From Hoeflea algicola (GTDB taxonomy: Bacteria; Pseudomonadota; Alphaproteobacteria; Rhizobiales; Rhizobiaceae), in the NCBI RefSeq assembly GCF_026619415.1, contig NZ_JAOVZR010000001.1, forward strand, positions 2,836,501-2,900,500: 64,000 nucleotides of DNA. The letters are read 5' to 3'. Positions within the stretch are counted from its first letter, which is position 1; every line of letters starts with the position of its first letter. Below the pieces are notes generated by a model. The model was not told the origin of the DNA, searched no databases, and saw nothing but the letters and a program-made list of their open reading frames with translations. A program made the translations under genes and the position numbers. Shown one piece after another: positions 1 to 64,000 of the stretch.

Positions 1-2295
1 CAGATCGGCCAGACGCTCCAGAATGTCGACCCGCACGGCGCGTTTTCCCAGGAACCGGAAACCGGCCAGCCGGTAGAACTCGCGATCAATCGCCGGATCA
101 GTGGCAACCGAGGTGCGACCAGCAGCCAATAGCGGCGTCACATCACCATAGCCCGGCTTTGTGAAGCCATCATTGACCAGCGCCCACAACAGCGTCACCA
201 GTTCGGCCGGCGCCGGCTTCAGCAAGGCCGGCATGAAAATATGATAGGCCCCGAAGCGGATGCCATATTTGCGCAGGCTTGCGCGCGCCGACTGGTCAAG
301 ATCCTTGATCATGTCGGTAACGTCGCGACGGAACAGAATGCCGAGGCTTTCAGCCAGCCGGAAAGCCAGCCCCCGCGCCAGACCGTCAAGATCTTCCGCC
401 CGAGCCAGATCATCGAGAGGCTTGAGCACGGTGGCGATATGATGATTGACAAACCGGTCGATGCGCGCAGCAACGAAATCGCGCGCAGCACCGCTCAGTT
501 GTTCGTCGGCAAGCAGGATCGCCCGCGGTTTGAGCACATGGTCGCCGGCGGCCAACTTCGCCACCGGATCACCGAGCCAGCGCACCGTGCCGTCCGCGCC
601 AATGGCGAAATCGGAATTGCCCGAAGCGTGCAGCCGTGCTGCCCGCGCCTCGTACTCCAGCGCCAACGCCTTTTGCGCGGCCGCACTGACCGCCTTGGCG
701 TCGGTACCTTCCGCCGAGGTGTCAGCCACGAACCGGAATCCGGCTAATTGTCCAATCAGGTGACCTTCTACGAAAACATCACCATTCACACTAATTTCTG
801 CTTCGAGCATAGAATTCTCTCTCAGGCGCCTCATGAGCACAGATGTCCTGCGGTCAACGAAGCGTTTCGTCAACCTTTCATGCAGTGCATCTGACAATCG
901 ATCTTCAATTTCGCGAGTCTTTTCCTGCCAGTGTGTCGGATCGGCAAGCCAATTGGGCCGATTTGAGATATATGTCCAGGTTCGGATCTGTGAAATCCGC
1001 GCCGACAAAGTGTCGATTTCGCCATCGGTAGAATCGGTTCGGCGCACCTGTTCGGCAAGAAAATCCTCGTTGACGGCTCCGCGGCGTATCAGATCGCCAT
1101 AGATCGTGGCGATCAGATCGGCGTGTTGGGCCGGTGCGATACGCCGGTAATCGGGCAAAGCGCAAACATCCCACAAGGTGGCAACATTGCCCGGCGTGCT
1201 GGCGAGGTCACGAACTTCGAAATCATTAACCAGATGTTCAAGTGCCCGCTGATCGACCGTCGGCAGCGCCCGTGTCAGCCCCTGGAGCGCCGGAACCTGT
1301 TCCAAGCTCGCCTGCAATGTCTGCAGGCTGGAAAAATCCAGTTGCTTGGAGCGCCACTGCAGAATCTTGACCGGTTCGAATACGTGGCTTTCCAGCCGCT
1401 GCACCAGATCATCGGCCAATGGATTGACCTGGCCGGTGACGCCGAAGGTGCCATCGCGCAGATGCCGTCCGGCACGGCCGGCGATCTGCCCGAACTCCGA
1501 CGCGGTCAGTTGCCGGTAGGAATAGCCGTCGAATTTGCGCTCCTGGGCGAAGGCGACGTGATCGACATCGAGATTGAGCCCCATGCCGATTGCGTCGGTA
1601 GCGACCAGGTAGTCGACATCACCATTCTGGTAGAGCTCGACCTGGGCGTTTCGGGTGCGCGGGCTCAGCGCGCCCAGCACCACCGCAGCCCCGCCACGCT
1701 GGCGGCGCACCAGTTCGGCGATGGCGTAGACCTCGTCGGCGGAAAACGCAACGATCGCCGAGCGCCGCGGCAGCCGGGTGATCTTCTTCGAACCGGCATA
1801 GTGCAGTTCCGACAGCCTTGGCCGCTCGACGATGGTGATCCCTGGCAACAGGTGTTCGAGGATCCCGCGAACGGTGGCAGACCCCAGCAGCAATGTCTCC
1901 TCGCGACCGCGCAACGACAGGATCCGGTCGGTAAACACGTGCCCGCGCTCCAAGTCGCCGGCAATCTGCACCTCATCGATAGCCACAAAGGCGGCGTCAG
2001 TCTGCTGCGGCATCGCCTCCACTGTGCAGACCGAATAGCGCGCGCCCGGCGGGGTGATCTTTTCCTCGCCGGTGACCAGAGAGACATGCTGCGCACCGAC
2101 CTTGTCGACCATGCGGCCATAGACTTCGCGCGCCAAAAGCCTCAGCGGCAAGCCGATCACCCCGGAGGAATGCGCGGCCATGCGCTCGATCGCATAATGG
2201 GTCTTGCCGGTGTTGGTCGGCCCAAGCACGGCAGTAACGCCGCGGCCAGACAGAATCAGCGGTTCGGGAGGGTGGCTGCGGGAAGCGGGCATCAT
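1..2295 (-). CDS. SUV3-like superfamily 2 helicase (N-terminal part, runs off left edge)
   Basis: About 765 residues are visible and the C-terminus lies beyond the window. The frame is open across the whole stretch. Walker A reads GPTNTGKT at residues 25-32 and the DExx box reads DEVQ at 107-110. Further on are ATDAIGMGLN and GQIAGRAGRH, which are helicase motifs V and VI. This order matches the SUV3/mitochondrial-type RNA helicase family common in Rhizobiales, where full-length proteins are about 1000 residues. The part after about residue 330 is the family-specific helical region with no further motif I recognise. The start is the first of two adjacent ATG codons, and there is no in-frame ATG just upstream. 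The ribosome binding site is weak. Function is inferred as ATP-dependent RNA or DNA unwinding; the substrate is not shown. The upstream neighbour is a long gene-free repeat region. Confidence 0.88.
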   Translation of the reverse strand, partial: MMPASRSHPPEPLILSGRGVTAVLGPTNTGKTHYAIERMAAHSSGVIGLPLRLLAREVYGRMVDKVGAQHVSLVTGEEKITPPGARYSVCTVEAMPQQTDAAFVAIDEVQIAGDLERGHVFTDRILSLRGREETLLLGSATVRGILEHLLPGITIVERPRLSELHYAGSKKITRLPRRSAIVAFSADEVYAIAELVRRQRGGAAVVLGALSPRTRNAQVELYQNGDVDYLVATDAIGMGLNLDVDHVAFAQERKFDGYSYRQLTASEFGQIAGRAGRHLRDGTFGVTGQVNPLADDLVQRLESHVFEPVKILQWRSKQLDFSSLQTLQASLEQVPALQGLTRALPTVDQRALEHLVNDFEVRDLASTPGNVATLWDVCALPDYRRIAPAQHADLIATIYGDLIRRGAVNEDFLAEQVRRTDSTDGEIDTLSARISQIRTWTYISNRPNWLADPTHWQEKTREIEDRLSDALHERLTKRFVDRRTSVLMRRLRENSMLEAEISVNGDVFVEGHLIGQLAGFRFVADTSAEGTDAKAVSAAAQKALALEYEARAARLHASGNSDFAIGADGTVRWLGDPVAKLAAGDHVLKPRAILLADEQLSGAARDFVAARIDRFVNHHIATVLKPLDDLARAEDLDGLARGLAFRLAESLGILFRRDVTDMIKDLDQSARASLRKYGIRFGAYHIFMPALLKPAPAELVTLLWALVNDGFTKPGYGDVTPLLAAGRTSVATDPAIDREFYRLAGFRFLGKRAVRVDILERLADL

Positions 2296-2383
2296 CGTCC
2301 GTTTCAGGATCAGTACAAGCTTCGTCCTAGCACATTGGCAGGTTCGAAACAGTGCTAAAATCCGTTCCCATCACGGCCGCCGC

Positions 2384-3100
2384 GTTAACCAGGGGAACAG
2401 TGACGGAACAAACCAGCGACGAATCAATGACTCATCCATATTCTGCTTTTGTTCACCGCAACATATGGGAAAACCGACCGCGGATCGCACTAGATGCTGA
2501 ATCAGCACGGCAACAACCTACGCGAATATCGGGGTGGCTGTTAACCTTTGCATCCAGCCGCTCCGGCACCGCAACCGGATTATTCGGCAATTTGCTCGAC
2601 TTCATATTTCATTAATTATTCCAAACAGATCCCTAACGAAATCACTGGCATTTTCGATCCCGTGTTAACTTTCGGAACAGCGCCGGAACGAATCGGCGAC
2701 GAATCACCTACCTGACTTGTTTCTCTGTTTGTTCACCCCAACATGTCGCAACAACGGCACAATCCCCTACCAGATACAGAACCGCCTGTTCGCCGAACCA
2801 CGTCAAATGGGCCGCCACTGTTAACTTTTGCCAAACCATCGGCTTCCCTCCGGCACCATTTCGTTAGGAATTGATTAATCTTTCCAGACGGTTCGCGTGT
2901 ACACGCAACAACAGCTCAACCCGCCACGTTAACTTTCAGAACAGCAGCGGAACGAATCAGCGATTTGCGGGCGTTGGCCGTTTGTTCACCGCAAAATCTG
3001 GTAGGAACTGCGTTCCCTGGGCACCATTTCCGGCGCCGCAGCCCCATTCCGCATCCGAAAATTCGTGCCAGAATTAACCTTTGTCCGGCTCACTTCGAGA
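2384..3100. repeat. Three degenerate tandem copies of a ~280 bp non-coding unit
   Basis: The 820 bases between the helicase start and phbB hold no convincing gene but have internal periodicity. GTTAAC occurs at 2384, 2664 and 2938, each followed by GGAACAG or AGAACAG, then CGGAAC and an AATC/GCGA block. A second mark, GTTCACC, lies at 2451, 2731 and 2984. A third, (G)TTAAC followed by CTTTG or TTTTG, lies at 2540, 2820 and 3073. The first two copies align over their first 70 bases with an exact 280-base offset; the third is shorter by about 26 bases. GANTC sites (CcrM-type methylation targets in this class) fall at 2421, 2429, 2499, 2690, 2701 and 2954. I do not know this repeat. It could be a regulatory array, a structural RNA family or a decayed mobile repeat. 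Confidence 0.7.
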
Positions 3101-3120
3101 TACGCGGCGGGCGCAAATGA

Positions 3121-3144
3121 AAACGGCCCCCGAAGGAGCCGTTT
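3121..3144 (-). terminator. Rho-independent terminator after phbB
   Basis: Read on the minus strand, AAACGGCTCC pairs with GGGGCCGTTT around a TTCG loop, followed by a short T-rich stretch. It lies 28 bases beyond the phbB stop codon and is a good end for the phbA-phbB transcript. Confidence 0.75.
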
Positions 3145-3171
3145 GTTGTCGTGGCAGGATCAATGGCTTGA

Positions 3172-3897
3172 TCAGCTGAAATACTGACCGCCATTGGCCG
3201 AGATCGTCGATCCAGTGATGAAACCGGCGTCGTCGGCCGCCAGGAACACCACCGCGCGGGCGATTTCCTCGGGCTCGCCAAGCCGGCCCACCGGAATCTG
3301 CGGGATGATGCGCTCCTTGAGTACCTTCTCGTCGATGGCCTTGACCATGTCGGTGCCGATATAGCCGGGGCAAATGGCGTTGACCGTGATGCCTGCGCGC
3401 GCGCCTTCCTGGGCCAGCGCCCGCGTAAAGCCGATGTCTCCGGCCTTGGCTGCCGAATAATTGACCTGTCCCGCCTGGCCCTTCTGGCCATTGATCGAGG
3501 AGATGTTGATAACACGGCCGAACTTGCGTTCGCGCATGCCGCTCCACACCGGGTTGGTCATGTTGAACAGGCCTGACAGATTGGTGGAAATCACTTCGTT
3601 CCACATCTGCGGCGTCATCTTGTGAAACATCCCGTCGCGGGTGATGCCTGCATTGTTGACCAGCACCGCCACCGGGCCGAGATCGGCTTCCACCTGGGCA
3701 ATGCCGGCGACGCAAGCGTCGTAATCGGCGACCGACCATTTGAAGGCCTTGATCCCGGTTTCCGCGGTGAATTTCGCAGCCGCCTCGTCATTGCCAGCAT
3801 AATTGGCGGCGACCGTATACCCGGCCGCTTTCAAGGCCACTGAAATCGCCGCCCCAATGCCCCGTGACCCTCCCGTCACGATTGCTACTTTACTCAT
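3172..3897 (-). CDS. phbB: Acetoacetyl-CoA reductase (NADPH, PHB synthesis)
   Basis: The 241-residue product is a classical short-chain dehydrogenase of the usual length for the family. The nucleotide-binding motif TGGSRGIG is at residues 8-15, NNAG follows near 88-91, and the catalytic Ser-Tyr-Lys are seen as INISSING with YSAAKAG. The match to PhbB/PhaB is close, including GQVNYSAAKAGDIGFT. It reduces acetoacetyl-CoA to (R)-3-hydroxybutyryl-CoA, the second step of polyhydroxybutyrate synthesis in the cytosol. The start ATG has a strong GGGAGGA ribosome binding site. It lies 32 bases behind phbA on the same strand, so the two form an operon that ends at a hairpin downstream. Confidence 0.96.
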   Translation of the reverse strand: MSKVAIVTGGSRGIGAAISVALKAAGYTVAANYAGNDEAAAKFTAETGIKAFKWSVADYDACVAGIAQVEADLGPVAVLVNNAGITRDGMFHKMTPQMWNEVISTNLSGLFNMTNPVWSGMRERKFGRVINISSINGQKGQAGQVNYSAAKAGDIGFTRALAQEGARAGITVNAICPGYIGTDMVKAIDEKVLKERIIPQIPVGRLGEPEEIARAVVFLAADDAGFITGSTISANGGQYFS

Positions 3898-3929
3898 GCC
3901 GATCCTCCCAGATTGTTATGATTATGTAT

Positions 3930-5105
3930 TCAGTCGCGTTCGACACACATGGCCACACCCATGCCGCCACCGATGCACAGCGTCGCCAGGCCTTTCTTGG
4001 CGCCGCGGCGCTTCATTTCGAACAGCAAAGTGTTGAGAATGCGTGCGCCGGAAGCGCCGATCGGATGACCAATGGCAATCGCGCCGCCATTGACGTTAAC
4101 GATCGCCTCGTCCCAACCGAGTTCCTTGTTGACCGCGCAGGCCTGCGCGGCAAAGGCTTCGTTGGCCTCGACCAGGTCTAGATCGCCGACACTCCAGCCT
4201 GCCTTTTCAAGGGCCTTGCGCGAAGCCGGGATCGGGCCTGTGCCCATGATCTGCGGATCGACGCCAGCGGTTGCCCATGAGACAATCCGCGCCAGCGGCT
4301 CGATACCACGCTTCTTGGCTTCCTCGGCACTCATCAGCACCACAGCACCAGCACCATCGTTCAACCCCGAGGCGTTGGCGGCGGTTACCGTGCCTTCCTT
4401 GTCGAAGGCCGGGCGCAGCTTGCCGACGCCATCGATCGTGGTGCCGGCCTTGATGTACTCGTCATGCTCAACGGTGACATCGCCCTTGCGGCCCTTGATC
4501 ACAAACGGAACGATCTCGTCGGCGAACCGGCCTGCCTTCTGGGCGGCTTCCGCCTTGTTCTGCGAAGCCACGGCGAAAGTGTCCTGCTGCTCGCGGCTGA
4601 GCTGCCATTTCTTGGCGATGTTTTCGGCAGTCACGCCCATATGGTAGCCGTAGAACGCATCGGTTAGGCCGTCGCTCAGCATGGTATCGGTAAACTTGAC
4701 GTCGCCCATCTTGGTACCAGCGCGCAGATGCGCGCAATGCGGCGCCATCGACATGGATTCCTGCCCGCCGGCGACTATGATCTTGGCATCGCCCATGGCG
4801 ATCTGCTGCATGCCGAGCGCGACCGCGCGCAGGCCCGAACCGCACAGCTGGTTGAGCCCCCAGGCAGTGGTTTCCTGCGGGATGCCAGCCGCCATCGCCG
4901 CCTGGCGCGCCGGGTTCTGGCCTTCGCCCGCGGGCAGCACCTGCCCCATGATGACTTCGTCGACATCGGCACCATCAACGCCGGCGCGTTCGAGCGCCGC
5001 CTTGATCGCGGCCGCGCCAAGCGCGTGGGCGGAGACATTTGCGAATGCGCCGTTGAAGGACCCAACGGGGGTACGGGCGGCGCTGGCGATAACGATTGAG
5101 CTCAT
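3930..5105 (-). CDS. phbA: Acetyl-CoA acetyltransferase (beta-ketothiolase)
   Basis: The 391-residue product is a biosynthetic thiolase. The acylated cysteine is in the [11 protein letters not shown] context near residue 88. The C-terminal motifs [17 protein letters not shown] and CIGGGMGVA carry the catalytic His and second Cys. The reading frame is open 96 bases further upstream, but the start [17 protein letters not shown] matches the family and has no N-terminal extension. It condenses two acetyl-CoA to acetoacetyl-CoA, feeding PhbB directly downstream. The gene is divergent from phaR, and the 256-base gap between them holds the promoters. The PHB synthase gene phbC is not in this window, as is usual in rhizobia, where it is unlinked. 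Confidence 0.96.
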
Positions 5106-5174
5106 GACGAAATTCCTGTCATCTGAAAGTGTGAGGCTGGATCGAACGTGACGGAGCTTGATCCGGCTGTCAAA

Positions 5175-5262
5175 TATCGCACTGCAAAAAACACGGCGCA
5201 ATCGATATAATCAAAACTATTGTATGACCTGCGGAAGGCCGCATTCACCGCAATGCACAAAG
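5175..5262. promoter_or_regulatory. Putative PhaR-type operator region between phbA and phaR
   Basis: The phbA-phaR divergent gap contains several TGC/GCA-rich elements: an inverted repeat TGCGG-AAGG-CCGCA at 5230-5243, CGCACTGCAAAAAA near 5177 and GCAATGCAC near 5250. PhaR of related bacteria is known to bind TGC-rich DNA and to repress PHB genes and itself. That these elements are the site is inference. Confidence 0.35.
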
Positions 5263-5361
5263 GAATTGTCATTCCAAGGCATTTTCGCCTACAGTCCTGT
5301 TCAAACTATGACATTCAGGATCAAGATCCTGGGTCCAACAGGACCTTGAAGGAGAGCGAAG

Positions 5362-5955
5362 ATGGCAAAAAACAGTGGCCCGGTAACAATCAAGAAATAT
5401 GCCAATCGCCGTCTCTACAATACCGGGACGAGCACCTATGTGACGCTCGATGACCTCGCGGTGATGGTCAAGAAGGGCGAGGATTTTTCGGTTCTGGACG
5501 CCAAGAGCGGCGACGACATTACCCATTCGGTTCTCACCCAGATCATTTTCGAGCAGGAATCCAAAACCGGCAATACTCTGCTGCCGGTATCCTTCCTGCG
5601 GCAACTGATCTCGTTTTACGGTGACCAACTGCAGATGGTGGTGCCAAGCTATCTCGAACATTCGATGTCGGCGCTGACCGACCAGCAGGAACAGATGCGC
5701 GCCCAGCTCGCCAGCACCAATGGCAACAATCCGATGGCGCCCAACATCCAGCTACCGTTGCAGCTGGTCGAGGACCAGGTGCGCCGCAACACCGAGATGT
5801 TCCAGAAGGCGATGCAGATGTTTTCGCCGTTTGCGTTGGGTCATTCGGGCGAGCCCGAGGACAGCCAGAAGAAGTCTGACACGTCCAAGGACATCGACGA
5901 TCTGAAAGCGCAACTCAAGGCCTTGCAGGACAAGATCAACTCGATCGGCAATTAA
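5362..5955 (+). CDS. phaR: Polyhydroxyalkanoate synthesis repressor PhaR
   Basis: The 197-residue protein starts with the typical PHB/PHA DNA-binding N-terminal domain (residues 8-68), seen in IKKYANRRLYNTGTSTYVTL and the following segment. Next comes the PHB accumulation regulatory domain at about 70-110 (ITHSVLTQIIFEQE and FLRQLISFYGDQL). The C-terminal third is hydrophilic and ends in a predicted coiled coil (DIDDLKAQLKALQDKINS). Known PhaR proteins bind nascent PHB and DNA and repress phasin and synthesis genes. The start ATG follows an AAGGAGAGCGAAG ribosome binding site. Divergence from phbA fits direct control of the phbA-phbB operon. Confidence 0.95.
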   Translation: MAKNSGPVTIKKYANRRLYNTGTSTYVTLDDLAVMVKKGEDFSVLDAKSGDDITHSVLTQIIFEQESKTGNTLLPVSFLRQLISFYGDQLQMVVPSYLEHSMSALTDQQEQMRAQLASTNGNNPMAPNIQLPLQLVEDQVRRNTEMFQKAMQMFSPFALGHSGEPEDSQKKSDTSKDIDDLKAQLKALQDKINSIGN

Positions 5956-6180
5956 GCGGTACGCGCTTCTCCAAGCAGCGCCGTACCCGGAGTGGCAGCG
6001 CCGCTTCGGCTGCGCCACCTGCGCCCCAACCCGACGCGTCCGGCCTTAGCTCGGCCGATTGTATCGCTATTCCGATAGCAGCTTCCCGCCTCATATTCCG
6101 AACAGATAACTGGCGTCCCCGCCGCTTTGATGCGTATACCTGTTTCGATTTTTCCAACGATTTCATGAGAGGTATGCACC

Positions 6181-6612
6181 ATGACCGACCTTACGCTCGC
6201 CAAGTCGCTCAAGATCATCACAGCGGCGCTCGCCAAGGGCAAGGAACTGGATCTCAAACCGCTGAGCGTTGTCGTGCTGGACGCAGGCGGCCACCCCAAG
6301 GCGTTTCAACGCCAGGACGGCGCCTCGATGATGCGCTTTGAAATAGCCAGCGGCAAAGCCTATGGCGCGCTGGCCGTTGGCGCCGGCTCGCGCTGGCTCA
6401 ACGCCCAGGCTGAAACCCGGCCGCATTTCCTCGAGGGGCTGTCGGCGGTCTCCGGCGGCAAAATCGTTGCCGTCCCGGGCGGTGTTCTGGTCCGCGACCG
6501 CAAGAGCGCCATCATCGGCGCGGTCGGAATCACCGGAGATTCATCCGATAATGACGAGATCTGCGCCATTACCGGCATCGAAGCCGCAGGCTTAACCGCC
6601 GACGGCGGCTGA
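6181..6612 (+). CDS. GlcG/HbpS family heme-binding-like protein
   Basis: The 143-residue product covers one whole GlcG/HbpS (DUF336) domain. Family features include LSVVVLDAGGHPKAFQRQDGA near residues 30-49, a central SGKAYGALA segment and the C-terminal GGVLVRD and GAVGITGDSSDNDE motifs. Members bind heme or act as small-molecule sensors, or accompany glycolate and other oxidase operons. No such operon is nearby, so its role here is open. There is no signal peptide, so it should be cytosolic. A weak GAGAGG ribosome binding site precedes the ATG. The gene converges with the membrane protein gene ending at 6617, leaving only 4 bases between the stops. Confidence 0.8.
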   Translation: MTDLTLAKSLKIITAALAKGKELDLKPLSVVVLDAGGHPKAFQRQDGASMMRFEIASGKAYGALAVGAGSRWLNAQAETRPHFLEGLSAVSGGKIVAVPGGVLVRDRKSAIIGAVGITGDSSDNDEICAITGIEAAGLTADGG

Positions 6613-6616
6613 ACCA

Positions 6617-7021
6617 CTACAGACCGATGGAAACATCGCGGCCGGCCGAGCGGATAGCGACGGAAAAACCGGCGATCACGTCGATTAGAGCCGTCACCAT
6701 CAGGATGAAAAACACCTGGGTGGCGGCATCCCGCACGAGCAGAAACTCGACCAGAAACGCCACGAAAACAAACATCGACAGCATGTGATCGATCACTGAC
6801 CAGGCGCCGGTACGGGTTGCTTTCAGCACTTCGATGAACAACAGCCCCAGCGCGATGACAATCAGCAGGTCACCCAGACTCATGGTCCAGGTTGCCCCCG
6901 ACATCATCGACATCGAGGTGACGGTAGAACCCAGCCCGGCAATACCGCCGCCGACGATTCCCAGCATGACAAGATTGTAGAGCACCAGTGGCACGATCAT
7001 CAGCGGAATGGCGGCAAGCAT
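6617..7021 (-). CDS. Small four-helix membrane protein of unknown function
   Basis: A 134-residue hydrophobic protein with about four predicted membrane segments (around residues 4-35, 50-68, 78-97 and 103-122). It has short loops and a positively charged C-terminus (IRSAGRDVS). The reading frame extends 72 bases further upstream. I chose the ATG at 7021 because CGAGGA stands 8 bases before it and the hydrophobic segment begins there. I do not recognise a family. It sits downstream of pyc on the same strand with a 150-base gap, so co-transcription is possible but not required. Confidence 0.7.
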   Translation of the reverse strand: MLAAIPLMIVPLVLYNLVMLGIVGGGIAGLGSTVTSMSMMSGATWTMSLGDLLIVIALGLLFIEVLKATRTGAWSVIDHMLSMFVFVAFLVEFLLVRDAATQVFFILMVTALIDVIAGFSVAIRSAGRDVSIGL

Positions 7022-7174
7022 GGGATATATCCTCGTGGTGGCAGATAAGGCGCACCCGGCCCCGATGGAGCCAGGCGCGCGCAAGAGACGCATTGCGACA
7101 TTGCGAAATCATCAGCCCCGGCGCAAGCCCGAAGCCGGGCATCGAAACCCACAGGCACGCGCCCGCGGTTTAAC

Positions 7175-10100
7175 TCAGGCGTAAACCACCAGCAGATCCT
7201 TGGCGTCGATCTGATCCCCGGTCTTGACCAGAACTTCTGCCAGCGTGCCATCGCGCTCGGCATGGATGGCCGTTTCCATCTTCATCGCCTCGATCGACAC
7301 CAGCACGTCCCCGGCCTTGATTTTCTGACCCTGGGCCACCGCCACCGTCGAGATCACGCCCGGCATCGGGGCCGCGACATGGGCGTCATTGCCGAGTTCC
7401 GCCTTGCGCCGCGCCGCAGATCCCGATGCGCCATGTGCCCGGTCCGGCACCTTGATCCGCCGTGGCTGGCCGTTGAGTTCAAAGAACACCGTAACCAGGC
7501 CCTTATCGTCGGGCTCGCTCTGGGCAAGGTTCTGGATCACCAGCGTCTTGCCTTTCTCGATCTCGACCAACAATTCGCCACCAACCGAAATGCCGTAAAA
7601 ATAGGCTGGCGTCGGCAGCATGCTCACTGGCCCATAGGTCTCGCTGACCAGCGCGAAATCGGTAAACACCTTGGGATACATCAGGTACGAAGCAAATTCG
7701 TTTTCGCTGATCTTCCGCTCCAGCTTGGTCTCGATCTCGTTGCGCTCGGCGTCGAGGTCGGCTGCGGCCAGCAATGATCCGGGTCGCGCCGTATAGGCCT
7801 CTTCGCCCTTCAGCACCTTGCTTTGCAGAGCCTCCGGCCAGCCGGAGGGCGGCTGCCCCAGATCGCCGCGCATCATCGAGACCACCGATTCGGGAAAGGA
7901 GACGTCCTTTTCCGGGTTTTCGACGTCGCCGACGCTCAGATCCTGGCTGACCATCATCAGCGCCATGTCGCCAACCACCTTCGAGGAAGGTGTCACCTTG
8001 ACGATATCACCGAACATCTGGTTGGCGTCAGCATAGGCCTGTGCCACTTCGTGCCAACGGGTTTCAAGCCCCAGTGAGCGCGCCTGCTCCTTGAGGTTGG
8101 TAAACTGCCCGCCGGGCATTTCGTGCAGATAGACTTCCGACGCCGGTCCTTTGAGGTCGCTCTCAAAAGCGGCATACTGGTTGCGGACGGCCTCCCAGTA
8201 AAACGAAATCCGGCGAATCCATTCTGGATCGAGGCCGGGATCGCGCTCATCGCCGCGTAGCGCCTCGGCGATCGAGCCGAGACAAGGCTGCGAAGTGTTC
8301 CCCGACAGCGCGTCCATCGCCGCGTCGACCGCGTCGACCCCGCTATCGATCGCCGCCAGCACCGTGGCCGCCGAGATACCGGACGTGTCATGGGTGTGGA
8401 AATGGATCGGCAGGTCGGTGGCATCACGCAAGGCGGTAAACAATTGCCGCGCTGCCGCCGGCTTTAGCAGACCGGCCATGTCCTTGACCGCGATGATATG
8501 CGCGCCGGCTTTTTCGAGCTCGGTGGCAAGCCCTGTGTAATATTTCAGATCATATTTCGGCCGCGCCGAATTGAGGATGTCGCCGGTATAGCAGATCGCC
8601 GCTTCGCAAAGCTTGTCTTCCGCGCATACGGCATCCATCGACACCCGCATGTTTTCCACCCAGTTGAGGCAGTCGAACACCCGGAACAGGCCGATGCCGC
8701 CCTGCGCCGCCTGGCGCACGAAGTGCTTGACGACGTTGTCGGGGTAATTCTTGTAGCCAACACCATTGGCGCCGCGCAAAAGCATTTGCAAAAGCAGGTT
8801 GGGCGCACCCTGGCGTACCAGATCAAGCCGCTCCCACGGGCCTTCGGTCAAAAAACGCATGGAAACATCGAAGGTTGCCCCACCCCAGCATTCCAGCGAC
8901 AGCAGGTTCGGCAAGGCCCGTGCATAGGTGCCGGCAATCGACGCGATGTCGTGCGTGCGCATCCGCGTCGCCAGCAGCGACTGATGCCCGTCGCGCATTG
9001 TCGTGTCGGTCAGCAGCACCTGGGTCTGCGCCCGCATCCACTCGGCAAAGCCTTTCGGACCAAGCGCATCGAGCCGCTGCTGGGTGCCGTCGGGGATGGC
9101 TGATTCGACAAAGGGCACACGCGGTGCTGCAGCATCCTCGACCGGCATTGGCCGGCCTTTGGTTTCGGGATGTCCGTTGACCGTGACATCGGCAAGGTAG
9201 GTGAGAAGCTTGGTGGCCCGGTCCTGCCGCTTGACCTGCTCGAACAGTTCCGGCGTCGTGTCAATAAACCGTGTCGTATAGGTGTTGTCGAGAAAGCTCG
9301 GGTGCGTGATGATGGCTTCCAGGAAGGTCAGATTGGTGGCCACGCCACGAATCCGGAACTCCCTGAGCGCCCGGTCCATCCGACGAATGGTCTCTTCCGC
9401 CGTCGGCGCCCAAGCGGTGACCTTTTCGAGAAGCGGGTCATAAAACCGGGTGATCACCGCGCCTGAATAGGCGGTGCCGCCATCAAGCCGGATGCCGAAG
9501 CCGGTGGCGCCGCGATAGGCGGTGATGCGGCCATAGTCGGGAATGAAATTCTGTTCCGGATCCTCGGTGGTAATCCGGCATTGCAGCGCGTGACCATTGA
9601 GGCGGATATCGGCCTGCGCCGGAACCCCGGATTCTGGCGTGCCGATCACTTCGCCGTCAAGAATATGGATCTGCGCCTTGACGATATCGATGCCGGTCAC
9701 TTCTTCAGTGACCGTATGCTCGACCTGGATGCGCGGATTGACTTCGATGAAATAGAACGCACCCGTATCGATATCCATCAGATATTCGACCGTACCGGCA
9801 CCGATATAACCGGTGGCATTGGCGATTTTCAGCGAATAGGTTGCCAGCTCCTGGCGCTGCGCTTCGCTCAGATAAGGCGCGGGTGCGCGCTCGACGACCT
9901 TCTGGTTGCGCCGCTGGACCGAGCAGTCGCGCTCGAACAGATGAACCGCGTTGCCATGGGTATCACCCAGAATCTGGCTTTCGACATGGCGGGCCCGCTC
10001 CACCAGCTTTTCAAGGTAAACCTCGTCCTTGCCGAACGCAGCCATGGCTTCACGTTTGGCTTCGGTCACTTCACGGGCAAGGTCCTTGGGGTCGCGAATG

Positions 10101-10633
10101 GCGCGCATCCCACGACCACCGCCGCCCCAGGAAGCCTTCAGCATGATCGGGTAACCGATCTTCTCAGCCATCCGGGCGACTTCATCCATGTCATCAGGCA
10201 ACGGCTGGGTCGCGGGCACCACCGGAACATCGATCTCGATGGCAAGGTTGCGCGCCGCCACCTTGTTGCCAAGCCGGCGCATGGTGTCAGCTTTCGGGCC
10301 GATGAAGGTAAGACCCGCAGCTTCGCAGGCGTCGACGAATTCCGGGCTCTCCGACAACAACCCGTATCCGGGGTGGATCGCGTCAGCCCCCGACAATCTT
10401 GCCACCCGGATGATCTCTTCAATCGAAAGATAGCTTTCAATAGGGCCCATGTCGTGTGCCAGGTGTGGCCCGCGGCCGACCTGATAGGATTCATCCGCCT
10501 TGAACCGGTGTAGCGAGAGCTTGTCTTCTTCCGCCCATATGGCGACGGTCTTCAGCCCCAACTCATTGGCCGCGCGAAACACGCGAATGGCTATTTCAGA
10601 CCGGTTGGCAACAAGAATCTTGGAGATTGGCAC
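7175..10633 (-). CDS. pyc: Pyruvate carboxylase
   Basis: The 1152-residue product has the standard single-chain layout. A biotin carboxylase domain spans roughly residues 3-455, with the ATP-grasp glycine loop SWGGGGRGMR and EVNPRIQVEHTVTEE. A carboxyltransferase domain spans about 530-810 (TTMRDGHQSLLATRMR; FDCLNWVENMRVSMDAV). A PYC tetramerisation region follows, then a C-terminal biotinyl domain with the biotinylated Lys in EAMKMETAI. It converts pyruvate to oxaloacetate to refill the TCA cycle. I prefer the GTG start at 10633, with GGGAG 7 bases before it, because PISKILVANRSEIAIRVF is how family members begin. An ATG 57 bases upstream would add a non-conserved tail. No defect is seen. 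Confidence 0.96.
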   Translation of the reverse strand: MPISKILVANRSEIAIRVFRAANELGLKTVAIWAEEDKLSLHRFKADESYQVGRGPHLAHDMGPIESYLSIEEIIRVARLSGADAIHPGYGLLSESPEFVDACEAAGLTFIGPKADTMRRLGNKVAARNLAIEIDVPVVPATQPLPDDMDEVARMAEKIGYPIMLKASWGGGGRGMRAIRDPKDLAREVTEAKREAMAAFGKDEVYLEKLVERARHVESQILGDTHGNAVHLFERDCSVQRRNQKVVERAPAPYLSEAQRQELATYSLKIANATGYIGAGTVEYLMDIDTGAFYFIEVNPRIQVEHTVTEEVTGIDIVKAQIHILDGEVIGTPESGVPAQADIRLNGHALQCRITTEDPEQNFIPDYGRITAYRGATGFGIRLDGGTAYSGAVITRFYDPLLEKVTAWAPTAEETIRRMDRALREFRIRGVATNLTFLEAIITHPSFLDNTYTTRFIDTTPELFEQVKRQDRATKLLTYLADVTVNGHPETKGRPMPVEDAAAPRVPFVESAIPDGTQQRLDALGPKGFAEWMRAQTQVLLTDTTMRDGHQSLLATRMRTHDIASIAGTYARALPNLLSLECWGGATFDVSMRFLTEGPWERLDLVRQGAPNLLLQMLLRGANGVGYKNYPDNVVKHFVRQAAQGGIGLFRVFDCLNWVENMRVSMDAVCAEDKLCEAAICYTGDILNSARPKYDLKYYTGLATELEKAGAHIIAVKDMAGLLKPAAARQLFTALRDATDLPIHFHTHDTSGISAATVLAAIDSGVDAVDAAMDALSGNTSQPCLGSIAEALRGDERDPGLDPEWIRRISFYWEAVRNQYAAFESDLKGPASEVYLHEMPGGQFTNLKEQARSLGLETRWHEVAQAYADANQMFGDIVKVTPSSKVVGDMALMMVSQDLSVGDVENPEKDVSFPESVVSMMRGDLGQPPSGWPEALQSKVLKGEEAYTARPGSLLAAADLDAERNEIETKLERKISENEFASYLMYPKVFTDFALVSETYGPVSMLPTPAYFYGISVGGELLVEIEKGKTLVIQNLAQSEPDDKGLVTVFFELNGQPRRIKVPDRAHGASGSAARRKAELGNDAHVAAPMPGVISTVAVAQGQKIKAGDVLVSIEAMKMETAIHAERDGTLAEVLVKTGDQIDAKDLLVVYA

Positions 10634-10720
10634 AAACAGGCTCCCGGGTTTGGGCGAAGGGATCGGGGTCCAACCCGACCCCGCGCCCATTCAATAGCGT
10701 CTGTTTTGCTGCAGTGCAAA

Positions 10721-11465
10721 TTAAGAGATGAGCCCGAGTCTGAATGCGATCGCCACAACATGGTGCCGGTTCTTGGCCTGCAATTTTTCCTGGATACCGT
10801 TCATGTACCAGTCGATGGTGTGCGCCGAGAGGCCAAGCGTCTCTCCCATCTCGTTGGAGGTCATACCATGGCCGAGATATTCGAGCGTCTCCATCTCGCG
10901 CTTGGTCATCTGCACCACCACCGGGCGGCTGAGCCGTCGATGGGCGGCCGGATCCTGTGTCTCGAGCAGTCCCCAGAACGCCTTTTTGGCCAAGGCATCC
11001 ATCATCGCCATTTCGGATGGCGAAAGATCAATGCTGTGACCGGCCACCGTCAACACCCCTACCAGCCCGCGCCGGCCGTGAACCGGAAACACATAGCCGT
11101 CTTCCAGTCCGTGACGGCGCGCATCCACCATCATCCGTTCCATCCGCTTGCGCTGCGGATCAAACTCAAAAGCCTGCATCGGTTCACGCCAACGAAACCC
11201 GCACTGGCTATGCCCGAGATATCGGACCATCGGATCAATGGTGGCATATTTGCGCTTCACATAAAGCTCGGGCCAGCCTTTCGGCCATTGGCCTGCCAGC
11301 ATGATGCCTGTCGAGATCGCTTTCGGGCCCCGGTTGCCTCACAAGCGTGAAAAAATCGAATCCGAGCGCACCAATGGCATGGGCAAGCCGCGCGCGTATG
11401 GCCTCGGCATCGTCCTCGTCATGGTTCTCGGCTTCCAGGAACTGCAGAACTGGGTTCATGTTCAT
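10721..11465 (-). pseudogene. LuxR-type regulator (acyl-HSL ligand domain plus HTH), frameshifted
   Basis: Two frames on the minus strand make one LuxR protein of about 247 residues. The first frame begins at the ATG at 11465 with a GGAGGA site and reads into GFDFFTLVRQPG. After a run of four C on the plus strand at 11328-11331 it drifts into nonsense. The second frame carries the rest: IMLAGQWPKGWPELYVKRKY, IDPMVRYLG and FRWREP, then a C-terminal HTH (VVQMTKREMETLEYLGHGMT and SAHTIDWYMNGIQEKL). The Trp, Tyr, Asp-Pro and Trp residues that line the acyl-homoserine-lactone pocket in TraR/LuxR are present. Removing one base of the run restores a continuous protein. It could be a real frameshift, a sequence error, or an ORF restarted at 11302. 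No luxI-type synthase is in the window, so it would be a LuxR solo. Confidence 0.75.
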
Positions 11466-11722
11466 GGCTTCCTCCGCTGGCAGCTGATTGCGCGGGCCCC
11501 CGCGGAAATCGGCGATGCCTGTGAGTCAAATCACGTTCTTGAAACGATTGTAACCCGAAATCTTGCACATATAGCAACCCTCCATTGCGTTTTGCGCAAG
11601 TCTCGCGCGGATCCGCCTTTCAGGCACGCCTCATAAAATGAATTATCGTGAAAAAACAACGCCATTCCGGCATTTGCCGCACACCAGCGACGGCTCGGGA
11701 AAGGCAAATCTATACATCGCAA

Positions 11723-11757
11723 GCTGCGCCGCATGCCCGAAAGGCACGCGGCGCAGC
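11723..11757 (-). terminator. Long hairpin after the alcohol dehydrogenase gene
   Basis: GCTGCGCCGC at 11723-11732 pairs perfectly with GCGGCGCAGC at 11748-11757, and TGCC/GGCA extends the stem inside. It begins 10 bases past the stop of the dehydrogenase at 11767. No clear T run follows, so it may terminate weakly or protect the 3' end. The remaining stretch 11466-11722 upstream of the LuxR gene shows nothing else I can name. Confidence 0.5.
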
Positions 11758-11766
11758 AGCAAAACT

Positions 11767-12912
11767 TCAGATACAGGCTTCAAACAGGGCCCGTGTGTTC
11801 TCTGCAGTCATGGTCACCGGATTGCCGCCGGCGCTCGGATCTTCAAGCGCCATTTCAGTCATTTCATCAATCCGGTCACGGCCAACGCCAAGTGCTGCCA
11901 GCTTGTCGGGGACACCGAGATCGGCGCGTAGGCCGAGCACGAAATCGTAAAACCCGTCAAACCCGCCCGAAATTCCCAGATAGTGCGAAGCCCGTGCAAT
12001 CCGCTCCTCGATCGCCGGCCGGTTCATCACCAGCACCGGAGACATCACCACGGCATTGGTCATGCCGTGGTGGGTGTTATAGACGGCACCGATCGGGTGC
12101 GACAGCGCATGGATGGCGCCGAGGCCTTTCTGGAAAGCCACCGCGCCCATCGCCGCCGCACTCATCATTTCAGCGCGAGCGTCGATATTGGACCCATCAG
12201 CAAACACCAGCGGCAGGTTTTCCTTGACCAGCCGCATGCCTTCGAGCGCGATTCCCTGGCTCATCGGATGATAGAACGGCGACGAGTAGGCCTCCAGGCA
12301 ATGCGCGAACGCGTCCATGCCGGTGCCCACTGTGATGATCTTCGGCATGCCAACGGTCAGTTCCGGGTCGCAGATGGTAACCGAAGGCAGCAACTTGGGA
12401 TGAAAAATGATCTTCTTGACGTGGGTTACCGAGTTGGTCAGCACGCCCGCACGGCCGACTTCCGAGCCGGTGCCCGCAGTTGTCGGCACGGCAATGATCG
12501 GAGCGATGGCATCACCATTGGCGCGGGTCCACCAATCACCCACATCCTCGAAATCCCAGACCGGACGTGTTTGCCCGGCCTGAAACGCGATCAGCTTGCC
12601 AAGATCGAGCCCCGAACCGCCACCAAAGGCGATCACACCGTCATGACCACCAGCCTTGAACACCGCAACGCCGGCTTCGAGGTTTTTCTCGTTCGGGTTC
12701 GGATCAACCTCTGCAAAAATCGCCCGTCCAAGGCCTGCGGCATCCAGAAGTTCAAGCGCATTGGCGGTAATCGGCAGCGAGGCCAGTCCCCGGTCGGTAA
12801 CCAGCAACGGCTTTTTCATGCCCGCTGCAGCGCAAGCTTCAGCCAGCTCCGAGACGCGCCCGGCGCCAAAACGAATTGCAGTGGGATAGGACCAGTTGGC
12901 GCGCGGGCTCAT
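11767..12912 (-). CDS. Iron-containing (group III) alcohol dehydrogenase
   Basis: The 381-residue product matches the family length. The NAD-binding region near residues 93-103 includes IAFGGGSGLDLGK. The metal ligands are seen in GTGMDAFAHCLEAY and LGAIHALSHPIGAVYNTHHG, which supply Asp and three His. It would oxidise an alcohol to an aldehyde, or the reverse, in the cytosol. The reading frame is open upstream, but the ATG at 12912 overlaps the aldehyde dehydrogenase stop in an ATGA, which marks translational coupling. As last gene of the cluster it most likely acts on a gamma-glutamylated amino alcohol made by the ligase two genes upstream; that substrate is inference. Annotation from similarity alone could only say Fe-ADH. 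Confidence 0.9.
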   Translation of the reverse strand: MSPRANWSYPTAIRFGAGRVSELAEACAAAGMKKPLLVTDRGLASLPITANALELLDAAGLGRAIFAEVDPNPNEKNLEAGVAVFKAGGHDGVIAFGGGSGLDLGKLIAFQAGQTRPVWDFEDVGDWWTRANGDAIAPIIAVPTTAGTGSEVGRAGVLTNSVTHVKKIIFHPKLLPSVTICDPELTVGMPKIITVGTGMDAFAHCLEAYSSPFYHPMSQGIALEGMRLVKENLPLVFADGSNIDARAEMMSAAAMGAVAFQKGLGAIHALSHPIGAVYNTHHGMTNAVVMSPVLVMNRPAIEERIARASHYLGISGGFDGFYDFVLGLRADLGVPDKLAALGVGRDRIDEMTEMALEDPSAGGNPVTMTAENTRALFEACI

Positions 12913-14297
12913 GCGGATTTCTTTCTCAGGTGGTAGGATTTGGGACGGGTGAGGTTGTGAAAGCCGATTTCCGACAGCGAACCGCCGCGGCCGGTGGCCT
13001 TGCAGCCGGTCCAGCACAATGCCGGATCGAGATAATCGGCCCGGTTCATGAACACCGTGCCGGTTTCGATTTCGGCACCGATGCGGGCCGCACGTTCGGC
13101 ATCATTGGTCCACAGCGAGGCAGTCAGGCCGAATTGGCAATCGTTCATTAACGTCAGCGCTTCTTCATCGCTGTCGACCGGCATGATGCCGACCACCGGC
13201 CCGAAGCTTTCATCGCGCATCACCCGCATGTCGTGGGTCACGTCAACCAGCACCTGTGGCATCAGGTAGGCGCCACCATCATCAGCGGGGAACTGTTTCG
13301 GATCGATCAGGCCGCGCGCGCCACTGGCGATGGCTTCCTGCGTCTGTGCCCTGACCTCTTTGGCGAAGCGGACATTGGCCATAGGCCCGATGGTGGTGTC
13401 CTGTTCCAGCGGATTGCCGAGCTTGAGGCCAGAAGACACCCAGGCCGCGGCCTTTTCGACAAACGCGTCATAGAGTGGCCGGGCAATATACAGCCGTTCG
13501 ATGCCGCAGCAGCATTGCCCGGCATTAAACATCGCCCCATCCATCAGCACATCGACCGCCCAGTCAAGATCGGCGTCTTCCATTACATAACCGGGATCCT
13601 TGCCGCCAAGCTCAAGACCTATCCCCGTGAAGGTTCCTGCCGCGGCCCGCTCGATTGCCTTGCCGCCACCCACCGAGCCGGTGAAATTGATGAAATTGAA
13701 GCTTCCCGCTGAAATCAGCTTCTCTGTTCCGGGATGATCGAGGAACAGGTTGATGAACACGTCTTCCGGCAGGCCCGCCTCGCGGAACGCGCGGGCCATG
13801 CGTTCGCCAACCAGCAAGGTCTGCGTGGCGTGCTTGAGCACCACCGTATTGCCGGCGATCAGCGCCGGCGCAACTGTGTTGATCGCCGTCATGTAGGGAT
13901 AATTCCAGGGTGCGACCACAAACACCACGCCGTGCGGCTCGCGGACAATGCGGCGTTCGAACTGAGCCGAATTCTCGATCTCGATCGGCGCCAGCGCCCG
14001 CGCGGCAATCTCGGCCATATAGGTAGCGCGCTCGTTGACGCCACCGAACTCGCCGCCATAGCGCACCGGCCGACCCATCATCCAGGCCAGTTCCGGCACC
14101 ACCTCATCGTTCATCTCGTGAAGCCGGGCAACGCCAGCACGGACCAGCGCGATGCGCTCGTCGAGCGGCCGGCGGGCCCAGTCCTTTTGCGCCTTGCGGG
14201 TCCGCGCCACAGCAGACGCGGCCTCCTCGACGCCCATCACCGGCCGTTCGGCGTACACCGAGCCATCGATCGGCGATATGCATTTCAAAACGCTCAT
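12909..14297 (-). CDS. NAD(P)-dependent aldehyde dehydrogenase
   Basis: The 462-residue product is a complete aldehyde dehydrogenase. Visible motifs are APWNYPYMTAINTVAPALIAGN, the FTGSVGGG cofactor loop, the general-base Glu in LELGGKDPGYV and the nucleophilic Cys in FNAGQCCCGIER. The start ATG has a TAGGAGTT ribosome binding site. It lies 58 bases behind the glutamine-synthetase-like gene and is coupled by a 4-base overlap to the alcohol dehydrogenase. In context it would oxidise the aldehyde made by that dehydrogenase (for example a gamma-glutamyl aminoaldehyde) to the acid. The specific substrate is not shown by the sequence. Confidence 0.92.
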   Translation of the reverse strand: MSVLKCISPIDGSVYAERPVMGVEEAASAVARTRKAQKDWARRPLDERIALVRAGVARLHEMNDEVVPELAWMMGRPVRYGGEFGGVNERATYMAEIAARALAPIEIENSAQFERRIVREPHGVVFVVAPWNYPYMTAINTVAPALIAGNTVVLKHATQTLLVGERMARAFREAGLPEDVFINLFLDHPGTEKLISAGSFNFINFTGSVGGGKAIERAAAGTFTGIGLELGGKDPGYVMEDADLDWAVDVLMDGAMFNAGQCCCGIERLYIARPLYDAFVEKAAAWVSSGLKLGNPLEQDTTIGPMANVRFAKEVRAQTQEAIASGARGLIDPKQFPADDGGAYLMPQVLVDVTHDMRVMRDESFGPVVGIMPVDSDEEALTLMNDCQFGLTASLWTNDAERAARIGAEIETGTVFMNRADYLDPALCWTGCKATGRGGSLSEIGFHNLTRPKSYHLRKKSA

Positions 14298-14355
14298 TGC
14301 ATTGAACTCCTAATAGATGGCCTGCCGGCCTGACTGGTAACGATCCGCACCGCCC

Positions 14356-15720
14356 TTACGCCCGTTCAAAGCCGCGCGCAATTTCCCAGTCGGTCACAGC
14401 CTTGTCGAATTCTTCCTGCTCCCATTCGGCGCAGCGTACATAGTGATCAATCACGTCATCACCCATGGCTTCACGCAGCATTTTCGAACTGCGCAAGGTC
14501 TCAGTGGACGCTCGCAGCGTCGAGGGAATGTGCCGGGCCTCCGCGTTCTCGTAGATGTCGCCGCCGGTCGGTGGCGCCAGTTTCAGCTTGTCCTCGATTC
14601 CCCTGATACCCGCGGCGAGCAGGGCGGCCTGGGCAAGATACGGGTTCATGTCCGAGCCGCCGATGCGGCATTCAACGCGGACCGCCTTGCTGCCTTCGCC
14701 GCAAAGGCGGAAGCCGGCGGTGCGGTTGTCAACCGACCAGACCGTGCGGGTCGGCGCGAAGCTGCCCTTCATGAAGCGCTTGTAGCTGTTGACATAGGGC
14801 GCCATGAACCAGGTGTAGTCGGACGCATATTCAATCAGGCCCGCCATGAAATGGCGCATCAGCTCCGACATGCCGTATTCACCGCTCTCGTCGCGGAAAA
14901 CCGGGGTCTTGCCGCTCCACAGCGACATGTGCACATGCGACGACGAACCGACCTTCTTGGGGTGCCATTTCGGCAGAAAAGTCACCGACCGGCCCTGCGC
15001 CCAGGCAATTTCCTTGACCGCATGCTTGGCAATCGTGTGGTGATCGGCGCAATCGAGCGCTTCGGCATAGCGGATATTGAGCTCTTCCTGGCCGGTCTCG
15101 GCCTCACCCTTGGAATTCTCGATCGGAATGCCGGCAGCAAACAGGTGATTGCGCACCGGGCGCATGATGCCCTCTTCCTTGGTGGTCTGGAGAATGTGGT
15201 AGTCCTCATTGTAGGCGCTGATTGGCGTCAGCTCGCGATAGCCCGATTGGGCGAGCTCGCGAAAGCTCTGCTCGAACAGGAAAAACTCAAGCTCGGTGGC
15301 CATCATTGCCTCGTAGCCCAACTCCTTGAGCCGGGCGATCTGGACCTTGAGAATCTGCCGCGGTGACTGCGGCACCGGTTTGTGGGTCTTGTGATCAAGC
15401 AGATCGCACAACACCATCGCCGTGCCGTCCAGCCACGGCACGCGGCGCATGGTGGAAAGGTCGGGCTTCATCACGTAATCGCCGTAGCCCGCCCGCCAAC
15501 TGGTGGTGGCATAGCCATCCGGGGTCGCCATCTCGAGATCGGTTGCCAGCATGTAGTTGCAGCAATGGGTCTCCTGATGGCTTGAATCGATGAAATTCTG
15601 GACATGAAACCGCTTGCCCATCAGCCGCCCCTGCATGTCGACACAGCACACCAGCACCGTGTCGATATCGCCGGAGCGCGCGGCGGATTTCAGCTCGTCG
15701 AATGTAAGGTTTCCGGCCAT
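14356..15720 (-). CDS. Glutamine-synthetase-family gamma-glutamyl amine ligase
   Basis: The 454-residue product has the N-terminal beta-grasp part (about 5-100) and the C-terminal catalytic domain of the glutamine synthetase superfamily. Metal and ATP motifs include MATELEFFLF, GQEELNIRY, GSSSHVHMSLW and the arginine segment VRVECRIGGSDMNPYLAQAA. It lacks the NLYDLP adenylylation loop of housekeeping GlnA, as do PuuA, IpuC and similar ligases that join glutamate to an amine. The ATG at 15720 was chosen because it starts at the family N-terminus (AGNLTFDELKSAARSGDID); the frame is open further upstream. Its neighbours (alcohol and aldehyde dehydrogenases, N-formylglutamate-amidohydrolase-like enzyme, TRAP carrier) support an amine-activating rather than nitrogen-assimilating role. 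The amine itself is unknown. Confidence 0.88.
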   Translation of the reverse strand: MAGNLTFDELKSAARSGDIDTVLVCCVDMQGRLMGKRFHVQNFIDSSHQETHCCNYMLATDLEMATPDGYATTSWRAGYGDYVMKPDLSTMRRVPWLDGTAMVLCDLLDHKTHKPVPQSPRQILKVQIARLKELGYEAMMATELEFFLFEQSFRELAQSGYRELTPISAYNEDYHILQTTKEEGIMRPVRNHLFAAGIPIENSKGEAETGQEELNIRYAEALDCADHHTIAKHAVKEIAWAQGRSVTFLPKWHPKKVGSSSHVHMSLWSGKTPVFRDESGEYGMSELMRHFMAGLIEYASDYTWFMAPYVNSYKRFMKGSFAPTRTVWSVDNRTAGFRLCGEGSKAVRVECRIGGSDMNPYLAQAALLAAGIRGIEDKLKLAPPTGGDIYENAEARHIPSTLRASTETLRSSKMLREAMGDDVIDHYVRCAEWEQEEFDKAVTDWEIARGFERA

Positions 15721-15853
15721 GGCAATCTGATCCTGATAGGCGGTAAGCGCGCATTGTCTCATTCCAGAAACGATCTGAAGCGGCACACGCGACATCGAGA
15801 AGGTGCAGTGGTCCGATGCTGGCATGACTGGCGCCCGGCGGCACTGCGGCAAA

Positions 15854-15879
15854 CCGCCCCCGGACGAGCCGGGAGGCGG
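15854..15879 (-). terminator. Intercistronic hairpin between TRAP binding-protein and ligase genes
   Basis: On the minus strand CCGCCTCCCGG pairs with CCGGGGGCGG around CTCGT, followed by TTTGCC. It lies 22 bases after the binding-protein stop and about 130 bases before the ligase start. It could be an attenuator that keeps transporter and enzyme expression at different levels, or only a 3' stabiliser, since the T run is short. Confidence 0.5.
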
Positions 15880-15900
15880 AGATTTCAAAGGCGCGTTGCC

Positions 15901-16954
15901 TCAGCTTTCGCCGTAGGGGAACCCGGCACCGTTGATGACCTTGTTGTAATCCTTGAAGATCGAGATCACCTTGGCCTTGGTTTCGCTTTCCGCGCCGATT
16001 TCATCCCAGAACTTGATGGCAGCATCTTCGACCTGCTTCCAGTCCTTGGCCGGAACCGAGCGGAGCTTAAGCTTGTCGCCGGTGGCGCGCAGCTTGGCTT
16101 CCCCACCCCAATACCACTGGTTGCGGAACGTGTGGCTGGCTTCCATGCAGGACATGTAGAGCGCCTTGAGATGGTCGGGCAACTCGTTCCACTTTTCCTC
16201 GTTGGCAAACCACGAACCGATCCAGGCGCCGGAGATATTGTTGGTCAGGAAGTAATCGGTCACATTGGCCCAGCCGACAGTGTAGTCCTCGGTGATCCCC
16301 GACCAGGACATGCCGTCGAGCTCGCCGGTCTGCACCGCAACTTCGGCGTCCTCGTAGGGAATTGACAGCGGCACCACACCGAACTGGGTCAGGAAGCGAC
16401 CGGCCGTCGGGAACGTGTAGAGCTTCAGACCGTCGAGATCGGCAACGCTGGTGATTTCCTTCTTGGTGTTGAAGTTGCACGGGTCCTGGCCAGCTGCCGA
16501 AAGCCAGACAACGCCAGTTCCGGAATAGGCTTCGCGCCAGATATCGCCCAGGCCGTATTGCTGGAACAGCACCGGCACATCGAGAATCGAGCGGGTGGCG
16601 AACGGGAAATAGCCGCCGAACAAACCCACTTCGACGGGCGATGCCATCGAGATCATCGTCCGAGTGGACGGCATCAATGGTGCCAGCCTGCATGGCACGG
16701 AACAATTCGCCGGTCGGCACGATCTGGTCGGCGAAGAACAGCTCGATCACCATCTCGCCATTGGCCGCCTTGTTGAAGGCATCGACGAAGGGCTGGGTTA
16801 CAAACTGGCCCAGGGCCGCCCCGGCATAGGTCTGCATACGCCAGCGGATCGGTTCCTGTGCAATCGCGGCAGGCGCCGCGAGGGCTGTTCCGGCCGCCGC
16901 GCCGGCAGCAACGCCGGCCTTGGTGAGAAATTGACGCCTCTTGATATTGCTCAT
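15901..16954 (-). pseudogene. TRAP transporter solute-binding protein (DctP family), frameshifted
   Basis: Two frames make one DctP-type protein of about 350 residues. The first frame starts at the ATG at 16954 with a Tat-type signal (KRRQFLTK, then an Ala-rich stretch ending in AIAQ) and runs to GTIDAVHSDDD. The second frame continues with SMASPVEVGLFGGYFPFATR and carries the family core through to the stop at 15901 (WSGITEDYTVGW; FRNQWYWGGEAKL). Deleting one base near 16652 joins them as DDDSMASP, so a single inserted base is the likely cause. The protein should deliver the substrate to the DctQ-DctM carrier encoded upstream. If the frameshift is real, this importer has lost its binding protein. 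The neighbouring genes are intact, which makes a sequence error a serious alternative. Confidence 0.85.
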
Positions 16955-16997
16955 GCTGTTCTCCTTTTCGGTTTCATCTTCTTAGGATCTGCTCATG

Positions 16998-18332
16998 TCA
17001 GCCTCGTAATTTGCCCTGGAACTGCTGCGGCAACCACAAGGCCAGCTCCGGGAACATCATCACGATCACCAAGGTGAGCAGCATGACCGCGACGAAGGGA
17101 ATAACAGACTGGTAGATATGACGAATCGTGATTTCCGGCGGCGCCATAGCCCGCATCAGGAACAGATTGTAGCCGAACGGCGGCGTCATGTAGGCGATCT
17201 GGCAGGTGATCGTATAAAGGATGCCGTACCACACCAGATCGAACCCCAATATCTTGACCAGCGGCACGTAGAGCGGTGCGACGATCACCAGCATTGCCGT
17301 ATCATCAAGAAAGGTGCCCATCAGCAAAAAACTCAGCTGCATCAGGATCAGCACATGCCACGGCTCAAGCCCGAGTTGGCCGAGGAAGAAATCCTCGATG
17401 GCGCGCACTGCGCCGAGCCCGTCAAACACCGCGCCAAAGCACAATGCCGCCAGAATGATCCACATGAACATGCAGGAAATGCCGAGCGTCTTGCGCACCG
17501 TGTTTTCAAACACCTCGCGGGTCAAACGCCGCTTGATGATCGCAGCCAGCATCGAGGCCAGCGCGCCAACCGCCGAGCTTTCCACCAGGCTGGTGTAGCC
17601 CATCAGGAACAGGCCGTTCATCAGGAAGAAGATCATGAAGGGCAGGATGCCGGCACGCAGCAGGCTTATCCGTTCACTCCAAGTGATGGCATCGCGTTCT
17701 GCTTTTGAGAGCGGCGGCCCCAGATGCGGCTGCAGCTTGCAGCGCACCGCAATGTAGAGAATGAACAGGCCGGCCATCAGCAGCCCCGGAAATACCCCCG
17801 CCAGCCACAGCTGGCTGACCGGCTGCCGGGCGATCATGCCATAAAGCACCAGCACCACCGAAGGCGGTATCAGGATCCCCAGACTGGATCCCCCCTGGAT
17901 CACCCCGGTGATCATCACCTTGTCGTAGCCGCGGCGCAGAAGTTCCGGCAACGCAATGGTCGCACCGATCGCCATGCCGGCCACCGACAGCCCGTTCATT
18001 GCCGAAATCACCACCATCAGCAGAATGGTGCCGATCGCCAGCCCGCCCGGCACTGGTCCGAACCAGACATGGAACATCCGGTAAAGATCATCAGCAATGC
18101 GGCTTTCGGAAAGCATGTAGCCCATGAAAATGAACATCGGCAGCGTGAGCAGCGGATACCATTTCATCAGCTTGATAGACTGCGCGAAGGCGATTTCAAC
18201 GCCGCCCGTACCCCACAGCGGCAGCGCCGCGATCACCGCCACGGCGCCGATCACGCCGAACACGCGTTGCCCGGTCAACAACAGCGCCATCATGGCGGCA
18301 AACATGAACAACGCGATAAGTTCGTAGCTCAA
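16998..18332 (-). CDS. TRAP transporter large membrane subunit (DctM family)
   Basis: The 444-residue product is a polytopic membrane protein with about 12-13 hydrophobic segments. Family motifs are seen in the N-terminal half (MNGLSVAGMAIGA, GSSLGILIPPS) and C-terminal half (MGTFLDDTAMLVIVAPL, QIAYMTPPFGYNLF). It forms the ion-coupled channel of the importer with DctQ and the periplasmic binding protein. The start is TTG, overlapping the dctQ stop in TTGA behind a GAGGCGGG site, so translation is probably coupled. The binding-protein gene follows 43 bases later. The carrier belongs to the same transcription unit as the ligase and dehydrogenases, so its substrate is probably theirs. Confidence 0.92.
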   Translation of the reverse strand: MSYELIALFMFAAMMALLLTGQRVFGVIGAVAVIAALPLWGTGGVEIAFAQSIKLMKWYPLLTLPMFIFMGYMLSESRIADDLYRMFHVWFGPVPGGLAIGTILLMVVISAMNGLSVAGMAIGATIALPELLRRGYDKVMITGVIQGGSSLGILIPPSVVLVLYGMIARQPVSQLWLAGVFPGLLMAGLFILYIAVRCKLQPHLGPPLSKAERDAITWSERISLLRAGILPFMIFFLMNGLFLMGYTSLVESSAVGALASMLAAIIKRRLTREVFENTVRKTLGISCMFMWIILAALCFGAVFDGLGAVRAIEDFFLGQLGLEPWHVLILMQLSFLLMGTFLDDTAMLVIVAPLYVPLVKILGFDLVWYGILYTITCQIAYMTPPFGYNLFLMRAMAPPEITIRHIYQSVIPFVAVMLLTLVIVMMFPELALWLPQQFQGKLRG

Positions 18333-18856
18333 AGGCCCGCCTCGCTTTGGTGGTCGACGCTGACGCCGCGCAAATAAAGGATGTCACGAAGAAACTCGGC
18401 AAATGTCTGCAACAGCATCAAGAAGATGCCGATGCCGCCGATAAGCTTGACCGGCCACATATAGGGCCGCCACACCGAGTGGGCGCGCTCGCCATATTCG
18501 ATGGCATAGGTGGTGCTGGAAACCGCGCCGTAGAGCAGCACGCAAAGGTAAAACAGCAAGAACAGCACGGTCACCGCATCAACCGCCGCCTTGCGCCGTG
18601 GCGACCAGCTCGCATAGACCAGATCCATCCGCACATGGTCGCCCAGTTGCATCGAATAGGCCCCGCCCAAAAGGTAATAGGCAACCATGATGAACTGCGC
18701 CATTTCCAGCGTCCACAGCGCTGGCGACCCGGCATATTTGCTCACCGACGACCACAACAGCACGCCCATCAGCGCGAAGATCAGATACATCGCAAACCGG
18801 CCGACACGACGGTTGAAGGCGTCGACCACACGAATATAGCGTTCGGCCAGCTTCAT
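18329..18856 (-). CDS. TRAP transporter small membrane subunit (DctQ family)
   Basis: The 175-residue product has four predicted membrane helices, about residues 18-36, 45-65, 88-108 and 135-155. The family signature region is GGAYSMQLGDHVRMDLVY. It bridges the large subunit and is part of the same importer. Its stop overlaps the dctM start by 4 bases. The start is a plain ATG. It lies about 60 bases behind the amidohydrolase-like gene with no obvious terminator between, so both may share the promoter near 19800. Confidence 0.9.
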   Translation of the reverse strand: MKLAERYIRVVDAFNRRVGRFAMYLIFALMGVLLWSSVSKYAGSPALWTLEMAQFIMVAYYLLGGAYSMQLGDHVRMDLVYASWSPRRKAAVDAVTVLFLLFYLCVLLYGAVSSTTYAIEYGERAHSVWRPYMWPVKLIGGIGIFLMLLQTFAEFLRDILYLRGVSVDHQSEAGL

Positions 18857-18919
18857 GCTTGCCCCCTCCGCTCACACACCACCTGCCACAGGCGGGTCGC
18901 CATTCCAGGCATCGCAAGT

Positions 18920-19702
18920 TCAGGCATGCAGGCGCCCTCCCTGTTCTTCGAGATCGGAAAGTGCGGTGCGAAGCAGCCTGGCGATCCGGTCCGCCCAGAG
19001 CTCTTGACCAGGCGCATCGGCAATCAGGTCATTGCGGATTTCCAGCATCACATTGGCGATTTGCCGGGCCAGGCCATGCCGCTTGAGGGTGTGCGTGACG
19101 CCGTCGTCGGCACCATAGGGATAGTTTCGCCGCACGCCTTCGAGCTTCTCCTTTGCAACTGCCGCAAGCATCGCATCGGCAAGCCGGCTATCCGCGTCGT
19201 GCAGAATACCGAGCAATCCATCGCGCGGTTTGCCGAAATAGACCGGGGTGAAGGAATGCACGGTGACCAGAACAACCCGCCGGCCCACGCTCAGACGGCT
19301 GTCGATGAGAGCATCAATCGCATTATGAAACGGGTGATAGAGCGCCTCGGCCCGGCATGCACGGTCCTCTTCGCTCAGGTTCTGATTACCTGGAACCGAA
19401 TAAATCTCACTGCGTTCGGGATAAGCGTCAGCGGCTTCGGGCGGGCGGTTGCAATCATAGACCAACCGCGAAAACCGCTGCATCACCAGCGGCGCGTCGA
19501 GAATTTCGGAGAGCCGTTCGGCAACATTGGCCGCGCCAGGGTCCCAGCCGATATGGCTTTTCAGGGTGGCTTCTTCCAGCCCAAGCGTGCCCAGCTTGCG
19601 CGGAATGGTATGTGCCGCGTGTTCGCAGACCAGCACCACATCGCTCGCCCCGTTTTCACGGTGAACGGCAAAGACAGGACCTTCTGAAGGATCGATCAGC
19701 AT
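18920..19702 (-). CDS. N-formylglutamate amidohydrolase family protein
   Basis: The product of about 260 residues spans the whole FGase domain. Signature parts are VLVCEHAAHTIP, HIGWDPGAANVAERL, RLVYDCNRPP, VTVHSFTPVYFG and MLEIRNDLI, which include the zinc-binding His and Glu residues of the family. HutG-type members hydrolyse N-formylglutamate in histidine breakdown, but no hut gene is here. In this cluster it may instead cleave a gamma-glutamyl or N-acyl glutamate intermediate; that is inference. Two starts are possible: ATG at 19702, with AAGGTG ahead, or GTG at 19714, adding four residues. It is the first gene of the minus-strand unit and is divergent from the RpiR regulator. Confidence 0.88.
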   Translation of the reverse strand: MLIDPSEGPVFAVHRENGASDVVLVCEHAAHTIPRKLGTLGLEEATLKSHIGWDPGAANVAERLSEILDAPLVMQRFSRLVYDCNRPPEAADAYPERSEIYSVPGNQNLSEEDRACRAEALYHPFHNAIDALIDSRLSVGRRVVLVTVHSFTPVYFGKPRDGLLGILHDADSRLADAMLAAVAKEKLEGVRRNYPYGADDGVTHTLKRHGLARQIANVMLEIRNDLIADAPGQELWADRIARLLRTALSDLEEQGGRLHA

Positions 19703-19797
19703 GCGGTCTCGCACCTTGATAACTGTTCCCGATAACCTGCGGCCTGTGCCGGCCGCTTGCGTAACATTGATTAGTATTGTGTGCTCCCTGTCAATCC

Positions 19798-19813
19798 TGT
19801 AATTTTTATTACA
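19798..19813. promoter_or_regulatory. Palindromic operator, probably for the RpiR regulator
   Basis: TGTAAT-TTTT-ATTACA is a perfect inverted repeat with 6-base arms in the 129-141 base gap between the divergent amidohydrolase-like and RpiR genes. HexR, an RpiR-family protein, binds TGTAAT/ATTACA half-sites of the same form. Its place supports control of the catabolic cluster and autoregulation by the RpiR protein. Confidence 0.65.
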
Positions 19814-19843
19814 TATTTGGAATCAACAGATCGGGAACCGGAA

Positions 19844-20689
19844 ATGGCCATACGCGAACAGGTGCAGGCAGCTTTGGGCACGCTGCCGGGCGCGGAAAAG
19901 AAGGTCGCCCACGCTTTCCTTGCCAATTATCCCAGCATCGGGCTTTCAACCATCGCCGAACTCGCAGCCCTTGCCGGAACCAGCGCGCCCACGGTGTTGC
20001 GGTTCGTTTCCCGGCTCGGCTTCGACTCCTATCCGGAATTCCAGCGGGTGCTGCGCAAGGACGTGCAGGCACAATTGATGTCGCCGCTCGAACGCGCCCG
20101 CAGCTCGGCGCCGGCAGCCGACAATCCTGCACTCAAGGCCAGTTTTTCGGTGATCTCCGCCAATCTCGAGGCTACTCTGAAAGCAATCACGGAGAGCGAA
20201 TTCGAGGCGGCCTGTGAACTGCTCTCCGATCACAAATCGACCTGCTATTTCCTGGGCGGTCGCTTCACCGATACAATCGCTGCTTACATGGCCGCACACC
20301 TTACGATCATCCGTCCCAATGTCAGGCATTTCAGCGGTCAGACATCGACATGGCGCGACCAGTTGCTCGATGTCCGTCCCGGAGACGTAGCAGTGCTTTT
20401 CGATATCCGCCGCTATCAGGCCGATCTTGTCCGGCTGGGTGAATTGATGGTCGAGCGCAAGGCCCGCATCCTGCTGATAACCGACCCGTGGCTGTCACCG
20501 ATCGCCCGCTCCGCCCGGGTGGTGCTGCCCTGCGTCGTTGATGCCAACCGTACCTGGGATTCCAGTGTTACCCTGCTGGCTCTGGCCGAAGCGCTGATCG
20601 ACCGGGTCTCGCGGGCCCAGTCCTCGTCCGCCCGTACCCGCATGCAGACGCTTGAGGATATTCACTGGAACAACCCGCCACAGCGGTGA
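19844..20689 (+). CDS. RpiR/MurR family transcriptional regulator
   Basis: The 281-residue product has an N-terminal HTH_6 domain (residues about 1-77) with FLANYPSIGLSTIAELAALA and TSAPTVLRFVSRLGFDSYPEF. A SIS sugar-isomerase-like domain follows at about 125-255 (CYFLGGRFTDTIAAYMAAHL, GDVAVLFDIRRYQADLV, ILLITDPWLSPIA). SIS domains usually bind phosphosugars, but many RpiR proteins sense other small molecules. The frame is open 63 bases upstream, but the ATG at 19844, with a GGAA site, begins at the family N-terminus. That start also leaves the palindrome at 19798 outside the gene. It is divergent from, and probably controls, the gamma-glutamyl catabolic cluster. Confidence 0.9.
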   Translation: MAIREQVQAALGTLPGAEKKVAHAFLANYPSIGLSTIAELAALAGTSAPTVLRFVSRLGFDSYPEFQRVLRKDVQAQLMSPLERARSSAPAADNPALKASFSVISANLEATLKAITESEFEAACELLSDHKSTCYFLGGRFTDTIAAYMAAHLTIIRPNVRHFSGQTSTWRDQLLDVRPGDVAVLFDIRRYQADLVRLGELMVERKARILLITDPWLSPIARSARVVLPCVVDANRTWDSSVTLLALAEALIDRVSRAQSSSARTRMQTLEDIHWNNPPQR

Positions 20690-20777
20690 TCCCGCAGCGA
20701 CATTCAGGGCGACAATCGCTGCCGCTGCGCGCCGTCACCGTCTTGCGCAAACCGGACCTATCCAATACCCATTGAAT

Positions 20778-21107
20778 ATGGATCAGCAGCGCGCCCTTGA
20801 TGCCTTCGCAGCCCTTGGTCAGGAAACCCGGCTCGCCGTGTTCCGGCTGCTGGTATCGGCTGGCCCAGAGGGACTTGCCTCTGGTGAAATCGGTGAACGC
20901 CTCGGTGTCCGCCAGAACACAATGTCGACCAATCTCGGCATCTTGTTGAAGGCCGGTCTGGTACGCCGCGTGCGTGACGGCCGTACCGTGCGCTATCACG
21001 CTGATCATGACGGCATCAGCGGTCTGCTCGGCTTCCTGCTGGAAGATTGCTGCGGCGGCAACCCGACGCTGTGCCAGCCGGTGATCCGCCAGATTTCCTG
21101 CTCCTGA
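20778..21107 (+). CDS. ArsR family metal-responsive or winged-helix repressor
   Basis: The 109-residue product is one ArsR-type winged helix: QETRLAVFRLLVSAGPEGL, then the recognition helix region RQNTMSTNLGILLKAGLVRR and the wing DGRTVRYHAD. The C-terminal end has Cys-Cys and a further Cys in DCCGGNPTLCQ and ends ISCS. These Cys could bind arsenite or another soft metal, but no arsenic or efflux gene is next to it. The frame is open further upstream. The ATG at 20778 was chosen because it precedes DQQRALDAFAALG, the usual family start. Confidence 0.85.
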   Translation: MDQQRALDAFAALGQETRLAVFRLLVSAGPEGLASGEIGERLGVRQNTMSTNLGILLKAGLVRRVRDGRTVRYHADHDGISGLLGFLLEDCCGGNPTLCQPVIRQISCS

Positions 21108-21142
21108 TCCCCTACCCGACGAATGTTCTCAGATGGACACGC

Positions 21143-21928
21143 TCAAACGGGCGCAGATACGCGCCGGTAGAGGTGCCAGGTCGCGTGCCCAAGCACCGGC
21201 AGGATCACCAGCAACCCAACAAAGGCCGGCAGCAGCGCGACAAGCGTGGCCAGCCCGACGATGAAGCCGAACGCCAGCATTGGCACCGGATTCTTGACCA
21301 CCGCGGCGACGCTGGTGATCATCGCGGTGACGAAATCCACCTCCCGCTCGGCCAGCATCGGCAAGGCGATCACCGTTGTTGAAAACAGCACACAGGCCAA
21401 AAAGGCACCAACAATGGTGCCCACGATCAGGAACCCCCACCCTTCCGGCGTCGACAGCACGATCTGCACAAATGCATCCCAGCTGGAAAACGACTTGAAC
21501 CCCAAAAACAGCGCGAACAGCAGCCGCACCTGATAGACCCAGACCCAGAAAATGAACATCACCACAAAGGCCATCCAGCCAAGCTGGCGTTCACGCTGAT
21601 AAAACACCTGGGCCAGAACTCCTTTGCGGGTGACCGGCTCGCCAGCCCGGCGCCGTCGGCTCACTTCATAGAGCCCGACTGCCACAAATGGCCCCAGCAG
21701 CGGGAAGCCGATTGCCAACGGAATGATCATCCACGGCGCACCGACCCGGTTGAGAAACGCCAGGATCAGCCATCCGCCGACCATGTAGATCCCGCCAAAA
21801 AACAGTCCGAAGCCCGGATGCGCGCGAAAATCCGCCCAGCCATCGGCAAGGCTGGCGCTTACATCGGCCAGCGAAACCTCGCGGATCGGCGGCGCCCCAC
21901 TTCCCACCCCTGACGTGACGTTGGTCAT
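21143..21928 (-). CDS. DUF2189 family membrane protein
   Basis: The 261-residue product has a hydrophilic N-terminus with the DUF2189 entry region (LADGWADFRAHPGFGLFFGG) followed by about six membrane segments. The family is frequent in Alphaproteobacteria and its function is unknown; an inner-membrane place is clear. The ATG at 21928 follows GGGAGGA by 3-4 bases, which sets the start although the frame is open further upstream. It converges on the ArsR gene with 35 bases between stops. Confidence 0.82.
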   Translation of the reverse strand: MTNVTSGVGSGAPPIREVSLADVSASLADGWADFRAHPGFGLFFGGIYMVGGWLILAFLNRVGAPWMIIPLAIGFPLLGPFVAVGLYEVSRRRRAGEPVTRKGVLAQVFYQRERQLGWMAFVVMFIFWVWVYQVRLLFALFLGFKSFSSWDAFVQIVLSTPEGWGFLIVGTIVGAFLACVLFSTTVIALPMLAEREVDFVTAMITSVAAVVKNPVPMLAFGFIVGLATLVALLPAFVGLLVILPVLGHATWHLYRRVSAPV

Positions 21929-22185
21929 GTCATCCTCCCTCTCTTCCCCACAACTCACATCCTGCTTTTGCCGACGATGGTGCATTCCGGCAATGATCCT
22001 GATCAAGCGTCACCCCTGCAGACCCCGGCCGAACGAAGGACCGGCATTGCCCTCAAAAGCAGACAGCCACCCATTGGAGCTACTGGCAAATCTGCGCCGC
22101 CACACTACCTTTGACGGGAGATCGGCGAGTCTGCGCAACGCAGCAGCTTCGCCATATCCTGCCACTGCCGTCCGGGGAACATCAA

Positions 22186-22629
22186 ATGTCCGCCATCGTC
22201 ATTACCGTGCTTGTGGTTGCAACCGCATCGAGCGGCGTCTTCTTCAAGCCCGGCGCATGGTATCAGGGCTTGCGCCGTCCTGCATGGACCCCGCCGAACT
22301 GGGCTTTTCCATTGGTCTGGACCATTCTTTACATTGCCATCGCCATCTCCGGATGGTTGGTCTGGCAAGCAAGCGGGATCAGCATCGCCATGGCGCTCTG
22401 GCTTTTGCAGCTGATCTTTAACGGCGCCTGGTCATGGCTGTTTTTCGGGCGTCACCGCATGGACCTGGCTTTCGTCGACATCTGCCTGCTACTGCTTGCC
22501 ATTCTCGCCTATATCGCCATGGCCAGCACGGTCTCACAGCTGGCAGCCCTGTTATTTGTGCCTTACGCGGCGTGGGTGATCACCGCCGCCGCACTCAATC
22601 GTGCGGTCTGGCTGCTCAACCCGGTTTGA
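22186..22629 (+). CDS. tspO: TspO/MBR family protein
   Basis: The 147-residue product has the five membrane helices of the tryptophan-rich sensory protein family. The hallmark FFKPGAWYQGLRRPAWTPPN is followed by FPLVWTILY, and Trp-rich helices follow (NGAWSWLFFGRH). TspO proteins bind tetrapyrroles and influence oxygen- or stress-dependent gene expression. The start ATG at 22186 has GGGGAA ahead. The longer open frame starting at 22111 lacks a binding site and adds non-conserved residues. It is a single gene between DUF2189 and ispG. Confidence 0.92.
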   Translation: MSAIVITVLVVATASSGVFFKPGAWYQGLRRPAWTPPNWAFPLVWTILYIAIAISGWLVWQASGISIAMALWLLQLIFNGAWSWLFFGRHRMDLAFVDICLLLLAILAYIAMASTVSQLAALLFVPYAAWVITAAALNRAVWLLNPV

Positions 22630-22733
22630 CTAGTCCGTCGCCATCAAACTCCTTCCAATTGACCAGTTACCGTTTTAGGAAGTGACCAGCCCAAGGCTTC
22701 GCACCTTAGGCAAACTGCAACCCGAGGCCGCCC

Positions 22734-23975
22734 ATGACCATTTCCCCCTTCATTGTCCCGCAGGCCCGTCGCTCAAGCGTCGCCGTCGATGTCGGCGGTG
22801 TTATTGTTGGCGGTGGCGCCCCGGTGGTGGTGCAATCGATGACCAACACCGACACCGCCGATGTCGACGGCACTGTGGCTCAGGTCGCTGCCCTTCACCG
22901 TGCTGGCTCCGAAATCGTCCGCATCACCGTCGACCGCGACGAGAGCGCCGCAGCCGTACCGAAGATCCGGGAGCGGCTTGAGCGGCTCGGCCTCGACGTG
23001 CCGCTTGTCGGTGATTTTCACTACATCGGCCACAAGCTGCTGGCCGATCACCCGGCCTGCGCCGAAGCATTGGCCAAATACCGGATCAATCCGGGCAATG
23101 TCGGCTTCAAGGACAAGAAGGACCGGCAATTCGTCGAAATCGTCGAAATGGCGATCCGCTATGACAAGCCGGTGCGGATCGGCGTCAACTGGGGTTCACT
23201 CGATCAGGTGCTGCTGACCCGGCTGATGGACCAGAACCACGCCGAAGGATCACCGCTGAGCGCCCGCGACGTCACCCGCGAAGCGATCATCCAGTCGGCG
23301 CTGCTTTCAGCCAAACTCGCCGAGGAAACCGGTCTGGCCCGCAACCGCATTATCCTGTCAGCCAAGGTCAGCCAGGTGCAGGACCTGATCGCGGTCTACA
23401 CCGAACTGGCCCGCCGCTCTGACCATGCCCTGCATCTGGGTCTGACCGAGGCCGGCATGGGCTCGAAGGGCATCGTCGCTTCCTCCGCCGCCATGGGCAT
23501 CATCCTGCAGGCCGGCGTCGGCGATACGATCCGTGTGTCGCTGACCCCTGAACCGGGCGGCGACCGCACCCGCGAAGTTATCGTCGCCCAGGAATTGTTG
23601 CAGGTCATGGGCTTCCGGCAGTTCCTGCCGGTGGTCGCCGCCTGCCCCGGTTGCGGCCGCACCACATCGACCGTGTTTCAGGAACTCGCCCGCGCCATCG
23701 AGGATGATCTAAGGCGCAACATGCCGGTCTGGCGCGACAAGTATCCCGGCGTCGAAGGCCTGCAGGTCGCCGTCATGGGCTGCATCGTCAATGGCCCCGG
23801 TGAATCCAAACATGCCGATATCGGCATATCTCTGCCCGGAACCGGCGAAAGCCCGGCGGCCCCGGTTTTCATCGACGGCAAGAAGGCCGGAACGCTGCGG
23901 GGCCCGAAAATCGCCGAGGATTTCCAGGTCATGGTCGCCAATTACATCGAAAAGCGCTTCGGCCAAGGCGACTGA
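22734..23975 (+). CDS. ispG: 4-hydroxy-3-methylbut-2-enyl diphosphate synthase (GcpE)
   Basis: The 413-residue product is a full-length IspG. The N-terminal barrel shows [20 protein letters not shown] and the [13 protein letters not shown] region. The iron-sulphur cluster cysteines are seen in [15 protein letters not shown] and [19 protein letters not shown]. It catalyses the penultimate step of the MEP isoprenoid pathway, using a 4Fe-4S cluster. The ATG at 22734 fits the family start ([20 protein letters not shown]). The next isoprenoid gene, ispA, is 3 kb away on the other strand. It converges with the hybrid kinase gene. Confidence 0.97.
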
Positions 23976-24036
23976 ACCAGCCACGACCGGGGTCCGGGGT
24001 CCAACGCTGGCATCTCAAATCAGCCCGCGGCGCCTG

Positions 24037-26529
24037 TCAATGCGCCGCGCGATAGGCATTATCGGCATTCTCCAGGGCGCCGGGCAGCCAGCGCTCGATC
24101 ATCGCACCGAGCTTTTCCGGTGAAATAGGCTTGGAGAGATAATCGTCCATCCCGGCGGCCAGACACCGGTCCTCGTCACCCTTCAGCGAATGCGCGGTCA
24201 CCGCGATGATCGGCGTCGGTGACAGCCCTTCGCGGGCTTCGATCGCGCGGATCTCGGCGGTGGCTTCAAGGCCACTGAGTTCGGGCATCGACACATCCAT
24301 CAACACCAGGGTCGGACGCAGTTCCGCCCACAGGCGCACGGCTTCGCGCCCGTTGACCGCGAGCTTCTGGGCCAGGCCGAGCCCATCCAGCGATTGCTGG
24401 AAGACGATCTGATTGATGTGGTTGTCCTCGGCCACCAAAATCAGTGGTGCACTTCTCTGCGATGGTTCCGGCGCGACAATTGTCGTTGCTAAAACCGGTG
24501 CAGCCGGCGATGCGGTCGGCGCCTCGACCACCGTCGCTACATCCGCGCCAGCGCCGTCTCCGCCCGGCTGCGTCTGCCGCAGCGCTGCCTGTACCGTCTG
24601 CCGTAATTGTGCGGTACGCACCGGCTTGGTCAATTGCGCGAAAATGTCCAGATGGTTGAGCGATTCCAGCTGGTCTGCCTGATCGATCGACGAGAGCACC
24701 AGAATCGGTGTGTCGGCAATCAGCGGGTCGGCGCGGATCGCCCGCGCAACTTCCGCCCCCGACAGGACCGGCATCTGGAAATCAAGCACCACCAGATCAA
24801 TGCCGATGCCATGATTAGCCCGCGCATGCCGCAGCAGGTTGAGTCCGATCTCGCCGCTTTCCACTGCCACGCAGTCGTACCCCCAGTCACGCATCTGCTC
24901 GGTCAGGATCATGCGGTTGATGGAGTTGTCGTCTATCACCAGCACGCGCCGACCGGTAAGCTCGTCGGCCGTCGAAACCTTGGCGACACTGTCGCCACCA
25001 TGCACATCCATCTCCACCGTGAAGCTGAAGGTGGAGCCCTCGTCGGGCGTGCTTACGGCCGCCAGCTGTCCGCCCATCAGGTCGACCAGTCGCGTGGCAA
25101 TCGCCAGGCCAAGCCCGGTGCCCTCGTGCTTGCGGGTCGACGAGCCGTCAACCTGGCTGAACTTGTCGAAAATGGCCTCAATCTTGTCGGCGGGAATGCC
25201 GATCCCGGTATCACGCACAGCAACCGAGATAGCCAACCGCCGATCGCCGCCGGAGCTGTCGACTTCGGCCCAGTTGATCTCGACCATCACATGGCCTTTT
25301 TCGGTGAACTTGACCGCATTGCCAACCAGATTGGTCAGAATCTGGCGAAGCCGACCCGGGTCGCCGATCAACTGATCCGGCAGTCCCGGCGCAATCCGGA
25401 CCACCAATTCGATGTCCTTCTCGACCACCCTCGACGACATCAATGTCGCCACATCCTCGACCGTATCGACAAGGTTAAAAGATTTCGGGCACAAGACCAT
25501 CTGTCCGGCATCGATCTTGGAAAAATCCAGAATATCATTGATGATCTCGAGCAGCGCATTTCCGGACTTGAGGATCACGTCGGTAAAGGTGCGCTGCCGC
25601 GTATCAAGCTCGGTCCGTGTCAACAATTCGGCCATGCCGAGCACGCCGTTCATCGGTGTGCGTATTTCATGGCTCATGGTCGCCAGAAACTCGGATTTTG
25701 CCCGATCCGCAGCCTGCGCCTTTGTCAGCGCGGCATCGATCTCACGACGCTTTTCCTGCAGCCGATTGATCATCTTGTGGATCATGATGTCGATCGGCAG
25801 GAAAATGCCAAGCCCGACCACCATCAGAACCACCATGGTTGCCGTCAGGTAGTGCTGCAGCAACTTGCCCTGGGCTAGCGACAGGCCGGCGAGGTAATCG
25901 CGGAACTGTTCCTGCACATACAGATTCGACGGCTCGACCACGCCCTGATAGAGCGCGTCGGTTTCGCGCCCGGTCCAGTACATATCCTTTTTGGTCCGCG
26001 CCGCATCGAGACGTTTTGCCTCGAGCATCTGGGCATGATTGAGAAATGGATCGGAATTGGTCATGTACCGCGAGTTTGACTGGATTTTGTGGATCAGGCC
26101 CACAGGCGCTTCAGCCCAGGCGTCCTTCAGCGCCTTGAGCTTCCAACGAGTCCTTTCCAACCGGTAGCGCAAGCTCGAAACCGCCGAAATGATGTCGGGA
26201 TCCACCGCCAACGTATCGCGCACCTTATTTTTTTCGGCCAGTGTCAGATTGGAAAGCCTCGGATCGACAGAGTTTGCGTAATCGACATAGGTCTGCGCCA
26301 GCCGGTTGCTGCGATCGGCGATGGCCCGCATTCCATGATCGACTTCAGCAAAGGATTCCGACAGCGCGCCAATCTGCTGAATCTCTTCATTGTGAGCGAT
26401 CTGCTCGACAAAAAAGAAAATCCAGATGATCGCAATCGCCGATAGCGAAACAATATAGCCAATGCGCAAGGCAATGATGGTTCGGCGTGCTGTGGCTGTC
26501 TCAGCCTGATCGTCAAGTGTATCTGTCAT
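24037..26529 (-). CDS. Hybrid sensor histidine kinase with two C-terminal receivers
   Basis: The 830-residue product has a membrane helix at about 25-45 and an extracytoplasmic part to about 228 with no domain I recognise, mostly helical. A second helix lies at about 229-250. The HisKA domain has the phospho-His in FLATMSHEIRTPMNGVLGMAEL, then HATPase_c motifs (GNAVKFTEKGHV; DTGIGIP; STRKHEGTGLGLAIATRLV). Two receivers follow, with Asp in LDFQMPVLSGAE and in LMDVSMPELSGLE. There is no Hpt domain, so a separate one must complete a relay. It is a lone gene; its partner is not adjacent. The lone Hpt protein at 46364 is a possible partner by inference only. Confidence 0.93.
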   Translation of the reverse strand: MTDTLDDQAETATARRTIIALRIGYIVSLSAIAIIWIFFFVEQIAHNEEIQQIGALSESFAEVDHGMRAIADRSNRLAQTYVDYANSVDPRLSNLTLAEKNKVRDTLAVDPDIISAVSSLRYRLERTRWKLKALKDAWAEAPVGLIHKIQSNSRYMTNSDPFLNHAQMLEAKRLDAARTKKDMYWTGRETDALYQGVVEPSNLYVQEQFRDYLAGLSLAQGKLLQHYLTATMVVLMVVGLGIFLPIDIMIHKMINRLQEKRREIDAALTKAQAADRAKSEFLATMSHEIRTPMNGVLGMAELLTRTELDTRQRTFTDVILKSGNALLEIINDILDFSKIDAGQMVLCPKSFNLVDTVEDVATLMSSRVVEKDIELVVRIAPGLPDQLIGDPGRLRQILTNLVGNAVKFTEKGHVMVEINWAEVDSSGGDRRLAISVAVRDTGIGIPADKIEAIFDKFSQVDGSSTRKHEGTGLGLAIATRLVDLMGGQLAAVSTPDEGSTFSFTVEMDVHGGDSVAKVSTADELTGRRVLVIDDNSINRMILTEQMRDWGYDCVAVESGEIGLNLLRHARANHGIGIDLVVLDFQMPVLSGAEVARAIRADPLIADTPILVLSSIDQADQLESLNHLDIFAQLTKPVRTAQLRQTVQAALRQTQPGGDGAGADVATVVEAPTASPAAPVLATTIVAPEPSQRSAPLILVAEDNHINQIVFQQSLDGLGLAQKLAVNGREAVRLWAELRPTLVLMDVSMPELSGLEATAEIRAIEAREGLSPTPIIAVTAHSLKGDEDRCLAAGMDDYLSKPISPEKLGAMIERWLPGALENADNAYRAAH

Positions 26530-26760
26530 GGTCCGGCAACATCCATTTTGACGGATTTTGCCTTTAGTTGGTTAATAAACACGTATGGAGGGTAGGGGTG
26601 ACGGACGCGATTTTCATCGCCAATCACTACCGGCGTCCATGAGAATCCCGCGGCTACAAATGCAGGACCCGCTCAGACCAATTCATGGAACGATAAACGG
26701 ACATGCATTAAATCAAAGCCTTAATGCGATTTTTGTCTATTCGGGTGGCCGCGCGGCGAT

Positions 26761-27678
26761 TTAACGGTCGCGATTGGCTATGAAACCGGCAGCCTCGACC
26801 AGCGTCCCGGCCGCGGCGCCATAGGGCTGCATCAGCAGCGTCGCCTCTTCCACAAGCCCATCAAGCCGCTGTCGCGCCACATCCACCCCGTGCAGTGACA
26901 CCAGCGTCCCCTTGCCGCGGCCTGCGTCCTTCCCGGCCGCCTTGCCCAACGTCGCCGCATCCGAGGTCACGTCCAGCAGATCATCGGCCAGTTGAAACGC
27001 CAGACCGACAATCTCGCCAAACCGCGTCATCCGCGCCAGGCTTTCCGCGTCTGCTTGTGCGGCAATGGCACCGGCGGCACAGGCATAACGCAGCAAAGCG
27101 CCGGTCTTCATCGCCTGCAGCCGCACAATGCCGGCTTCGTCCGGCGCAACCCGCTCGGCCTGAAGATCAAGCGCTTGCCCGCCGACCATGCCGCCAACCC
27201 CCGCCGCTCGCGCCAACTGGTTGACCAGCGCCAGCCGGGTCGTGTCCGGCAGCGCGGTTTCGGGGGCCGAGAGAATGTCGAAGGCCAGCGTCAACAACCC
27301 GTCGCCGGCCAAGATCGCCGTCGCCTCGTCAAACGCGACATGCACCGTGGGTTGGCCGCGCCGCAAATCGTCGTCGTCCATCGCCGGCAAATCATCATGA
27401 ATCAGCGAATAGCAGTGGATACATTCAAGCGATGCGGCCACGCGCAAGGCAGCGTCTTCCGGCGCCCCCAGCAGGCGGGCGGTCTCCAGCACCAGGAACG
27501 GGCGAATCCGCTTGCCGCCGTTGAGAACACCATGGCGCATGGCGGAGATCAGGCGCTCCGGGCGGGCAATCTCACCCTTGAGCGGCGTTTCCCGCAACAT
27601 CAACTCCAGCAGGGCCGCCACCCGTGCTGCCGCGCCATCCAGCCGATTATTGAAACTGTCTTTGCCAACCTGATCCAT
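26761..27678 (-). CDS. ispA: Polyprenyl (farnesyl/geranylgeranyl) diphosphate synthase
   Basis: The 305-residue product has both Asp-rich motifs of short-chain isoprenyl diphosphate synthases: the first in [19 protein letters not shown], the second in [12 protein letters not shown], with GGKRIRPFL upstream. It condenses isopentenyl diphosphate with allylic primers, most likely to farnesyl or geranylgeranyl diphosphate; the chain length cannot be fixed by eye. The frame is open 114 bases upstream. I chose the ATG at 27678 because [13 protein letters not shown] leads straight into the family fold. It is divergent from mtgA. Confidence 0.93.
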
Positions 27679-27838
27679 GCCGGTCTCTTGCCATGCCGTC
27701 TTCTGTGCGGCAACGGTTTGTTTGTGCCTTCCTCGCCATAAAATCCGCGGTACGGCAGTCTGGTCTTGCGCCGTCAGGACCGCTAAAGACATCGGTCAAC
27801 AGCCGTCATTGACGCCGAAACGCGCGCAGGAACCCCAG

Positions 27839-28585
27839 TTGGCCAAGACAAGTCATTCCAAGACCGCAAAAAACGGCCGCAATGGCAGCGGCCCGCAGCG
27901 ACGTTCGCTTTTCAGGCGGCTAATCACATGGTTTGTGCTGATCATCGTACTGCTGGTGGGTCTGCCCTATCTGCTGATTCCGCTCTATGCCCTGCCGCAG
28001 ATCCATCCGGTTTCAACGCTGATGCTGGCGGAAAATGCCGCCGGCCGTTCTTATGAACGGCAATGGGTCTCCTTCGACGCCATCGCCCCGGTTCTGGTGC
28101 AATCGGTGATGATGTCGGAGGACGGGCAGTTCTGCACCCACTCCGGCGTCGACTGGAAGGCGCTCAATCTCGTCATTGACGACGCGCTTGACGGCGAAGC
28201 GACGCGTGGCGCCAGCACCATCCCGATGCAAACCGCCAAGAACCTGTTTCTGCCCTCCACCCGGTCGGTGCTGCGCAAGGCGCTGGAAATCCCGCTTGCG
28301 CTGTGGATCGATGTCGTCTGGTCGAAGCGGCGGTTGATGGAGATCTATCTCAACATCGCCGAATGGGCCCCCGGCGTTTATGGCATCGAAGCCGCTGCGC
28401 AAGCCTATTTTGGTGTTTCCGCAGCCAAGCTTTCAGCCCGGCAGGCGGCGCGGCTGGCCGTCACCCTGCCCAATCCGATCAAGCGCAACGCGGCCAACCC
28501 GTCGCGCAGCATGCAGAAGCTGGCCCGTGTTATCGAAGGCCGGGCCAAACAATCCGGCGCTTACATCAAATGTCTTTATGACTGA
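27839..28585 (+). CDS. mtgA: Monofunctional biosynthetic peptidoglycan transglycosylase
   Basis: The product of about 248 residues has a basic N-terminus, one membrane anchor ([19 protein letters not shown]) and a GT51 domain. Visible motifs are the catalytic Glu in [31 protein letters not shown] and [20 protein letters not shown]. It polymerises lipid II glycan in the periplasm. The start is uncertain. The only upstream ATG, at 27677, overlaps the ispA start codon on the other strand and would add 54 unlikely residues. A TTG at 27839, with AGGAA 6 bases ahead, gives the usual length of about 240-250, so I prefer it. rpmF follows within 1 kb, as in many rhizobia. Confidence 0.92.
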
Positions 28586-28702
28586 GTTAAGCCAAATTGG
28601 CTTTTCGCCGCCGATGCCCATGCGAACATCGCACTCTGTGACAGCGCCACGCATTCATAAAATACGAGGCGCTATCGAAACCACCATCGAAAGCGCTGAA
28701 CC

Positions 28703-29350
28703 ATGCCCGACCCTATCCTCTATATCGGCAACAAGAACTATTCCTCCTGGTCATTCCGACCCTGGATCGGCATGCGCATGGCGGGTATCGCCTTTGAGGA
28801 AAGGCTGGTGCCTTTCGACATGGGCAATGGCAACCCGGCGTTCGTGAAATTCTCCCCCACCGGCAAGGTCCCGGTTCTCATTGACGATGGCGTCACCATC
28901 TGGGAATCGCTGGCGATCCTCGATCACGTCTCCCGCGCAAACCCGGCCTCGGGCTTGTGGCCCGACGACAACGCCCGACGCAGCCGGGCAATGGCGGTCA
29001 GCCTGGAGATGATCTCCTCGTTTTCAGCGCTTCGCTCCGCTTGCCCGATGAACATGCGCAGACCCCGCGCTGCAATTGCCACGACCGCTGCCATCGACGC
29101 CGACGCGGCTCGCATCCAGTCGCTGTGGGATGAGTGCCTCGCCGAAACCGGCGGGCCGTTTCTGCTTGGCAATTTTTCCATTGCCGACGCCATGTATGCC
29201 CCTGTGGTCAATCGTCTCGATGTCTATGGCTTTGAGACCACTCAGGCTTCAGCCGGCTACATGGCGCGCATGAAGGCGCTCCCGGCGTGGCAGGAATGGG
29301 AAGCAGCTGGCCGCGCCGAACCGTGGATCGTCGAAGAAGACGAGGCCTGA
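28703..29350 (+). CDS. Glutathione S-transferase family protein
   Basis: The 215-residue product has a thioredoxin-like N-terminal domain (about 4-80). It includes the active-site loop NKNYSSWSFRPWIGMRMAG and FSPTGKVPVLIDDG, with the glutathione-binding WESLAILDHV. A helical C-terminal domain follows, including GGPFLLGNFSIADAMYAPVV. The Ser in YSSWS is the likely thiol-activating residue, as in zeta-like and bacterial GSTs. The true substrate is unknown. The start ATG has only a weak GAA-type site. It sits between mtgA and rpmF, all on the same strand. Confidence 0.9.
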   Translation: MPDPILYIGNKNYSSWSFRPWIGMRMAGIAFEERLVPFDMGNGNPAFVKFSPTGKVPVLIDDGVTIWESLAILDHVSRANPASGLWPDDNARRSRAMAVSLEMISSFSALRSACPMNMRRPRAAIATTAAIDADAARIQSLWDECLAETGGPFLLGNFSIADAMYAPVVNRLDVYGFETTQASAGYMARMKALPAWQEWEAAGRAEPWIVEEDEA

Positions 29351-29555
29351 CCGGCTCAGACGCCGATGATGCGCCATTGCGCAGTCGGGGGGGCTGGCCT
29401 ATGACACCGGACGGGCTCAAAAAAATGCGGCACGATGCTGGTCAAATCCGGAAATGCCATGTATAAGCCCGGCAAATTTCCGAAATCGGCATGTGTCAAT
29501 TTCGGCCCCTCGGGTCGTTCGTTGATCATGTCTGTATGTTGAACTGGAGTTCGTC

Positions 29556-29741
29556 ATGGCTGTTCCAAAGCGTAAAACTACCCCTTCCAAGCGCGGCATG
29601 CGCCGTTCCGCCGACGCCCTCAAGGCCCCGATCTATGTCGAAGACAAGGATTCGGGCGAACTGCGCCGTCCGCACCACATCGACCTGAAGACAGGCATGT
29701 ATCGCGGCCGCCAGGTCCTGACGCCAAAAGAATCCGCCTGA
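29556..29741 (+). CDS. rpmF: 50S ribosomal protein L32
   Basis: The 61-residue basic protein begins [17 protein letters not shown] after Met, the standard L32 N-terminus. The C-terminal part [15 protein letters not shown] is typical of the alphaproteobacterial form without the four zinc-binding Cys. It is followed by a strong hairpin terminator about 100 bases on. Its own promoter presumably lies in the 205-base gap after the GST gene. Confidence 0.98.
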
Positions 29742-29838
29742 TCTGAGTGATCTCGCCCGTCGCCTGCGTTCCGGCCGCCTGAGCCGGTTCCGCAGCTAAC
29801 GACGCGCACTGGCTTCTTTGCCAATTCCGGAATCTGCA

Positions 29839-29866
29839 AGCCGGTCCTTCGGGGCCGGCTGTTTTC
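29839..29866 (+). terminator. Rho-independent terminator after rpmF
   Basis: AGCCGGTCC pairs with GGGCCGGCT around a TTCG loop, followed by GTTTTC. The stem has nine pairs including one G-U. It lies 98 bases after the rpmF stop. Confidence 0.75.
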
Positions 29867-30201
29867 GTGTTTGTACGGTTTGAAAAATCCACTCCACTGG
29901 CAGCACCCCGCGTCAGGGGGTTCATCCTGACTGCGTTCAAATGCATCCGTGTGGGCGTCGCATATGGCATGAACCAAATGCGGTGAGGCGCCCCAGACGC
30001 GTTAAGTTGACTGCGCAACTCCCAAACGACAGCGTCAGACCTGAAACGGATGGCGGAGCACACGGCGGGCTGCATCTCTGCGCGGGGCCTCACCTCCGCC
30101 GCGGGAGCGGCAGTGTGCCGTCGCCTCTCCTGGGCCAGCTGTGGGGGCTTATGCGGACAGGTCGACATCCATCCCCACCATCGTCAAAATGCGCGCGCCC
30201 A
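29867..30201. other. Gene-free stretch between rpmF and cold-shock gene terminators
   Basis: These 335 bases between two facing terminators show no reading frame with a ribosome binding site and no RNA gene I recognise. I see nothing else in it. Confidence 0.5.
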
Positions 30202-30234
30202 CAAAAAACGCCCGGAAACCGAAGTTCCCGGGCG
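30202..30234 (-). terminator. Rho-independent terminator of the cold-shock gene
   Basis: On the minus strand CGCCCGGGAA pairs with TTTCCGGGCG around CTTCGG, followed by six T. This is the clearest terminator in the window. It lies 50 bases after the cold-shock gene. Confidence 0.9.
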
Positions 30235-30284
30235 TGATCTGATCACAACGGCCAGCCAAGCCAGCCGATGCTTTCTTGTTTTAT

Positions 30285-30494
30285 TCAGGCAGCCTGAATG
30301 GTCGAAACGGCGGTCTTGCCGGTGCGACGATCTTCGGCGGTGTCGAACGACACCTTCTGGCCTTCGGCCAGACCGCGCATGCCAGCGCGTTCAAGAGCGG
30401 TTGCATGGACGAAAACGTCCTTGCTGCCGTCGTCCGGAGCGATGAAGCCGAAGCCCTTTTGATCATTGTAGAATTTGACTGTACCGGTTTGCAT
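30285..30494 (-). CDS. cspA: Cold-shock protein (CspA family)
   Basis: The 69-residue product is a single cold-shock domain. RNP-1 is seen as KGFGFIAP and RNP-2 as DVFVHATAL. It binds single-stranded RNA or DNA and acts as an RNA chaperone. The ATG at 30494 follows AAAGGA by about 6 bases, and the first residues [11 protein letters not shown] are typical. The 254 bases between this start and the desaturase stop form a long leader of the kind that regulates csp genes by temperature. I cannot assign a specific fold to it. Confidence 0.95.
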
Positions 30495-30748
30495 GGAAGG
30501 TCCTTTGTGTCCATGAATGTAGTTGCCAGCGCAAGCGCTCTTCAAAGCGCTCGGCGCAGGCGTTCGTCATCGAATTTTACGTGAAGTGTTGAGCGTCTGC
30601 CCGCCTCCGGCGGTCCGCGACCAAGTCGTCCGGTCAAAATCGATAGGCTATCCTTACACACTTTCTGACTTCAACACAAGCGAAAGCGCAAATGAGCCAT
30701 TCCGACGTTGCGGCCACTGGGCTGCGTGGCGCCGGAATGGCAGTTTCA

Positions 30749-31762
30749 TCAGGCAGCAGCGGCCATCCGGCCGTGCACCGAACGGAACGGCACAAGCCGG
30801 CGGCGCTCTTCATCCCACAGCGTCAGCGGCACGCAGCGGAAGCTCTCCCACAAGGTCAACCGGCCGATACTGGCAAGTTCGGGGAAATCCTTGAGCACTT
30901 GCGGCAGCCGGTAGAACGGAATCCGGCTTGAAAGATGGTGCACATGATGGATGCCGATATTGCCGGTCACCCACATCAACGGCCGCGGCAGATCGTAAAA
31001 CGAGCTCCCGTGCAGGGCCGCAAATTCCCGCTCCCACTCCGGCGCATGATCCCAATGGGTCGGATTGAACTGGTGCTGGACATAAAACATCCAGACCCCG
31101 ATCGAGGCGCCGATCAGCATGATCGGCAGATGAATGATCAGGAACGCCTTGAAACCGACCAGCATGCCCAGCCCGATCCACATGGCCGCAATTGCCAGAT
31201 TGGTGATCATCACACTGGTCCAGGACATAACTCCATCCTTGAGTGCGGCCACCGGCAAGCGGTGTTCCAGCATGAAGATAAACGCTGGTCCAATCCCGAA
31301 CATCACCAGCGGATGCCGGTAAAGCCGGTATTTCAGCCGGCCGACGCGCGACAACGCCAGGTATTCGGCCACTGTCAACGTATCGATGTCGCCCACGCCG
31401 CGGCGATCAAGGTTGCCCGATCCGGCATGGTGGATGGCATGCGATCGACGCCAATAGTCATAAGGCGTCAGCGTGATCACACCCAGCGCCCGGCCGATCC
31501 GGTCGTTCCACTTGGCGGTGGAGAACATCGATCCATGTCCGCAATCATGCTGGATGATGAACAGCCGCACCATCATCAGCGCGGCCGGAATCGACAGCGC
31601 CAGCGCCAGCACGATGCTGAACGACAGCGCATACCACATAAGCGCCCAGATCGAGATCAGCAGACCGAGGGTCAAGATCGTTTCAAAGGCGCTTCGCCGG
31701 TCACTTGGCATCCGGTACGGCTGCAATCGTCGAACCCATTCCCGTGCGGTTCCAGTCGCCAT
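30749..31762 (-). CDS. Membrane fatty acid desaturase
   Basis: The 337-residue product has the three His boxes of membrane di-iron desaturases: HDCGHGS, HAIHHAGSGNLD and HVHHLSSRIP. About four to six membrane helices surround them. It would introduce a double bond into membrane lipid acyl chains; the position is not shown. The ATG follows AGGAGA. It lies upstream of the cold-shock gene on the same strand, a pair that would both suit cold adaptation, but a separate promoter is likely. It is divergent from the MFS gene. Confidence 0.9.
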   Translation of the reverse strand: MATGTAREWVRRLQPYRMPSDRRSAFETILTLGLLISIWALMWYALSFSIVLALALSIPAALMMVRLFIIQHDCGHGSMFSTAKWNDRIGRALGVITLTPYDYWRRSHAIHHAGSGNLDRRGVGDIDTLTVAEYLALSRVGRLKYRLYRHPLVMFGIGPAFIFMLEHRLPVAALKDGVMSWTSVMITNLAIAAMWIGLGMLVGFKAFLIIHLPIMLIGASIGVWMFYVQHQFNPTHWDHAPEWEREFAALHGSSFYDLPRPLMWVTGNIGIHHVHHLSSRIPFYRLPQVLKDFPELASIGRLTLWESFRCVPLTLWDEERRRLVPFRSVHGRMAAAA

Positions 31763-31988
31763 TCATATTCTCCTGATTATTTGCTCAGCCGTGGGCATTC
31801 TGCCCATCCGGCACTCCCAGTTGCGCGGACTTACCACGTCAGCGCCGCAAACGGCACCTTTTTCTGCCTCGCCATTCAAATATCCCGATGTGCCAGATCG
31901 TCGCCCCGGGCAAAGAACCATCCGTACTTTACCACAACCGCGGTTGTCTGTAGCTATCTGCTTCAATCGATTTAGCCACAGGTGCAGC

Positions 31989-33188
31989 ATGTCACTTTCC
32001 TCAACAACCGCAGCGCCGGTCCTCACCCGCAACCGCCTTGCGGTATCCATGATGTTCCTCGCAAACGGGTTCCTGGTGGGAAGCTGGGCGCCAAAGATCC
32101 CCGAATTCGCAACGCGGCTGAGCCTCGACGAAAGCGACTTGGGACTGATGATCCTGGCATTCGGCATCGGATCGCTCTGCGCCATGGTGCTCGTCGGCGT
32201 GGCAATTGCACGGGCCGGATCCCGCCAGGTAGTTCGGCTGATGGCGGTACTGGCGGCGCCGAGCCTGCTGCTGGTCACACTGGCGCCGGCGATCTGGTCG
32301 GCCGCGGTGGCATTATTCATTCTGGGCGGCATGGTCGGTGGCATGGATGTGGCGATGAACGCCAACGCAGTCGAGGTCGAAAAGCACGAACGGCGCGCCA
32401 TCATGTCGTCCTGCCATGGCTTCTGGAGCCTGGGCGGCGTGTTCGGCGCCGCACTTGGTGGCGTGATCATCGCCGAATACGGCACGCTGATGCATGCACT
32501 GGCGGTAACCGCATTCGCGATAATGGCCGTCGCTCTCGCCTGGCCGCGCCTTCTCGCCGACCCGCCACAAGCACACACCCAGCCGCTGGCCGGTTCACAC
32601 GCTCCAGGCGTCGGGCGCAGCCTGTTCTCGGCCGGCGCAACAGTGTGGCTGACCGGCGTGATCTGCCTGTTCGCGATGACGCCCGAGGGCGCCATCCTCG
32701 ACTGGGGCGCGCTCTATTTGCGTCAGGAACTGGGCGCCAGCCCTGCGCTCTCCGGGCTAGCCTTTGGCGCATTCTCCGCCGCCATGGCACTGATGCGCTT
32801 TCTCGGCGATATCGTGCGCGATCGGTTTGGCGCGGTGAGAACCTTCCGGGTCTCATCCGTTCTGGCGATCATCGGGCTGATCGCGGCCGGGCTTGCGCCC
32901 TCGCCGGAATGGGCCATCGTCGGCTTCGCGCTAACCGGGCTGGGGCTTGCCAACATGGTTCCGATCGCCTTCTCGGCGGCCGGGAACCTGCCAGGCCTGC
33001 CTCAGGGCCTGGCAATTTCGGTAGTCACCTTCATGGGTTATTCCGGAATATTGGTCGCGCCGTCGATCATCGGCTTCATCGCCGAGCATACCGGATTCGC
33101 ACTGATCTATCTGGCTTTGCCTGTGCTGATTGTCGTGGCGCTGGCTTTCTCGCGGTTGACCCGCCATGCCGACATGACGCCAGGTTGA
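31989..33188 (+). CDS. MFS transporter (YbjJ-like, 12 helices)
   Basis: The 399-residue product has about 12 membrane segments in two similar halves, with the loop after helix 2 typical of MFS (ARAGSRQVVRLMAV) and GDIVRDRFGAVRTFRV in the second half. FLANGFLVGSWAPKIPEF and SCHGFWSLGGVFGAALGG resemble the YbjJ group, whose substrates are mostly unknown. The frame is open more than 500 bases upstream, but that part is non-hydrophobic and overlaps the divergent desaturase. The ATG at 31989 therefore marks the start. Confidence 0.88.
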   Translation: MSLSSTTAAPVLTRNRLAVSMMFLANGFLVGSWAPKIPEFATRLSLDESDLGLMILAFGIGSLCAMVLVGVAIARAGSRQVVRLMAVLAAPSLLLVTLAPAIWSAAVALFILGGMVGGMDVAMNANAVEVEKHERRAIMSSCHGFWSLGGVFGAALGGVIIAEYGTLMHALAVTAFAIMAVALAWPRLLADPPQAHTQPLAGSHAPGVGRSLFSAGATVWLTGVICLFAMTPEGAILDWGALYLRQELGASPALSGLAFGAFSAAMALMRFLGDIVRDRFGAVRTFRVSSVLAIIGLIAAGLAPSPEWAIVGFALTGLGLANMVPIAFSAAGNLPGLPQGLAISVVTFMGYSGILVAPSIIGFIAEHTGFALIYLALPVLIVVALAFSRLTRHADMTPG

Positions 33189-33202
33189 CGGAATTCAACC
33201 AT

Positions 33203-33982
33203 CTATGAACCTGACGCCAGCCGCTCCCGCCATCCAAGCCCTGCAAGCGTGGATCCGGCGGGCCGGTATTCGCACCCGACAAGACCGCGGTATCCGAGCC
33301 GGTCGAGCGCTGCGAGAACCAGAAAATCGTCCAGTTCTCCCGATCCCGGCTCATTGCGCCCCGGCACCGACGCGATCTGGACGTGGCCGATGACAGGCAG
33401 CAACTGCTCAAGCCCGGATAGCACATCGCCCTGCAGAATCTGTCGGTGATAGATGTCAAATTGCAGTGCGATGTTGGGCCGGCCGAGCCTGTCAATCAGC
33501 GCCACCGCCTGATCAAAGTCATTGAGGAAATATCCCGGCATGTCGCGGCCGTTGATCGGTTCGATCATCAGCATGACGCCGGCTTCAGCCGCTGCATCAG
33601 CTGCATGATTGAGTGACACGACATAGGCTGCATCCGTAGCCGCATCGGCCGGGTTGCCGATCCCGGCCATCACATGCAACCGTTTCGTACCGAGCGCAGC
33701 GGCATAGTCAAGCCCGGTGCCGACCGATTGATCGAACGCCGCGCGGCGCCCGGGCAGCGCCGCCAGCCCCCGCTCGCCGGCCTCCCAATCACCGGGCGGC
33801 AGATTGAACAACACCACCTCCACGCCTGCCGCAGTGCTGCGCGCGGCTATATCGGCAGCTCGGAACTCGTAGGGAAACTGGAACTCGACGGCATCAAACC
33901 CGGCATCGGCCGCAGCCTGGAACCGGTCAAGGAAACCATGCTCGGTGAACATCATCGACAGATTTGCAGCAAAATGCGGCAC
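33203..33982 (-). CDS. Hydroxypyruvate isomerase / 2-oxo-tetronate isomerase-like protein
   Basis: The 259-residue TIM-barrel protein (AP-endonuclease-2 fold) has the metal and substrate motifs of the Hyi/OtnI group: MIEPINGRDMPGYFLN, QFDIYHRQILQGD, HVQIASVPGRNEPGSGEL and the final GCEYRP. It interconverts hydroxypyruvate with tartronate semialdehyde or an analogous 2-oxo-tetronate. The start is GTG with AGGAGGA 8 bases ahead. It is convergent with the MFS gene (14 bases apart) and divergent from the AEC carrier. A role in sugar-acid use with the dehydratase 3 kb away is possible but unproven. Confidence 0.85.
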   Translation of the reverse strand: MPHFAANLSMMFTEHGFLDRFQAAADAGFDAVEFQFPYEFRAADIAARSTAAGVEVVLFNLPPGDWEAGERGLAALPGRRAAFDQSVGTGLDYAAALGTKRLHVMAGIGNPADAATDAAYVVSLNHAADAAAEAGVMLMIEPINGRDMPGYFLNDFDQAVALIDRLGRPNIALQFDIYHRQILQGDVLSGLEQLLPVIGHVQIASVPGRNEPGSGELDDFLVLAALDRLGYRGLVGCEYRPAGSTLAGLGWRERLASGS

Positions 33983-34336
33983 CCGGCGTTCCTCCTGATT
34001 TGCACCACACAGTCGGCGTCTCTCCCTTGAGCCTGTTCAGGCCTGCCTTGTCAAATCTGGCATCGCCAAAGGCAGCCATGTTTGGTGCCGCCTTGCCTAC
34101 CCGTGACTCTCATCGCCCCACACATCAATTTATCTTATCAACCGAAACGAATTAGGCATTTCAACTTGGTCGCCAGCCTTGCTAGAGCTGCCCCCGTTCC
34201 CCTTCGATGGAAAGCCGATGACCACCGCCAACACCCCGACATATCCCACCAAGGACCTGCCCTGCCCCGACGGATTAGCTGGCGCCGATACCACGACCAC
34301 AGCTCGCAAAAGCGAACAGACCAGGAGACCTCGGCC
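33983..34336. other. Divergent promoter region, isomerase / AEC carrier
   Basis: In these 354 bases I see the ribosome binding sites of both flanking genes but no clear operator, hairpin or small gene. Confidence 0.4.
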
Positions 34337-35266
34337 ATGACCGCGGAGGTATTGCTGGCGCTGATTCCGGTCGTGCTGCTGATCGGCTTCGGGACGCTGC
34401 TACGCCAGCGAGGCTTTCTCGACGACGGTTTCTGGTCCCAGGCGGAACGGCTGAGTTATTACGTTCTGCTGCCCAGCCTGTTTTTCCACGGTCTCGCCAC
34501 CGCCCAACTGGATGCACTGCCGGTCGTGGACCTGGCGTTGACCTTGATCCTGTCGACGCTCGCTGTTGCCGGACTGGTTGTGATGACACGGACATTGCTC
34601 AGCGTAGACGGCCCGGCCTTCACCTCGGTGTTTCAGGGCAGTGTGCGCTTCAACAACTATGTCGGGGTGACGCTGGCCGCTGGCCTGTTTGGCGCCAAGG
34701 GCATCGCGCTGGCCGCCATCTGCAATGCCGCCCTTGTCCCCACCGTCAACATTCTCTGCGTTCTGATCTTCGCCAAGCACGGATCGGCGAAATTGACCGG
34801 CATCGGCGTCCTCAAGCAGATCGCGGTCAACCCGCTGGTGGTCGCCTCGCTCAGCGGCATTGCCTTCCAGATGCTCGGGCTCGGCATTCCGCCCGGGCTT
34901 GGCCCGGCAATGCGGACTCTGGGCGCCGCGTCGCTGCCACTCGGCCTGCTCTGCGTTGGCGCTGCCCTGAATTTCAGCACCGCACAGCAATGGCTCAAGC
35001 CGGTCGCTTTTGCCTCCACCTTCAAGTTTCTGGCAATGCCCGCGGTCGCCGCCATTGCTGCAATTCTGATCGGTTTGAAGGGCCCAGCCCTGACCACGGC
35101 ACTTTTGTTCCAGGTTCTGCCGACGGCATCATCGGCCTATATCCTGTCACGACAACTTGGCGGCGACGCCCCCTTGATGGCCGGCATTACCGCAGCGCAG
35201 ACGGTTATAGCACTGGTGGCAATCCCGCTGGTGCTGATCGGCCTGACCACATGGCTCGCGCTCTGA
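34337..35266 (+). CDS. AEC family transporter (auxin efflux carrier-like)
   Basis: The 309-residue product has about ten hydrophobic helices. The family features GFGTLLRQRGFLDD, QGSVRFNNYVGVTLA and, near the end, FQVLPTASSAYILSRQLGGD are clear. Bacterial AEC carriers move malonate, malate or other organic acids. The ATG follows CAGGAGACC, and the long open frame upstream is not membrane-like. It may export or import an acid related to the sugar-acid enzymes that follow on the other strand. Confidence 0.88.
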   Translation: MTAEVLLALIPVVLLIGFGTLLRQRGFLDDGFWSQAERLSYYVLLPSLFFHGLATAQLDALPVVDLALTLILSTLAVAGLVVMTRTLLSVDGPAFTSVFQGSVRFNNYVGVTLAAGLFGAKGIALAAICNAALVPTVNILCVLIFAKHGSAKLTGIGVLKQIAVNPLVVASLSGIAFQMLGLGIPPGLGPAMRTLGAASLPLGLLCVGAALNFSTAQQWLKPVAFASTFKFLAMPAVAAIAAILIGLKGPALTTALLFQVLPTASSAYILSRQLGGDAPLMAGITAAQTVIALVAIPLVLIGLTTWLAL

Positions 35267-35349
35267 CTCTTTCTAAAGACGAGGGAACAAGCCGGTCCGC
35301 GGCGCGGCAGCGGTGGCCGGAAGAAACCAGCCGGACATGATTATCGACG

Positions 35350-36105
35350 TCAGATCGTTATGCCGCCGTCAATGTTGAGTGTCTGGCCGTTGATGAAGCT
35401 CGCACTGTCAGAAGCCAGGAAGGCGCAAACATCGGCGATCTCCGCCGTGGTCCCCAGACGCCCCGCAGGCTGGCGATCCAGAAACACCTTCTCGGCAGCC
35501 TCCATACTACCAAGACTTTGCGCCAGTTCCGCCATCCGTTCGCGCAACGACGGGCTGTCGACAGTACCGGGACAGACCGCGTTGAAGCGAATGTTCTGGG
35601 ACAGATAATCGGCGGCGCAGGCCTTTGTCAGGCCGATTACACCACCCTTGGCTGCGCCATAGGCAGCGCGTCGGGCAAAGCCCTTGGTCGACGAGGCCAC
35701 CGAGGCGATGGTAATCACGCTGCCGCCGTGCTGCTTCATTCTCGGGATCGCCGCCCCCAGCACTACATAGGCGCTGTCGAGCGTGATCGACATGCTGCGC
35801 CGCCAATCGGCCTCACTGCATTCCTCGATGGTGCCTTGATGCACATAACCCACGGCATGAACCAGAATGTCGATCCGGGAAAAAGGTGCCATCCATTCCC
35901 CCACAGCCCGCGCATCGGTGGCGTCCACCACCTTGGTCGACGCCACCGACAGATCAGCCAGCGTGGTGGCGTTGAGATCACAGGCATGGACTTCTGCGCC
36001 ATCGGCTGCCAGCTTCTCGGCGATTGCCCGGCCAATGCCTTGCCCGGCAGCGGTAACCAGCGCCACCCGGCCCTTCAGCGGCTGGTTGCGATCAATGATT
36101 GTCAC
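35350..36105 (-). CDS. SDR family oxidoreductase next to sugar-acid dehydratase
   Basis: The 251-residue classical SDR has the cofactor loop [11 protein letters not shown] and acidic DLNATTL after strand 2, which suggests NAD preference. The catalytic motif is ITIASVASS with YGAAKGG. The GTG start at 36105 lies inside the end of the dehydratase gene, giving a 14-base overlap, with AAGGGGAT ahead; translation is probably coupled. Similar SDRs next to IlvD/Edd dehydratases act on a 2-keto-3-deoxy acid or an aldonate precursor (for example L-2-keto-3-deoxyfuconate dehydrogenase). The exact step is inference. Confidence 0.88.
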
Positions 36106-37873
36106 GGGGCATCCCCTTGGTCTTGACGATCCGCTGATATTTGACCGCAGGCTTGAGCACCATGCCCTTGTCGAACTGATCGACCATGCCGCGCTGGATT
36201 TCCTGCCACGGCGTCTGGTGATCCGGGTAGGCAAACCCGCCTTCCGCTTCAAGCGCCGTGCGGCGACGGGAGAGCTCCGCCTCGTCGACCAGCATGTTGG
36301 CGGTTCCGAGCTTGAGATCAACGCGAATCCTGTCGCCGGTACGCACCAGCGCCAGTCCGCCCATTGCCGCGGCCTCCGGGCTGGCGTTGAGGATCGATGG
36401 CGAACCTGACGTGCCCGACTGCCGCCCGTCACCAATGCACGGCATGGCGGTAATGCCTTGCTGGATCAGCTCGGCGGGCGGCTGCATGTTGACCACTTCG
36501 GCGCCGCCGGGATAGCCGATCGGGCCAACACCGCGGATCACCAGAATGCAACTCGGGTCAATTTCGAGCGCCGGGTCGTCGATCCTGTCGTGATAGGCTT
36601 CCGGACCTTCAAACACGATGGCGCGGCCTTCAAAGGCTTCGGGATCATCGGGGTTGGACAGGTAGCGCGTACGGAACTCCTCCGAGATCACGCTGGTCTT
36701 CATGATCGCGGTGTCAAACAGATTGCCCTTCAGCGCCAGGAAGCCCGCGTCCTGCATCACCGGCTGGCCATAGGGACGGATTACCTCGTGGTCAGACACT
36801 GAGGCATTCGCATAGGCTTCCGCGACGGTCTCACCTGTCACCGTGATGGCGTCGGGATGCGGCAGCACGCCTGCCTTGAGCAATTCGGAGATGACACCGG
36901 GCACGCCACCGGCACGGTGAAAATCTTCGCCCAGATATTGCCCGGCCGGCTGCATGTCGACCAGCAATGGAATCTTGTGGCCCAGCCGCTGCCAGTCTTC
37001 ATTGGTCAGCTCCAGCCCAAGATACTGCGCCACCCCGATCAGATGAATCGGCGCATTGGTGGAGCCGCCGATCGCCGAGTTGACGACAATGGCGTTCTCG
37101 AAGGCCTTCTGCGTCATGATATCGGAAGGCTTGCGGTCGGCATGCACCATTTCGACAATGCGGCGACCGGTTTGATAGGCCATCTGGCCGCGCTCGCGGT
37201 AGGGCGCCGGAATCGCCGCCGAGCCCGCAATCTGCATGCCCAGCGCTTCTGCCAGCGAATTCATGGTGCTCGCCGTGCCCATGGTGTTGCAGAAGCCAAC
37301 CGACGGCGCCGAGGCCGAGGCGACATTCATGAATTCCTCGTAATCGATCCGGCCGGCGGCCAGCTCCTGACGGGCCGCCCAGATCGCGGTGCCTGATCCC
37401 GCCCGCTTGCCATTGTGCCAGCCATTGAGCATCGGCCCCACCGACAGCGCGATGGCTGGAATATCGACTGTGGCAGCTGCCATCAGCAGCGCCGGCGTGG
37501 TCTTGTCGCAACCGATCGCCAGCACCACGCCATCGAGCGGATAGCCGTAAAGCGTCTCGACCAGGCCGAGATAGGCAAGGTTGCGGTCAAGCATCGCCGT
37601 CGGCCGCTTGCCGGTCTCCTGGATCGGGTGCACCGGGAATTCGAAGCAGATACCGCCGGACGCAACAATGCCGTCGCGCACCCGCTTGGCGAGCTCCAGA
37701 TGATGCCGGTTGCACGGCGACAGGTCCGAGCCTGTCTGGGCGATACCGATGATCGGTTTGCCGGACTGCAACTCTTCGCGGGTAATGCCGTAATTGAGAT
37801 AACGCTCGATATAGAGAGCCGTCATTCCCGGATTTTCGGGGTTGTCAAACCAGCGTTGCGAACGGAGTTTCAT
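36092..37873 (-). CDS. IlvD/Edd family sugar-acid dehydratase (L-arabonate dehydratase-like)
   Basis: The 593-residue product has the family cluster and substrate motifs: [51 protein letters not shown] and [18 protein letters not shown]. These carry the Cys residues that hold the 2Fe-2S cluster. The N-terminus ([20 protein letters not shown]) is that of the L-arabonate / aldonate dehydratases rather than IlvD. It would turn an aldonate into a 2-keto-3-deoxy acid. The ATG at 37873 begins the family N-terminus; the frame is open further up. The SDR gene overlaps its 3' end. Confidence 0.9.
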
Positions 37874-38204
37874 CGGTATGTCCCTAATATGTTGCCCGGC
37901 CGCCAGAGAGATCGAAAGCCGCGCCTTTGTCAAAGAATCTTCATCGAAGATCATCCACATTATCACGCTGGCGAATTCGTCAACGCAAAAAAGCTGGCTC
38001 CCGCGATCCTGAAATCTTGACCTCGCCACAGCAATCATCTAAAGCCGCGCCTGGCTGCAGACGCCTGCCTCCCGCAGACTCGAAACGAGTTTTGGTGAAG
38101 TTCTGTGCGAGATCCTTTCTCTGTAAACCTCTCCGCGTCTCGCGCGGATGGCAATGCGGGACCCATCCACCACGGCGAGACTCGCGCATGAGGAATGCAG
38201 TGAG
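37874..38204. other. Divergent region between dehydratase and MATE genes
   Basis: These 331 bases hold the promoters of both genes. I see no convincing operator, RNA or small gene. The frames that cross it are tails of the flanking genes' open frames. Confidence 0.4.
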
Positions 38205-39596
38205 ATGTCCGATTCTTCCCGTAATCCGTTTCTCGACGGGCCCCTGCCCGCGATCTTTGTCAAAACCGCGCTTCCCATCATCTTCGTGATGGGCATGAAC
38301 GGTCTTCTGACCGTCGCCGACGCTCTGTTTCTTGGCCACTATGTCGGTGACACCGCACTTGCCGCAGTCACCGTGGTGTTTCCGCTCTACATGCTGATCG
38401 TCGCCGTCGCCACGATGGTCGCCAGCGGCATGGCCAGCCTGCTGGCCCGGCATCTGGGCGGCAAGCAACTGGATGCGGCCCAACAGGTTTTTGCCAGCGC
38501 CCATTGGCTGGCGCTTGCCGCCGGCGCAGTTTTGATTGCCCTCTACGTGCTGTTCGGCGGGCCGGTCATCGCACTGGCTGCCGGCGGAAACCAGAATCTT
38601 GCGACGCTGGCGACGAGCTATCTGCAGATTCTCGTTCTCTTTTCGCCGCTACTTTTCATATTGTCGGTCCAATCCGATGCCCTGCGCAGCGAAGGCCACG
38701 TCGGCTTCATGGCGGCGGCAAGCCTTACAGTTTCGCTCAGCAACATCGGCTTCAATTATCTGCTGATCGCGGTTTTTGATTTCGGCGTCCCGGGTTCAGC
38801 CTACGGCACTGTGCTGGCGCAGGCTTTGGCGCTCATTATCATCTTGGCTTATCGTAGCCGGGGCCAAACTTTACTGCGCCCGACTTCGGTGTTGCGGCAC
38901 GTTACCACCACCGGGTGGGGCAAAATGCTCGCGCTCGGCGCGCCGCAGGGTCTGAATTTCGTCGGCATCGCGCTCGTATCCTCGGCCATCCTGCTGGCCC
39001 TGCAACTGGCCAACACGCCCCATTACGCAGCCACCGTTACCGCCTATGGCATCGTCACGCGGGTTCTCACCTTCGCCATTCTGCCGGTTCTCGGCCTGTC
39101 GCAGGCAATGCAGACCGTTACCGGCAACAATTATGGCGCCGGGTTGTGGCGGCGCACCAACGCCAGTCTCTTACTCGCCCTCGGGATTGCACTGCTGTTC
39201 TGCATTGCGGTTCAGGCCACCTCGACGATCTTCGCGGGGGCCATCGGCGCGGCCTTCGTAAACGATCCGCAGGTCGTAACCGAGATTGTGGCAATCATGC
39301 CGGCAATGGTGATGCTCTATTTTCTGTCAGGACCGCACATCATGCTCGCCGCTCATTTCCAGGCGGTCGGCGATGCCCCGCGCGCTGCCATTCTCGGATT
39401 GTCCAAGCCCTATCTGTTCATGTTGCCATTGATCTTTGCCCTGCCGTATCTTTTCGGCGTTCATGCGATCTGGTGGGCAACCCCCACGGCGGAGGCGCTG
39501 CTCGCGATCGTGGCCGTGCTGGTGCTATGGCAGAGCGCGCGGCGCCGCACCCTTCGCTGGGGCCTGTTTGTCGGCTCCGGAGGAGGCACCGCATGA
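38205..39596 (+). CDS. MATE family efflux transporter
   Basis: The 463-residue product has about 12 hydrophobic helices in two halves of the MatE type: IIFVMGMNGLLTVADALFLG in the first and LALGAPQGLNFVGIALVSSA in the second, with QAMQTVTGNNYGAG. These carriers export drugs or metabolites, driven by sodium or proton gradients. The ATG at 38205 follows GAGGAA; the open frame begins 57 bases earlier. The substrate is not shown and no regulator is adjacent. Confidence 0.92.
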   Translation: MSDSSRNPFLDGPLPAIFVKTALPIIFVMGMNGLLTVADALFLGHYVGDTALAAVTVVFPLYMLIVAVATMVASGMASLLARHLGGKQLDAAQQVFASAHWLALAAGAVLIALYVLFGGPVIALAAGGNQNLATLATSYLQILVLFSPLLFILSVQSDALRSEGHVGFMAAASLTVSLSNIGFNYLLIAVFDFGVPGSAYGTVLAQALALIIILAYRSRGQTLLRPTSVLRHVTTTGWGKMLALGAPQGLNFVGIALVSSAILLALQLANTPHYAATVTAYGIVTRVLTFAILPVLGLSQAMQTVTGNNYGAGLWRRTNASLLLALGIALLFCIAVQATSTIFAGAIGAAFVNDPQVVTEIVAIMPAMVMLYFLSGPHIMLAAHFQAVGDAPRAAILGLSKPYLFMLPLIFALPYLFGVHAIWWATPTAEALLAIVAVLVLWQSARRRTLRWGLFVGSGGGTA

Positions 39597-39770
39597 GTGC
39601 AGCGTCCCGCCAGTCCGCATTGACAACCGCTTTCAGGCTAGCTATCGCGCCACCGGTTTAGTCAGATGGTTTTGACAGGGGCCTGTGTTTGCGACGAGGA
39701 TGGCCCGCGGCTGTCCGGCTGGAATCACTGTTGATGCAAAACGGATCCGGAACGCACGAGGAGATCATTC

Positions 39771-40517
39771 ATGGCTATTGAAAACCGGTCGCCGAGGCTC
39801 GCCATTCTCATCGACGCCGACAACACGTCCGCCAAGATCGCCGACGGCCTGTTCGAGGAGGTCGCCAAGATCGGCGAAGCCAGTGTCCGGCGGATCTACG
39901 GTGATTTCTCCAGCACTCGTTCGAAAGGCTGGACCGAGGTGCTTGCGCGCCACGCAATCATTCCCCAGCAGCAATTCGCCTACACCACCGGCAAGAACGC
40001 CTCCGACATCACCCTGGTGATCGACGCCATGGATCTTTTACACAGCGGTCGCTTCGATGGTTTCTGCCTGGTGTCATCCGACAGCGATTTCACCCGGCTC
40101 GCCTCCCGTATTCGTGAGCAGGGCGTCGATGTCTTCGGTTTCGGCGAACAAAAGACGCCCGAGAGTTTCCGGCAGGCCTGCCGGCGCTTCATCTACACCG
40201 AGAACCTGCTGCCCGCGCCCGCATCAAACGGCAACGACGCCTCCGAGGAATCCAAACCGCTGCGACAACCCAGCGCCGCAACACCGGTCCTGCGAAAAGT
40301 GATCGCGCAGATGGAAAGTGAGGACGGCTGGGTGCCACTCGGCGCTCTGGGAACCCAATTGGCCAACCTCTCGTCCGATTTCGACCCCCGCACCTACGGT
40401 TTTCGCAAACTGAGCGATCTCGTCCGCAAGACCGGCGCCTTTGATCTCGACCAGGTGGATGGAAAGTCACTGCGCATCCGGATCAAGCCCACACGGCGTA
40501 AAAAAGACGGCGCCTGA
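39771..40517 (+). CDS. NYN-domain (PIN-like) protein with C-terminal OST-HTH/LOTUS domain
   Basis: The 248-residue product has an N-terminal NYN/LabA-type nuclease fold (about 8-150) with conserved acidic residues in LAILIDADNTSAK, ASDITLVIDAMDLLHSG and LVSSDSDFTRLASRIRE. After a linker, a LOTUS-like domain spans about 170-245 (LRKVIAQMESEDGWVPLGAL, YGFRKLSDLVRKTG). NYN proteins are expected RNases; LOTUS domains bind RNA, including G-rich or structured RNA. Both parts appear intact. The start has AGGAGA ahead. It is a single gene, and its RNA target is unknown. Confidence 0.9.
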   Translation: MAIENRSPRLAILIDADNTSAKIADGLFEEVAKIGEASVRRIYGDFSSTRSKGWTEVLARHAIIPQQQFAYTTGKNASDITLVIDAMDLLHSGRFDGFCLVSSDSDFTRLASRIREQGVDVFGFGEQKTPESFRQACRRFIYTENLLPAPASNGNDASEESKPLRQPSAATPVLRKVIAQMESEDGWVPLGALGTQLANLSSDFDPRTYGFRKLSDLVRKTGAFDLDQVDGKSLRIRIKPTRRKKDGA

Positions 40518-40642
40518 TCGTCTTGGATTTTACTGGTCCGGAAGCCATCCTGAGCGAGTGGCTCGTTCTCCCGATGGGAAATCACGAGTCGCCAGCGCCA
40601 GTCCACAAGCACGCCACAAGTGGTTTGATATTATGTCTGCAG

Positions 40643-40858
40643 TCACTGTCTTCTTGATGCCAAGAACAGGCTGACCGTGCCGGCGATCCAGGGCAAAGCC
40701 GCCAGGATCAGGAAATCCACATCCCAATAATCTTGCAGGCGCACACTGCAGCCGGGAGAGTTTGGTTGAAACGCGCATGCCAGGCCAACAATATAGGCCC
40801 AGCCGATAATCGGGCCGAGGAAAGTTGCTGCGGCAACGACGTAGAGAAATATTTTCAT
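40643..40858 (-). CDS. Small two-helix membrane protein
   Basis: A 71-residue product with hydrophobic stretches at about 3-24 and 47-67 and a basic end (ASRRQ). Two Cys lie in the loop between them (LACAFQPNSPGCSV). I do not recognise a family. The ATG at 40858 gives a normal membrane-protein start; the ribosome binding site is poor. The frame is open 84 bases further up. It may be a minor real gene or spurious. Confidence 0.5.
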   Translation of the reverse strand: MKIFLYVVAAATFLGPIIGWAYIVGLACAFQPNSPGCSVRLQDYWDVDFLILAALPWIAGTVSLFLASRRQ

Positions 40859-41001
40859 CGGCAGACCATAGGTTTGACTGCCGCGTGTGACCAGACTGCC
40901 GCCAGCTGATGTCTGGCAAATCATTTTGAGATTCGGCGGCACGATCCTGAGCCGTTTGCGCGCATGCTGGGAACAGCTTTACCTGCCTATACGTGCGGCA
41001 C

Positions 41002-42852
41002 TTAGGCCGAATTGCGCACGTGATCCGAACCGGTTGCCGGCGGGCTAACCTTGCCGTTGAACGACCGGAGCAATGTGGTGATGGTCTCGCCATCGACCGG
41101 GCGGGCATAGTGATAGCCCTGCGCCAGCGGACAGCCGATCTCCAGCAGACGGGCGGCCTGTTCGGCGGTTTCGATCCCTTCGGCGATTATGCCGATCTGC
41201 ATTTTGTGCGCCATGCTGATCAACGCCTCGACAATCGCGCTGCAGGCGGTATCGGTGAGCAAGCTGTCGACAAAGGATTTGTCGATCTTGATATAGTCGA
41301 GCGGGAAATCCCTGAGGTGGCTGAGCGAGGCGAAGCCGGTACCGAAATCGTCAAGCGCGATCTGCATGCCTTGCGCCCGCAGACGGGCAACCTGGCTGGC
41401 CACTTCTTGATCCATCAACACATTCTCGGTAACCTCAATCTGGAGAAAGCTCAGCGGAACATTATGGGCCTCGAACGGCGCCCGCAGGCGTTCCTCGAGA
41501 TTGCCGCGCTGGAAATCAACGGTCGAGAGGTTTACCGCCACGTGGCGGAGCTCCAGACCCTCGTCGATCCAGCAGCGCATGGCGCTGGCAATCTGCTCCA
41601 GCATGCAACCGGTCAGGCGAAACGCATTCTTGGAATCGGTCAGCCCCATGGCAAAGGCACCGGCGCTGACAACATTTCCCTCATCGGTGCGAATACGCGC
41701 CAGAGCCTCGACACCGACGATCTTGGCCCGGCGCATGCAGATGACCGGCTGAAAATGGGCAAAAACGCGGTTTTCATTCAGCGCCGAGTCCAACAGCGCA
41801 ATCTGCTCGGTTCGACACTGGATCGAGGTACGCAGGCCGGGGTGGAAATGTATATAGTCGCCTCTGGCCGTCTGCTTGGCATGGTAGAGCGCCAGGTCGG
41901 CATTCTGGCGCAGCAAGTCGGCGCTGGTGCCATCGCTGTTGCTGAGAACGCCACCAATGGTGATCTGCAACAGCATGGTATTGCCGTCGAATTCGTAGGG
42001 CTGCTCCATCTGGCTGAGCAAGCGTCCAGCCAATTCAGCCATGTTTTCGGCATCGTCACAATCGGAGCAAATAACCGCAAATTCGTCACCGCCAAGCCGA
42101 TATACATTGATGCCTGCGCCAACATTTGCAAGGCGCCGGGCAACTTCGCAGATCAACGCATCTCCAACCGAATGGCCCATGCGGTCATTGACCTGTTTGA
42201 GATTGTCGATATCGAGCAACAACAGGCCGAAACTCCGCGCCGGCAGAGACATGCTCTGGGCGATGATTTCATCAAAAGCATAGCGGTTGAAAAGGCCGGT
42301 CATCTGGTCGTGATAGGCCAGATGCTGCAGGCGGCGACTGACCTCGGCTCGCTCCATGGCGATGGAACACAGATGCACGCAGGTATCAACGAGTTGACGC
42401 TCCACGTCGCTCGGCCCGCGAGACTCACGATAGTAGAATGCAAAAGTTCCCACCACCCTACCCTCGCGCGATTTGATCGGGCTGGACCAGCAGGCCTTCA
42501 ACCCTAAAGGAAGGGCAAGATCCTGGTAATCCTTCCAGCGAAAGTCGGTGGCGATATCTGTAACTTCAACGGGGATGCCGAGAAAAGCGGCAGTGCCGCA
42601 GGACCCCACTTCTGGCCCGATCGGGTGTCCGTCGAGCGCTTCGCCATAGGATCGGGGCAGGCCGGGCCCGGCAACCGGATGGATAAAGCCACCCGCGTCA
42701 ATTGAAGCGATTGTGCAATTGGCGCCAGGGGCGAGCGCCTCGGCGCGTCGGCACAAGGTGTCCGCAACCTCGGTAAAAGGCACGCCTGTGGCCACAGCCT
42801 CAAGTATCTCGTTCTGCAGTGCCGACAATTCGGACTCGCGTCTGGCTTGCAT
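41002..42852 (-). CDS. GAF-GGDEF-EAL bifunctional cyclic di-GMP protein
   Basis: The 616-residue product has a GAF-type sensor (about 15-175; GSCGTAAFLGIPVEVTDIA), a GGDEF domain (about 190-345) and an EAL domain (about 365-600). The diguanylate cyclase motif RLGGDEF is intact. The phosphodiesterase residues look intact too: VGVEALARIR, VNLSTVDFQRG, EVTENVLMD, DDFGTGFASL and IIAEGIET. Either or both activities are therefore possible. It is soluble, with no membrane helix. The ATG at 42852 has GAAGGA ahead. It opens the signalling island but is transcribed away from the next gene, with 705 bases between. Confidence 0.94.
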   Translation of the reverse strand: MQARRESELSALQNEILEAVATGVPFTEVADTLCRRAEALAPGANCTIASIDAGGFIHPVAGPGLPRSYGEALDGHPIGPEVGSCGTAAFLGIPVEVTDIATDFRWKDYQDLALPLGLKACWSSPIKSREGRVVGTFAFYYRESRGPSDVERQLVDTCVHLCSIAMERAEVSRRLQHLAYHDQMTGLFNRYAFDEIIAQSMSLPARSFGLLLLDIDNLKQVNDRMGHSVGDALICEVARRLANVGAGINVYRLGGDEFAVICSDCDDAENMAELAGRLLSQMEQPYEFDGNTMLLQITIGGVLSNSDGTSADLLRQNADLALYHAKQTARGDYIHFHPGLRTSIQCRTEQIALLDSALNENRVFAHFQPVICMRRAKIVGVEALARIRTDEGNVVSAGAFAMGLTDSKNAFRLTGCMLEQIASAMRCWIDEGLELRHVAVNLSTVDFQRGNLEERLRAPFEAHNVPLSFLQIEVTENVLMDQEVASQVARLRAQGMQIALDDFGTGFASLSHLRDFPLDYIKIDKSFVDSLLTDTACSAIVEALISMAHKMQIGIIAEGIETAEQAARLLEIGCPLAQGYHYARPVDGETITTLLRSFNGKVSPPATGSDHVRNSA

Positions 42853-43557
42853 AGACTGTTCCTTCAGATGCAACCTCGCCACAACAACAGAAGCGAATGT
42901 CTATTTTCTTTACGCAAGCCCCAACGACACGTTTTAGGACCAATTTCGCTGAGAAGGCTTCGCGGTGGTTAACATTAGCTTGCCAAAACGGCTCAGGGGC
43001 AGGTTTGCGTTGCGCCTGATGAGGTGGCAATCGCAGCAAACAATAGCTCGAAGGCGCGTTATACTCTCGCACTCCACTGCCGATAACGAAGATGAAGCCA
43101 CCGACAATGCGCCGGCCATTTTCCGGGCAATCCCCTGACAAGTGGGAATGCCGCTCAATCGGCTTCGTTGCCTGCCACCAGCCACATACCAACGTCCCTC
43201 GCACACGGTGAATCAGAACGAGACTAATTCCGCAAGCAAATCAAACCGGCATCAAGCCAATCTTGCGTCATTCCCGTTTCGAAAAATAGTGCGTTACATT
43301 CGAGGTTGACAGCTTAATTGGTTATTAATCGAAATAAAATAAATTAACAAATTGTAAATATCCTATTTAATGCAAATTAGTCTGTTTGCATCAGAGAATT
43401 ACTATCTAATTGAGGGGAATATACAATGAAGCCCGCGACAAAAATGTAGGAACATTGATACATAGACGTTCCCTATCAGGAAGGACGTTGAAGAAGGGGC
43501 CTGATTTCGCACGAAATTTCCGACACATCACCGTCACCGCAACAAGAGAGATATGAA
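42853..43557. other. Long divergent intergenic region with AT-rich core and mini-ORF
   Basis: No full gene is seen in these 705 bases. The part at 43300-43400 is strikingly AT-rich for this genome, as expected of a strong or silenced promoter. At 43426-43449 a seven-codon frame (MKPATKM) follows GAGGGG by 8 bases, about 110 bases before the next gene. It could be a leader peptide or chance. Confidence 0.45.
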
Positions 43558-44916
43558 ATGCTGAACGTTGTATCTCTTGTTAGTGGATTAGAGCCCGACA
43601 CTTCCGTTCCGGTGGAAACCCTGTTCAGCAATGCATCGCGGCCTTCGGTGCATGTCATAGGTGGTGGCGAGTTTCTCGACTCTATAACCTCCATCCTGGG
43701 GCCGATGAGCTACATCCCCGCCCCAGTCGAAACCTCAACCCAGCTCACTGTAGCTCAAGAGGCAGGCACCGGCACAATCGTGGTAATCGACGGCGCGCTT
43801 CCCGGTGCGCTCGAGATTTGCCAGGCAATGGACGAACTCGTACCCAAGATACTGATTTCGCCGGAATCCTCATTTTCGTTTCGCGCCAAATGTGCCCAGG
43901 CGAATGTAACGACCGTGATGAGCGCCCCGATCGATCAGGCCGAATTCATCAACTGGCTGGAGCATTTTGGCGGCCAGATGAGCAGTCAGCCTGCGTCGAT
44001 CCTGTTGGTCGACGATGACCCGCTGGCGTCTGAAGTCTATGCCGAGATGCTGCGCGCCAATGGCATGACCGTTTCGGTTCTCAATGACCCATTCAACATC
44101 ATCATGACAATGGAGCGATCCTTTTTCGATCTCGTCATCATGGATCTTCAGATGCCCGGCACCAATGGCATCGAAATCGCCAAAATCATTCGCCAGCATC
44201 AAAACCACCTCTCGATCCCGATCGTGTTCTTGTCCTCCGAAGAAGACAAGCAGGTTCAGATGAAAGCGCGGCAATTCGGCGGAGATGATTTCATCTCGAA
44301 ACGGGCCGACCTAGATGCGCTGGTCTCGCTGATCCATCTGCGGGTGCAGCGGGCTCGTGTTCTGCGCAACCTGATAGAGCGCGATGGCTTGACCGGCTTG
44401 CTCAACCACCGCCGCTTCAAGGAACGTGTCGGCCATGAAATGGCGCGCTACCGCCGCACCAAACTGCAATTCTGCGTCGCCATGATCGATGTCGATCACT
44501 TCAAGAAAGTCAATGATACCTGGGGGCACCCGGTTGGCGACAAGGTCCTGTCTATCCTGGCGCGGGCGCTGGTCGGCTGGGTCCGCAAGACCGATGTGGT
44601 CGGCCGCTATGGCGGTGAGGAATTCGCGGTTCTGCTGCTCGACACGTCGCCGGACATGATCTTCGAGGTGATGGAAAATTTCCGCAAGCATTTTGCAAAG
44701 ATGACTTTTGACGGTCTCGGCGAACAGTTCTCGCTGACCGTCAGTATCGGCGTTGCCGGGTGCACTGCGGACGGCGACGGTGCGGCTCTCTTCGCCCAGG
44801 CCGACAAGGCACTTTACCTGGCCAAAAGCAATGGCCGCGATCAGGTTGTCATCGCCGAACCGGAGGCAACGCCCGCTTGCAGCAAGACTGCCTCTGCAGA
44901 TGCGGGCAAGACTTGA
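43558..44916 (+). CDS. Response regulator diguanylate cyclase (pseudoreceiver-receiver-GGDEF)
   Basis: The 452-residue product has a receiver at about 145-265 (ILLVDDDPLASEVYAEML; phospho-Asp in DLVIMDLQMPG; Lys in DFISKR) and a GGDEF domain to about 430. The active site YGGEEF is intact, and RKTD stands five residues before it as a product-inhibition I-site. Residues about 30-140 look like a second receiver fold lacking the acidic pocket (VVIDGALPGALEI, VMSAPID). PleD has two receivers before GGDEF, but there the degenerate one is second. Phosphorylation should raise cyclic di-GMP. The ATG follows AAGAGAG. The PilZ-protein gene follows 88 bases later. Confidence 0.92.
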   Translation: MLNVVSLVSGLEPDTSVPVETLFSNASRPSVHVIGGGEFLDSITSILGPMSYIPAPVETSTQLTVAQEAGTGTIVVIDGALPGALEICQAMDELVPKILISPESSFSFRAKCAQANVTTVMSAPIDQAEFINWLEHFGGQMSSQPASILLVDDDPLASEVYAEMLRANGMTVSVLNDPFNIIMTMERSFFDLVIMDLQMPGTNGIEIAKIIRQHQNHLSIPIVFLSSEEDKQVQMKARQFGGDDFISKRADLDALVSLIHLRVQRARVLRNLIERDGLTGLLNHRRFKERVGHEMARYRRTKLQFCVAMIDVDHFKKVNDTWGHPVGDKVLSILARALVGWVRKTDVVGRYGGEEFAVLLLDTSPDMIFEVMENFRKHFAKMTFDGLGEQFSLTVSIGVAGCTADGDGAALFAQADKALYLAKSNGRDQVVIAEPEATPACSKTASADAGKT

Positions 44917-45004
44917 TGGAGATCCGGACACCCACCGCTCTTCGTGTGTCCCGTGACGCTGTTTGCCTTCCGGCTTCTTTGCTCCAAACGATTGGACCAG
45001 ACAA

Positions 45005-46264
45005 ATGAATGTGACCTACGACAAAGCCGCCGAAAGTTCGGACATAACGCTCAATGGCCGCTCGGTCTGCATTGTCGATGATGACCATCTGTACCGGGGC
45101 CATCTTGCTGCGCTGCTCGGACAGGCACATATCAGGACGATGGAAGCCGGTGACAGCTTCACCCTGGTCCAGGTTCTGGAAAAGGAGATGCCCGACTGCA
45201 TTCTTCTCGACTACAACCTCGATGCAGAGAACGGTTTCCGGCTGCACGAACAACTCAAGCTCCGCTTCCCCCACCTTGCACCGGTGGTCATGCTGTCGGC
45301 CGATGAATCCCAGCGCACAGCAATCAAGGCTTTCCGCATGGGGTTTTATGATTTCCTGCCGAAGCGGAACCTGCGGCTTGAGGAAATTACCGCCATCATT
45401 CAGAAAACCATCATCCGCCACGACAGCGAAACCGCGCGCTATGATGAGGTTTCAGCACTGCGTAAAAACGCGTTGTTCGATGATCTCACAGGCATGTATT
45501 GCCGCGACGAACTGGACACCAAACTGGCCCATGTTGCGAAATCGGCGGCCAAATTGCGGACGAAATTCGCGATCTTTTCGATTTGCCTGGCCGACTACCA
45601 GACAATCGGCACCAATTACGGCATTGCCAATGCCGACGAAATTCTTCGCAGCTTTGCCGGCAAGATCCGGACAACCATCAGAGCAGATGATTTCTGCGGC
45701 CGTTTCGACGAAGACAGCTTCCGTTATGTCATGGACCGGAATGTTTCCGACGCCAGTATCATCGAGTGTCAGAGACGCCTCACCGAAAAACTGACATTCT
45801 CCCATCATCTCAAATCAGTAGAACTGCAAATCGTGCCCTTGATCAGGGTTTCGGTCTCCAGTGATCATGGCGATCTCGCGCAAATGATGCAGTCGCTGGC
45901 TGAACAGCAGCAGCAGCAGCTGGACGCGTTGCGGGCCGAAAGCGACCCCAATGGCTGGAGCGCCCTGCCTGACGGTTCCTTGCCAGCCAGTGCGGGCGTT
46001 GCCGAAGTCAAGGAACGGCGGAAGTCGGTTCGCATGCGGACCCTGAAACCTGCCTTCATCGCGGTTGAAGAATGGTCGTCAAAGATCAATTGCACCGTTC
46101 GCAATATTTCCGATGGCGGCGCGCGTATCCGGTTGGAGCAGCCCCTGGCATTGCCGGAGTATTTTCTGCTCAAGATCACCCGCTCCGGGCCTCTCAGACG
46201 GGTCCGCAAATGCTGGCACATCAATGATGAAATCGGCGTCGAATTCTGTGATGAAGCAAGTTAG
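45005..46264 (+). CDS. Receiver - degenerate GGDEF - PilZ protein
   Basis: The 419-residue product starts with a receiver (about 18-135; CIVDDDHLYRG, phospho-Asp in ILLDYNLDAENG, Lys in LPKRN). A GGDEF-like domain follows at about 155-300, in which the active-site loop is replaced by GRFDEDSF, so cyclase activity is unlikely. The C-terminal PilZ domain (about 335-415) has the cyclic di-GMP binding motifs ERRKSVRMR and NISDGGARI. It looks like an output that reads both phosphorylation and cyclic di-GMP. A Gln run sits in the linker. The start is uncertain: the ATG at 45005 has a weak site, and the frame opens at 44963. Confidence 0.88.
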   Translation: MNVTYDKAAESSDITLNGRSVCIVDDDHLYRGHLAALLGQAHIRTMEAGDSFTLVQVLEKEMPDCILLDYNLDAENGFRLHEQLKLRFPHLAPVVMLSADESQRTAIKAFRMGFYDFLPKRNLRLEEITAIIQKTIIRHDSETARYDEVSALRKNALFDDLTGMYCRDELDTKLAHVAKSAAKLRTKFAIFSICLADYQTIGTNYGIANADEILRSFAGKIRTTIRADDFCGRFDEDSFRYVMDRNVSDASIIECQRRLTEKLTFSHHLKSVELQIVPLIRVSVSSDHGDLAQMMQSLAEQQQQQLDALRAESDPNGWSALPDGSLPASAGVAEVKERRKSVRMRTLKPAFIAVEEWSSKINCTVRNISDGGARIRLEQPLALPEYFLLKITRSGPLRRVRKCWHINDEIGVEFCDEAS

Positions 46265-46363
46265 AGCGGCTTCAGTCCCAGCCGCGTCCGCCAGGAGGCT
46301 CGGCAATAACGACGGTTGGCGGACCTGATGTCCGCTGATTTCAAGAACAGGGAATACCAACCA

Positions 46364-46711
46364 ATGGTCAGCCATTCACAGGGCATCAACAAATTCGATC
46401 AGCTGCCGGATGAGGCACAGAACCGGATTGCACAGTTGCGCCTCCTCTTTGTGGCACGGTGTCAGGAAAATCTGGTGCAGATCAAGCAGGTGCTGGACCA
46501 ACGGGCTGAGGCAAACGGGCCGTCGACGCGGGATTCCGAGCTCATCAAACTGGCCCACTCACTGGCGGGCGCATCGGCAATATTCGGATATCAGGAACTG
46601 GGCCGCGCTGCATCCATGGTTGAATCAACGCTGCGCGAAGACAGTTATATCGAGGCTGAGTCCGCCCTGGTTATCGATGTATTGATCGACCAGCTCACAG
46701 CGCTCGGCTGA
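46364..46711 (+). CDS. Single-domain histidine phosphotransfer (Hpt) protein
   Basis: The product of about 115 residues is all helical, with the Hpt phospho-His in LIKLAHSLAGASAIFGYQEL. This is the usual HxLxGxxxxxG-like pattern with the following conserved Gly. It would shuttle phosphate between a hybrid kinase receiver and a downstream response regulator. The ATG at 46364 with AGGGAA ahead is preferred; an ATG at 46328 would add 12 residues. It lies 99 bases behind the PilZ gene on the same strand and probably in the same operon. Confidence 0.85.
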   Translation: MVSHSQGINKFDQLPDEAQNRIAQLRLLFVARCQENLVQIKQVLDQRAEANGPSTRDSELIKLAHSLAGASAIFGYQELGRAASMVESTLREDSYIEAESALVIDVLIDQLTALG

Positions 46712-46875
46712 AGCAGTCATGGCCCGGCTGGTCAAGTGGCCATGAAGTTGACTGTCGGCTGGCTAAGTCACCGGTGGCAATGCATGTCGGGTTGAACATC
46801 CATGAATGAGCGACCCTGTTGCAGCGTGCGCCCTGCTGGGTATCGCTAGATTGAATGCGGGGCTTGCGCCCTGCT

Positions 46876-47262
46876 TCAGCCTTTGACCCGTGTAAAAAGC
46901 TCCCTTGCCTGCGTGGCCAGGGTCATCGGATCAAACGGTTTGGAAATTACACCCTCAGCACCCAATCCCAAGAAACACTCGATGTCTTCCGGCCGGGTTC
47001 TCGCCGTTATGAAGATCACCGGAACGGATCCGTGAACCTCGTCCTGTTTGAGACGGGCCAGGGTTTCCGGGCCATCCATCCCCGGCATCATCACGTCAAG
47101 CAGGATCAGGTCCGGCAGCCACTCCTGAACGATGGCCAGCGCCGCTGAACCCGACGCGGCGGTTCTCAGTTCAATATCGGGATCAAGCTCAAGCGACATT
47201 CCGGCAATTTCGCGGATATCATCTTCGTCATCCACGTACAGTATTTTCAAGGGTTCAGTCAT
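46876..47262 (-). CDS. Single-domain response regulator (CheY-like)
   Basis: The 128-residue product is one receiver domain with all key residues: acidic pair in ILYVDDEDDIRE, phospho-Asp in LILLDVMMPGMDG, Thr in FITARTR and Lys in VISKPFD. It has no output domain, so it acts by protein contact or as a phosphate sink or relay element. The gene lies 134 bases downstream of the giant hybrid kinase on the same strand and converges with the Hpt gene. Confidence 0.93.
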   Translation of the reverse strand: MTEPLKILYVDDEDDIREIAGMSLELDPDIELRTAASGSAALAIVQEWLPDLILLDVMMPGMDGPETLARLKQDEVHGSVPVIFITARTRPEDIECFLGLGAEGVISKPFDPMTLATQARELFTRVKG

Positions 47263-47396
47263 GGGTACTTTCGTGCTCAGGCGCATAGCGGTTTGATATA
47301 AAGGCTTGGCATAGATGCCGAGTTCGATGGCCAGGTGCGCCCGATGGTCCGGGCCGATATTCTGACACCTATCGTCGTAACGGGCGTTGGCAAGCT

Positions 47397-50300
47397 TTAC
47401 CTCACCACAAGGCTTTGTATTTTTTTGACGATCTTCGCCTCCGAGGCGCGTGACTTCACCATCACCGAGGCGACCGAACGCTTGACGTCGTCGGACACTT
47501 CCGAGGCTGACAGGATCATCACAGGAACCGGCAGTTCAACGAGCTTGGCCAAGGTGTCGAGAAACTCGAGCCCCGAGCCGTCCGGCAAACCAATATCAAG
47601 GACAATCAGGTCGAAGTGCTTGGAGTGCAACAAGGCTTCCGCGCTTTTCAAGGTCGTGGCTGTGACGACGGTGGCAGTGCCGTGCAGATATGTCGCCAAC
47701 ACCCGGCTCAGATCCTCGTCATCCTCGATATGGAGCAGGGTCGGGACATCCCGCTGACGGTAGTGCAGCAACGCGCGTTGACGATCCTCCGGCTCGATCG
47801 CCTCCGGCGCAACATCCTTTATAGGCAACGGGAAATCGACCCAGAAAGTGGTGCCGCGGCCGGTTTCGGTCTCGAAGCCGATGGTCCCACCCATTCTCTC
47901 GACAATCTGTTTGCTGATGTGCAAGCCAAGGCCGCTGCCGCCCTTTACCCGTGTGGTGGAGGAATCGCTTTGCAGGAATTTTCCAAAAATCTGCGGACGG
48001 AAATCTGCGGGAATTCCTTCGCCATAATCCTTGACTACAACCCGGACCTGATCACCGTTCCTGTGAGCAGAAACCTCCACCTGGTCACCCTTGTTGGAGA
48101 ACTTGCAGGCATTGGAAAGAAGATTTGCCATCACCTGCGCGAACCGTTCCGGATCCACATTGATTGGCAGTTGCGGATCTGTCCCGACGCCTTTGATGGT
48201 CACTTCAAGCTTTTCCGCATAGGGCTGATTGACCTCAACCGCCTGCTTGAGCAGCAGACCCACTTCTTCCAGTTTCATCTCAAAGCGCATCTGTCCCGAT
48301 GCGATCTTGTCGATATCGAGAATGTCATTGATCAGCAGCGTCAAGCGCTCGCAGTTCTTGTGCGCGATATCAATCAGGCGGATGGCCTTGTCCGGCAATT
48401 CCTTTGACATCGCCCCCATGACCAAGCCAAGCGCGCCGCGGATCGATGTCAACGGGGTCCGCAATTCGTGGCTGACGATGGATATGAAGTCTGACTTCAG
48501 ACGTTCGATTTCCCGTCGCTTGGTCAGATCCATGATGACGCCCAGATACCCCGTGGTTTGATGGGCATCATTGCGCAAGGCGGTTCCGGTCATGAGAACA
48601 GGAATCCGCGAACCATCCCGATGAATGAAGGTCCATTCGTTTTCATCAATGCCGTTGGCGTCGACATTCCGGGTGAAGGTCTCGAACCCCGGGCTGACGA
48701 AAGCGCCTAGCTCGGTGGTGAGAACAAGCGCTCTCTCCTCGATTTCCGTTTGATCGTGCCACAATGCCGGCGTTTGCTTGCCAACGATTTCTTCGGCCGA
48801 ATAACCCAGTGCCGTTTCAGCCGCCTCGTTGAAGACCATCACCTTGCCTTCAAGATCCGTGGCGATGATCATGTATTCCGTACTGGCCATGACGGCCGAT
48901 TTGAGTGCGTTGGACTCGCTCAGCGCCCGGGCTGCAGCAACAGCTTCACTGGTATCCCGCAACGTGCTGACCAGCATCCGCTTGCCATCGAGATGCATCT
49001 CGTTGACGGAGAGATCCATGGGGAAGATTGCCCCGTTGTTGCGCCGTGCGGACACTTGCTGCCCGCTGCCGATAGCCAGTCCCTCACCGGTCTTCAGGTA
49101 ATGACTGATGTAATCATCGTCAGGCGGCAACAGCATACTGACGTGCTTGCCGACCACTTCACCCCGCGCATAGCCAAAGATACGCAGGCCGGCCGGGTTG
49201 ATCGATTCAATCATGCCCTCCGGACCAATGGTCAGAACACCATCCAACACAGTGTTCATCACCGTCAGATTCCGGGTTGATTCCTGCTTGATGCGTTCGC
49301 TGGACTGTTCCAGATCAGCAGTCTTGAGCCGTGACAGAAGCGTCATATGTGCCGTGATGGCCGTGAGGATCGAAATCAGCAGGCCGGCGATCAACGCCAC
49401 GTCAGGCAGCAAGGTTTGTTGCGATTTGAGGAACCCCGTTGTCGGAATGATCTGGATCGACCAAAGCTTGTCAGGGATTTGTATCGTGCTTTCAAGTAAC
49501 CAGGGCAAGGCGACAGGCTGCGTCAAATTGCCGAACTCAAGTTGCGGATCGCCGTCATAGGCGATCAGAAACTGGTAGCGGCCCAATGTTTCAGGCAGAA
49601 TCTCGCTGCTGAAAAACTCACGCACCGAGAATACTGCGGCAAGATATCCGTCGGAAATGCCTTTCCTGTTAATCGGGAAATAGGCAATGAAAGCCTGGTC
49701 TTTTCTGGCTAACTTGATCGGAGGGCTGATTTTGGGAATGTCCTGCAGAACCGCCATCTGCGCCAGATCGGCTTGGGGGCCCTGTTGTATGGCATCAACC
49801 CAGACCAACCGATGGTTTTGTGTCGATTGCTGCGTATTCAGCATTTGGCCTTTTGCATTGACCCACGCAACGGCTCTGAGGCCTGCAAGGTCGTCAATGT
49901 AATTGCGCGCATCCACTTGCCACGGATGCCCAGGGCGATCCGGATCGGTTTCCATCCGCGAGGTCATGCGTTTCAAGGCCAATAGCTTGCCTTCGGTTTC
50001 CGCATTGATGAGCAAATCGATCTTGCTGATTTCGCTGGAGATCATGGCCTTGAGATGGGCCACTTCCTTGTCATTGAGAGCGCGATACAGCGACACCGAC
50101 CCCACCGCCAAAACGGCGAATACGAAGGCGGGCAACAATAGCGCCTTGCTGCCATAGATCCTCTCAGCAGGTCCGGTAAGGCGAGCGCTGGTGACGAACA
50201 AAAACAAGCCGGACAGGAAGGTGATCAACAGGCCGCCGGACAGGATCAGAATCGGGTTGTTGCTGTGCCAGTTTTCTTCGAAACCGAGCGTGCTTTCCCA

Positions 50301-51749
50301 CACGATCAGCCATTTCTGCTGCATGATATCAATGTGTTCACGCTTGGAGAATGCTGGCTCATGGCCGTCCGTGCGGGCCTTGTTGCTTTCGTAAATCAGG
50401 GTACCAGCAATTTCCCGGCCATCATCATAGACCCGCAAACTGACGGTGCTTCCCTGACTTTTAGTCAGATCGCGCATGAAATTCTTGGCGATAAACGGCG
50501 CATAGATCCAACCGTCGAACAGAGCCCATTTTTCAACGGACGATCCGGGTTGAAACCCATCCCGATACATCGGGTACAACAGCAGGAAGCCGGGTGTTTT
50601 CTCCTCGTCCTGGACCAGGATGATACGTTTGGTGATGGCCGGCTTTCCGGTCATCTTGGACAGATCGGCGGCCTGCTTCCTGTTTTCTTCAAAGGCGATA
50701 TTCAGCCCCACCGCCTGTCGGTTGGTAGCTTCAGGCTCGATATAGGTAATGACGTAACGGGCATCTCCAGGCACGTCGGGATGTATCGCAAAATTCCTGG
50801 CGCCATCGGCCTGGGTCGTCCGCACGAATTGATCAGCCCCGCTCGGCGCCAGCGATGCGATCCACCCCAGGCCACTGATGCCGGGAAAATTGCTTTCGAT
50901 ATCCAGCACATCGACATAGCGATGCCACTCATGGCGATTGATGGAATGCGATCCCTGGAAATAGGCAACCCCACCCAGAAGCGCATTCTCATAGGAATTT
51001 ATCCGACTCAGAAGCGCCTTCTTGCTCTCCAGCGCCATTGCTTCAAACTGGATCCTGCCATTGTCGTGGGCTGCCTCCGACGAGATCTTCCACGCGTAAA
51101 ACGTCAGGCCCAGCGGAATCAGAAGCAGCAGCATGGCGGTGACCTGCAGATTGCCCAGTGGCTTGCCGCGCCAGGAAAGTCTTGGCGAGCCTCCGGGGGC
51201 TATCAGCACCAACGGAAGGAAAACGATGACGCCGAAAATGCCCCCTGTCCACCATGTCACCCAACTGTCCAGCAGCTTATCAACCGGTGTGGCTGCAGAG
51301 AAATACAAGGCCGCAACGCCTATTGTGGGAGCCACCAGACAAACGATCGGACCGACAGCGAAGAACAGGACCAACACATCGCGAATATTGTTGAGGCCCA
51401 CAGGAAGGCCGAGCAACCGCCTTACCAGCGCATACCCCGCCAAAGCCTGAACACTGGACCCTGTCGCGATTGCCAGGGCAGTCAGCGCTTTTGCCTGGTC
51501 CAGACCGGACTCACCCGAGTACGCGCCCGATATGTAGTTGCCGAGGATGAGCGAACCAAGAAAGATGCCGGGCCAGAGGCGCCAGCCATAAAGAACCAAT
51601 GCGCCAAGCGCGATTCCGGAAGGAGGCCAGATGAGGGTGGCATAGCCAGGCGGGACTGCCAGTGACAAGCCAAGTTGCCCCGAGCAAAAGTAGATACCGG
51701 CAATCAGAAGCGTCTTTACCAGAAATACGAAATTTCGATTTTGCAACAT
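47397..51749 (-). CDS. Large hybrid histidine kinase (MASE1-CHASE-second sensor-PAS-PAS-HisKA-REC)
   Basis: The 1450-residue product begins with a MASE1 membrane domain (about 8-225; YATLIWPPSGIALGALVLYG). A CHASE extracytoplasmic domain follows at about 235-440 (SYENALLGGVAYFQGS). After two more membrane helices (about 505-560) a second extracytoplasmic domain spans about 565-790 and ends at another helix. Two PAS domains (about 840-1090), HisKA (FISIVSHELRTPLTSIRGAL), HATPase_c (NLLSNACKFSNKGD; GSGLGLHISKQI) and a C-terminal receiver (VLDIGLPDGSGLE) follow. A hybrid kinase without its own Hpt needs a partner such as the lone Hpt encoded nearby. CHASE domains sense small ligands, in some cases cytokinin-like molecules or peptides; the ligand here is unknown. 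Confidence 0.93.
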   Translation of the reverse strand: MLQNRNFVFLVKTLLIAGIYFCSGQLGLSLAVPPGYATLIWPPSGIALGALVLYGWRLWPGIFLGSLILGNYISGAYSGESGLDQAKALTALAIATGSSVQALAGYALVRRLLGLPVGLNNIRDVLVLFFAVGPIVCLVAPTIGVAALYFSAATPVDKLLDSWVTWWTGGIFGVIVFLPLVLIAPGGSPRLSWRGKPLGNLQVTAMLLLLIPLGLTFYAWKISSEAAHDNGRIQFEAMALESKKALLSRINSYENALLGGVAYFQGSHSINRHEWHRYVDVLDIESNFPGISGLGWIASLAPSGADQFVRTTQADGARNFAIHPDVPGDARYVITYIEPEATNRQAVGLNIAFEENRKQAADLSKMTGKPAITKRIILVQDEEKTPGFLLLYPMYRDGFQPGSSVEKWALFDGWIYAPFIAKNFMRDLTKSQGSTVSLRVYDDGREIAGTLIYESNKARTDGHEPAFSKREHIDIMQQKWLIVWESTLGFEENWHSNNPILILSGGLLITFLSGLFLFVTSARLTGPAERIYGSKALLLPAFVFAVLAVGSVSLYRALNDKEVAHLKAMISSEISKIDLLINAETEGKLLALKRMTSRMETDPDRPGHPWQVDARNYIDDLAGLRAVAWVNAKGQMLNTQQSTQNHRLVWVDAIQQGPQADLAQMAVLQDIPKISPPIKLARKDQAFIAYFPINRKGISDGYLAAVFSVREFFSSEILPETLGRYQFLIAYDGDPQLEFGNLTQPVALPWLLESTIQIPDKLWSIQIIPTTGFLKSQQTLLPDVALIAGLLISILTAITAHMTLLSRLKTADLEQSSERIKQESTRNLTVMNTVLDGVLTIGPEGMIESINPAGLRIFGYARGEVVGKHVSMLLPPDDDYISHYLKTGEGLAIGSGQQVSARRNNGAIFPMDLSVNEMHLDGKRMLVSTLRDTSEAVAAARALSESNALKSAVMASTEYMIIATDLEGKVMVFNEAAETALGYSAEEIVGKQTPALWHDQTEIEERALVLTTELGAFVSPGFETFTRNVDANGIDENEWTFIHRDGSRIPVLMTGTALRNDAHQTTGYLGVIMDLTKRREIERLKSDFISIVSHELRTPLTSIRGALGLVMGAMSKELPDKAIRLIDIAHKNCERLTLLINDILDIDKIASGQMRFEMKLEEVGLLLKQAVEVNQPYAEKLEVTIKGVGTDPQLPINVDPERFAQVMANLLSNACKFSNKGDQVEVSAHRNGDQVRVVVKDYGEGIPADFRPQIFGKFLQSDSSTTRVKGGSGLGLHISKQIVERMGGTIGFETETGRGTTFWVDFPLPIKDVAPEAIEPEDRQRALLHYRQRDVPTLLHIEDDEDLSRVLATYLHGTATVVTATTLKSAEALLHSKHFDLIVLDIGLPDGSGLEFLDTLAKLVELPVPVMILSASEVSDDVKRSVASVMVKSRASEAKIVKKIQSLVVR

Positions 51750-52345
51750 ACTGAGTTGTTCACCATGGCTCTTGTTTATGCCAAGGCTTTTGGAACCGAG
51801 ACTCCCTCAAACTGGAGTTTTGTTGTTAATACTCCCTTAGTACGGCAACCACATATATCAGGCCAGAACTGGTACTGCCCCGAACTTTTTCAGGAACGAA
51901 CGCTGACATTTTCCTAAGTCGAGCCACCCGCCGCAACCCGTGGGCCAACTCCCTATTCAGCCGTCTGGGCCGTCGAACTTGCCTCTTTCGGCCCCAGTGG
52001 ATTATCGTTGACAAATGTCCCCTTCGTCCAATCAGAAGAGGTGGCGGCAGATCACATCAAGACCATTTTCAAGAGGGATATCGACGGCTTCAGCCCGTAT
52101 CGAGACTAAAGATGGTCGGCTGAATTTTTTAGCGGAACTCCATCAAAACGCACAATCAAACATCAGTTCTTCCCTGACTCCGTTTCCGGCTCCGTTGTAT
52201 CCACAGCACAAGAACGGTTGGGCAAATTCGTTGTGCTGGTCAATAGAATTTGTCCCCCTCCCCAATAACATGGGCTGTCTTGGTGCCGTTGCGGACCAGT
52301 TTTGCAAGCCGGTGCCAATCGCTGAATTATGCTTTGGAGGGTAGA
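51750..52345. other. Divergent region between hybrid kinase and TRAP operon
   Basis: These 596 bases lack a supported gene. They hold the promoters of both flanking units. A TTGACA-like element at 52009 is the only promoter-like word I can point to, and it lies far from either start. No hairpin or repeat stands out. Confidence 0.4.
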
Positions 52346-53350
52346 ATGGCACTCAAGAACACATTCCGCATTTGTGTAGCGGCAGCTGTAATCTGGGCGA
52401 CGGGAGCCCAGGCAGAAACGGTCCTGCGTTTTGGGCATCCCAATGTCGCTGGCGAAGTTTCAAGCAAGCTTTATGACGAGTTCGTCGAGCGGATTGCCGA
52501 ACGGACGGACGGCGAAATCAAGATTCAGGTTTTCCCCGGCGAGCAGCTCGGCAAGGAAACCGATATGGTCCAGCAGTTGCGGGATGGCGTGCTTGACATA
52601 ACCGCTGCCTCGATGGCTGCGGCGAGTACGCTCGTTCCGGCTATGGAAATCCCCAGCACGCCGTTCCTGTGGAGCAACTGGCTTGAAGCCGAGGCTGTCA
52701 TCTCCGGCGCGGCAATGCAGCCAGCCTTTGACGAGCTTGAGGAAACCCACAACATCATTTCGCTGACCAAGATCTGGTACTGGGGATGGCGCAACTTCAC
52801 CCTTTCTGAAAAGGAAGTACGCACCCCCGACGACATGAAGGGCTTGAAGATCCGCGTGCCGGAATCGCCTGTCTGGGTCGAGATGATCCGTGGCATCGGC
52901 GCCGCACCGACCCCTATTCCGTTCAGCGATGTTTACACCGCGCTGCAGCAGGGCACTGTCGACGGTCAGGAAAACCCGATCCCGACGATCTATGCACGCA
53001 AGTTCTATGAGGTTCAGAAATACATCGTTCTGTCGCGTCACATGCTGCAGAACAATTTGATCCTGATGAACAAGAATTCGTTTGCTGCCCTGGAGCCGCG
53101 TCATCAGCGCATCATCCTCGAGGAAGTCGGCGCCGCCTCTGCCAAGATGACCCTGCTGCAGCAGCGCGCAGAGGAAGACATGCTGGAAGAAATCGTCGCC
53201 ACCGGAAAGGTCACCGTCATCGATGATCCCGATCGCGCCGCCTTTGCCGAAAAGTCGACCGAAGCAGTCTTCACCGCGCTTTCCGAGCGTTGGGGTGAGG
53301 AAAACATCTCGCGGGTGCGCGCCACCATCAAGAGCATTCGCGAACAATAA
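52346..53350 (+). CDS. TRAP transporter solute-binding protein (DctP family)
   Basis: The 334-residue product has a Sec signal (about 1-25, ending TGAQAE) and a complete DctP fold. Typical motifs are LRFGHPNVAGEVSSKLYDEF, QVFPGEQLGKETDM, LKIRVPESPVWVEM (the substrate-binding Arg) and TVDGQENPIPTIYARKFYEV. The Arg and following Asn/Gln segment suggest an organic acid ligand, but not which one. The ATG has GGAGGG ahead. It is the first gene of an operon with DctQ and DctM, separated from them by a strong hairpin. Confidence 0.95.
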   Translation: MALKNTFRICVAAAVIWATGAQAETVLRFGHPNVAGEVSSKLYDEFVERIAERTDGEIKIQVFPGEQLGKETDMVQQLRDGVLDITAASMAAASTLVPAMEIPSTPFLWSNWLEAEAVISGAAMQPAFDELEETHNIISLTKIWYWGWRNFTLSEKEVRTPDDMKGLKIRVPESPVWVEMIRGIGAAPTPIPFSDVYTALQQGTVDGQENPIPTIYARKFYEVQKYIVLSRHMLQNNLILMNKNSFAALEPRHQRIILEEVGAASAKMTLLQQRAEEDMLEEIVATGKVTVIDDPDRAAFAEKSTEAVFTALSERWGEENISRVRATIKSIREQ

Positions 53351-53361
53351 GTCATGCATGA

Positions 53362-53395
53362 ATGCCGGACCGCTTAACCCGGTCCGGCATTTTTC
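53362..53395 (+). terminator. Attenuator-like hairpin between TRAP P and Q genes
   Basis: ATGCCGGACCG at 53362-53372 pairs perfectly with CGGTCCGGCAT at 53380-53390 around CTTAACC, followed by TTTTT. It lies 11 bases after the binding-protein stop and 21 bases before the dctQ start. It looks like a leaky terminator that makes more binding protein than carrier. Confidence 0.8.
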
Positions 53396-53415
53396 ACTCA
53401 CGCTGGGAGGCCGCA

Positions 53416-53937
53416 GTGAAGTTTGTTATCAAGCTCGACAATTGCATACGGCAGATCGAGCATCACTTGTTGTGGGTGTTGCTGGCCACGATTTTCGTCA
53501 TCCTCACAGCCACCGTCTTCTGCCGATACGTGCTCGGAACACCGATCACCTGGACTGAAGAATTCCTGACGATGGTGTTTACCTGGATGGTGTTCATCGG
53601 CGCCAGTTCGGCGCTGTCGACCCATCAGCATATCCGCATCGACTTCATGCTGCGCATACTTCCGGCACGGTTTGACAAACTGGCCGCGATTGCCGCGGTT
53701 TTCGTCTGTCTGGCTGTGTTTGCCGTGCTCATTCACTTCGGCCTGAAATATGTTCACACCACCTGGAACGATCTGACCCCGATGATGGGCGTCACTTTCG
53801 GCTTCTACACACTTGCGCTTCCGGTCACGAGCCTGTGCGCGGCGCTGCATGTCATTCGTATTTGCCTTGAAACGGGCGTTCGGACGGCACTGCAGAGCAC
53901 GCTTGAGCAACAGAACGAAGTGGAAATCAGCGCATGA
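53416..53937 (+). CDS. TRAP transporter small membrane subunit (DctQ family)
   Basis: The 173-residue product has four membrane helices and the family region TWTEEFLTMVFTWMVFIGAS followed by HIRIDFM. I chose the GTG at 53416 because GGGAGG stands 5 bases ahead. The upstream ATG at 53362 lies inside a terminator hairpin and has no site. The stop overlaps the dctM start in ATGA, so the two are coupled. Confidence 0.92.
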   Translation: MKFVIKLDNCIRQIEHHLLWVLLATIFVILTATVFCRYVLGTPITWTEEFLTMVFTWMVFIGASSALSTHQHIRIDFMLRILPARFDKLAAIAAVFVCLAVFAVLIHFGLKYVHTTWNDLTPMMGVTFGFYTLALPVTSLCAALHVIRICLETGVRTALQSTLEQQNEVEISA

Positions 53938-55205
53938 TCGTTACCCTGGTTCTTGTGCTTGTTCTGATGTTGCTGATCGGCGTCCCGACCGCCTACGCGC
54001 TCGCGGCATCGGCAATCGCGGTGATCTGGCTTGAAGGCATTCCGCTGACGATTGCGGTGCAACGCATGACTTCCGGCCTGCAATCGTTTCCGCTGCTTGC
54101 CATTCCGCTGTTCATTCTTGCCGGCACCCTGATGAACTCCTCCGGCATCTCGGAGCGCCTGTTCGCGCTGACCGGTGCACTGGTTGGCCATATCCGCGGC
54201 GGCATGGCCTACGTCAATGTTCTGACCAACGTCTTCATGTCGGGAATATCCGGTTCGTCGCTTGCCGATTGCGCCGCCACAACGCGCGTCTTCGTGCCCC
54301 AGATGGTCAAGCACGGTTTCGACAAGGGCTTCAGCGTTGCACTGACCGCCTCGTCCGCGGTCCTGGCTCCGGTGATCCCTCCATCCATCCTGCTGGTGAT
54401 CTATGGCTGGCAGGCCAATGTCTCGATCGGCGATCTTTTTGTGGCCGGCATCGTCCCGGGCCTGGTCATCGCCATTGCGCTTCTGGGCACCGTCGCCGTC
54501 ATAACCCGGCAGCGCGGTTTTGGCCGTGGTCCGGACTTCTCCGGACGGGCCTTGCTCAACTCATTCTTCGATGCATCCTGGGCACTGCTGATGCCCGTCA
54601 TCATTATCGTCGGCTTCCGCATGGGCATTTTCACCGCAACAGAGGTTGCCGCGATCGCTGCCGGCTATGCCTTTGTCGTCGGACTGTTTGTCTACCGCAC
54701 GCTGAGTTTCCGTGAACTGCCTGATATTTTTGCGGGTGCGGCACGCGACACCTCTTCCATTCTCATCATCGCGGCAACCGCCGCACCGTTCGGATGGATC
54801 CTGTCTGTCGGGCAAGCCCCGCAGCAGATGCTGTCGTTCCTGACCGGTGTTTCCGATAATCCCTTCGTCATCCTGTTGCTGATCAACATCATCCTTCTGG
54901 TGCTCGGCACCTTCATGGAGACGCTGGTGCTGATTATCATCCTGGTTCCAATCCTGTTGCCGCTGATCCAGTCGCTGGGCATCGATCCGGTGCATTTCGG
55001 CATTGTCATGATCATCAACCTCGTCATCGGTCAGTTGACACCGCCGCTTGGCGTCTTGATGTATGTGACCTGCGGGATCTCGGGAACCAGCATCGGTGAG
55101 TTCATCCGAGCGATCAAACCGTTCCTGATCGCCCTGATCATCGCGCTTCTGGTGATTACCTACATACCCGCACTCGCCTTGTATCCGACCGCATTGTTGC
55201 GGTGA
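53934..55205 (+). CDS. TRAP transporter large membrane subunit (DctM family)
   Basis: The 423-residue product has about 12 helices. DctM motifs include FPLLAIPLFILAGTLMNSSG, MSGISGSSLADCAATTRVF, VIPPSILLVIYGW, LGTFMETLVLIIILVPILLP and QLTPPLGVLMYVTCGISGTS. It is the ion-coupled pore of the importer. It ends the operon, and a hairpin terminator lies 60 bases after the stop. The TRAP genes of the convergent operon (58573-61389) encode a clearly different set, so two importers lie tail to tail. Confidence 0.94.
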   Translation: MIVTLVLVLVLMLLIGVPTAYALAASAIAVIWLEGIPLTIAVQRMTSGLQSFPLLAIPLFILAGTLMNSSGISERLFALTGALVGHIRGGMAYVNVLTNVFMSGISGSSLADCAATTRVFVPQMVKHGFDKGFSVALTASSAVLAPVIPPSILLVIYGWQANVSIGDLFVAGIVPGLVIAIALLGTVAVITRQRGFGRGPDFSGRALLNSFFDASWALLMPVIIIVGFRMGIFTATEVAAIAAGYAFVVGLFVYRTLSFRELPDIFAGAARDTSSILIIAATAAPFGWILSVGQAPQQMLSFLTGVSDNPFVILLLINIILLVLGTFMETLVLIIILVPILLPLIQSLGIDPVHFGIVMIINLVIGQLTPPLGVLMYVTCGISGTSIGEFIRAIKPFLIALIIALLVITYIPALALYPTALLR

Positions 55206-55263
55206 TCGGGACTAGGCCGGCGCTTGGCATCCGGTGAAAGCCACGCCGGATCTGACAAAATAT

Positions 55264-55301
55264 GGAAAGGGCGCCCGCGGAAAACCGGGTGCCCTTTCTT
55301 G
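55264..55301 (+). terminator. Rho-independent terminator of the plus-strand TRAP operon
   Basis: AAAGGGCGCCCG pairs with CGGGTGCCCTTT around the short CGGAAAAC-rich loop, one mismatch-like G-U, followed by CTT. It lies about 60 bases past the dctM stop. Confidence 0.75.
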
Positions 55302-55351
55302 CATTTGCCTTACATCATCCGAGCCGCAAGACCGGTCCGACCGAAACCAAA

Positions 55352-55381
55352 ACGCCGTGCTTCCAAAGGGAGGCACGGCGT
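55352..55381 (-). terminator. Terminator of the minus-strand FAH/TRAP operon
   Basis: On the minus strand ACGCCGTGC pairs with GCACGGCGT; CTCCC and the GGA opposite extend the stem; TTTTGGTTT follows. It lies 58 bases past the stop of the FAH-family gene. With the terminator at 55264 it separates two converging operons. Confidence 0.8.
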
Positions 55382-55438
55382 GATGATGAACTTGATAGAG
55401 AGCCTGAATGGGGCGTATCAGGCTCTCAGCCTGCCGCG

Positions 55439-56191
55439 TCAGGCAACGGTGTTGCGCAAGCGGCCGATCTTTTCGATCTCCACAACGATCTCGTCACCTG
55501 ACTTCATCGGTCCGACACCCGACGGCGTACCGGTAATGATCAGATCGCCAGGCAACAGCGTCATGATGCTCGACACGAATTCAAAGATTCTGGCTATCGG
55601 AAAGATCATGTCGCTGGTGTTGGACGACTGGCGCAACTCACCATTCTGCCAGAGCTTGATATCTACATTGTCGGCGTCGAGATCTGTTTCGATGCAGGGA
55701 CCGACCGGCTTGTAGGTATCGAAGGACTTGGCGCGCGTGAACTGGCCATCGGCCCGCTGCAAATCGCGATTGGAGACATCATTGGCGCAGGTGTAGCCAA
55801 GGATATGTTTTGCAGCGTCCCCGGCGGCAACGTTGCGCGCGGTTTTACCGACGACGATGCCGATTTCCGCCTCGAAGTCGACGCGCTGGGTTTGGCTGTC
55901 GAGTACAATTTCCTCGCCATCGGCGATGATGGCCGAAGGCGCGCACATGAACAACATCGGCTCGGCCGGCACGGCAACACCCGACTCCTTGGCATGGAGC
56001 GTGTAGTTTAGGCCGACGCAAACCAGTTTGCTCGGCGCCACTGGCGCAAGCACGCTGACGGAATCAAGCGGCAGCACCTGGCCGCTCTTGTTGATCGAAT
56101 CGAAGGGTTGGCCGGACAGGACAGCAACATTGTCGCCCTCCAGTACCCCATAGGATGTATTGCCTTCATGAATGAAGCGGATGATTTTCAT
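55439..56191 (-). CDS. Fumarylacetoacetate hydrolase (FAH) family enzyme
   Basis: The 250-residue product has the FAH C-terminal fold. CVGLNYTLHAKESG, the metal ligands in DFEAEIGIVVGK, NDVSNRDLQ, KSFDTYKPVGPCI and GTPSGVG are all present. Family members hydrolyse or decarboxylate 2,4-diketo or 2-oxo acids, for example 2,4-diketo-3-deoxy sugar acids, 2-hydroxyhepta-2,4-dienedioate or oxaloacetate. The ATG at 56191 follows GAGGT; the open frame upstream is the end of the epimerase gene. As last gene of the operon it likely performs the final C-C cleavage or hydrolysis; the substrate is not known. Confidence 0.9.
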   Translation of the reverse strand: MKIIRFIHEGNTSYGVLEGDNVAVLSGQPFDSINKSGQVLPLDSVSVLAPVAPSKLVCVGLNYTLHAKESGVAVPAEPMLFMCAPSAIIADGEEIVLDSQTQRVDFEAEIGIVVGKTARNVAAGDAAKHILGYTCANDVSNRDLQRADGQFTRAKSFDTYKPVGPCIETDLDADNVDIKLWQNGELRQSSNTSDMIFPIARIFEFVSSIMTLLPGDLIITGTPSGVGPMKSGDEIVVEIEKIGRLRNTVA

Positions 56192-56216
56192 CTGTTTTAC
56201 CTCAGAGTGGATCGCG

Positions 56217-57032
56217 TCAAGACGCGGACGGGAAATAAGGTTGCATGGCCTCTCGGCTTGCAAGGATCGAATGCTCCGCATCGGGAATCTGAAAGGTTTC
56301 CACCGTGACGTAGCGGTCAAATCCGCTTTCCACGACGGCATTCATGGCGGCGGCGATATCGTAGCTGCCGTCACCAACCGGAAGCCGGTCGGAATCCGTA
56401 ATGTGAAAATGCCAGAACAGATCGCCGGCCTCGCGGATGGCGTCAGTTACCGTTTCTTGCTCGGTAAGAATATGCGCCGTGTCCAGCATGACGCCAAGAT
56501 TGGCAACGCCAAGTTCGCGAACGAACGCGCAGGTCTCACGCGTGGTCATGAGGCAGTTGGCATAGTTCCGGTTCACGGGTTCAAGCACGATCGGCACCTC
56601 GGGAAAAGCACGCGTCGATGCTTCGATGGCCTCGCCGATCCAGTCCAGCGTCTGCTGGCTGGCGACGTCCTCGCGGTAGCGACCGCGAAGCCGGCCGATA
56701 TTGACCATGGCACCGTATTCTGCGGCCAGATCCATCGACGCCTTCATCCGGTCTATCGCCTGCTGTCTGCGCAGCGGATCCGGGTCAGCAAATGACAGTC
56801 CGTCCTGGCCGTAAACTTCGCCGGTACAGACTGCCGGCATATCCAGGCCAGTCTTGCCGATTGCATCTGCAAGGGCACGCCTGTCGATTTGTGCCGGATT
56901 GCAGACAAGCAGCTCCACACCGGTGTAACCGGTGCGGGCTATGGTCTCTAGTGTGGCGGCAATCGGACCCTGGATTGCTGTCACCTGCGCCGGCTCGACG
57001 TCAGGCGTTGCATACATGTAAGCAAGCTTCAT
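56217..57032 (-). CDS. Sugar phosphate isomerase/epimerase family TIM-barrel protein
   Basis: The 271-residue product has the AP-endonuclease-2 fold. Metal-binding residues are seen in IVLEPVNRNYANCL, GVMLDTAHILTEQE, FWHFHITDSDRLPVGDG and the final VTVETFQI. Members isomerise or epimerise keto sugars and sugar acids. The start ATG overlaps the stop of the UxaA-type gene in ATGA, showing tight coupling. It lies 25 bases ahead of the FAH gene. The reaction is unknown; its place between a dehydratase and a FAH enzyme suggests action on a 2-keto-3-deoxy acid or its parent. Confidence 0.88.
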   Translation of the reverse strand: MKLAYMYATPDVEPAQVTAIQGPIAATLETIARTGYTGVELLVCNPAQIDRRALADAIGKTGLDMPAVCTGEVYGQDGLSFADPDPLRRQQAIDRMKASMDLAAEYGAMVNIGRLRGRYREDVASQQTLDWIGEAIEASTRAFPEVPIVLEPVNRNYANCLMTTRETCAFVRELGVANLGVMLDTAHILTEQETVTDAIREAGDLFWHFHITDSDRLPVGDGSYDIAAAMNAVVESGFDRYVTVETFQIPDAEHSILASREAMQPYFPSAS

Positions 57033-58243
57033 GACGGCTGAAACCGAAAGTCGTTTTGTTCTGCAAGCTTCTGATGAATCACTTCCTTGCGGACAACGCT
57101 GACATTGGGAATGGCAAACTCCTGGATATTGAAATACTCGGATTTGCCCTGCTTGCCATTAGCGACCTGCATCACCAGTTCAACGATCTCGTCGCCGACC
57201 TGTTTCAGCGACTTGGTGCCTTCGAGTACATCCCCGGCACTCAGATCGATATCGTCCTCCATCGCCCGATAGGTCTCGTTGTTGGAACTGATCTTCAGCA
57301 CAGGTGCAATGCAGGAACCCGTCGGGGTGCCCTTGCCCGTGGTGAACAGCACCATGTGGGCGCCGCCGGCGACCTTGCCGGTCACCGATGCGATGTCGAA
57401 GCCCGGCGTGTCCATGATAACCACGCCCTTTTCCGTCGGCCGCTCGCCATATTTGACGATCTGCACGATCGGTTGCGTTCCCGCCTTGTAGATGCACCCC
57501 AGCGACTTTTCCTCGATGGTGGTAAGTCCACCCTCGATGTTACCGGGCGAGATGAACACACCGCTGTCATCCTGGGTGGTCATCGACAACTCGATTTCAT
57601 ATTCCTTGATGAGCTTCATCAGATCCTGCTTGATCTGGTCGTTCTTGCCCCGGCGCCACAACACCCGTTCTGCGCCGACCATCTCGGTGATCTCGGAAAG
57701 CACCACGGTTCCGCCCGCGCCCACCAGCACATCAGCGGCTTCTCCAACTGCCGGATTGGCGGTCAGTCCGGAAAACGCATCCGATGAACCGCATTCCAGA
57801 GCGATGATCAGTTCGCTGACATCGCCATCGTCTTGCGGTTCACTCGGGATCTGTTGACGCAAGCGCTCCACGGTCTCGATACCGGTATCGCGTGTCGCGC
57901 GCGCGCCGCCCTGTTTCTGCACCACCAGCATTTCCACGGGCTTGCCTGTCGCCTTAATCGCATCGGTGATGCGCACGGCTGACGCGGTTTCGCATCCCAG
58001 ACTCAAGACCAGCACAGCGCCGACATTGGGATGGCAGCCATGGCCGATGAATGTGTCTTCGGTGGTGGTGTTTTCCACAGCGTCGAAAGTGCAGCCGTAA
58101 GGATGCATGAAAGTCACGGCGCCGGTCTTGGTCGCGATGTCGAGCGCCACCCGATTGACGCACGAGACCGTGGGAATGACCAGGATATGATTGCGGATGC
58201 CGATGGATCCGTCTGTGCGGCGATAACCCTTAAACTTCATCAT
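57029..58243 (-). CDS. UxaA-type dehydratase, large (C-terminal) subunit
   Basis: The 404-residue product matches the C-terminal catalytic part of altronate/galactarate dehydratases and of the large subunit of (R)-sulfolactate sulfo-lyase. Visible are GYRRTDGSIGIRNHILVIPT, GHGCHPNVGAVLVLSLGCET, ALECGSSDAFSGLTANPAVG and TTGKGTPTGSCIAPVLKISS. It has conserved Cys and metal-binding residues of a beta-elimination enzyme. In many bacteria both parts are fused; here they are split. Two ATGs lie together; GGAGG stands 5 bases before the first (58243). It overlaps the small-subunit gene by 14 bases. A hydroxy acid is the expected substrate; altronate, galactarate or sulfolactate cannot be separated by eye. 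Confidence 0.9.
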   Translation of the reverse strand: MMKFKGYRRTDGSIGIRNHILVIPTVSCVNRVALDIATKTGAVTFMHPYGCTFDAVENTTTEDTFIGHGCHPNVGAVLVLSLGCETASAVRITDAIKATGKPVEMLVVQKQGGARATRDTGIETVERLRQQIPSEPQDDGDVSELIIALECGSSDAFSGLTANPAVGEAADVLVGAGGTVVLSEITEMVGAERVLWRRGKNDQIKQDLMKLIKEYEIELSMTTQDDSGVFISPGNIEGGLTTIEEKSLGCIYKAGTQPIVQIVKYGERPTEKGVVIMDTPGFDIASVTGKVAGGAHMVLFTTGKGTPTGSCIAPVLKISSNNETYRAMEDDIDLSAGDVLEGTKSLKQVGDEIVELVMQVANGKQGKSEYFNIQEFAIPNVSVVRKEVIHQKLAEQNDFRFQPS

Positions 58244-58556
58244 ATCCACCTCCGTTTTCATTTGGATTTGCGTCGAAACGTCTGCCTTTAGCGCCACGGC
58301 AGTTGTGAACATGGACCCAATGCCCGGCCTTGATGGCTGCCAAGGCGACGCCGATCACTTCGCCATATTTGCAGATTTGTTCATTGGCAGCGATGTCGCG
58401 CAGCGCGATCTTGTGGCCCCGGGGAATACGCTCTTCGACCTGAAGCGGCATGCCGTTGCCAATGCCGGTCACCAGCACCGTTTCCGACGGTAACAGCTCG
58501 GCCGTTGCAGTTGCAACGTGGTCAATCTCTTTGATCTGAATGGCGGTCTTTTTCAA
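58230..58556 (-). CDS. UxaA-type dehydratase, small SAF-domain subunit
   Basis: The 108-residue product is a single SAF domain, as at the N-terminus of UxaA or in SuyA. Typical parts are DHVATATAELLPSE, PRGHKIALRDIAANEQICKYGEVIG and IKAGHWVHVHNCRGAKGRR. It would pair with the large subunit encoded next, with which it overlaps by 14 bases. The start appears to be TTG at 58556, with GGAG 8 bases ahead, since there is no ATG near. It follows the dctM stop by 16 bases in the same operon. Confidence 0.88.
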   Translation of the reverse strand: MKKTAIQIKEIDHVATATAELLPSETVLVTGIGNGMPLQVEERIPRGHKIALRDIAANEQICKYGEVIGVALAAIKAGHWVHVHNCRGAKGRRFDANPNENGGGYDEV

Positions 58557-58572
58557 AATCAGACTCCGTGGG

Positions 58573-59844
58573 CTACATGAACAGGTGAGGCAGGAAGGTC
58601 GACAATTGCGGGAACAGGATCGTCAGAACAAGCACCAGCAGCATCGCCGCAAGGAACGGCAACACGGCTCGTGAGGCTTCCGCAAACCGGACATCGGCGA
58701 TCTTCGCCGCCGTCATCAGGGTCACGCCCAGCGGCGGCGTATTGGCCCCGATGCACAAGTTGACGACGAACATGACGCCAAAATGCAGCGGATCGATACC
58801 GTATTGCACAACCACCGGCATCAGTATCGGGATCAGAATGATGATCAGCGCATTGCTTTCCATGAACGTGCCGAGCAGCAGCAGCAGGAAATTGAGCAGG
58901 ATCAGGAAGGTCAACGGATCCGGCGCGACGGCTGAAAAGAACCCTGTCAGTTGCTGGGGAATCTGTTCGGTGGTGATGATCCAGGCGAACAGATGCGAAA
59001 TCGCCACGATCAACTGAACCGGGACGGCGATGCGCACGACCTTCATGCTGATCGCCATCATGTCGGAGATTTTGACTTCGCGGTAAATCACCACCGACAG
59101 CAGGAATGCATAGACCACGGCCAGCACCGCAGCTTCCGTCACCGTGACGATGCCACCCAATATGCCGCCGAGAATGATGACCGGAAGCAGCAGCGGCAAC
59201 ACCGAGTCCGACAGTGCAGCGATGAATTCACGCAAACCGGCACGCTCGCCACCACCATAACCACGACGTTTGCTGATGATGAACGAGATGGTGATGAGCG
59301 CCGCTGCCATCAGAATACCTGGGACAAGGCCGCCGATCAGCAGGCCGGCGATCGAAATATTACCGGTAGCGCCAAGGATGACCATCGTCAGGCTGGGCGG
59401 AATGAGCGAGGCGAGGACGCCGCTGCAGCCCTGAAGGGCGGCGGCAAAGCCGGCGGCGTAGCGCTTGGCCTTCATCGCCGGAATCATGATCGAGCCAATC
59501 GCCGCCGTGTCGCCGATCGCCGATCCCGACAGCGCGCCGAACAGGGCGCTGCCACACACCGTAACCGCGGCAAGCCCGCCTGCAATGTGCCCGATCATGG
59601 CATTGGCCAGACGCATCATCCGCTGCGTGATGCCCCCATGTTCCATCAGTACGCCGGCGAAGACGAACATCGGCAAGGCCAGGAAGGGGTAGGAATAGAT
59701 CCCCGCCGCTGATCGTTGCGCGACCAGTGCGAGATTGATGTCCATGAACCAGAGATAGGTAAGGCAGGCGAAACCGATGGCAAAGGCGATCGGTACGTTG
59801 ATGATGATCAGTCCAAAAAGGAGGATGAAGAGAACGATACTCAT
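58573..59844 (-). CDS. TRAP transporter large membrane subunit (DctM family)
   Basis: The 423-residue product has about 12 helices. Motifs are YPFLALPMFVFAGVLMEHGG, LFGALSGSAIGDTAAIGSIM, LIPPSLTMVILGAT, LGTFMESNALIIILIPILMP and ANTPPLGVTLMTAAKIADV. It is the pore subunit of the importer for the operon's substrate. Its start overlaps the dctQ stop in ATGA. The dehydratase small subunit follows 16 bases later, so transport and catabolism are one transcription unit. Confidence 0.94.
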   Translation of the reverse strand: MSIVLFILLFGLIIINVPIAFAIGFACLTYLWFMDINLALVAQRSAAGIYSYPFLALPMFVFAGVLMEHGGITQRMMRLANAMIGHIAGGLAAVTVCGSALFGALSGSAIGDTAAIGSIMIPAMKAKRYAAGFAAALQGCSGVLASLIPPSLTMVILGATGNISIAGLLIGGLVPGILMAAALITISFIISKRRGYGGGERAGLREFIAALSDSVLPLLLPVIILGGILGGIVTVTEAAVLAVVYAFLLSVVIYREVKISDMMAISMKVVRIAVPVQLIVAISHLFAWIITTEQIPQQLTGFFSAVAPDPLTFLILLNFLLLLLGTFMESNALIIILIPILMPVVVQYGIDPLHFGVMFVVNLCIGANTPPLGVTLMTAAKIADVRFAEASRAVLPFLAAMLLVLVLTILFPQLSTFLPHLFM

Positions 59845-60374
59845 TGCGCGACCTCATTTCCCGAAGTCCCGCGCAGCGCGTGAACAAGTGCCTCAAGAGA
59901 AACCAGCGTCAGCAGCCCGCCGCCCAACAAGACGCCTATGTATTGCCAGCTTCCCGAGATCTTCAGCCCGGGCATCAGGGATTCCCAGGCCGTCTCTGCG
60001 ATAACGAAGGCGCCATAGGTCAGGGCGCAGTTGAAAATGAGGATCACAATCGCACCGAGTATCTGCATCAAGCGCTTCAATCCGTCCGGCAGCAGATCGA
60101 CAAACACGTCAATGGCAACATGCTCCTTGCGCTCCAGCATCAATGCCGAGCCCAGAAATGTCATCCACACCATCAGCAGCAGCGCCAGCTCCTCAGACCA
60201 GACAAGCGGCGCCTCCAGCAGATAACGCCAGATGATTTGCCCGAACATGACGCCGGTCATGGCCAGAAGCATCAGCATCAGCATCCACTCGACCAGCTTG
60301 ATGATGGTTTTCTTGATTGCAAAAAAGGTTGACCCATGGTCGATCCGATCCGAGACGGCTTGGGCGGAGTGCAA
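59841..60374 (-). CDS. TRAP transporter small membrane subunit (DctQ family)
   Basis: The product of about 177 residues has four helices and the family segment VWSEELALLLMVWMTFLGSA with KEHVAIDVFVDLLP. The start is a problem. The open frame reaches an ATG at 60482, inside the binding-protein gene, and no ATG lies in the gap before the first helix. A TTG at 60374 in the loop of a hairpin, with GGGCGGGG ahead, is the best local choice but weakly supported. Its stop overlaps the dctM start. Confidence 0.85.
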   Translation of the reverse strand: MHSAQAVSDRIDHGSTFFAIKKTIIKLVEWMLMLMLLAMTGVMFGQIIWRYLLEAPLVWSEELALLLMVWMTFLGSALMLERKEHVAIDVFVDLLPDGLKRLMQILGAIVILIFNCALTYGAFVIAETAWESLMPGLKISGSWQYIGVLLGGGLLTLVSLEALVHALRGTSGNEVAQ

Positions 60375-60387
60375 TACCCCGCCCAAG
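60359..60387 (-). other. Intercistronic hairpin between TRAP P and Q genes
   Basis: CTTGGGCGG at 60359-60367 pairs perfectly with CCGCCCAAG at 60379-60387 around an 11-base loop. No T run follows on the minus strand, so it is more likely an mRNA-stabilising element at the 3' end of the binding-protein message than a terminator. It lies 10 bases after the binding-protein stop. Confidence 0.65.
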
Positions 60388-60396
60388 ACACTTGAT

Positions 60397-61389
60397 TTAC
60401 TTAGAGTATTTGCGAACCAGATTGAGAAGGTCTTCACCGAAGACGCCCTCATATTTGTCCCAGACGGGCTGGACCTTTTCATTGAACGCGGCCGAATCAG
60501 GCCGGGTGACTTTCATACCGGCAGCTTCGAGCTTGGCGAGAACTTCCTCGTCGCTGTTGCGGATCATCTCGCGCTCTTTTTCCTTCCAGATCTCGGCCTT
60601 TTCCAGAAGAATCGTCTGCTGTTCCTCGGTCAGCTTTTCCCAAGCCTGTTTCGAGATGGTCAGCACGGCCGAACCCCAGATATGACCGGAAAGCGCGAGG
60701 TTATCCTGAACTTCGTTGAACTTCGAAGCATAGATAGTCGCCAGCGGATTTTCCTGACCGTCGACAACCTTCTGCTGCAGCGATGTGAAGACTTCCGAAA
60801 ACGCCATCGGTGTCGGCAGTGCGCCAAGCTCGCGGAAAGTGTCCAGGCGCAGCTCGGCTTCCGGAACGCGCAGCTTGATGCCCTTCAGGTCGTCGGGCGT
60901 ATTGATCGGCCGAACCGAGTTGGTGATGTGACGGTAGCCGCTCTCCCACCAGCTCAGCGTGTTGATGCTCTTGGTGGCAAGAATTTCGGCGAGCGCGTCG
61001 CCGAGTTCGCCATCGAGAGCGGCATAGGCATGTTCGCGTGTCGGCCAGGCATAAGGCAATTCCTCGATGATGAGGCGCTTGTCGAGCACCTGAAGGGCGC
61101 CAGTACCAAACAGACCCATCTCGACTGTGCCGAGCTGAAGACCTTCAGCCATTTCGCGGTCGCCGCCGAGCTGCGAGCTTGGGTAGACCTGGATGATGAC
61201 TTCATCGCCGGTTGCTTCGGCAACGTCCTTGGCCATCCCTTCCAAAGCGATCTGCCAGGGGTGATCGGCCGCAAACACATGCCCGACCTTCAACGTCGTT
61301 TCCGCCTGTGCGAAACCGGCGCCCATGACAATGCCGACACTCACCAATCCGGCCATGAGCGATGCTGTTCTTTTTGCTATGTACTGCAT
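60397..61389 (-). CDS. TRAP transporter solute-binding protein (DctP family)
   Basis: The 330-residue product has a Sec signal (about 1-29, ending GAGFAQAE) and a DctP fold. Visible are LKVGHVFAADHPWQIALEGM, VYPSSQLGGDREMAEGL, GIKLRVPEAELRLDTFRELG (substrate-binding Arg) and VVDGQENPLATIYASKFNEV. It delivers the operon's substrate to the DctQ-DctM carrier. It begins only 18 bases after the M20 deacylase stop, with a GAGA-type site, so both are co-transcribed. Confidence 0.94.
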   Translation of the reverse strand: MQYIAKRTASLMAGLVSVGIVMGAGFAQAETTLKVGHVFAADHPWQIALEGMAKDVAEATGDEVIIQVYPSSQLGGDREMAEGLQLGTVEMGLFGTGALQVLDKRLIIEELPYAWPTREHAYAALDGELGDALAEILATKSINTLSWWESGYRHITNSVRPINTPDDLKGIKLRVPEAELRLDTFRELGALPTPMAFSEVFTSLQQKVVDGQENPLATIYASKFNEVQDNLALSGHIWGSAVLTISKQAWEKLTEEQQTILLEKAEIWKEKEREMIRNSDEEVLAKLEAAGMKVTRPDSAAFNEKVQPVWDKYEGVFGEDLLNLVRKYSK

Positions 61390-61407
61390 GTTCTCTCTTT
61401 TCTCCCG

Positions 61408-62583
61408 TTAGGGCTTGCTAAGGAACCGTTGTATGATTTGGCTGTAGGTGTCGATCGCGCCCAGATAGGCGTCGATCGACAGATGCTCATCGGTCTGGTG
61501 TGCCTGTTGCGGATCACCCGGACCGAGGATGACGATGTCGCCGCCGATTTCGGCAAAGGCCGACCCATCGGTGAAGTACTGAGCGCCATGCACGGCGCCT
61601 CCATCGGGGGTCTTTTCAGAAAGGACGGACCGGCAGTCGGCAACGATTCTGGCGCTGTCCTTTGTTGACACACCCGTGAGATCAAGGATGGTCTCAACCT
61701 CGAACCGGACGCCTTCATCCTCTGCCACAATTTTTGCTGTTATCGCTTCGATCTGCGAGATGATGTCACGGTGGCTTTGGCCCGGAACCGTGCGGATGTC
61801 GATGGTTAACTGCGATCGATCGGGAATGACATTGCAGCTTTTGCCGCCGTTGAAGGAGGTGACAACGCAGGTCGGGTCAGACAACAGCGCCGAGGAAGAC
61901 TTGCCAATCGGCACGGCCTTCAGGTGCTGGTAGAACAGATGTAGTTTTTCAACGGCATTGATTCCCGCTTCAGGCATCGAGCCATGGGCGGTTTTTCCAA
62001 AGCACGTGATCCGCAACCACAGCACGCCCTTGTGCTCGATCACCAGCCGCCCGCTTGTCGGTTCAGCGATGATCATCGCATCGAAATTGGAAAGCTGTCG
62101 CTCGCGAACCATCGTCAACGCACCGAGCGCGCCGATCTCCTCAGCATAGGTGGCGGCGAAAACCAGTTCGCCACACCATTGCGAAGGCGCCAACTGGCTG
62201 TGCCGCATGAATGCATAGAGAAGGGCAACAAGGCCGCCCTTCATGTCGGCTGTGCCGCGGCCATACATGCAGCCATCTTCGATCACGCCGCCGAAAGGAT
62301 CATGCCGCCATGGTGCATCACCAATCGGCACCGTGTCCAAATGACCGCTCAGAACCAACCGGGGACCCGGCGAACCACCACGCAGGGTCGCGACCAGATT
62401 TGCCTGAACTGCATTTTCTTCAAAGATGGTTGCCGCAATGCCGGCTGTTGCCAACCGCGCCTCAAGCATGCGTGCGAGCGCCAATTCGTTCCCCGGAGGT
62501 GAAACCGAGTCAAAACTCACGACCTGCTGGAGAAAGGCAAGCGCGTCACGCTGTTCTGTACGCAAGGGGGGATGTTCACTCAA
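61408..62583 (-). CDS. M20 family metallopeptidase/deacylase (ArgE/DapE-like)
   Basis: The 391-residue product has the di-zinc M20 motifs: SGHLDTVPIGDAPW, YGRGTADMKGGLVALLYAF, TYAEEIGALGAL and, near the end, FTDGSAFAEIGGDIVILGPG. A dimerisation domain lies in the middle. It is close to acetylornithine deacetylase, but in this operon it probably removes an N-acyl group from, or hydrolyses an amide in, the imported compound. The start is TTG with GGAGG 8 bases ahead. It is the first gene of the eight-gene operon and is divergent from the PucR regulator. Confidence 0.9.
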   Translation of the reverse strand: MSEHPPLRTEQRDALAFLQQVVSFDSVSPPGNELALARMLEARLATAGIAATIFEENAVQANLVATLRGGSPGPRLVLSGHLDTVPIGDAPWRHDPFGGVIEDGCMYGRGTADMKGGLVALLYAFMRHSQLAPSQWCGELVFAATYAEEIGALGALTMVRERQLSNFDAMIIAEPTSGRLVIEHKGVLWLRITCFGKTAHGSMPEAGINAVEKLHLFYQHLKAVPIGKSSSALLSDPTCVVTSFNGGKSCNVIPDRSQLTIDIRTVPGQSHRDIISQIEAITAKIVAEDEGVRFEVETILDLTGVSTKDSARIVADCRSVLSEKTPDGGAVHGAQYFTDGSAFAEIGGDIVILGPGDPQQAHQTDEHLSIDAYLGAIDTYSQIIQRFLSKP

Positions 62584-62668
62584 TAACCAGTCCTCCGAAA
62601 CCTGCAGTGAGCCTACCGGCCTGTCGGCAAAAAACTATTGACCACGGCAATGAAAAGAGTGTTAGATA

Positions 62669-62687
62669 TTTGTACCGAGGATACAAA
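62669..62687. promoter_or_regulatory. Inverted-repeat operator between deacylase operon and PucR gene
   Basis: TTTGTA-CCGAGGA-TACAAA is a perfect inverted repeat with 6-base arms in the 152-base divergent gap. It lies 86 bases before the deacylase start and 49 bases before the PucR start. It is the natural candidate for the regulator's binding site. Confidence 0.6.
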
Positions 62688-62735
62688 GAAGGGCCGCGCA
62701 ATTTTGGTTTCGAATTGCCGAAGGGGATTGATTTC

Positions 62736-64000
62736 ATGGCCTTAACGGTCGAGCAGGTCCTTGACCTGCCTGCGATGCACGGAAGTGCATTGCTTGCCGG
62801 CAAAAACGGAACCAATCGAATTGTCGAGACTGCGACGGTGCTGGATGCACCCGATGCTGTGCGCTGGCTACGGGGCCGGGAATTGGTCCTTACGTCGACC
62901 TACCCGCTGCTTCAGCTGCGCAACAATCTGGACAAGTTTGTTCATGATCTGGTCGATCATGGCGCGTCCGGCCTCGGCCTCAAGCTGAACAGGTACATGA
63001 AGAGCGTTCCACAGGAGATGATCGACTGCGCCAATGCCCTCGATTTCCCCATTTTGGTCGTTCCGGAAAATGCTGCCTGGGTCGAGATCATCACCCCCGT
63101 GATGTCGAGTTTCTTCGAAACCCGCGCACCGAGGGTGGCGCAGCCCGAGTCGCTAGGCGGGCGTTTCGGCCAGATCATGCTGCCGGACATCTCTCTTGAG
63201 CAACTGCTTGCCGAGCTCAGCAAGATGATGTCGAACCCGATCGTGGTGATCAGTCCGATGGATGGCCTGTCTCTCAGCGCGCCACACAAAAGCGAAGCGG
63301 ACATTCAGGCAGCCCTGACGCTTTTGGAGGAGGACGGCTGGAAAAGCGAGTGCCTTGACCCGGCCAATGATCTCCACCGGCGGACAGGCCGGGGTACGAG
63401 CATTGTATTCTCGCCCTACGAACGTGCCAATGACATGATTGGCAACCTCGTCGTGGTGGAGAAGACACGAAAGCTCACCGGTGCGGATCTGGAAGATCTG
63501 GTTTATGCCAAAATGCTGATTTCGCTCAAGATTCGTCAAAACCGAACCGACCAGAGCGTTATCTTTGAACGGCAAAACGAGTTCGTTCTTTCCTTGACCG
63601 ACCGCAGTATAGGCAGCCAGAACGTTTCTGCGCTCACCGCACGCTACGCGGCAATCGGCAAACGGCTTCATCCCCGTTATGTCTGCATCATCATCGCTTT
63701 TCAGGAAGTTGACACCGATCATTTTCGAGCCCTGTCCAGCGCCTTGCGGGTGCACTTCACCAAATCTGACGGACCTATTACGGGGGTCATCAATAACGAA
63801 CAGGTTGTTGTCATGGTTCCGGAGGACGACGACGGGATTTGCCGCCCCGACGTTCTGACAGAACAAATCAACACACAAATGCGCAAGATCGGTGCACATG
63901 CGGCGATCTGGTCTGCCGGTGTAAGCCAGGTTACCACGGTCAATCATTTCTATCGTGCCTACGAACAGGCCAAACAGGCGCTGGACCATGGTCGCAGTGC
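62736..64000 (+). CDS. PucR-family transcriptional regulator (partial, runs off right edge)
   Basis: The first 421 residues are visible; the frame is open to the edge. The N-terminal PucR domain (about 1-125) reads TVEQVLDLPAMHGSALLAGK and RGRELVLTSTYPLL, with the typical VVPENAAWVEII end. The GGDEF-like/CdaR middle region is visible as CIIIAFQEVD and WSAGVSQVTTVNHFYRAYEQ. The C-terminal HTH_30 domain would lie outside the window. The family activates catabolic operons such as purine use. The ATG follows AAGGGG by about 9 bases. Divergence from the M20-TRAP-UxaA-FAH operon marks it as the likely regulator. Confidence 0.92.
   Translation, partial: MALTVEQVLDLPAMHGSALLAGKNGTNRIVETATVLDAPDAVRWLRGRELVLTSTYPLLQLRNNLDKFVHDLVDHGASGLGLKLNRYMKSVPQEMIDCANALDFPILVVPENAAWVEIITPVMSSFFETRAPRVAQPESLGGRFGQIMLPDISLEQLLAELSKMMSNPIVVISPMDGLSLSAPHKSEADIQAALTLLEEDGWKSECLDPANDLHRRTGRGTSIVFSPYERANDMIGNLVVVEKTRKLTGADLEDLVYAKMLISLKIRQNRTDQSVIFERQNEFVLSLTDRSIGSQNVSALTARYAAIGKRLHPRYVCIIIAFQEVDTDHFRALSSALRVHFTKSDGPITGVINNEQVVVMVPEDDDGICRPDVLTEQINTQMRKIGAHAAIWSAGVSQVTTVNHFYRAYEQAKQALDHGRS

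Follow-up and report, generated by a model that had tools for sequence, protein, structure and literature searches.

Does a single signalling locus of the marine bacterium Hoeflea algicola couple one sensor to both the synthesis and the readout of cyclic di-GMP (c-di-GMP)? The DNA analysed, here called the window, is a stretch of 64,000 nt (GCF_026619415.1, NZ_JAOVZR010000001.1, 2,836,501-2,900,500), and the locus studied occupies window positions 41002..51749. An initial annotation had placed six adjacent signalling genes there and proposed a branched relay in which one Hpt protein can charge both a cyclase and a protein that reads c-di-GMP, so that one signal governs synthesis and readout. 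An ORF check found all six reading frames:

47397..51749, minus strand: hybrid histidine kinase, 1450 aa (MASE1, CHASE, two PAS, HisKA, HATPase and REC domains; Pfam)
46876..47286, likely start 47262, minus strand: lone receiver (REC; Pfam)
46316..46711, likely start 46364, plus strand: lone Hpt (Pfam, 35.7 bits against a cut-off of 24.6)
44963..46264, likely start 45005, plus strand: c-di-GMP receptor candidate, REC-degenerate GGDEF-PilZ (Pfam, alignment)
43558..44916, plus strand: predicted PleD-like diguanylate cyclase, N-terminal pseudo-receiver-REC-GGDEF (Pfam, Foldseek, motifs)
41002..42882, minus strand: GAF-GGDEF-EAL protein, a divergent neighbour outside the conserved cassette (Pfam)

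The domains named in the initial annotation all score above their Pfam cut-offs, but it had missed the GGDEF domain in what it called a receiver-PilZ protein. With a HisKA-HATPase-REC kinase, an Hpt carrying an acceptor His and regulators carrying acceptor Asp residues, the components of a multistep phosphorelay are all present (Pfam, residues). The phospho-acceptors of the HisKA domain, the Hpt and the receivers of the kinase, lone regulator, cyclase and receptor are kept in every aligned sequence. Promoter and terminator scans of the locus gave signals no better than shuffled sequence.

Domain architecture and phospho-acceptor sites

The key residues of the kinase, H1094 (HisKA) and D1385 (C-terminal REC), are kept in 6/6 Hoeflea orthologues. 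Its second extracytoplasmic region gives a CHASE match (E 0.0028, 17.9 bits) under the cut-off of 25, and MASE1 is missing from one orthologue (G009). The kinase has no Hpt domain of its own (Pfam), as had been claimed. Sharing the strand of the kinase gene, the lone receiver gene follows it after 134 bp, and residues D64, T94 and K116 of the receiver are kept in all 13 aligned homologues.

The acceptor of the lone Hpt is His 81 in long-ORF numbering (motif LAHSLAGASAIFG), kept in all 11 homologues of the alignment. A typical Hpt has a Lys three residues past the acceptor His (H-x-L-K-G). Here that position is A, V or S and never Lys (11/11); the Pfam score is nonetheless above the cut-off. 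The description of this Hpt as lacking another obvious partner nearby is fair, and Hpt matches in its own genome are few: two above the cut-off, namely the cassette Hpt and a 783-aa frame with an additional match to a kinase ATPase domain (CheA-like), and one below. The same genome encodes about ten hybrid kinases (counted by eye), which could share the Hpt.

The receptor candidate combines a receiver (D69, K120), a GGDEF domain with DEDSF in place of GGDEF and an I-site RADD, and a PilZ domain with RKSVR and NISDGG. The GGDEF domain scores 62.5 bits against a cut-off of 23.8 (Pfam), yet its catalytic motif is degenerate, and the motif is lost in 11/11 receptor homologues with the receiver residues intact. 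The I-site RxxD is kept in nine of the 11 (lost in L126 and L127, both from family f6), the PilZ RxxxR in all, and (D/N)xSxxG in ten, L033 having S for N. The window's receptor thus shows both PopA-type features, a lost catalytic motif and a retained RxxD. We regard it as a candidate c-di-GMP binder, via PilZ and probably also the I-site, that would not synthesize the nucleotide. Its AlphaFold model is poor (mean pLDDT 42).

In the cyclase, the GGEEF motif and RxxD I-site (RKTD in the window) are intact in 6/6 Hoeflea sequences. The N-terminal ∼ 140 aa beyond REC-GGDEF have a best Pfam match of E 0.16 and are modelled as an alternating β-α receiver-like fold; pLDDT in this block is mostly 70-89, in a model that is poor as a whole (mean 57.7). 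A Foldseek search with the model returned PleD as the best match along the whole chain, with a TM-score of only 0.31, and in sequence searches WspR- and DgcR-type REC-GGDEF chains outscore PleD. The first module lacks the acidic pair and Lys; the second has DDD, D196, S226 and K248 in 6/6. In PleD, the first receiver is the phospho-acceptor and the second an adaptor. Because the acceptor residues sit in the second module and not the first, we class the cyclase as PleD-like and not as a PleD orthologue.

Five of the six genes form the conserved unit

A full-length or near full-length kinase orthologue is present in 6/18 Hoeflea genomes. In all six, the Hpt, lone receiver and cyclase genes lie beside it, and in five so does the PilZ receptor gene. 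The sixth genome (G010) has the receptor gene deleted and the rest of the set kept, so the receptor is not indispensable. The Hoeflea cassettes occupy four flank contexts within 3-8 kb a side. Among the five relatives, flank genes in these intervals are common only to G003/G011 and G002/G010, on one side each, and no window flank gene has a counterpart of > 45% identity beside any of their cassettes. Pfam searches of ten flank proteins from four relatives lend no support to a shared neighbouring target, metabolic or polysaccharide-related: seven gave matches, namely an aminotransferase, an amidohydrolase, an altronate/galactarate dehydratase, an outer membrane efflux protein, an EAL protein, an aldehyde dehydrogenase and a TetR regulator.

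The same set recurs outside the genus. The Hoeflea genomes and a sample of 397 genomes of the order, drawn from a larger group, together gave 11 with the PilZ receptor, five of them Hoeflea and six from two other families. The cyclase gene is adjacent to the receptor gene or one small gene off in 11/11 (truncated in G728, where the contig stops). Ten have both kinase and lone receiver near the receptor, the exception being G498, and ten have the Hpt there, the exception being G728 on its 6.6-kb contig; outside Hoeflea, this leaves kinase plus lone receiver in 5/6 receptor genomes and Hpt in 5/6. Next to the G498 set, the 19.9 kb examined hold no kinase or lone receiver, with one H-box match ∼ 9 kb off at their extreme edge. 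Three of the six non-Hoeflea genomes have a REC-EAL gene that extends into the Hpt gene. In one of them (G435), a 562-aa ORF (L123:12509-14197) that looked like an EAL-Hpt fusion was rejected: the EAL domain is in a different frame and the two genes just overlap. Gene order varies between families, and overlaps of 4-20 bp recur in four other genera (kinase/lone receiver, cyclase/receptor, receptor/Hpt, cyclase/kinase and REC-EAL/Hpt). These overlaps may shift by a few bases, because starts outside Hoeflea are the first in frame or set by eye.

Further out, the complete set is narrow. A receptor search of the class sample (E 1e-30) matched 29/385 genomes. Besides the window's own match, the other 28 cover the REC-GGDEF part only and were left out of receptor counts; among the matches listed, only the window's own passes receptor position 345/419, from which we conclude that the five-part set has a narrow distribution. 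A plasmid search with the receptor gave 163 records, none covering 80% of the protein. The Hpt matched 55/385 class-sample genomes including the window's, mostly weakly, and four plasmid records, also weakly. Plasmid loci of Roseibium and Pseudosulfitobacter carry the kinase, lone receiver and Hpt types with other outputs.

The claimed linkage therefore exceeds chance for five genes, the exception being the GAF-GGDEF-EAL gene. It had been counted as an island member, and could have supplied c-di-GMP degradation; in the window it lies next to the cyclase gene and diverges from it, and G002, G511, G435 and G476 each have an EAL protein encoded in that divergent place. However, the cassette-side EAL protein of G002 is a different one (25% identity to that of G476, in the EAL part only), and the window's GAF-GGDEF-EAL protein has no receiver domain (Pfam). 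Its close orthologues (78-84% identity) are scattered, an outcome that the initial annotation had named as refuting its proposal: they lie ∼ 1.2 Mb from the cassette in G003 and G011, on a different contig in G002, and in G014, which has no cassette at all. Beside the cassette, this gene was found in 0/5 relatives. We rejected the six-gene island on these grounds, and membership of this gene is very improbable. The conserved unit is five genes: hybrid kinase, lone receiver, lone Hpt, cyclase and receptor.

A proposed relay and its alternatives

We propose that these genes encode a self-contained phosphorelay cassette that couples one membrane sensor to c-di-GMP synthesis and readout, with a probability of roughly 0.6. 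Signal perception by the extracytoplasmic region of the kinase would trigger autophosphorylation at H1094, after which the kinase's receiver (D1385) would take up the phosphoryl group and hand it on to His 81 (long ORF) of the lone Hpt. The Hpt would then charge D196 of the cyclase and D69 of the receptor. Phosphorylation is predicted to dimerise the cyclase and turn it on, with product inhibition through the I-site. The receptor would bind c-di-GMP through PilZ, and probably the I-site, and its output would depend on phosphorylation together with c-di-GMP, or be modulated by the two. The lone receiver would exchange phosphoryl groups with this kinase and this Hpt, serving either as a sink or as a second point of entry. 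The relay would also take in the REC-EAL phosphodiesterase in one related family (f200). The most economical account has cyclase and receptor sharing one Hpt, and the original idea of one Hpt with two outputs under one sensor fits, given the conserved five-gene set, the intact phospho-acceptors and the short overlaps in four other genera; it does not extend to the GAF-GGDEF-EAL enzyme.

The lone receiver had been taken as one more output. Its surroundings elsewhere suggest that it may have another role. We examined eight distant lone-Hpt neighbourhoods taken from the class-sample Hpt matches, and in five (G318, G273, G062, G391 and G200) a homologue of this receiver adjoins or overlaps the Hpt gene, in one case behind a kinase without a receiver (Pfam); a kinase stands beside them in three. 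Of the remainder, G173 has a less similar receiver ∼ 300 bp from the Hpt, G049 only a hybrid-type kinase near it, and G164 neither. The five suggest that the lone receiver could serve as an intermediate of the relay; alternatively, it might be a competitor for phosphate. The order could then be serial, from kinase to lone receiver to Hpt and on to cyclase and receptor, with the kinase's C-terminal receiver regulatory. The Spo0 relay runs in this order: kinase, receiver, phosphotransferase, response regulator. The G318 kinase (Pfam) and the G062 kinase frame (profile) lack a receiver domain, a REC-less kinase precedes the lone receiver in Pseudosulfitobacter, the kinase and lone receiver frames overlap in G511, G435 and G476, and the Caulobacter single-domain regulator MrrA is described as handing phosphate to PhyK, which serves as a phosphotransferase (PMC5964349). 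Yet all six Hoeflea kinase orthologues have an intact receiver of their own, which is therefore a sufficient first acceptor, and G498 keeps Hpt and outputs with no lone receiver nearby. We consider the serial order a serious possibility at less than even odds.

A looser arrangement would consist of two uncoupled systems: the kinase would signal only to its built-in receiver and the lone one (or through ChpT), and other hybrid kinases would supply the operon of Hpt, cyclase and receptor. The halves form convergent gene groups in Hoeflea, hybrid kinases outnumber the few Hpts in the genome, and in G498 the Hpt half occurs with no kinase half nearby; many-to-one use of an Hpt is known, HptB being described as serving four kinases in Pseudomonas aeruginosa (PMC6335343). 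Against this, the halves stay together in 6/6 Hoeflea genomes across four contexts, and a single strand of G462 carries the genes for receptor, Hpt, cyclase and kinase with gaps of at most 14 bp. We think uncoupled halves unlikely.

Returning to the coupled five-gene relay, we tentatively suggest a stronger form, which we hold to be rather less probable than its negation. The cassette may be a mobile write-and-read module in which one Hpt simultaneously charges cyclase and receptor, and in f200 also the phosphodiesterase (erase), so that the receptor would be a coincidence gate firing only if phosphorylated and occupied by c-di-GMP made in response to the same signal. Maker, reader and, in relatives, eraser would then have one phosphate donor in common. 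The suggestion bears on how one c-di-GMP circuit stays separate from the cell's other cyclases and phosphodiesterases: if it is right, wiring, and not localisation alone, would insulate a local circuit from the global pool. The cassette is a potential test object: it has five genes and clear phospho-sites, and recurs at different chromosomal places. G010 offers a natural genome minus the reader only.

Comparison with known systems

The initial annotation recognised no described system in this combination. This is consistent with the open-licence literature, where we found no description of the five-part combination; each part is of known type. In Shewanella oneidensis, HnoK/HnoS signal to HnoB, HnoC and HnoD (PMC6335343, PMC8846402). 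As in the cassette, a kinase input branches to regulators that include one c-di-GMP enzyme and one catalytically dead relative. The Hno enzyme is, however, a phosphodiesterase, and the system is gammaproteobacterial and has neither cyclase nor PilZ reader; the passages describing it mention no Hpt. Hno-type outputs (REC-EAL enzyme, degenerate HD-GYP regulator, transcription factor) are represented by none of the five window genes (Pfam). In P. aeruginosa, RetS, PA1611, SagS and ErcS' signal through HptB to HsbR (PMC6335343). Here too, hybrid kinases feed a lone Hpt and a response regulator, but many kinases converge on one output, the reverse of one kinase with several outputs, and the account of HptB in that review of two-component systems and biofilm names no cyclase or PilZ receiver protein as HptB-charged.

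Among alphaproteobacteria, the Caulobacter HmrA-HmrB/HmrX(-HmrC) proteins also pair a hybrid kinase with putative lone Hpts, which shift the motile-sessile choice, probably via c-di-GMP (PMC11481889). Unlike the cassette, Hmr acts through DgcB and is described as Caulobacteraceae-only, and that description names no receiver outputs in the cluster. In the alphaproteobacterial MrrA hub, a single-domain receiver shuttles phosphate between kinases and PhyK (PMC5964349); it serves the general stress response, and that source does not describe a cassette in which it is joined by a cyclase and a PilZ protein.

The Caulobacter PleC/DivJ-DivK/PleD pathway resembles the cassette in its cyclase, whereas the cassette has an Hpt in its proposed path. 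To our knowledge, no Hpt stands between kinase and PleD, and PopA has no PilZ domain. The cassette cyclase also differs from PleD in that the first of its two predicted receiver modules lacks the acidic pair. DivK and PleD are placed under common kinases in Agrobacterium (PMC7003649). PopA is described as a degenerate REC-GGDEF receptor with an RxxD I-site (PMC12564702), features that it has in common with the cassette receptor.

Gene layout and membership of the cassette

The six open reading frames that the initial annotation had grouped into one signalling island are all present in the window (2836501-2900500 of the main contig of this Hoeflea genome).

Signalling genes, in window coordinates
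41002-42882, minus strand, GAF-GGDEF-EAL gene
43558-44916, plus strand, cyclase (PleD-like, REC-GGDEF)
44963-46264, plus strand, receptor (REC-degenerate GGDEF-PilZ), likely start 45005
46316-46711, plus strand, lone Hpt, likely start 46364
46876-47286, minus strand, lone receiver (REC), likely start 47262
47397-51749, minus strand, hybrid kinase

Cyclase, receptor and Hpt form a rightward group, spaced by 88 and 99 bp; converging on it is a leftward group of kinase and lone receiver, 134 bp apart. Elsewhere in the window, a second hybrid kinase (24037-26529) carries two receivers, matched in the genome at 2860597 and 2861092, and none of the genome's Hpt matches inside it.

The GAF-GGDEF-EAL gene does not belong with the other five. 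Its orthologues (78-84% identity) in other Hoeflea genomes do not accompany the cassette: they lie ∼ 1.2 Mb off in G003 and G011 and on a different contig in G002, and G014 holds an orthologue but no cassette. In G011 and G014, not in G003 or G002, the orthologue retains neighbours seen in the window at 26.8-34.0 kb, so the gene appears to be part of the older chromosomal background.

Hybrid kinase orthologues are found in 6 of 18 Hoeflea genomes, the window's included (G000, G002, G003, G009, G010 and G011); identity is 59-82% for the five others, and MASE1 is absent from the G009 copy. Hpt, lone receiver and cyclase neighbour the kinase in all six and the receptor in five. G010 has lost the receptor gene, of which approximately the first 120 bases are left before the Hpt gene begins (∼ 71% identity to G002, 90/127 columns). 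The G010 locus, with this remnant (L056:8251-8377), is a naturally occurring cassette lacking the reader. No flank gene of the window adjoins the cassette at > 45% identity in any of the five relatives. When these five were compared with one another over 3-8 kb a side (frames of at least 100 aa), flank genes were common only to G003 and G011 and to G002 and G010, on one side per pair; the cassette therefore occupies four contexts, and its mobility as a unit is inferred.

Spread outside Hoeflea and related loci

With the receptor alignment as query (E 1e-25 or better), 397 genomes of the order yielded, besides the window's own, six matching genomes from four genera and two other families. Three of these (G511, G435 and G476, all of one family) have the full five-gene cassette and also a gene for a REC-EAL protein, a predicted phosphodiesterase; this gene extends into that of the Hpt (L122:5988-7588, L123:12546-14197 and L124:13009-14734). 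With such a phosphodiesterase beside the cassette, a single Hpt would serve the making, reading and degrading of c-di-GMP. The G476 REC-EAL protein, used as query against the 18 Hoeflea genomes, gave 21 matches in 11 genomes (E 1e-20 or better), in the EAL part only. All five cassette genes are present in G462; the 6.6-kb contig of G728 holds the cut end of the cyclase, then receptor, kinase and lone receiver. G498 has receptor, Hpt and cyclase, with a kinase only as an H-box match ∼ 9 kb off, at the edge of the stretch. Gene order outside Hoeflea is different, and several pairs of genes share 4 to 20 bp (starts as taken). The G462 kinase has both MASE1 and CHASE and that of G511 has PAS repeats with no match to either; the sensor part is therefore exchangeable. 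In the class sample (385 genomes), hits to the receptor alignment at E 1e-30 came from 28 other genomes; no hit extends past position 345 of 419, and thus none covers the PilZ domain.

Two plasmid loci carry other outputs. In Roseibium aggregatum (NZ_CP128603.1; L102, 16627-29355), a MASE1-CHASE hybrid kinase, a lone receiver, two Hpt genes and a REC-GGDEF cyclase share ∼ 13 kb with genes for a REC-TackOD1 protein, a glycosyltransferase and an HlyD-like protein, an arrangement that suggests an exopolysaccharide output. Pseudosulfitobacter pseudonitzschiae (CP070879.2) has a CHASE kinase, a second kinase and a lone receiver, then, in convergent orientation, an Hpt and two REC proteins (323 and 324 aa), in which no Pfam output domain was found at E 0.01. 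Both REC proteins carry ∼ 200 aa of unrecognised C-terminal sequence (L103:14887-17099). Both loci point to a broader class in which a kinase-receiver-Hpt core is combined with exchangeable outputs.

Conserved residues and the proposed relay

The receptor REC domain keeps the acidic triad, D69 and K120 in 11/11 homologues. Its GGDEF motif is lost in all 11 and reads DEDSF in the window; nine retain the I-site RxxD, which in the window lies five residues ahead of the dead motif. In the PilZ domain, RxxxR is found in 11/11 and (D/N)xSxxG in 10/11. PleD is the best solved relative of the REC-GGDEF part. The cyclase keeps GGEEF and RxxD in 6/6; its second receiver looks active, and the first receiver-like domain, despite an Asp where one is expected, lacks both the acidic pair and the Lys. 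Its closest solved chains by sequence are REC-GGDEF proteins of the WspR and DgcR type, followed by PleD, which a low-confidence model favours by fold. Hpt domains typically carry a Lys three residues past the acceptor His; the His is kept in 11/11 homologues, all of which have A, V or S in place of the Lys (window 46550-46588).

The most economical reading is a branched relay in which phosphoryl groups would pass from the kinase His to the kinase receiver, on to the Hpt and from there to two outputs, the cyclase making c-di-GMP and the receptor reading it. Being a response regulator, the receptor would be able to see both phosphate and messenger. The REC-EAL proteins of G511, G435 and G476 would add degradation. 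In Hoeflea, the lone receiver may give the relay another point of entry or serve as a sink.

That receiver could instead lie in series, between kinase and Hpt, a reading that is possible but less likely than not. In five (G318, G273, G062, G391 and G200) of eight lone-Hpt neighbourhoods taken from distant members of the class, the Hpt gene adjoins or overlaps that of a lone receiver from the cassette family (104-157 bits to the profile); the first three have a kinase beside the pair. The G318 kinase is without a receiver by Pfam, and the G273 kinase frame has a receiver-like match at its start. These arrangements suggest that the family is able to stand between kinase and Hpt. An older kinase-receiver-Hpt core is possible at these loci (L094, L095, L097, L100 and L101). 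Less probably, the two convergent groups are separate systems. In favour of this is G498, where no kinase lies close to the set; against it are the constant linkage of the halves across four contexts and their single-strand arrangement in G462.

The genome has, over cut-offs, 51 receiver, 37 kinase ATPase and two Hpt matches; with about ten hybrid kinases (by eye) against two Hpt matches, cross-talk from other kinases into the cassette Hpt is possible. A possible third phosphotransfer protein is encoded by a 138-aa frame (G000:C1:1225291-1225473, L037) next to a small ferredoxin-like gene (by eye); its Hpt match, at 21.4 bits, is sub-threshold.

Comparison with known systems

Searches of open-licence papers for Hpt, REC-GGDEF and PilZ genes linked in one set turned up none that describes it in title or abstract. 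One survey, covering the c-di-GMP genes of five alphaproteobacterial orders, mentions Hpt domains linked to EAL proteins; a term search of its main text gave neither PilZ nor Hoeflea (PMC9756655). Relays that branch towards c-di-GMP enzymes have a precedent in HnoK/HnoS, which feed HnoB, HnoC and HnoD (PMC6335343, PMC8846402), and a known lone-Hpt relay runs from hybrid kinases through HptB to HsbR (PMC6335343). The alphaproteobacterial Hmr pathway, with a hybrid kinase and a pair of putative Hpt proteins, is linked to c-di-GMP via DgcB (PMC11481889). MrrA, also from alphaproteobacteria, is a single-domain receiver serving as a hub (PMC5964349), and PopA is a degenerate REC-GGDEF receptor that binds c-di-GMP at its I-site (PMC12564702).
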